Part shown: piece by piece, positions 1 to 22,121 of the stretch
Layout: every line of letters begins with the position of its first letter
How positions within the stretch are numbered: position 1 is the first letter of the stretch
IMG/VR virus record: IMGVR_UViG_3300012012_001320
Location: 1-22,121 of that record
From: a virus
Strand: one strand, 5' to 3'
Length of the DNA: 22,121 nt
Notes under the pieces: model-generated
Database searches by the model: none
What the model saw: the letters and a program-made list of their open reading frames with translations, nothing else
What the model was told of the DNA's origin: nothing
Made by a program: the position numbers and the translations under genes

Positions 1-54
1 GTACGTCAGGATCGCATTCTCTGGGGCTGGTGGGCCTGGAGGGGGTTTATCCTA

Positions 55-74
55 CGCATCCTCACAAACGCTGT
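55..74 (+). repeat. 20-nt direct repeat, copy 1
   Basis: CGCATCCTCACAAACGCTGT here is repeated exactly at 119-138, 64 nt downstream. Similarity extends to both sides: TTTATCCT precedes and TGGT follows both copies, with small changes, giving a unit of about 33 nt. Confidence 0.8.
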
Positions 75-118
75 ATTGGTGCGGGTTTTCGCGTAGTAGG
101 ATGTTTTTTTTATCCTCA

Positions 119-138
119 CGCATCCTCACAAACGCTGT
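119..138 (+). repeat. 20-nt direct repeat, copy 2
   Basis: Exact second copy of the 55-74 repeat, preceded by an eight-T run at 104-111. The T run lies between AGGAT (98-102) and ATCCT (112-116), a short inverted repeat. Confidence 0.8.
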
Positions 139-252
139 GCTGGTCGATGTTCTATCCTCCTACGGCGGCTCAACTCACCGCATTCTCGACGAGGTGATCC
201 CATCCCGGGAAGGCGCTTGCGTGGTCTTCGGGGCCGTTTTTGTCCCCGCACG

Positions 253-325
253 CTGTGGGATTTCGGCTCAAAATCCCCTCACGCTGTGGGATTTGCGTTA
301 CACTTCCCCCACCACTGTGGGATTT
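253..325 (+). repeat. Three 31-nt-spaced copies of CTGTGGGATTT
   Basis: CTGTGGGATTT occurs at 253-263, 284-294 and 315-325, exactly 31 nt apart. The first two copies are longer (CACGCTGTGGGATTT at 249-263 and 280-294). An AAATCCC at 271-277 can pair with GGGATTT at 257-263 or at 288-294, so two mutually exclusive 7-bp hairpins are possible. The last GGGA also lies 6 nt before the GTG at 329 and could act as its weak ribosome binding site. Repeated sites one to three helical turns apart are typical of protein-binding arrays, but the function here is unknown. Confidence 0.7.
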
Positions 326-328
326 GCC

Positions 329-817
329 GTGACCCGCCGCCCCCCGCTCTCCTATGACCAACTCGACAACCTGCCCGAGCGCCCGCGCTTCGTTCGGGTG
401 TCCGTGTGCGAGCCCCTCCTGGCCATCGCCTGCGCCTTGTTCCCGGCCTCACGCCCCGGGGCCTCGTGCGGGGCCGCGCTGGCCTATTGGCTGGGCTCTG
501 GCCCGATCGGCAGGGCCACGGCCTACCCGGTGAGCGACGCCAGCCTGCATGACGCCCACATGGCCGGCGCCGTGGAGCTGCTACGGGCCCTCGGCCGCGC
601 TGGCGCCCCATCCACCCGGGTCGACGTGACCACCCCGCCGGACAACTGGCGCGTGCACGCCGCGTGGGCCCTGTGGTCAGGCCTGGAGCTGCCCGACGCT
701 ACCCGGCGCCTCCTCGCCGCGGGGATCGTCTCGCACCCCCTCTACGGGGCAGCGTCGGCCCCGATCCTCGCCGCGCTGCCCTCGGTCGATCCGATGCGGC
801 GCGAGCCCGACGTGTAG
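329..817 (+). CDS. Hypothetical protein, 162 aa
   Basis: I do not recognise this protein. I chose the GTG at 329 because coding character (strong GC at third positions) begins there. The open frame extends back to an ATG at 101, but that part is repeat sequence. The protein is alanine/leucine/proline rich with no clear signal peptide or membrane helix. Two stretches look helical, one around residues 25-50 (EPLLAIACALF) and one around 110-135 (WRVHAAWALWSG). It lies upstream of the ribbon-helix-helix gene, separated by 45 nt that contain a palindrome. No function can be assigned; its place at the left of a packaging module suggests a small phage accessory protein. Confidence 0.6.
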   Translation: MTRRPPLSYDQLDNLPERPRFVRVSVCEPLLAIACALFPASRPGASCGAALAYWLGSGPIGRATAYPVSDASLHDAHMAGAVELLRALGRAGAPSTRVDVTTPPDNWRVHAAWALWSGLELPDATRRLLAAGIVSHPLYGAASAPILAALPSVDPMRREPDV

Positions 818-823
818 CCGCTG

Positions 824-849
824 GCGCTTGCGCGGTAACCGCGCTTGCG
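824..849 (+). promoter_or_regulatory. Palindrome and direct repeats, candidate operator/promoter
   Basis: GCGCGGT at 830-836 and ACCGCGC at 838-844 form a perfect 7-bp inverted repeat around one base. It is overlapped by two direct copies of GCGCTTGCG (824-832 and 841-849). A weak promoter reading is TTGCGC (828-833), a 17-nt spacer and TAGGCT (851-856). The site ends 18 nt before the start of a ribbon-helix-helix gene. Proteins of that fold commonly bind palindromes in front of their own genes, so autoregulation is a reasonable inference. Confidence 0.45.
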
Positions 850-862
850 ATAGGCTCCGATC

Positions 863-1042
863 ATGGAACCTCGCATCGACCGCCGCCGCAAGCCGCCCGG
901 GGAGAGCCCCCGGGTCACCGTCGCCTTTCGCGTCGATCCTGACCTACGGCTCTGCGCTGAGCGGATCGCCGCCGATCGTGGCGTCCCCGCCGCCACCATA
1001 CTCCGCGACGCCCTCGCCCGCGGGCTGGCCCAGGAGCCATGA
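863..1042 (+). CDS. Ribbon-helix-helix DNA-binding protein, 59 aa
   Basis: This short protein reads as a ribbon-helix-helix (Arc/CopG/MetJ class) DNA-binding protein. A basic N-terminus (residues 4-11, RIDRRRKP) is followed by a beta strand (PRVTVAFRVD, about 16-25), helix 1 (about 26-40, LRLCAERIAADRG) and helix 2 (about 42-56, PAATILRDALARGL). Proteins of this fold dimerise through the strand, which inserts in the DNA major groove, and usually act as repressors. The stop overlaps the next start (ATGA at 1039-1042), so the two are probably translationally coupled. A perfect palindrome at 830-844 just upstream is a plausible self-operator. It could also be a phage regulator acting on the left-end repeats. 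The fold is fairly clear; the target is inferred. Confidence 0.7.
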   Translation: MEPRIDRRRKPPGESPRVTVAFRVDPDLRLCAERIAADRGVPAATILRDALARGLAQEP

Positions 1043-1329
1043 TGCCCTGCATCGCTACCGCCGCGCTGGCGGCCTCCCTCGCCATGGCCTCGGCCGTCGC
1101 CTCCCCGGGCGAGCTGGCGGCCTGCGCCGTGGTCGGCCTCGGGGCTCCGGGTGTCACACGCTGGCTCGCCTCGACGAACGGCGTGGAGGTCGAGCGCCTC
1201 GACGTGCTGGCGCTGCCCTCGATCGGGTGGGCGGAGTGGCCGCGGCGGCATCCTGTCCCGGCGCCGATGTCCGTGGCGGAGGCGGTCAGTCGACTGGAGC
1301 CCGGTCTACTTGTGGTGACTTGGAGGTAG
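1039..1329 (+). CDS. Hypothetical small protein, 96 aa
   Basis: Not recognised. The start ATG overlaps the stop of the ribbon-helix-helix gene, and a second ATG follows directly at 1042, so either could be used. The first 25 residues are alanine-rich and hydrophobic (ATAALAASLAMASAVAS) and could be a signal peptide or a transmembrane anchor, although there is no basic residue in front. The rest is a compact, tryptophan-containing sequence ending in VVTWR. The gene ends 3 nt before the TerS-like start. Position suggests a phage accessory protein of the packaging operon; no function is assigned. Confidence 0.6.
   Translation: MMPCIATAALAASLAMASAVASPGELAACAVVGLGAPGVTRWLASTNGVEVERLDVLALPSIGWAEWPRRHPVPAPMSVAEAVSRLEPGLLVVTWR
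1322..1326 (+). promoter_or_regulatory. Ribosome binding site of TerS-like gene
   Basis: GGAGG lies 6 nt before the ATG at 1333 and supports that start. It is one of the few strong Shine-Dalgarno sites in the rightward genes, most of which rely on overlapping stop/start codons. Confidence 0.6.
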
Positions 1330-1332
1330 GGC

Positions 1333-1767
1333 ATGGCTACCAAATATGACGACCCGGAAGTCATGGAGCCCGACATCATGCGGGCCTTTGAATTGCGTGT
1401 GGCCGGACTGACTTGGCGGGAGATCGGAGACAAGATCGATCGGTCTGAGTCACAGGTGCGCCGCTGGGCGCGCTTGCCGGCGTGGCGGAAAGAGGCGGAT
1501 CTGTACATCGCCGAGCGCCGCACCGCCCTAAAGGCGCAGGCGGCCGATCTGACCGATATGGCCATGTCTCGGCTAAAGGAGTTGATCGGGTCGACTGACG
1601 AAGGTGTGGCGATCAAGGCGATTACGCTGGTGGTCGACATCAACGCCGACGCGCTCTCCACGCCGACGCCGCCCAACGAGGTCAAGGTCACCACCGACGC
1701 CGAGGCCGCCAAACTCCTCGCCGGAGCCACGTCCCTGCCCACCCTCCCCGACGGGGTCGAAGGGTGA
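1333..1767 (+). CDS. terS: Terminase small subunit-like HTH protein
   Basis: Probable small terminase subunit, which recognises phage DNA and delivers it to the large subunit for packaging. Residues 14-50 read as a helix-turn-helix of the kind common in phage small terminases (MRAFELRVAGLTWREIGDKI, then SESQVRRWARLPAWRKE). A helical central region follows (about 50-110) and then a flexible acidic/proline C-terminus (TPTPPNEVKVTTDAEAAK). Its 144 aa are within the usual TerS range. The ATG at 1333 has GGAGG upstream. The stop overlaps the GTG of the next gene (GTGA at 1764-1767), and TerL lies one gene downstream. The HTH and context support the call; identity to a particular TerS family is not proven. 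Confidence 0.65.
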   Translation: MATKYDDPEVMEPDIMRAFELRVAGLTWREIGDKIDRSESQVRRWARLPAWRKEADLYIAERRTALKAQAADLTDMAMSRLKELIGSTDEGVAIKAITLVVDINADALSTPTPPNEVKVTTDAEAAKLLAGATSLPTLPDGVEG

Positions 1768-1970
1768 AGGGCTCGGGCCTGCGCGCCGAGTCCGTGACGG
1801 CCCTACGGGCGTCGCGCGGCCTGTCGCAGGCGGACCTCGCCGACCGCGTGGGCGTCAGTCGCCAGCAAATCAACCGCATCGAGCGGGGCCACGCCGATCC
1901 GCACCTGTCCACGGTGCGCGCCCTGTCGCAGGCCCTCGGCGTCCCTCTCGCCGACCTCGTCGACGAATGA
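1764..1970 (+). CDS. XRE/Cro-CI type HTH protein, 68 aa
   Basis: A compact helix-turn-helix protein of the XRE (Cro/CI) family. Residues 11-64 cover the whole five-helix domain, with the typical LRASRGLSQADLADRVGVS recognition region, then QQINRIERG and LSTVRALSQALGVPLADL. There is no extra domain, so it is probably a DNA-binding regulator acting as a dimer. It is sandwiched between the small and large terminase genes and overlaps both (GTGA at 1764, ATGA at 1967), so it is co-translated with packaging proteins. This is an odd place for a repressor-like protein. It might regulate the late operon or assist DNA recognition by the terminase. The fold is certain from the motif; the role is unknown. 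Confidence 0.85.
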   Translation: MKGSGLRAESVTALRASRGLSQADLADRVGVSRQQINRIERGHADPHLSTVRALSQALGVPLADLVDE

Positions 1971-4291
1971 GCGTCGAGCCGCACATCCTCGCCGCGGCCC
2001 AGTCGCGCCTGCACAACGCAAAGCAGGCGCCCCTCGCCTACGCGCGCCTGTGGGACAGCCCGCGCACCTCGCAGCGCCGGGCCCTGTCGAACGTGTGCGG
2101 GGCCGGCGTGTTCATCACGCTGATGCTCGGAGGGAACCGGTGTCTCGCCGGGGAGACGCTGATCGAGAACGCCGACACGGGCGAGCGGGTCAGGATCGAC
2201 AGCATCGCCGCCCCGATCCCGGTCTGGTCAACCGACGCCAACGGCCAGCGCGTGCGGACGATGGCCGAGGCCACGCCGCGCAAGGGGCCTGACCCGCTCT
2301 ACACCGTGACCCTCTCCACCGGGGTCACGTTCACCGCCACCCTGTGGCACCGCGTCCTCAACCGTCACCGGCAGTGGCAGCACGTCGGCGCGCTGCTGCC
2401 CGGCGACAGCCTTCACGGATGCGCTCTCTCCCCGCATCGGTCCATGCCGGACACCGCCCAGTCAGCTCGTGCCGAAGGTGATCGGCGTTTGACCGAAAAA
2501 GCTCAAGGTTCTCGATGCGGTTGTCGTCATTCAGGTTGTTCAAATGATGAACGACCTCGGTGGGGAGCAAGTAGCGCCCAAGGTGGGCCTCCATCACCAA
2601 GCGGTGCTCCCGAACATAGCCGCCCGGATGACGTTGACCGGGCCGGCGCTTCGCGTGGGGGTGCTGCTCAACCCACACCAGAATGTACCCATCGGCATCA
2701 CGAATCCGGCCGCCCTTCCAGTCGGGGTGACCAGCCCCAGGCCGAGGACCCCGGGGCTTCACCGCGATCCCATGCTTTCGGCACAGGGTCGAAATGCGCT
2801 GATCCGTTGTGCCGAGTTGATCGGCAATCCATCGGTGTGTCCGGTCCTCCGCAATCCACGAGCGGATCTGATCGATCGGCCATTCTCTGCCACGGTTCGG
2901 GTGCGCCATGCCAACCTCCTACGGTGGTAAGCGTAACCTACGCCCGCACGGATTACCACCACGATCTGCACGTCCCCGGCTTCGCCTGCTTTCGGGTTGA
3001 CGGCGTCACGCACCACAACACCGGAAAGTCAGTCGCCCTCGCCCAGTGGCTGATCGCCATGGCCGCCGGCATTGACGCCACCGTCACCGCGGCCTCTGGT
3101 AAGCCCCTGCGCTACGTCCTGGCCTGGGCGCTTTCCAACGGCATCCCGACTGACCAGATCCCCGAGGGCCCCGGCCGCGTGTGGGTCGCGTCCCCAACCT
3201 TCGCTGCCGCCGTCGAGCAGATCCGCCCGCACCTGCGCAAGCTGGCGCCCGCCGGCACCACCTTCTTGCGCTGGGACGACAAGCGATCCGAGGCCGAGCT
3301 GCGCCTACCCGGCGGCGGCGTCATCGTGTCGAAGTGCTATGCACAGTACGACGCGGACCCGCAGACCTGGGAGGGGGCCAACGTGCGCGCCCTGGGCCTC
3401 GATGAGCAGCCGAATTCCCGCGCCTGCCTGACCGCCGGCCTCAGTCGCCTCGTTGACCAGCGGGGCCGCTGCCTGTGGGCGCTGACCCCCCTCCGCGGGC
3501 AAGCGGACTGGCTCTACCGCCAGATCGTCAACCCGCAGCCCGGCGAGGAGCCCGCGCCGCCCGGCTTTGTGGTCCACCACCTCCACGGCGCAGACAATCC
3601 CCACGTCCCCCAGGACTGGCGCGAGATGATGCTCGCCTCTGTCCCGAAGTGGCAGCGCGCATCCCGCGACGTCGGCGCCTTCACCTCCCCTGAGGGGGCG
3701 ATCTACCCGTTCAGCCGCGGCCTGCACATCGTCCAGCCCTTCGCTATCCCGCGGAGTTGGCGCCGCTGGCTCGGCGTCGACTGGGGCGCCCGCGCGCCGC
3801 ACGCGGTCTGGGTCGCCGAGTCGCCCGCCGGGGAGCTGTACGTCTACCGGGAGCTGTACTACCGCCGCTCCACCCTGGAGCCCGCCATCACCGACCGCGC
3901 TTTTTGTGAGGCGATCCGCGCGCAGAGCGCCCTCGACGGGCCGGTGACCATCCTCGGGGTAGCGGACAGCGAGAGCCCCGGCGCCATCGCCGAGGCCGCC
4001 GGTCTGGGCCTCGCCCTCGCCCCCGCAGCCAAGGGCCCCGGGTCCGTGCTGGCCGGGATCACGTTGGTTGCGGCGCTCCTGGCCCCCGTCGACAGCATGT
4101 CGCAGGCCGAGATCACCCCCCGCCTTCGCTTCTTCGCGTCCTGCCCTATGGTGGCCAGCGAGGTCGAGGGGCTCAAGTGGGGCAAGCACCGGGACGGCGT
4201 AGATCCGCAGCCCGACCCCGCCTGTAGCGACCACGGCGCCGACGCGCTACGGTACGTCATTCAGTTTCGCCACGCCATGGGGCTCCGATGA
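1967..4291 (+). CDS. terL: Terminase large subunit, intein-containing precursor
   Basis: The large terminase is the ATPase and nuclease that cuts concatemeric DNA and pumps it into the prohead. The precursor has 774 aa. Removing the 293-aa intein (2141-3019) leaves 481 aa, a normal TerL length. The N-extein (58 aa) ends in GGNR and the C-extein starts TGKS, so splicing rebuilds the Walker A loop GGNRTGKS. In mature numbering the Walker B is LGLDEQ (D186, E187), followed by a coupling motif LWALTP. The RNase H-like nuclease shows acidic residues in LGVDWG (D312), VADSES (D374) and HGADALRY (D466). The ATG at 1967 overlaps the XRE gene stop, and the stop overlaps the portal ATG. Without splicing the P-loop is broken, so function depends on the intein. 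Confidence 0.93.
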   Translation: MSVEPHILAAAQSRLHNAKQAPLAYARLWDSPRTSQRRALSNVCGAGVFITLMLGGNRCLAGETLIENADTGERVRIDSIAAPIPVWSTDANGQRVRTMAEATPRKGPDPLYTVTLSTGVTFTATLWHRVLNRHRQWQHVGALLPGDSLHGCALSPHRSMPDTAQSARAEGDRRLTEKAQGSRCGCRHSGCSNDERPRWGASSAQGGPPSPSGAPEHSRPDDVDRAGASRGGAAQPTPECTHRHHESGRPSSRGDQPQAEDPGASPRSHAFGTGSKCADPLCRVDRQSIGVSGPPQSTSGSDRSAILCHGSGAPCQPPTVVSVTYARTDYHHDLHVPGFACFRVDGVTHHNTGKSVALAQWLIAMAAGIDATVTAASGKPLRYVLAWALSNGIPTDQIPEGPGRVWVASPTFAAAVEQIRPHLRKLAPAGTTFLRWDDKRSEAELRLPGGGVIVSKCYAQYDADPQTWEGANVRALGLDEQPNSRACLTAGLSRLVDQRGRCLWALTPLRGQADWLYRQIVNPQPGEEPAPPGFVVHHLHGADNPHVPQDWREMMLASVPKWQRASRDVGAFTSPEGAIYPFSRGLHIVQPFAIPRSWRRWLGVDWGARAPHAVWVAESPAGELYVYRELYYRRSTLEPAITDRAFCEAIRAQSALDGPVTILGVADSESPGAIAEAAGLGLALAPAAKGPGSVLAGITLVAALLAPVDSMSQAEITPRLRFFASCPMVASEVEGLKWGKHRDGVDPQPDPACSDHGADALRYVIQFRHAMGLR
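2358..2909 (-). CDS. HNH homing endonuclease, antisense inside intein
   Basis: A 183-aa HNH endonuclease encoded on the strand opposite to the intein that contains it. Residues 11-48 form a helix-turn-helix (DQIRSWIAEDRTHRWIADQL, then TTDQRISTLCRKHGI), probably for DNA binding. Residues 60-147 match the phage HNH_3-type core: GGYVREHRLVMEAHLGR, then catalytic TEVVHHLN (H121, H122), then DDNRIENLELF (N130, N134). The C-terminal 35 residues are Arg/Ala rich and antisense to intein splicing block B. The ATG at 2909 has a perfect AGGAGG (2920-2915) 5 nt upstream. The predicted role is cutting intein-less terL alleles to spread the intein. Family homology rules out a chance shadow ORF. A promoter on this strand is not evident. 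Confidence 0.93.
   Translation of the reverse strand: MAHPNRGREWPIDQIRSWIAEDRTHRWIADQLGTTDQRISTLCRKHGIAVKPRGPRPGAGHPDWKGGRIRDADGYILVWVEQHPHAKRRPGQRHPGGYVREHRLVMEAHLGRYLLPTEVVHHLNNLNDDNRIENLELFRSNADHLRHELTGRCPAWTDAGRERIREGCRRAAARRRAATAGDG
2915..2920 (-). promoter_or_regulatory. Shine-Dalgarno of the antisense HNH gene
   Basis: On the minus strand AGGAGG is followed by 5 nt and ATG. This is one of the strongest ribosome binding sites in the window, and it lies inside the intein coding sequence, showing that the HNH gene is arranged as an independently translated gene. Confidence 0.85.
2923..2960. repeat. 8-bp inverted repeat upstream of HNH gene
   Basis: GGTGGTAA at 2923-2930 and TTACCACC at 2953-2960 are perfect inverted repeats around 22 nt. 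On the minus strand the hairpin would end 2 nt before the AGGAGG of the HNH gene. On the plus strand it lies in the codons for the start of the C-terminal splicing blocks. Confidence 0.6.
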
Positions 4292-6879
4292 CCCTCACCG
4301 ACCGTCTACTATCCCTCGTCGGCCTCGGCGCCCTCGTGCGCATGGCGCCCGCGGTCCCCGCCAACGCGATCGAGCTGCGTCCCCCGTCCCCTGGGGTCAC
4401 GGTCGGGCGGGTGGCATCGAAGCCCCGTGCGGCGGCAGATCTCGGCCTGATGGCCCGCGCCCCCTACCTCTACGCGGGCGTCACCCAGCGGTCAGAGTCA
4501 ATCGCTACCTACCCGCTCCGGGTCTACCGAAACGGTAAGCCGATCGAGCCGGCCGGCAATTACGCCTGGGTGCGCGATTATCTCAATCTCTTCGCCTCGC
4601 CAGACCCGGGCGACATGAGCGACCCCAAGGCCATTTTCCCGCGACAGACCGGCTCGGGGCTCCTGGCCCAGTTGGTGGCCGATCGCCTCATGTGCGGGGT
4701 CGCGTGGGTGCTGCCAACCCTCGCCGAGGGCTCCGGGCGGCCGATCGCCCTCACCCGCCTCCACCCGCGCCAAGTCTCGATCCTGCGCGTGGGCGCCGGC
4801 GATCAAGTCGAATACCGCCCCACCAACGGCGCCCGCACCCTGTACCCTGTGGAGCAGGTGTGCTGCATCCGCGGGGTGTCGGCCAGCCTCGGCGGCGAGG
4901 AGCTTCTCGGCACCGGCGCCGGGGAGCCGCTGAGCGACATCGTCGAGGCGGAGTCGCAGGCGATGCGAAAGACCGCCACCGTGATCAGTCAGGGCGGGGT
5001 GGACCTGATCATCCGCGCCACCTCGCCGACGGCCGCAGCCATGCTGATCGACGAAGCGACCCGCACGCGCATCGTCGAGTCCATCACCGAGCAACTGCGC
5101 GGGGGCTACGAGGGCGACCGCCGCGTGATGGCCCTCGGCGGTGAGTTCGAGATCGTGCCCGCCGGCTTCGAGCCCGCCGACTTGCAGGCCGCCGAGATGA
5201 TCAAGGCGGCCCACGATGCCGAGTTGGCCGCCATCGGCGTTAGTCCGACCATGATCGGCGGGGCCGCGGCCAACTACGCGACGGCCCTGGTGGAGATGCG
5301 TGTGCAGTACGAGCGCGATGCCACGCTCGCTCAGGTCATCGCCGACGCCCTGTTTACGCCGCTGATCCGCTACTGCGCCCGCCTCGCCCGCCAGTCGGAC
5401 GCCACCTTCACGGCCGGGCTCGATCTGTCCGGCCATCCGGGCGCGGTGGCCATGCGGACTGAGAGCATCAACCGCATGAAGATCCTCGTGGACCTCGGAT
5501 GGAGCCCGGCCCAGGCCGCCGCCGCTGAGGGGGTCGACATGCCGGCTCCTGCGGCGCCGCCAAACCCCAAGCCTGCCACGTCCGCCGCCCCGACAGGGGG
5601 TGAGCCCACCGCAGTCGGCGAAGGGGCTGCAAGCGCCCGCAGCGGCCTTCCGTGGCTGCGTCAGGCGCCCGTCACCCCGCGCCAGATCGCCCGCCGCGAG
5701 GTCGACAAGTTCACAGGGTCGATGCTCTCCGCCTTTCGCGTGGGCCTGCGCTGGCAAGACGAGGGCTACGCCGGAGACGGGCTCAAGCCCGAGACGGTGC
5801 GCCGCGCCTCCTGGGCTGTCGACACGGGTGGCCCCCCGTCCGACCGCTGGGTGGTCGAGGCCAGCGCGTGGCACCGGCGCCACCACCCGGGCGGCGTGCG
5901 CCCCATCGACGGCCGCAAAGCCGACCCCTCGCCGCTGGACGTGGCGACCGCCCTGTGGGGCATCCTGGGCCCCGATGACGCCGCGTGGTGGGACCGCCAG
6001 CGCGAGGCCCTGGACGCCGACCGCGTGGCCGCCGCTGAGGCGGAGATGGCCGCCACCGAGGCCGCCGCAGCCTCTACCCGCGGGGCAACGTGGGCCGCCG
6101 TGGACGCCCGCCGCGCGCCCCACCAGAAGCGAATCCAACTCGCCGCCCGCGCCACCCAGGCCGAGGAGTTGGCCGCCTACCAGCGCCGCATCCGGGCCGC
6201 CCTTCCGGCCGCCGTCCAGGGTGAGCGCACGGTGGGTGGCACCGCTGCCCGCCTCGTGTCGTATGGCGCGGTCGACTGGGCCGAGGTGCTGGGCTCCCTC
6301 ACCGACGCCCGCGCCCGCTGGCTTGACGGCCTGTCCCCGTCCTGGGTCGCCTCCTGGGAGGAGGCCGCCGCCACCGCGCTGCCCGGCTATGACCTCCAGG
6401 TGCCGCTGCCGGAATTCACGCAGGCCACCCTCGCAGAACTGGAGTCCGGGGCCGCGGCCGTCGCTGACTACAGCCGCGAGCGCGTCCGTCTACACGTCGA
6501 GGCGGGCATCCGCGACGGTCTTAGCGTGGTCGACATCGCCGAAACCCTGCGCCAAGATCAGGCCTTCGAGCCCTTCCGCGCCCTGCGCATCGCCCGCACC
6601 GAGACGATCCGGTCTGACTCCGCCGGGGTGCAGGCCCGCGGCGCTGAGGCGACCCGGGTTGGCGTGGAGGTCGAGCAGGGCTGGCTCTCCGACCCCATGG
6701 CCGCCATGTGGGACCGCCGACACGATCGCCTCGACGGGGAGACGCGGCCCCTCGGCGGGACATGGCGCACCCCGCTTGGGGTCGAGACACGCGGGCCCGG
6801 CCTCTCCGGCGACCCGGGCGAAGACTGCAACTGCGTGTGCGCCACCGCGCTTGTCGTCAAGCCCCGCCCCGCGGTGTAA
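4288..6879 (+). CDS. Portal protein fused to MuF-type minor head domain
   Basis: This 863-aa protein combines two normally separate head proteins. Residues about 1-420 read as a phage portal, the dodecameric ring through which DNA enters the head (PYLYAGVTQRSESIATYPL near 53-75, LHPRQVSIL, and GVSPTMIGGAAANYATA near 310). A proline/alanine linker (about 420-465) precedes a helical middle region (470-740) that I cannot name. The C-terminus has the Mu gpF/SPP1 gp7 pattern: RTET (E772), HDRLDG from H812, and CNCVC (C847, C849, C851). MuF proteins are minor head proteins often encoded directly after the portal. Usual portals have about 400-550 aa. The frame is continuous with no sign of a sequencing fusion. 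The ATG overlaps the terL stop. Confidence 0.85.
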   Translation: MTLTDRLLSLVGLGALVRMAPAVPANAIELRPPSPGVTVGRVASKPRAAADLGLMARAPYLYAGVTQRSESIATYPLRVYRNGKPIEPAGNYAWVRDYLNLFASPDPGDMSDPKAIFPRQTGSGLLAQLVADRLMCGVAWVLPTLAEGSGRPIALTRLHPRQVSILRVGAGDQVEYRPTNGARTLYPVEQVCCIRGVSASLGGEELLGTGAGEPLSDIVEAESQAMRKTATVISQGGVDLIIRATSPTAAAMLIDEATRTRIVESITEQLRGGYEGDRRVMALGGEFEIVPAGFEPADLQAAEMIKAAHDAELAAIGVSPTMIGGAAANYATALVEMRVQYERDATLAQVIADALFTPLIRYCARLARQSDATFTAGLDLSGHPGAVAMRTESINRMKILVDLGWSPAQAAAAEGVDMPAPAAPPNPKPATSAAPTGGEPTAVGEGAASARSGLPWLRQAPVTPRQIARREVDKFTGSMLSAFRVGLRWQDEGYAGDGLKPETVRRASWAVDTGGPPSDRWVVEASAWHRRHHPGGVRPIDGRKADPSPLDVATALWGILGPDDAAWWDRQREALDADRVAAAEAEMAATEAAAASTRGATWAAVDARRAPHQKRIQLAARATQAEELAAYQRRIRAALPAAVQGERTVGGTAARLVSYGAVDWAEVLGSLTDARARWLDGLSPSWVASWEEAAATALPGYDLQVPLPEFTQATLAELESGAAAVADYSRERVRLHVEAGIRDGLSVVDIAETLRQDQAFEPFRALRIARTETIRSDSAGVQARGAEATRVGVEVEQGWLSDPMAAMWDRRHDRLDGETRPLGGTWRTPLGVETRGPGLSGDPGEDCNCVCATALVVKPRPAV

Positions 6880-6932
6880 CGTCAAGGCGACACAATCCGG
6901 GGCCGCGGCCGGTCGCGTGCTATGCCAGCGAC
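6880..6932 (+). other. 53-nt gap, largest break in the structural operon
   Basis: The gap contains the perfect palindrome GGCCGCGGCC (6901-6910). A weak promoter-like pair lies just before it: TTGTCG (6851-6856), 18 nt, then TGTAAC (6875-6880). It may mark a separate transcript for protease and capsid, but the match is poor and unproven. Confidence 0.25.
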
Positions 6933-7823
6933 ATGGATACCCGCGCCGCCACCCATTTTCTGCTGCGCCACGGTCAGGCGCCCTGGCACCTCGTCGGGCG
7001 CCTCCTGACCGATCGCGACAGCATGGGCCGCGAGGTCGCCATCGATCCGGTGACCGCCGGGGAGATGCGCGACGACCGGCCCGCCTTCATCCTGAGCACC
7101 GAAGGCGAGGCCACCGACGGTCACGTCGTGCGCCAGTTCTGGGACCTCGATCGGGCCGCCTCTGTCGGTGTCCCGGTCCTGTGGTCGCATGACCCGGGCC
7201 AGTTGCGTGGCCAGTGGGAAGACCTCGCCGTGCGGGACCTTCCCGGTGGCCGGTCCCTCGTCGGTCGCGCCCGCATGAGCGCGACCAACGGCCACGCGAT
7301 CGAGCTGCGCGAGATGATCCGCGAGGGCATCCTGCGCGCCGTGTCGGTCGGCTGGCAGCCCGGGGAGATGGTGCGCCGCGGCGACCTGGACCCCGGCGAT
7401 CCGCTCTACCGGGCCCCCGAAGACGGCGACTGCGGCGAGGCCCGCGAGGGCTCTGTGATGGGTAGCGCGAAGAGCCCCAACCGGCTGATCGAGTGCTCCC
7501 TGGTGTCGACCCCCGCCGACCCGCGCGCCGTGGTGACCTCTCGGATCATCGACAGCGCGGCCCGCTCGGCTGGCGCTCTCACCGCCGGGGGCGCGGTGCC
7601 CACCGGCGCCGACGCCCTCACCCGCCTCTACCGCCTCGCCAGCGCAGACCCGACCGTGCGCGCCTACCTCGGCTCGCAGGCCATCCGGGCCACCGAACCG
7701 GGCATGAACGACCTTGCCCGCCGCGTCGCCGCCATTGAGGCGCGACTGGCGACACAGACCACCGCGCCCCCCGTGGCGCTTGATCCCGCTCTCCTCTCCA
7801 TCGACCACATCCTGCGGAGTTGA
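6933..7823 (+). CDS. Prohead protease, S78/HK97 type
   Basis: Prohead maturation protease (peptidase S78, HK97 gp4-like), which cleaves the capsid protein's N-terminal scaffold and itself during head assembly. The characteristic order is present: VPVLWSHDPGQLRG with the likely catalytic His86, then RAVSVGW (about 135-141), then LIECSLVSTPADPRAV with the likely catalytic Ser189. The remaining C-terminal 100 residues include a possible coiled coil (NDLARRVAAIEARLA) and may be a self-cleaved or scaffold-like tail. I chose the ATG at 6933 because the longer in-frame reading overlaps the portal's conserved C-terminus. No clear Shine-Dalgarno is seen. The gene lies between portal and major capsid, the usual order. 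Confidence 0.85.
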   Translation: MDTRAATHFLLRHGQAPWHLVGRLLTDRDSMGREVAIDPVTAGEMRDDRPAFILSTEGEATDGHVVRQFWDLDRAASVGVPVLWSHDPGQLRGQWEDLAVRDLPGGRSLVGRARMSATNGHAIELREMIREGILRAVSVGWQPGEMVRRGDLDPGDPLYRAPEDGDCGEAREGSVMGSAKSPNRLIECSLVSTPADPRAVVTSRIIDSAARSAGALTAGGAVPTGADALTRLYRLASADPTVRAYLGSQAIRATEPGMNDLARRVAAIEARLATQTTAPPVALDPALLSIDHILRS

Positions 7824-7825
7824 CC

Positions 7826-9391
7826 ATGGCCGAGCACAACGAAGTCGCCCTCGACGGCGCCCTGGAGCGGGAGGTCACCCCCGCCGACATCAGCAACGCG
7901 CGCGATCTGGCCGCGCTGCTCAACGCCCACCGCGCCGCGATCGTCGCTGGCGCCGCCAGCGCCGACGGCGTCGAGAGCATGAAGCGCGAGATCGCGCCCC
8001 TCCTGGCCCGCGGTCGCCAGCTCGACGCCAGCGCCAGCGCCGTCCAGGGCCACCGGTCGGACCTCGATCGCTACTTCAGCGCCGACGGCAAGCTCAACCT
8101 CGGCAACTTCAACACCACCGCCCACATCGGCGGCGACACGATCGACCTGCCCGTGCGCGGCCTCCTCACCGACCCGGTGAGCCGCGGCCCCGAGCACGAC
8201 GATCTCCGCCGGGCCTTCGCCTCCTACGCCCTCTCCTACGTCCTGGCCTCGCGGTTCAACGCCGGCCGGTCGACTGAGGCCCTGCGCCGCGCCCGCGCCG
8301 GCGTGGTGACCGCCTTCCGCTCCATGCCCGGCCGGATCGGCCGCTGGGCCGCCGAGACCTTCGCCAGCGCCGAGTCCTTTCAGCGCGCCGTGAACGGTGC
8401 CACCGGCGCCGGCTCGGAGCTTCTGGCGACCCCCACCCTGTCGACCATCCAGCGCCCGATCGAGCTGACCCGCCGTGTCCCCGGCCTGATCCGCTCCGTC
8501 GCTGCGCCCGCGTCCAGTTTCAAGGCCCCGAAGGTCACCGGTCGCGCCCTGTCTCGGGTCGTCGGCAAGATCAGCAACGATCCGGCCCGCATCCAGTCGT
8601 CCGACTTCACCACCGGCGACGAGACCATCAGCACGGTCAACCGCACCATTCAGGCGCTTGTTGACGTGAACTGGCTTACCGAGGGCGGCCTCGTTCTCAC
8701 CGACCCCGTGGGCTTCATCAACCAGTGGCTCAATGAGGGCGACCTGCTGACCCTGGAGATCGCGCTGCTCCACGGCGACACGGCCGGCACGCACCAGGAC
8801 ACCCTCTCGACCTGGACGATGAACAGCCTCCTGACCGCCGGCACCCTGTCGGAGTCCGCCGCGCTGATCAAGGCTTACCTGGGCTTCCGCGCCCACGCCG
8901 CCGATCAGTCGGCCATGGTGACCGCGGGTGGCACCTTCGACATGACCGACCACTTCTCGGCCATGACCTACTTCGGGGCTGGCACCGGCGCCGATCCCGG
9001 CTCCGTCGTGATGATCACCGGCCTCAACGCTCTGTACTCCTCGATCTTGCCGATGGCGAACCTCCTCACCGTCGACAAGTCCGGGGCCGCGGCCACGATC
9101 AACGCCGGCCAGATCGCCACCATCGCCGGCACCCCGGTCGTGCTGTCCGAGTGCATGGGCAAGGACTTCGACACGACCACCGGTCTGTATACCGGCTCGA
9201 ACAAGGGCAACTCGGCTGTCTACGTCCGCCCCGCCGGGTGGTACCACGCCGAGGAGGCCAACCGCGCCGATGACTGGGACGTGACCGAGGCCCACCGCCG
9301 CGCCCGCTACATCGGCTTCCAGCGCTCCGGCATCCTCGTGCACGACGGTCTGTCCACCCAGACCGACGCCGTCGCCCTCTTCAACATCTGA
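7826..9391 (+). CDS. Major capsid protein, HK97 fold (predicted)
   Basis: Predicted main shell protein, 521 aa. The first ~95 residues are polar and helical (AREL-like heptads with DLAALLNAHRAAI and MKREIAPLLARGRQL), as expected for the delta/scaffold domain removed by the protease. The rest reads like the HK97 fold: GSELLATPTLSTIQRPIEL near 195-215, a strand-rich core, DVNWLTEGG near 285, and NEGDLLTLEIALLHGD near 305. Its position after the protease supports the call. GGAG at 7815-7818 precedes the ATG at 7826 by 7 nt. A TTG at 7820 overlapping the previous stop would add two residues but has poorer support. Identification rests on order, length and domain layout rather than a diagnostic motif. 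Confidence 0.85.
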   Translation: MAEHNEVALDGALEREVTPADISNARDLAALLNAHRAAIVAGAASADGVESMKREIAPLLARGRQLDASASAVQGHRSDLDRYFSADGKLNLGNFNTTAHIGGDTIDLPVRGLLTDPVSRGPEHDDLRRAFASYALSYVLASRFNAGRSTEALRRARAGVVTAFRSMPGRIGRWAAETFASAESFQRAVNGATGAGSELLATPTLSTIQRPIELTRRVPGLIRSVAAPASSFKAPKVTGRALSRVVGKISNDPARIQSSDFTTGDETISTVNRTIQALVDVNWLTEGGLVLTDPVGFINQWLNEGDLLTLEIALLHGDTAGTHQDTLSTWTMNSLLTAGTLSESAALIKAYLGFRAHAADQSAMVTAGGTFDMTDHFSAMTYFGAGTGADPGSVVMITGLNALYSSILPMANLLTVDKSGAAATINAGQIATIAGTPVVLSECMGKDFDTTTGLYTGSNKGNSAVYVRPAGWYHAEEANRADDWDVTEAHRRARYIGFQRSGILVHDGLSTQTDAVALFNI

Positions 9392-9398
9392 GGACATC

Positions 9399-9788
9399 AT
9401 GGCCGAAACCTTCCGTCTCTCCGTCACCCTTGCGAAGACCGGCACCACGGGTCACACCCAGTACTTTCCCGCCCCCTCCGCCTCCAGCGGCGCGGGCAGC
9501 AAGTGGAAGCTCCTGAGTGTGCAGGTGATGCCGCAGGCGACCCTCGCCGCCGACGGCACCAACTACCGCACCGTCGACGTGCAGGTCGGCGGCTCCTCGG
9601 TGGTCACCTCGATGACCTCCGCCGCCACCGCCTTCACCGCCGGCACCACGCGCGCCTTCACCGTCACCGGCGTCGGCTCCGCGATCGAGGTCACCCGCGC
9701 TGCCCCGCTGTCGGCCGTCCTGGCCCACGCGGGCTCCGGCGGCACCTTCGAGGGCACCGTCACCGCGGAGTTCGAGGTGCTGCCGTGA
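9399..9788 (+). CDS. Small head-region protein, possible decoration protein
   Basis: A 129-aa Ser/Thr/Gly/Ala-rich protein with alternating strands (SKWKLLSVQVMPQATL, YRTVDVQVGG, AIEVTRAAPLSAVLA, GTVTAEFEVLP) and no charged helices or membrane segment. It therefore looks like a small beta-sandwich virion protein. It follows the major capsid gene directly. TGAGGA overlaps the capsid stop and lies 4 nt before the ATG, and the end overlaps the next gene (GTGA). Genes in this slot often encode head decoration proteins, so that is the leading inference. No family motif confirms it. A fibre or hub accessory protein is also possible. Confidence 0.6.
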   Translation: MAETFRLSVTLAKTGTTGHTQYFPAPSASSGAGSKWKLLSVQVMPQATLAADGTNYRTVDVQVGGSSVVTSMTSAATAFTAGTTRAFTVTGVGSAIEVTRAAPLSAVLAHAGSGGTFEGTVTAEFEVLP

Positions 9789-10279
9789 ACCTCTGCCGCA
9801 TCGAGTTCACGCCGCCGCGTGACGCGCCGCCGCACGTTCGCGACTCCATCACCGTCAAGGGCCGCCCCTTTCCGGTCGGCAAGGTGGTCGAGGTCGAAGA
9901 CTTCGTCGCCGCCGCCTGCATCAACGGGATGGCGGGGTGGTGGAAGGTCCACAGCGGCGAGCCCAAGCCCCGCCCGACCGTCAAGGTCGGCGAGGTCAAG
10001 GCGGTGGCCCGGGCGCAGGCCCAGGTCGCGCAGTCGATGACCGTGGACGGTGGCCGCGCGCTCCAGTCGCTCCCGGCCCTGTCGCCGGCCGCGATCAAGG
10101 CGCTGGCGAGCAAGGGCGCCGAGGCCGACGAGACGCTCAAGGACGGCGCCTTCGACGAGGAGGCTGGTCTGATCGCGATCTTCCTCTGGACGATCGGCGA
10201 GAAGGAGCGGGCGATCAAGTACGCTGACCGTGCGCAGGCCGTGGCCAACGCCAAGGCCATCGACGCGGCCGCAGCCTGA
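9785..10279 (+). CDS. Hypothetical head-region protein, 164 aa
   Basis: Not recognised. The GTG at 9785 overlaps the previous stop. The N-terminal half is a small strand-rich module (CRIEFTPPRDAPPH, SITVKGRPFPVGKVVEVEDFVAA). The C-terminal half is helical and alanine/lysine rich (VKAVARAQAQVAQS, SPAAIKALASKGAEADE, EKERAIKYADRAQAVANAKAI). Lying between the capsid/decoration genes and the head-tail connector, it may be a head-completion or capsid-associated protein. The stop overlaps the next start (TGATG at 10277-10281). The coding call is secure from codon use and coupling; the function is unknown. Confidence 0.65.
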   Translation: MNLCRIEFTPPRDAPPHVRDSITVKGRPFPVGKVVEVEDFVAAACINGMAGWWKVHSGEPKPRPTVKVGEVKAVARAQAQVAQSMTVDGGRALQSLPALSPAAIKALASKGAEADETLKDGAFDEEAGLIAIFLWTIGEKERAIKYADRAQAVANAKAIDAAAA

Positions 10280-10890
10280 TGCTCTGCTCGGTCGCCCAGG
10301 CCCGCCCCCCGCACCTGTCCGCGGGGGCCGACGACGCGACGGTGGAGGCCCTGATCCGGGCCGCCTCGGCGCAGATCGCGGCCCTCTGCGGCTACCTGCG
10401 GGCGTCGGCCTCGGCGGCCCCTACGATGCTGTCGACCGAGTACACGATGATCCTCGACTGCGCAGGCGGTCGGGATCTGCCCCTCCCCCTGTCGCCGGTG
10501 ACGGCGCTGGGCAACATCTATGACGACCCGGGCGGCGACTTCGAGGCGGTCGACCTTGTCGCGTCGACCGACTACGCGCTGACCTACCTCCCCGCCAAGG
10601 GGTGGGTCGCGCGCCTAACGAAGACCGCCACCCTCGGCGCGTGGTCGCGCGGGCGCCAGTGTGTGCGGGTCACCTTCACCGCGGGCCACGTCAATCCACC
10701 CGACGATCTGGCCTCGCTCTGTGTCGCCCTCGTGCGGCACCAGTACGAGCAGCGGACGGCGACCCGGCAGGAGTCGGCGTCTGTCTCTGGGGCGTCGTAC
10801 TCCTTTGGCGAGCCCGCCGCCGTCCCTGACTGGGTTCGGCACGGGCTCGCGGTAGGGGGCCACATTCTGGCCCGCACCGTGTCCGCGTGA
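10279..10890 (+). CDS. Head-tail connector (gp6-like adaptor)
   Basis: Probable head-tail adaptor of the HK97 gp6/SPP1 gp15 kind, which forms a ring under the portal. The N-terminus has the usual helical pattern (ADDATVEALIRAASAQIAAL, then CGYLR). A strand region follows (STEYTMILDCAGG, LPLPLSPVTALGNIYDD), then a C-terminal helical part (PDDLASLCVALVRHQYEQR) with a conserved-looking basic patch. It has 203 aa, typical for this family. It overlaps the preceding stop by one base and the next GTG by four bases. Family assignment is from pattern and gene order, since the family is divergent. Confidence 0.7.
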   Translation: MLCSVAQARPPHLSAGADDATVEALIRAASAQIAALCGYLRASASAAPTMLSTEYTMILDCAGGRDLPLPLSPVTALGNIYDDPGGDFEAVDLVASTDYALTYLPAKGWVARLTKTATLGAWSRGRQCVRVTFTAGHVNPPDDLASLCVALVRHQYEQRTATRQESASVSGASYSFGEPAAVPDWVRHGLAVGGHILARTVSA

Positions 10891-11453
10891 ACCTGCGCCA
10901 GTTCGAGGCCCAGTTGCGCGCGGCCATCCCGAAGGCCCAGGGCGCGATCCGCCGCGAGTTGACACAGACGGCGATCAACGCCGAGGGCAACGCGAAGCGC
11001 AACATCGCTCGCAACCGGTCGGGGCGTCTGCGCCGGTCGATCATCGGGTACGTTGAGCCCGTCGAGGGCGGACTGCGGATGACGCTCCGGGCCGGCGCTG
11101 GCGACGTGCCGCTCGTGTACGCGCGCACCCAGGAGGAAGGCGGGCGCATCGTCGCGCGGCGCGGTCGCTACCTCGCCTTCCCTCTGCCCGGCGGGCCCGC
11201 GGAGACGGCCCGCGGGGTTGCGCGGTACAAGTCGCCGCGGCAGGTGCCCGATCTGTCTTTCCGCAAAACGAAGAGCGGCGGCATCCTCGGGAAGACGATC
11301 GGGCGCGGCAAGCGGGCGCGGTGGCAGACGTGGTACATCCTTGTCCCCTCCGTCCAGATCCCGGCCCAGTGGTACGCCCGCCGGGGCTTCCTGTCGGCGA
11401 CCGACGGCCTTGAGGGTCGCCTCGGTGAGCGTCTCGCCGCGGTGCTGGCATGA
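10887..11453 (+). CDS. HK97 gp10-like head closure/tail completion protein
   Basis: This 188-aa basic protein resembles the HK97 gp10/minor-tail completion family. It has an N-terminal helix (LRQFEAQLRAAIPKAQGAI), a basic helix with RNIARNRSGRLRRSI, which is the typical TGxLRxSI-like core, a strand pair (GLRMTLRAGAGDVPLVYA), and the RGRYLAFPLPGG and YARRGFLSAT segments seen in this group. Such proteins complete the tail end that meets the head connector. The GTG start overlaps the upstream stop. A long insertion (about 105-160) between these core parts is Lys/Arg/Gly rich and is not expected in shorter relatives. The assignment fits the position between adaptor and tail terminator. Confidence 0.7.
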   Translation: MNLRQFEAQLRAAIPKAQGAIRRELTQTAINAEGNAKRNIARNRSGRLRRSIIGYVEPVEGGLRMTLRAGAGDVPLVYARTQEEGGRIVARRGRYLAFPLPGGPAETARGVARYKSPRQVPDLSFRKTKSGGILGKTIGRGKRARWQTWYILVPSVQIPAQWYARRGFLSATDGLEGRLGERLAAVLA

Positions 11454-11884
11454 GCGTCGCCGTCCAGGCCCTTGACGCGCTGGCCGCCATCATCGGGCCT
11501 GCGCTGTCCTGCCCCTGCACCATCACGGGCGCACCGCCCTCGCCGACCGCTGCCCCGTGTCCGTCCGCGTGGCTGAGCTACGAGACGATCCGGGCAGACG
11601 TCGACGGCCCAGGGGTCGCCCTGTCGCAGCGCGGGCTGACGATGTCCGTGAGGGTCACGATCTACCCGCAGACCGCCGACGCAACCACGCGGGGGCGCCT
11701 CCTGGCCGTCCTCGGGGCGGCGGATCGGGTCGTGTCCGCCGTCCACGCTGATCGGGGCCTCGGCGGCCTCGTGCTGGACTGCCTTGCGTCCCACGACGCC
11801 CCGCCGCCCGATGTCGGCGCAAGCGGTGGCCTACAGGCTGAGGTTGCGATAGAGGTCCGCTGGATCGGAGGAGACTCGCTGTGA
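11450..11884 (+). CDS. Tail terminator candidate
   Basis: A 144-aa protein placed where siphophages encode the tail terminator, the hexameric ring that caps the tube. The layout fits: N-terminal helix (VQALDALAAIIGPAL), strands (WLSYETIRADVDG, SQRGLTMSVRVTIYPQ), a helix (GRLLAVLGAADRVVSAV) and a terminal strand (LQAEVAIEVRWIG). No diagnostic motif is seen, so it is a positional call. ATGA overlaps link it to the upstream gene, and its stop overlaps the GTG of the next. A minor head-tail joining protein is the alternative. Confidence 0.55.
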   Translation: MSVAVQALDALAAIIGPALSCPCTITGAPPSPTAAPCPSAWLSYETIRADVDGPGVALSQRGLTMSVRVTIYPQTADATTRGRLLAVLGAADRVVSAVHADRGLGGLVLDCLASHDAPPPDVGASGGLQAEVAIEVRWIGGDSL

Positions 11885-12633
11885 GCTGGCACCTGTCGAC
11901 ACACACCAAGCGGGCCTCCGTCGTCGCGTTCAACAGCGGCACCGCCGGCAACTACGATGTCACGGTGGCCCCGCCCGCGGACTTCGAGGAGTTCTGGGCC
12001 TCGGTTCTGTCGACCGGCTACGACGTGCGGTTCTACTCCGCCGATGGCACCGCCCTCGCCTACAACCGCGGGACGTGGACCTACGCCTCTCGCGCGGCCT
12101 CATTCCGGGTGGCAGCGCTGCCCTCGTCTGCCCAGAATCAGGCCGTGCAGTTCTTCATGTACTGGGGCGCATCCGTCTCGGATGGGTCCACCGCCGCGTC
12201 GGCTGGCAACCTGATCAGCAGCAGCGCGATCCTCTACGCCGCCACCCCGGCCCAGGTGATCAACGCCAGCCCGCAGCCCGTCGGGGCAACGTCGCCGGCG
12301 GTAACCATCACCAAGTCCACGGGTGACACGATCCTCCTGTGGTGGGATGTCGCCCCGCTCCTGTGGCTGCGCGAGATGCGCTACAACGGCTTCCTCTCCT
12401 ACGAGGAGGCCCAGTACGTCAACGACGTCACCGTCACCACCGGCGGCTCTGCGCAGGCCAGCATGGTGACCGAGTCGGCCACCAAGATCAAGGACGGCCG
12501 CTACGTCGTCACACAGCACCAAGCCGGCACCACCGGAACATCCTACACGATCTCGCTCGACGTCCAGACGACGCTCGGGCGCATCTTCGATCTTCGCGTC
12601 CAGCTCGACGTCACCGACGTTCAGGAGTCCTGA
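11881..12633 (+). CDS. DUF2341-like tail-region protein, 250 aa
   Basis: Residues about 20-96 resemble the DUF2341 pattern: NYDVTV, then DVRFYSADGTALAY, then aromatic/hydrophobic strands ending FFMYWG. DUF2341 is a beta-rich domain usually seen in surface or secreted proteins, often next to LamG-like folds. The rest is strand-rich (TILLWWDVAPLLWLREMRYNG, YEEAQYVNDVTVTTGG, YTISLDVQTTLGRIFDLRVQL). It sits between the tail terminator candidate and the tail tube, where I would not expect an adhesin. It could be a tube-decorating Ig-like protein or a second tube-like protein. The GTG start overlaps the preceding stop. The domain resemblance is moderate; the role is inferred. Confidence 0.6.
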   Translation: MSWHLSTHTKRASVVAFNSGTAGNYDVTVAPPADFEEFWASVLSTGYDVRFYSADGTALAYNRGTWTYASRAASFRVAALPSSAQNQAVQFFMYWGASVSDGSTAASAGNLISSSAILYAATPAQVINASPQPVGATSPAVTITKSTGDTILLWWDVAPLLWLREMRYNGFLSYEEAQYVNDVTVTTGGSAQASMVTESATKIKDGRYVVTQHQAGTTGTSYTISLDVQTTLGRIFDLRVQLDVTDVQES

Positions 12634-12635
12634 CG

Positions 12636-13598
12636 ATGGCCCAGCCCCGTACCGCTCGCGGCTCCTTCCTCGGGGTCGCGCCCGACAACACTACCTACGG
12701 CACCGCCGCCGGCACGCTGACCCACTTTTTCCGGCTCTTCACGGCCGGGATCACGAACGTCTGTAACGATGTTCCGGTCGGGACGCTGGCGGACTCGAAC
12801 AACGCCAGCGAGGTCGTCTCCGTCCACGTCCGGAACGAGCAGAGCATCACGGGCACCGTTGAGATGCCGCTCATGGCCGAAGGGATGGGCCTGCTCATCC
12901 ATCATGCCATGTGGGCGACCGCCACCACGGGCAGCGGCCCCTACACGCACACCAGCACGGTCGCCTCCAGTCGCCCGGCCCTGGGTCTGACCCTTGAGCA
13001 GTGCACCGGCGCCAAGTCGGAGATTTTCCCGGGCGGGCGGATCTCCAAGATGGTGCTCAAGGGCGAGGTTGGCGGGGGCGTGCTGCGCGCGGCCTTCGAC
13101 GTCATCGCCCAGGCCCCGACCGCAGCCCCGGGCACACCGTCTACCCCCACCTACACGGCGAACGAAACCGCCTCGACGGTCGAGTGGTGGCGCGGGGCAA
13201 CGGCCAGCATCGGCGGGAACGCCTACAAGATCCAGTCGTTCGAGATCACCCTTGATCGCAAGCTTGAGCCGATCCGGTCTGTCGGAGCGCTGGTGACTGA
13301 CGATCCGGCAACCAGCACCCGGCCCGAGGTCATGGGCAAGTTCCGCCTCGCTCAGTACGACGATCAGCTCTACGCCGACTACAAGGCCGGCACCGAGGCC
13401 AACGTCACGCTGACCTTTACGAAGGGCACCAAGTCGATCGCCTTCACAGTCGAAAACGCCCACATCGGCAAGTACGCCGAGAATCGCGGAACCGGGCCCA
13501 CGATCATCGATCTGGAGGTGGTGGGCCAGTCGGATAGCTCTGACACCGGCCTCAAGATCGTGATCGTCAACAGCCAGTCCACCTACTCCGCAGCGTGA
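12636..13598 (+). CDS. Major tail tube protein (predicted)
   Basis: Predicted subunit of the hollow tube through which DNA is ejected, 320 aa. The protein is strand-rich with the expected plan: N-terminal arm (FLGVAPDNTTYGTAAGTL), a core with VEMPLMAEGMGLLIHHAMWA, SKMVLKGEVGGGVLRAAFDVIAQ, YKIQSFEITLDRKL, and C-terminal strands (NVTLTFTKGTKSIAFTVENAH, IIDLEVVGQSD). AGGAG at 12623-12627 lies 8 nt upstream of the ATG. It is placed before the chaperone and tape measure, as in most siphophages. There is no sheath gene next to it, so the tail should be non-contractile. Family identity rests on layout and position. Confidence 0.75.
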   Translation: MAQPRTARGSFLGVAPDNTTYGTAAGTLTHFFRLFTAGITNVCNDVPVGTLADSNNASEVVSVHVRNEQSITGTVEMPLMAEGMGLLIHHAMWATATTGSGPYTHTSTVASSRPALGLTLEQCTGAKSEIFPGGRISKMVLKGEVGGGVLRAAFDVIAQAPTAAPGTPSTPTYTANETASTVEWWRGATASIGGNAYKIQSFEITLDRKLEPIRSVGALVTDDPATSTRPEVMGKFRLAQYDDQLYADYKAGTEANVTLTFTKGTKSIAFTVENAHIGKYAENRGTGPTIIDLEVVGQSDSSDTGLKIVIVNSQSTYSAA

Positions 13599-13605
13599 GG
13601 GCAAC

Positions 13606-14127
13606 ATGAGCGCATTTCTCAAGCATCTGGCCACCCTCCCCGCGCCACCCGCCGCCGGAACGCCGCTGATCGTCGACGTCCCCACCAAGGGGATCACCGT
13701 CCGCGCGCGGATGCCGAAGGCGGGCGCCCTGTTCTTCACCTCGGTCGGCACCCTCCTTGCGCACCGCGCCGCGCGCGACGTAGAGCCCGACCCTGGGACC
13801 GCGGATCACCTGCGCGACTTCTACGCGGCCATCGTGTGCGAGACGGTCGACGGCATCGGCCCCATCGGCGGCGCGATTGAGCCCTGCCGCCTCGTGTCGG
13901 TGCGCTCGGACGCCACCCCGGCCGCGCTGGTTGAGTCGGTCGCCTCGGACGGCGACATGCCTGCGCTGTGGATCTGGCAGATCCTCGACGGCACCTCGGC
14001 GAAGATGGTCGGTGATGCCGTCTACACCTTCGCCGGGGAGGGCCGGGCCCTGCCCCCTTTCGTGTCGCCCGCCGATCCCTCGCCACCCTCGCCAGGGTCG
14101 GGCGGGCCTTCGGAGTCGACCCCCTGA
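13606..14127 (+). CDS. Tail assembly chaperone (lambda G analogue)
   Basis: Predicted chaperone that binds the tape measure protein during tail assembly, 173 aa when read without frameshift. It lies between the tail tube and the tape measure, the invariant place of lambda gpG analogues. Residues 1-145 form a mixed domain (TLPAPPAAGTPLIVDVPTKG, LWIWQILDGTSAKMV), and the unshifted C-terminus is a low-complexity Pro/Ser/Gly tail. GAGGG just before the ATG is a reasonable ribosome binding site. A slippery heptamer at 14055-14061 followed by a stem suggests that some ribosomes shift to the -1 frame and make a longer G-T protein ending at 14276. Confidence 0.75.
   Translation: MSAFLKHLATLPAPPAAGTPLIVDVPTKGITVRARMPKAGALFFTSVGTLLAHRAARDVEPDPGTADHLRDFYAAIVCETVDGIGPIGGAIEPCRLVSVRSDATPAALVESVASDGDMPALWIWQILDGTSAKMVGDAVYTFAGEGRALPPFVSPADPSPPSPGSGGPSESTP
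14055..14061 (+). promoter_or_regulatory. Slippery heptamer CCCTTTC for -1 frameshifting
   Basis: CCCTTTC fits the X-XXY-YYZ rule exactly in the chaperone frame: codons CCT (14056) and TTC (14059) can re-pair in the -1 frame as CCC and TTT, keeping Pro and Phe. The -1 frame is open from here to 14276. Confidence 0.75.
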
Positions 14128-14276
14128 CTGTGCTCGATTGGTCACCCCTCCGCCTCGGGTTGGCGCTGGACGCGCTCGACGCTGAGGCCGAAGAGGCCGA
14201 CGAAGCGATCCAGGCCCTGGGCGCGCGGAAAGAGCGGCCCGACATCGTGTATACTATCCCCCTCACCGCCGGCTGA
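14061..14276 (+). CDS. Frameshift extension of chaperone (lambda T analogue), 71 aa
   Basis: Read in the -1 frame after the slip, this adds 71 residues to the first 152 of the chaperone, giving a 223-aa fusion. The extension reads like a real protein: RVARRSLATLARVGRAFGVD, then PLTVLDWSPLRLGLALDAL, then an acidic/helical part (AEAEEADEAIQALGARKER). Lambda and many other siphophages make a gpG-T fusion by this kind of slip just before the tape measure gene. An independent start at GTG 14130 (48 aa) is possible but would lose the well-formed first part. The stop lies 3 nt before the tape measure GTG. Confidence 0.7.
   Translation, partial: RVARRSLATLARVGRAFGVDPLTVLDWSPLRLGLALDALDAEAEEADEAIQALGARKERPDIVYTIPLTAG
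14067..14107 (+). promoter_or_regulatory. Stem-loop stimulating the frameshift
   Basis: GCCCGCC (14067-14073) pairs perfectly with GGCGGGC (14101-14107), and ACCCT/AGGGT (14085-14089 with 14094-14098) forms an inner hairpin with a 4-nt loop. The stem starts 5 nt after the slippery heptamer, the normal spacing for a frameshift stimulator. Confidence 0.65.
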
Positions 14277-14279
14277 TCC

Positions 14280-16730
14280 GTGTCTGATGTCCGCCTATCG
14301 CTGACCCTCACCGACGGCGTCTCCGCCGCGCTGGCCGCCATGGCCGGGGCAGCGGGTCAGGCGGCGGCGGCCGAGGAGAGCCTGCGGGCGGCGCTGGCGC
14401 AGACCGGGGCGGCGTCGGCGGCGACCGCCGCGGCCATCACCTCGACCACCACGGCGACCCGTGGCGCCTCGGCGGCGGCGAGCGAGTTGGGCGCCGACCT
14501 TGAGCGGATGCGGCGCCGGATGGAAGACCTCGCCGCGGTAAATCCCGTGGAGAAGGCGGTCCTGGGCTACCGTAGGGCCGCGGCTGAGGTGCGCGCCTAT
14601 GCCGAGGCCACCGGGGACGCGGCCACGGCGTCTAAGGCCATGGCGGGCCTCGATGCGCGCCTCGCCGCCGTGATCAGCGACCGCAACGCCGCAACGAAGG
14701 CCACCACCACCGCCACGCGCGGGGCCACGGATGCCAGCGTTGGCTTCGCGCAGGCGACACAGAGGGTGGGGATCTCCTCGGGTCAGACGGCGGCGGCGGT
14801 CACCAACCTCCGCGCCCAGTTCGTCGATCTATTTACCCAGATTTCAACCGGCGGATCGCCGATCACCGCCCTCATTCAGCAGGGGCCACAGATCGCCGAG
14901 GCGATGGCCCAGGGCGGCGGCGCGGTGCGCACCCTGACGGGCGCCCTGTCGTTCCTCGCCGGCCCGATCGGCGTGGTCGCGGCGGCGGCGCTGGCGATGG
15001 GCGGCGCCCTGTTCTACGCCAGCAAGCAGGCCGGGGAGGCCGAGGCGAAGGTGCGGGCCAGCGCTGAGGCGGCAGACGCGGCGGCGGCGGCCTATGGGCG
15101 CCTGCGGGACTCGCAGCGGCTCCAGACGGTGCAGGTAGCGGTCGCGGCGGGTGAGCTTGACCCGTCGGCCGTGCGGACAACCCAGGCCACCTTGCAGGCC
15201 GAGGCGCAGTACCGGGACCAGATCAACGCCGCCCGCGCGAAGCAGATCGCGCAGACCACCGCCCTCGCCACGGCCGAGCGGGCGCTGGCGACTGAGTACA
15301 AGCGCAACGGGGGGATCGCCACGGCGACCACCGCGGCGATGGAGGAGCGCATCCGCGCTGCCCGCGCCGGCTTCGAGGCCGCCAAGGGGCAGGTTGACGG
15401 GCTTACGGATCGTGTCGCCGAGACGGCGGCCGGGATCGTCGAGTGGGAGGACTACTCAGGGCGCGCGGCTGGCGCTGTCGGCAAGGTGGCCACGGCGGCC
15501 CGAGACACGGGCGACCGGATGGTGGCTGTCCGCGCCTCGCTGGCGGCCCTGGTGGCCCAGGCCGACGCCTTCGCGCCCCCGGTCGTGTCGGCGCGCGAAG
15601 AGTTGATCAAGATGGGCGCGGTGTTGGACTCGATCCGAGCCGGCGGCGCGGCCCTCGGGATCGACGTGTCGGGCACGGTCGACAGGCTCCAGGCCGAGAT
15701 TGAGCGGCGAGACATCGCCCTGCGACTGGACGCCGTGGGCGCCTACGCGGCTGAGGCGGCGGCAGCCATCGAGGAGGAACTGCAAGGCGTGGTGGAGCGG
15801 GTCAACGCCGAGTTGGCCCTTGACGACCTGATCACCCAGATGGGCGGCTTTGTGCGCTCCACGGTGGACGCGCTGACAGAGGCGGGCGCGCGGGCGGTGC
15901 GCCAGTCGACCGCGGGGCAGGCCGTCTCGGCGCTGGCTGGGGGCGCGTCCGGGGTAATGTCGGCGGTCGGCATGGCTGGCCCGGTCGGGGCCATGGTGGC
16001 CATGGGCTACGACCTGATCACCGGGATCGCGGACGGCTCGCTGATGGAGATCGCGAAGATGCCGACTGAGATCGCCCGGTCGCTGGCGGTCCTGGGTCCG
16101 GCGGTGTCCGACGCCGTTGTGGAGCTGGTAGCGTCGGGAATTCCCGCGCTGATCGAGTCGATCCCGAAGATGATCGACGGCATCCTGCTTGAGGCGATCC
16201 CGGCGCTGGCGGCGCTCCTTTTGGACCCGCGCACCCAAATCGCCATCGTAAAGTCGCTGGTGATGGCCATCGTCCAGTCGATCGGCGGGGTCGCGGAGTA
16301 CATCGTGCGCGCCGCCGGCGAGACATGGCAGCGCGTCTCCAAGGGCGTGTCGGGTCTGTTTTCGGCCGACCGCTGGCGAGAGATCGGCCGGTCCATCGCC
16401 CAGGCCGTGCGCGACTTCTTCGGAGGGGCCGGCAAAAAGGTCAAAAAGGCCGCCAAGTCCGCCGGGGAGACGGTCGCCGAGTGGTGGGAAGAGGCGTTTG
16501 AGTCGGGGACGGCGTATGTCCCGCGCACGGGCGTCTACATGCTCCATCAGGGTGAGCGCGTGGTCAATCGGGCCGGGGTCAACGCCGAGACGGCGCGCAA
16601 GGCGCAGCCGCCAGCCCGGGACGCCGTGCGCCTCGATCGCATCACGATCCTCGACATGGACGGGACCGCGCGCGAGATGCGCAAGTACCTCGGCGCCAAG
16701 GGCCGGGGCGGCCGGTTGGAGTTGACGTGA
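14280..16730 (+). CDS. Tail tape measure protein
   Basis: Predicted tape measure, 816 aa, which sets tail length and is ejected ahead of the DNA. It is alanine-rich and mostly helical, with coiled-coil stretches in residues 40-170 and 255-410. A hydrophobic segment lies at about 221-250 (GALSFLAGPIGVVAAAALAM), with more hydrophobic stretches near 548-585 and 622-675. The C-terminus has the common tape-measure ending YVPRTGVYMLHQGERVVNR (about 747-765). At roughly 1.5 angstroms per residue the tail would be about 120 nm. The GTG at 14280 lies 3 nt after the chaperone extension stop. It is the longest gene of the tail module and precedes the tip genes, as expected. Confidence 0.9.
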   Translation: MSDVRLSLTLTDGVSAALAAMAGAAGQAAAAEESLRAALAQTGAASAATAAAITSTTTATRGASAAASELGADLERMRRRMEDLAAVNPVEKAVLGYRRAAAEVRAYAEATGDAATASKAMAGLDARLAAVISDRNAATKATTTATRGATDASVGFAQATQRVGISSGQTAAAVTNLRAQFVDLFTQISTGGSPITALIQQGPQIAEAMAQGGGAVRTLTGALSFLAGPIGVVAAAALAMGGALFYASKQAGEAEAKVRASAEAADAAAAAYGRLRDSQRLQTVQVAVAAGELDPSAVRTTQATLQAEAQYRDQINAARAKQIAQTTALATAERALATEYKRNGGIATATTAAMEERIRAARAGFEAAKGQVDGLTDRVAETAAGIVEWEDYSGRAAGAVGKVATAARDTGDRMVAVRASLAALVAQADAFAPPVVSAREELIKMGAVLDSIRAGGAALGIDVSGTVDRLQAEIERRDIALRLDAVGAYAAEAAAAIEEELQGVVERVNAELALDDLITQMGGFVRSTVDALTEAGARAVRQSTAGQAVSALAGGASGVMSAVGMAGPVGAMVAMGYDLITGIADGSLMEIAKMPTEIARSLAVLGPAVSDAVVELVASGIPALIESIPKMIDGILLEAIPALAALLLDPRTQIAIVKSLVMAIVQSIGGVAEYIVRAAGETWQRVSKGVSGLFSADRWREIGRSIAQAVRDFFGGAGKKVKKAAKSAGETVAEWWEEAFESGTAYVPRTGVYMLHQGERVVNRAGVNAETARKAQPPARDAVRLDRITILDMDGTAREMRKYLGAKGRGGRLELT

Positions 16731-17569
16731 GCAGCAACGCGACGGCCACGATCTACTGGCAGCCCCGCGGGACCGCGGACGTCGAGACGGTGACCCTCCC
16801 GTGGCTGACAGAGCTTGAGGAGCGGGTGAGCGGTCGGGCGGCCCTGTCGCGCAACGGCGCAGGCTCGGTGGTTCAGTGGACCTCGGCGCCCGAGACGATC
16901 GTGCGCGTCGGCGCGGAGCGGTTCGGAAACCCGGATAGCTCCGCGGTTGAGCGCCAGTTGTACGCCCTTGAGGCGCACCTGCAAGCCGGGGGCGTGGTCG
17001 GGTTCAGTCGCCGGCACGCGAAGACCTGGAGCACGATCAGCGCGGCCTCGTTGATGCCGGCGCGCGGCGACACCACGATCTACGGCCGGGGCAACGGCTT
17101 CACGGCCTACAACGCCGCGGGCACGCTGGCGGTCGGCGACGAGGTCGTGATCGAGGCGGTGCACCCCGACTGCCGCCGCGAGGTGGTGACGGTGGGCTCC
17201 CTGCCCGTTGACCCGCCGATCCACGTCCTGCTCGCGGCGGGGTGCGTGAACAGTTACAGCGGCCTTCCGGCGATCTACCGTTACCGCTGGTTTTGGCCGA
17301 TCCTTCGGATGGCCGACCCGGGCGCGCAGATCGTGACGAGCGAGCGTCGGATGAATTTCACCCTGTCGGTCGACCTGCTCTACCAGCCCGGCCTCGTGCT
17401 CGATGCGTGGTCGGTCGGCCGCGGGTCTGCGTACTCGGTGACAGAGGCGATGAGCGCGCCCGATGGCGCCTCGCTGCCCAGCCTCGATCGGGTGTCGATG
17501 GCCGACATCCTCGCCGCCAGTCGGCGCAGCGGCATCCCGTCGCGCACCCCCGGGGCGTGGCCGCCGTGA
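16727..17569 (+). CDS. Distal tail-like protein candidate
   Basis: A 280-aa protein directly after the tape measure, where siphophages encode the distal tail (Dit) or equivalent minor tail protein. It is strand-rich (ATIYWQPRG, VETVTLPWLTELEERV, HLQAGGVVGFSRRHAKTW, GDEVVIEAVHP, MNFTLSVDLLYQPG) with little helix except near the ends. No signature motif is visible, so the call is positional. The GTG overlaps the tape measure stop, and its own stop overlaps the next GTG. The protein ends in a Pro/Arg-rich tail (SGIPSRTPGAWPP). Confidence 0.55.
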   Translation: MSSNATATIYWQPRGTADVETVTLPWLTELEERVSGRAALSRNGAGSVVQWTSAPETIVRVGAERFGNPDSSAVERQLYALEAHLQAGGVVGFSRRHAKTWSTISAASLMPARGDTTIYGRGNGFTAYNAAGTLAVGDEVVIEAVHPDCRREVVTVGSLPVDPPIHVLLAAGCVNSYSGLPAIYRYRWFWPILRMADPGAQIVTSERRMNFTLSVDLLYQPGLVLDAWSVGRGSAYSVTEAMSAPDGASLPSLDRVSMADILAASRRSGIPSRTPGAWPP

Positions 17570-19080
17570 GCTGGGACGCCACCTTCGCCGAGGCCATCGG
17601 TGGACGCGCCGTGGGCGCTGTGTTCCTCGTGGAACGGGTCGCGCTCTACCACGAGCCCGGCGAGCCCTGGGCCGCGGCGAGCCACCCAGGCTACGGCCTG
17701 GAGGCCTCGATCGTGGCCCAGTCGCTACAGGTGTCGGGGTCGACCGTGACCCCGGTGGACTGGTCGAGCACCATCGGTGAGTGGTCATTCGCTGTCCAGA
17801 CCGATGACCCGGCGGGGCTCTTTCGCGCCCTTCGCCGTGGGGCCGCGGTGCAGGCTTGGGTCGCCGTGAGCGACGGCGGGGCGACCACCGCGCCGCAGCC
17901 CGTGGCGCTGGGCCTCGTGGCCGACATCACGGGCACGCGCGGGTCATGGTTGGTGCGCTGCCTGGATGTCGGCGCACTCCTGCGTAGCCGCCTGGACGCA
18001 CGCACGGGGGGCCTGCGCCTCTTCGCCGACGTTGGCGCATCGACGGCGCTGAGCAGCGCCTACACGCCCGGGGACACGCACCTCGATGTGGTGACCACCG
18101 CGCAGTTCGAGAAACAGACCGGCGGCGCGGGCGTGGTGCGGGTGACGCCGCACACTGGCGATCCGTTCCTGCTGACCTGGACGTCCCTGGGGGTGAGCCC
18201 TACCCGGGTGATGGGCCTGTCGGCGGCCGGGGTGGCTGGCACGACGGCGGTGGGCGCGTCCACGTCGGGCTCGACGGTTGAGTGCCTTGTGTGGCTGGAC
18301 GGTCACCCGATCGACATCGCCCGGCGGGTGCTGACCTCGACGGGGGCGGGCACGAATGGCCCCTGGGACATCTACCCGGCCTCCTGGGGCCTCGGGCTGC
18401 CCTACCGCTACCTCGATGACCCTGACGCGCAGGCCTACCGTAGCGGCGTGGTCAAGGCCTCGGCGTCGGTGACCTACCTGTGGGAGTACGCGCAGGATGA
18501 GGCGGTAGACGATGCGTGGTCGTGGCTGACGGGCTGGCTCGGGGTGGGCGCGATGTTCCCCGCGATGCGGCAGGGGCGGATCACCTTCAGGGGTTGGCAG
18601 CGGGCGCCGCTGCGCTCGGTCGGGTACGCCGCGGAGATTGACGACCGCGACATCTTCGAGATCGAGGCGTGGTCGGCCTATGACTCAGACCACCCCACCG
18701 AGTACCAGCGGGTCACCGTGACAGGGTCGGGCGGGTCTTCGTCGACCACGCTGACCCACGCCAGCACCCTCCCCGCCTACCGCACGCTGGCGGTCGACAT
18801 CAGCGACCGCGCCTCTACCTCCCCGGGCAATCTGGCCGACGACGTGGCCGACCGGTACGAGATCCCGGCCACCGTGATCCCGGAGCGGGTGGAGGTGCGC
18901 GCCTCGATGCGCCTCGCCACGCTGGCCCCGGGCGACCGGGTGCGGCTGACCACCGGCCAGTGCGCCAGCCGGGCCCGCGGTGCGGCGGGCTTCATCGCCG
19001 ACGAGGCGCACGTCGCACAGGTGGCGACGGCGTGGGATGCGGGGTATACACGCCTTGTGCTGCTGATCTACTCGGAGTGA
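17566..19080 (+). CDS. Tail hub/baseplate-like protein candidate
   Basis: A 504-aa protein following the Dit candidate, where tail-associated (Tal/hub) proteins lie. The N-terminal part holds tryptophan-rich strands (VDWSSTIGEWSFAVQTDDP) and an RGAAVQAWVAV segment typical of hub barrels. The middle has GAGVVRVTPHTGDPFLLTW and DGHPIDIARRVLTS, and the C-terminus has APGDRVRLTTGQ and FIADEAHVAQVATAWDAG, which looks like the final barrel of such hubs. No catalytic domain is seen. The GTG at 17566 overlaps the previous stop. I infer a structural tip protein; enzymatic activity is unsupported. Confidence 0.55.
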   Translation: MSWDATFAEAIGGRAVGAVFLVERVALYHEPGEPWAAASHPGYGLEASIVAQSLQVSGSTVTPVDWSSTIGEWSFAVQTDDPAGLFRALRRGAAVQAWVAVSDGGATTAPQPVALGLVADITGTRGSWLVRCLDVGALLRSRLDARTGGLRLFADVGASTALSSAYTPGDTHLDVVTTAQFEKQTGGAGVVRVTPHTGDPFLLTWTSLGVSPTRVMGLSAAGVAGTTAVGASTSGSTVECLVWLDGHPIDIARRVLTSTGAGTNGPWDIYPASWGLGLPYRYLDDPDAQAYRSGVVKASASVTYLWEYAQDEAVDDAWSWLTGWLGVGAMFPAMRQGRITFRGWQRAPLRSVGYAAEIDDRDIFEIEAWSAYDSDHPTEYQRVTVTGSGGSSSTTLTHASTLPAYRTLAVDISDRASTSPGNLADDVADRYEIPATVIPERVEVRASMRLATLAPGDRVRLTTGQCASRARGAAGFIADEAHVAQVATAWDAGYTRLVLLIYSE

Positions 19081-19084
19081 TGCC

Positions 19085-19495
19085 ATGGCCTACGCCTCTA
19101 CCGCCACCGTGGAGCACATCGCCGGGGGATACCCTGAGCGGGTGTTCCGGGTGACCATCGCCGAGACGGACTGCGGCAGCGCGTCCGAGGCGAGCTTCAC
19201 CCTGGCCAGCGCGGGCGGGATTCACCCTGTGCGGGTGGCGCAGATGCACCGCGTCCAGGCCGCCAAGTCTTCGGGCTCGGCGACCACCTTGCAGCCCCGG
19301 CTCGGGGCGGCGGCTGCGGCGACAGGGGTGCAGGTGCAGTACCTCGCCACGGCGGCGGCCCAGGTCGATGACCAGCCCGCGGCGGCGGTTGTGATGTACG
19401 GCACCTCGACGGGGACGTTCTACCACCGGGCGCAGCCCGACACGGGCTCCAACAACGTCGTCACGACCGTCTATATCATCGAGGAAGGCCTGTGA
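19085..19495 (+). CDS. Small tail-tip protein, unknown, 136 aa
   Basis: Not recognised. It is a beta-rich, Ala/Thr/Val-rich protein (RVFRVTIAETDCG, GIHPVRVAQMHRVQAAK, TGVQVQYLATAAA, PAAAVVMYGTS, VVTTVYIIEEGL). Its general style resembles the small protein at 9399-9788, although I see no convincing alignment. The GGAG of the preceding CGGAGTGA serves as ribosome binding site for the ATG at 19085. Located between the hub candidate and the fibre candidate, it may be a fibre-attachment or tip decoration protein. Confidence 0.6.
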   Translation: MAYASTATVEHIAGGYPERVFRVTIAETDCGSASEASFTLASAGGIHPVRVAQMHRVQAAKSSGSATTLQPRLGAAAAATGVQVQYLATAAAQVDDQPAAAVVMYGTSTGTFYHRAQPDTGSNNVVTTVYIIEEGL

Positions 19496-20847
19496 CCGTC
19501 CGCCCGACCTTCACCGGGCCGGCGGCGGTTCCAGTCAATCTGACGCTGGCCCTCTCCCCGGCCACCACCTCCCAGGCCTCCCCCGGGGCCCAGGTCCTCA
19601 CGGCCACCCCCACGGGCGGCACGGGCTCGATCGCCTCCTACACCTGGACGGCCACCTACGTCGCCGACGGAACCAGCGCCGCGGCGCTCCTGTCGGGCAG
19701 CGGTGCCACCCGCACCCTGACGACCACGGCGCCGGGGCAGGTGGTGCAGGTGTCGGTGGTGGCGACAGACAGCGGGAGCCCGACGGCGCAGACCGCGCCC
19801 GCGGTGGCGACTGTGGCGGTCGCCCGGGCCGCGGCGGCGACCCTGACGGCCCCCTCGAAGCAGACCCAGTCTGCGCCCGGGGCCGCGACGGTCACATTCC
19901 CCGCGTCGACGGGCTACGGGACGCTGTCCTACTCGGCCTCCTTCGACAAGCCCGCCGGGTCAGCGGCCACGCTGTCGGGATCGGGCCTGGGCCCGTACAG
20001 TTTCACGACTGACATTGAGGGGCCCTACACGGTGACCCTCACGGTCACGGATACGGACCCAGTCACGTCCACGGTCCTGTCGACCGCGCAGGCGACCGGG
20101 ATCGTCTCGCTGGTGTCGACCGGCGCGATCTGGACGCTGGTGGCCGATGAGGACTTCACGACCTACACGGCCGGCAGCCGCTCGGGTAACGGCACGCTGG
20201 CCCTCGTGAAGGCCGGGACCACGCGCTACACGGCGACGCTCAACGTCTCCTCGGGGACGTGGTCGGCTGGGATTGACGCGGGCGGCCTGTTCATTACGAC
20301 GGCCAGCGCGGGCGCCAACGGCTGCTTCACCTTCCCCGTCACCATTTCGGGGACTGAGTGGTACGCGGTTCAATGGTTGATGGACATCCCGACCCTGTCG
20401 GGGACCTCGGTGACGGCGCGGGCGGCGCTCCAGTCGTCTACGTCGGTCGCGGCGGGGACTGAGTTCCACCCGCTGATCGTCAACAACAACGCGGGCGGCG
20501 GGATCGACCTGAAGGCGAACCTGCGCCTCTCCGGGGTCGCGCAGACGGCTGGGACGTTCCAGACCAACGGCTCCAACCCGGGTCGGGTCTGTGTTACCTG
20601 TGTCGCCAAAGACGGCCAGATTTACTTCACCGTCCACGACTCGGACGCGATGATCGAGATGGCCGAGCTGAACTCCTCGATCATCGGCGGGACGTCGCTC
20701 GGGCCGGCCCGAAACGACACGTCCAGCAACGCGCCGAGCCGGTGGATTCCGTCGCCGGTGAACATCGGTCTGTGTCTCCAGACGGCGGCCGGGTCCGTGG
20801 GGCTGCGGCGGGTCCGGGTCTTTCAAGCCGGGCGGAGGGTCGACTGA
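19492..20847 (+). CDS. Tail fibre/receptor-binding candidate with Ig-like domains
   Basis: A 451-aa Ser/Thr/Ala-rich protein. Residues about 15-110 and 113-207 look like two Ig-like/PKD-type repeats: each starts with a small strand, has a central aromatic strand (SIASYTWTATYVADG, TLSYSASFDKPAG) and ends TVTLTV- or VSVVATDSG-like. The C-terminal ~240 residues (DEDFTTYTAGSR, EWYAVQWLMDIP, QIYFTVHDSDAMIEM) form a strand-rich domain reminiscent of LamG/jelly-roll lectin folds. Such proteins usually bind the host surface. The GTG overlaps the previous stop. No chaperone or enzymatic motif is visible. The role is inferred from domain style and from lying last in the tail module. Confidence 0.6.
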   Translation: MTVRPTFTGPAAVPVNLTLALSPATTSQASPGAQVLTATPTGGTGSIASYTWTATYVADGTSAAALLSGSGATRTLTTTAPGQVVQVSVVATDSGSPTAQTAPAVATVAVARAAAATLTAPSKQTQSAPGAATVTFPASTGYGTLSYSASFDKPAGSAATLSGSGLGPYSFTTDIEGPYTVTLTVTDTDPVTSTVLSTAQATGIVSLVSTGAIWTLVADEDFTTYTAGSRSGNGTLALVKAGTTRYTATLNVSSGTWSAGIDAGGLFITTASAGANGCFTFPVTISGTEWYAVQWLMDIPTLSGTSVTARAALQSSTSVAAGTEFHPLIVNNNAGGGIDLKANLRLSGVAQTAGTFQTNGSNPGRVCVTCVAKDGQIYFTVHDSDAMIEMAELNSSIIGGTSLGPARNDTSSNAPSRWIPSPVNIGLCLQTAAGSVGLRRVRVFQAGRRVD

Positions 20848-21035
20848 TGGATGGCGATCTTGTGTTCATCGAGCCTGTTCACGCGGCGGAGAACGGCGAC
20901 AAGGTCGGCCAGATCGGGCTGACTTTCATTAGCCTCGATCTGTTCGCTGGCGTCATGGCGGGCGACCCCGCGGCCGAGGCGGAGCTGGCGCGGCTCCTGC
21001 GCGCTGAGGCTGTGCGCCTCGGGCTAGCGCCGTGA
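20847..21035 (+). CDS. Hypothetical small protein, 62 aa
   Basis: Not recognised. The ATG overlaps the fibre gene stop (TGATG) and its stop overlaps the next GTG, supporting translation. The first half is strand-like and acidic (LVFIEPVHAAENGDKVGQIG); the second half is an amphipathic helix (DPAAEAELARLLRAEAVRLG). It lies between fibre and lysis genes and may be a small accessory or lysis-timing protein. Confidence 0.6.
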   Translation: MDGDLVFIEPVHAAENGDKVGQIGLTFISLDLFAGVMAGDPAAEAELARLLRAEAVRLGLAP

Positions 21036-21289
21036 GCGGCGAGTCCATCCTCGCGGCGCTGGCCTCCCTGGTGGCGGCGCTGGCCGTGGTCGGCGGGGCG
21101 ATCCTGTGGCTGGCGCGGCTGGCCGTGGCCCCGCTGCTGGCGGCGCACCGGGCGGAGGTCGACAAAGAGGTGGACGCGCTGCGGGCGGAGTTGGCGGCGT
21201 ACCGGGTCGACGTGGCCGAACTACGCGGCGCGGCCCAGCCGGTGCTCAGATCCCTGGAGCGGCTACAGCACACCCTGGAGAGGCGATGA
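21032..21289 (+). CDS. Small membrane/coiled-coil protein: holin or inner spanin candidate
   Basis: An 85-aa protein with an N-terminal hydrophobic region at about residues 5-33 (ILAALASLVAALAVVGGAIL, then WLARLAVAPLL). The remainder is a charged coiled coil (AEVDKEVDALRAELAAYRVD, VLRSLERLQHTLERR). One membrane helix plus a coiled coil fits either a single-pass holin-like protein or an Rz-like inner-membrane spanin. It lies two genes before the endolysin, which supports a lysis role. There is no separate outer spanin lipoprotein that I can see. The GTG overlaps the preceding stop. Confidence 0.6.
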   Translation: MSGESILAALASLVAALAVVGGAILWLARLAVAPLLAAHRAEVDKEVDALRAELAAYRVDVAELRGAAQPVLRSLERLQHTLERR

Positions 21290-21444
21290 TCCGACTCGAT
21301 CAGCGCGCGCCGCCGGTGACGCCGGCCGACAGCCTGCAACGCGATGCCCAGGCCGCGATCGACGCCCTGCGCAGGTGGGCCGGCATCCTGCCCGATCCCG
21401 ACACTGGCGAGCGGGTGCCGCCGCGCCAGCGCGTGCCTGCGTGA
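21286..21444 (+). CDS. Hypothetical small protein, 52 aa
   Basis: A 52-residue reading frame coupled at both ends: its ATG overlaps the previous stop and its stop overlaps the endolysin GTG. It has a short helix (PADSLQRDAQAAIDALRRWA) followed by a proline-rich charged tail (LPDPDTGERVPPRQRVPA). No membrane segment or lipobox is seen, so it is not an obvious spanin. It may be an endolysin-associated or structural protein. The coding call rests on coupling and codon use. Confidence 0.55.
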   Translation: MIRLDQRAPPVTPADSLQRDAQAAIDALRRWAGILPDPDTGERVPPRQRVPA

Positions 21445-21848
21445 GCTACGCATTTGGCCAGACCTCGAAGGCGCGCCTGTCGACCTGCCACCCGCTGCTG
21501 GCGACCCTCTTCGAGCGGGTGATCCGCCGGCCCGATCTGCCGCATGATCTGACGATCCTGTGCGGCCACCGCGGACAGGCGGAGCAAGAAAAGGCCTACA
21601 AGGCCGGGGCGTCGAGGCTCCGCTGGCCCAACTCGAAGCACAACCAGACCCCCTCGATGGCGGTGGACGTGGCCCCGATTGTCGGCGGCGCCGTCTCCTG
21701 GGATTGGGCGGCCTACCACAAGATCGCGCCGATCATCCGGGCAGAGTGGGCAGCGATGCAGGCTGAGGGCCTGACGGGCGCGATGCGGTTGGAGTGGGGC
21801 GGCGACTTCGCGAAGCTGAAAGACGGCCCGCACTGGCAACTCGCATGA
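21441..21848 (+). CDS. Endolysin, M15-type peptidase
   Basis: A 135-aa endolysin of the peptidase M15 (VanY/L-alanyl-D-glutamate peptidase) type, which cleaves peptide cross-bridges of peptidoglycan. The zinc site pattern is present: SKH (H67) ... AVD (D76), and a C-terminal LEWGGDF ... DGPHWQL with H131. E118 or D122 is the likely catalytic acid. An early GHRGQAEQEKAYKAGASR helix matches the family. It is a single-domain enzyme with no wall-binding or signal segment, so it relies on a holin. The GTG at 21441 overlaps the upstream stop. The residue spacing SxHx(8)D is typical for such phage enzymes. Confidence 0.88.
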   Translation: MSYAFGQTSKARLSTCHPLLATLFERVIRRPDLPHDLTILCGHRGQAEQEKAYKAGASRLRWPNSKHNQTPSMAVDVAPIVGGAVSWDWAAYHKIAPIIRAEWAAMQAEGLTGAMRLEWGGDFAKLKDGPHWQLA

Positions 21849-21850
21849 GA

Positions 21851-22063
21851 TCAGCCCCGGGCGATGCGCACGAGGGCCGCGGCCCCGATCAGGGGCAGTC
21901 GCACCACCCACGGGGCCTGCATGATGGCCAGGAGCAGGTTGGCCTCGACGCTGATCAGGGCGGCGCGGCGGCCGTCGGCGGACCCGGAGCCGGCGGCGCG
22001 CTCGATCTCGGCGGCGTGCTCTCTGGTGATCAGCAGTGCGTGGGTCAGGTCTGGCCATCGCAT
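21851..22063 (-). CDS. Small leftward gene, hydrophobic C-terminus, 70 aa
   Basis: Read leftward from ATG 22063. Third codon positions are almost all G or C, as in the real genes, and the other frames here lack this. The N-terminal half is charged (LTHALLITREHAAEIERAAG). The C-terminal half is hydrophobic (VEANLLLAIMQAPWVVRLPL, then IGAAALVRI) and may be membrane-associated. There is no clear ribosome binding site; a longer TTG start at 22111 is possible. It ends 2 nt from the endolysin stop, tail to tail, with no obvious terminator between. It is not recognised; a lysis or membrane role is only a guess. Confidence 0.5.
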   Translation of the reverse strand: MRWPDLTHALLITREHAAEIERAAGSGSADGRRAALISVEANLLLAIMQAPWVVRLPLIGAAALVRIARG

Positions 22064-22092
22064 GGCTAAACAATAACACAGAGGCGGCACAG

Positions 22093-22121
22093 ATGGGACT
22101 AAAAGAGACAAACGGCGGGCT
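22093..22121 (+). CDS. Possible start of a rightward gene, truncated by window end
   Basis: GAGG at 22081-22084 lies 8 nt before an ATG at 22093. The frame stays open for the nine codons visible (MGLKETNGG). It would be divergent from the leftward gene, across a short AT-richer gap. Too little is visible to identify it. Confidence 0.3.

Follow-up and report, generated by a model that had tools for sequence, protein, structure and literature searches.

Tail genes and overlapping reading frames of the locus

The window analysed here is the whole stretch of viral DNA, 22,121 nucleotides in length, and it contains three consecutive genes for a tail tube protein, a 173-aa product (G), and a tape measure protein. 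G runs from an ATG at 13606 to a stop codon at 14125-14127 and is overlapped by a second frame (-1), which stays open until shortly before the tape measure start codon (GTG, 14280). The features are as follows.

12636-13598, + strand: tail tube protein (PF18906, E=2e-18)
13606-14127, + strand: G (173 aa, 0 frame), located between the tail tube and tape measure genes; putative tail assembly chaperone, weak predicted-fold match
14016-14276, + strand: open frame in -1, encoding the T extension (71 aa) from 14061; stop TGA 14274-14276
14035-14042, + strand: Shine-Dalgarno-like GGGGAGGG, possible 5' stimulator, GGAGG core at 14037-14041
14039-14051, + strand: inverted repeat AGGGC-CGG-GCCCT, overlapping the Shine-Dalgarno-like element
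14055-14061, + strand: slippery heptamer C_CCT_TTC, in phase, the single one in G, identical in three contigs
14067-14107, + strand: downstream stem GCCCGCC/GGCGGGC, possible 3' stimulator, inner hairpin at 14077-14097; at most marginally above chance
14130-14132, + strand: GTG, first possible T-frame start and rival start, just past the G stop and inside the conserved T domain
14280-16730, + strand: tape measure protein (PF06791, E=8e-08; PHROG_24, E=4e-12)

Several features of a lambda-type G/GT pair are present, namely the position between the major tail protein and tape measure genes, an overlapping downstream -1 ORF lacking its own start, and an in-phase slippery heptamer within the overlap. 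The G and -1 frames are both open over 37 codons, and the T frame contains no ATG, GTG, or TTG between 14016 and 14129, the first start being GTG 14130. Read from ATG 13606, the heptamer falls as C CCT TTC and is the sole in-phase X_XXY_YYZ within G. Past the heptamer, the -1 frame encodes the 71-aa peptide RVARRSLATLARVGRAFGVDPLTVLDW...TAG. In-phase heptamers with A or T as Y are rare here, occurring at 2 of the 6109 codon positions in all genes of the window, a rate that predicts only 0.012 for the 37 codons over which both frames are open. The codon CCT is itself used for just 14 of the 268 proline codons in the window.

The initial annotation had described a correctly phased CCCTTTC heptamer followed by a 71-aa extension ending just before the tape measure gene, and both descriptions are confirmed. 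It had also considered the heptamer less usual than GGGAAAG-type sites, which should not be understood as a poor site: C_CC.U_UU.C is named among the high-level frameshifting motifs in an E. coli survey, and H_HH.U_UU.Y is among its most efficient motif classes (PMC4066793). This ranking applies to E. coli; for the host of the present phage, the tRNA and anti-SD details are assumed.

Elsewhere in the window, a 293-aa intein (2141-3019, + strand) interrupts the Walker A motif of the terminase large subunit between GGNR and TGKS; it matches TIGR01445 below the cut-off (E=5.5e-4). A 183-aa ORF for an HNH endonuclease (PF13392, E=1.7e-7; 2358-2909, - strand) lies antisense within the intein, the frame of which stays open. 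The intein looks mobile because four close relatives (L007-L010) possess an uninterrupted GGNRTGKS.

Coding evidence and homology of the -1 extension

Near copies of the region were identified in two metagenome contigs (L001 and L002), and the heptamer, frames, and stops are identical across all three contigs. Past the G stop, changes fall mostly at third positions of the -1 codons (11/15 and 7/9). In the overlap, one of 73 bases is changed, as compared with 30/449 and 28/449 in the preceding part of G; the three contigs are close relatives, and this low variation is only mildly informative, supportive rather than decisive.

More distant relatives were obtained in a different way. A syntenic phage (L015) with a 35% identical tail tube was found through a tape measure scan, and tail tube alignments led to 42 and 80 further loci, partly on the same contigs. 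It was alignment of the tail tube that succeeded in finding relatives; a broader alignment of this protein proved too divergent for scanning. BLAST comparison of G and T with the tape-measure relatives gave no usable match, a search of phage records with G returned nothing, and the same search with the tape measure protein matched only its conserved core. Likewise, tblastn with the T domains of two relatives found no phage record. G of the window is barely similar to G of the relatives (E=0.035).

The T domain provides a much clearer connection. A profile built from the distant relatives only, with the window left out, matches the -1 ORF of the window at E=7.8e-11, the next-best ORF in the window reaching E=0.026. 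The similarity begins at 14079, upstream of the G stop and 17 codons ahead of GTG 14130, such that a conserved helix and the block ...YG..P.E... are encoded before this codon. In the relatives, T likewise begins directly after a Phe codon of G, and the junction is homologous. As the similarity starts at 14079 and the first T-frame start is at 14130, access to the T domain requires a frame change ahead of 14079, where the only canonical slippery site is CCCTTTC.

Translation of T as a separate protein of 48 residues, by reinitiation at GTG 14130 after the stop at 14125-14127, can be judged against this boundary. The three contigs all retain this GTG, which sits 2 nt past the G stop. Moreover, the T homologue has its own ATG in two relatives (L206/L207), and L015 has an ATG with an upstream GGAG past the G stop. 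Since the similarity starts upstream of the G stop, however, reinitiation would cut the T domain off, leaving a product without the first helix or the conserved Y/F-G..P block. The nearest GGAG is approximately 14 nt before the GTG, farther than is usual for initiation, and a T start is not conserved in most relatives. We thus regard reinitiation as very unlikely. The initial annotation had named homologues with a separately started extension as evidence that would count against its proposal; such a start was found only in L206/L207 and possibly in L015, and the window has none.

The open stretch would also permit the -1 frame to be entered at any point before 14079, so that CCCTTTC would be incidental and entry would occur elsewhere in 14016-14078 or otherwise, for example by polymerase slippage at the run of five C that precedes TTT. 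Five C is short for polymerase slippage, there is no other in-phase heptamer between 14016 and 14078, and the junction in the window matches that of the relatives in lying directly after the Phe codon, all of which make this account highly improbable. It is extremely unlikely that the -1 ORF is an unexpressed and decaying T left behind when an indel abolished a +1 frameshift. In favour of this reading is the contrast between the window lineage and its relatives, nearly all of which are arranged for +1. Against it, the T frame is uninterrupted in the three contigs with most changes at third positions, chance would have had to produce an efficient in-phase heptamer, and a second -1 arrangement occurs at the same place in another contig (L202).

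A -1 fusion of T to G is the best-fitting reading because T lacks a start codon, the -1 product is homologous from 14079 onward, and the substitutions are of coding type; the proposal of -1 frameshifting in this gene is supported on these same three grounds. It is therefore very probable, in our judgment, that the phage is long-tailed and that this region encodes its G/GT pair of tail assembly chaperones, with GT made by -1 slippage at CCCTTTC. Under this model, most ribosomes would read G through to the stop at 14127, while in a minority the tRNA-Pro on CCT and the tRNA-Phe on TTC would re-pair one base back, with CCC and TTT. Slipped ribosomes would continue in the -1 frame and add the 71-residue T domain to residues 1-152 of G, joining Pro-Phe to Arg-Val.

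The putative chaperone role of G and T follows from gene position and analogy with lambda, in which case G would form a coat on the tape measure protein, and tail tube subunits would be recruited by the T part of GT. G and T gave no match in Pfam, PHROG, or NCBIfam by sequence and profile searches, and a PDB fold search gave none. The structure model of G (pLDDT 66) yielded weak matches to annotated phage tail assembly chaperones, with E values of 5e-3 and worse, and T is predicted to be helical (pLDDT 84).

Candidate stimulators around the slippery site

The initial annotation placed a 7-bp stem with an inner hairpin 5 nt downstream of the heptamer. These elements exist (arms GCCCGCC 14067-14073 and GGCGGGC 14101-14107), but they carry little evidential weight, as an equally long stem occurs in the same place at 25% of background positions. 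The downstream region does not fold better than dinucleotide shuffles (z -0.25), and 14062-14109 is folded equally well by 4% of synonymous shuffles. The stem is the weakest element of the cassette and is not clearly more than chance.

Upstream, the GGAGG core of GGGGAGGG ends 13 nt before the heptamer. Shine-Dalgarno-like stimulators act at dnaX and IS911 with a spacing of 6-17 nt (PMC4066793), a range that includes the 13 nt in the window, and by this analogy GGGGAGGG could serve as a stimulator of the same kind. The element is not significant alone under synonymous shuffles (expected 0.25). Its availability is unsure because the inverted repeat at 14039-14051 overlaps it; the upstream fold has an energy of -14.7 versus -10.3 in synonymous shuffles (fraction 0.074). 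This repeat could hide the Shine-Dalgarno-like element or act as a 5' hairpin in its own right.

Apparent direction of frameshifting in relatives, and known systems

Profile iteration yielded 96 loci with a T domain, although in several cases the same contig had been fetched twice. Automatic classification assigned 55 distinct sequences to a class with T in the +1 frame and TTT_C in the G frame. TTT_T is present at the junction in L234 and L294, and L280 and L278, which the script assigned to a different class, by eye are also +1 at TTT_C. After near copies were removed, 45 non-redundant relatives carried a homologous T in +1, about 43 with TTT_C and 2 with TTT_T. The junction search sought TTT followed by C or T, which favours its discovery, yet only about 0.008 are expected per locus; among the other codons in the G genes of the +1 relatives, just 4 of 7114 are TTT with a C after it. 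Movement of the P-site tRNA-Phe from UUU to UUC would explain the conserved TTT_C.

Between -30 and +3, several of these phages (L180, L183, L192, L193, L176, and others) display an apparent +1 site at TTT_C that a short hairpin separates from a Shine-Dalgarno-like element at -25/-26; their tail chaperone family is without a Pfam or PHROG entry. Of the +1 relatives, 29/45 have GGAGG or AGGAG within the upstream segment tested, the number expected under synonymous shuffling being 10.1, and the stretch from -24 to -4 is more structured than such shuffles (combined Z -8.4, per-sequence energy), both values overstating significance in that kinship among the relatives is ignored. Among the tests of this hairpin, the one on per-sequence energy alone is strong: a fixed-register covariation count is weak (27/500 shuffles), and RNAalifold returned no consensus for it, probably due to a hairpin register that varies among the relatives.

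The window differs from this clade in spite of a homologous T domain: T is in -1, and the Phe codon is TTC. A Shine-Dalgarno-like element is present at another spacing, and an inverted repeat overlaps it. Among relatives bearing T, a -1 arrangement is found only in the window lineage (C_CCT_TTC) and in one other contig, L202 (C_CCT_TTG). At L202:4033-4084, the heptamer CCCTTTG is preceded by GGGAGGG, the GGAGG core of which ends 14 nt before the heptamer, as compared with 13 in the window. L202 is a single contig on a long branch in which T runs off the contig end, so that an assembly indel is possible; a search for independent contigs of this lineage found none. In the tail tube tree, which is midpoint-rooted, the two -1 groups need two changes, with +1 taken as ancestral from its numbers.

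Two further arrangements were observed. In L015 (L015:3633-3830), a TTT_C +1 junction is accompanied by the ATG and GGAG just past the G stop, such that T could be produced fused to G, on its own, or in both forms. HK639-type phages that share the tape measure core (L011, L020, L034, and others) have a -1 G/T overlap with AAAAAAC and a T that looks different.

Judged from sequence comparison, the direction of the slip seems to have changed in evolution, nearly all distant relatives being arranged for +1 and the window for -1. The gene pair is thus conserved, but its direction is not. The probable mechanism and the placement are like those of lambda G/GT, and the label "textbook" in the initial annotation misleads, given 45 non-redundant relatives arranged for +1. 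We tentatively suggest, with somewhat less than even confidence, that this chaperone family outside Pfam, PHROGs, and NCBIfam ancestrally relied on +1 slippage in which tRNA-Phe moves off UUU onto UUC, and that a 5' stimulator of a new kind, composed of a Shine-Dalgarno-like element and a hairpin immediately upstream of the site, drives this shift. The window lineage and, separately, L202 would have switched to -1 on CCCTTT, keeping the TTT core and a Shine-Dalgarno-like element 13-14 nt upstream, without the same spacer hairpin.

If this is true, the direction of frameshifting depends in part on the spacing and structure between an internal Shine-Dalgarno-like element and the slip site, and it can be reversed in evolution. 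The same junction and TTT core, arranged for +1 in nearly all members of the family and for -1 in two lineages, suggest selection on G:GT output rather than on direction. The +1 and -1 homologues are also matched natural cassettes for testing what decides direction, and annotation of GT by a search for -1 heptamers alone misses this T family. By itself, the window is a further example of a well-known rule, and the greater significance lies in the comparison.

Lambda G/GT is a -1 programmed frameshift (Levin 1993; Xu 2004; as summarised in PMC5009743), and it resembles the window in gene position between tail tube and tape measure, in the -1 shift at an X_XXY_YYZ near the end of G, and in a short C-terminal extension without its own start. 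It differs in its heptamer (GGGAAAG versus CCCTTTC), and G and T of the window are unrelated to any curated family tested, with nearest relatives that are +1. Those relatives share with the window the tail tube family, the T domain, the post-Phe junction, and a purine-rich Shine-Dalgarno-like element upstream, while differing in frame, in slip site, and in the position of this element ahead of a short hairpin. The -1 sites of E. coli dnaX and IS911 likewise combine a heptamer with a Shine-Dalgarno-like element within 6-17 nt and a 3' stem (PMC4066793), although they serve another gene and purpose and the putative stimulator of the window may be locked in a hairpin. Finally, structural and tail genes of phages can use either direction, with +1 frameshifts in Listeria phage PSA and the haloarchaeal virus HSTV-2 (PMC5009743); the PSA sites are CCC_UGA for the tail shaft gene and a CCC codon for the capsid gene.
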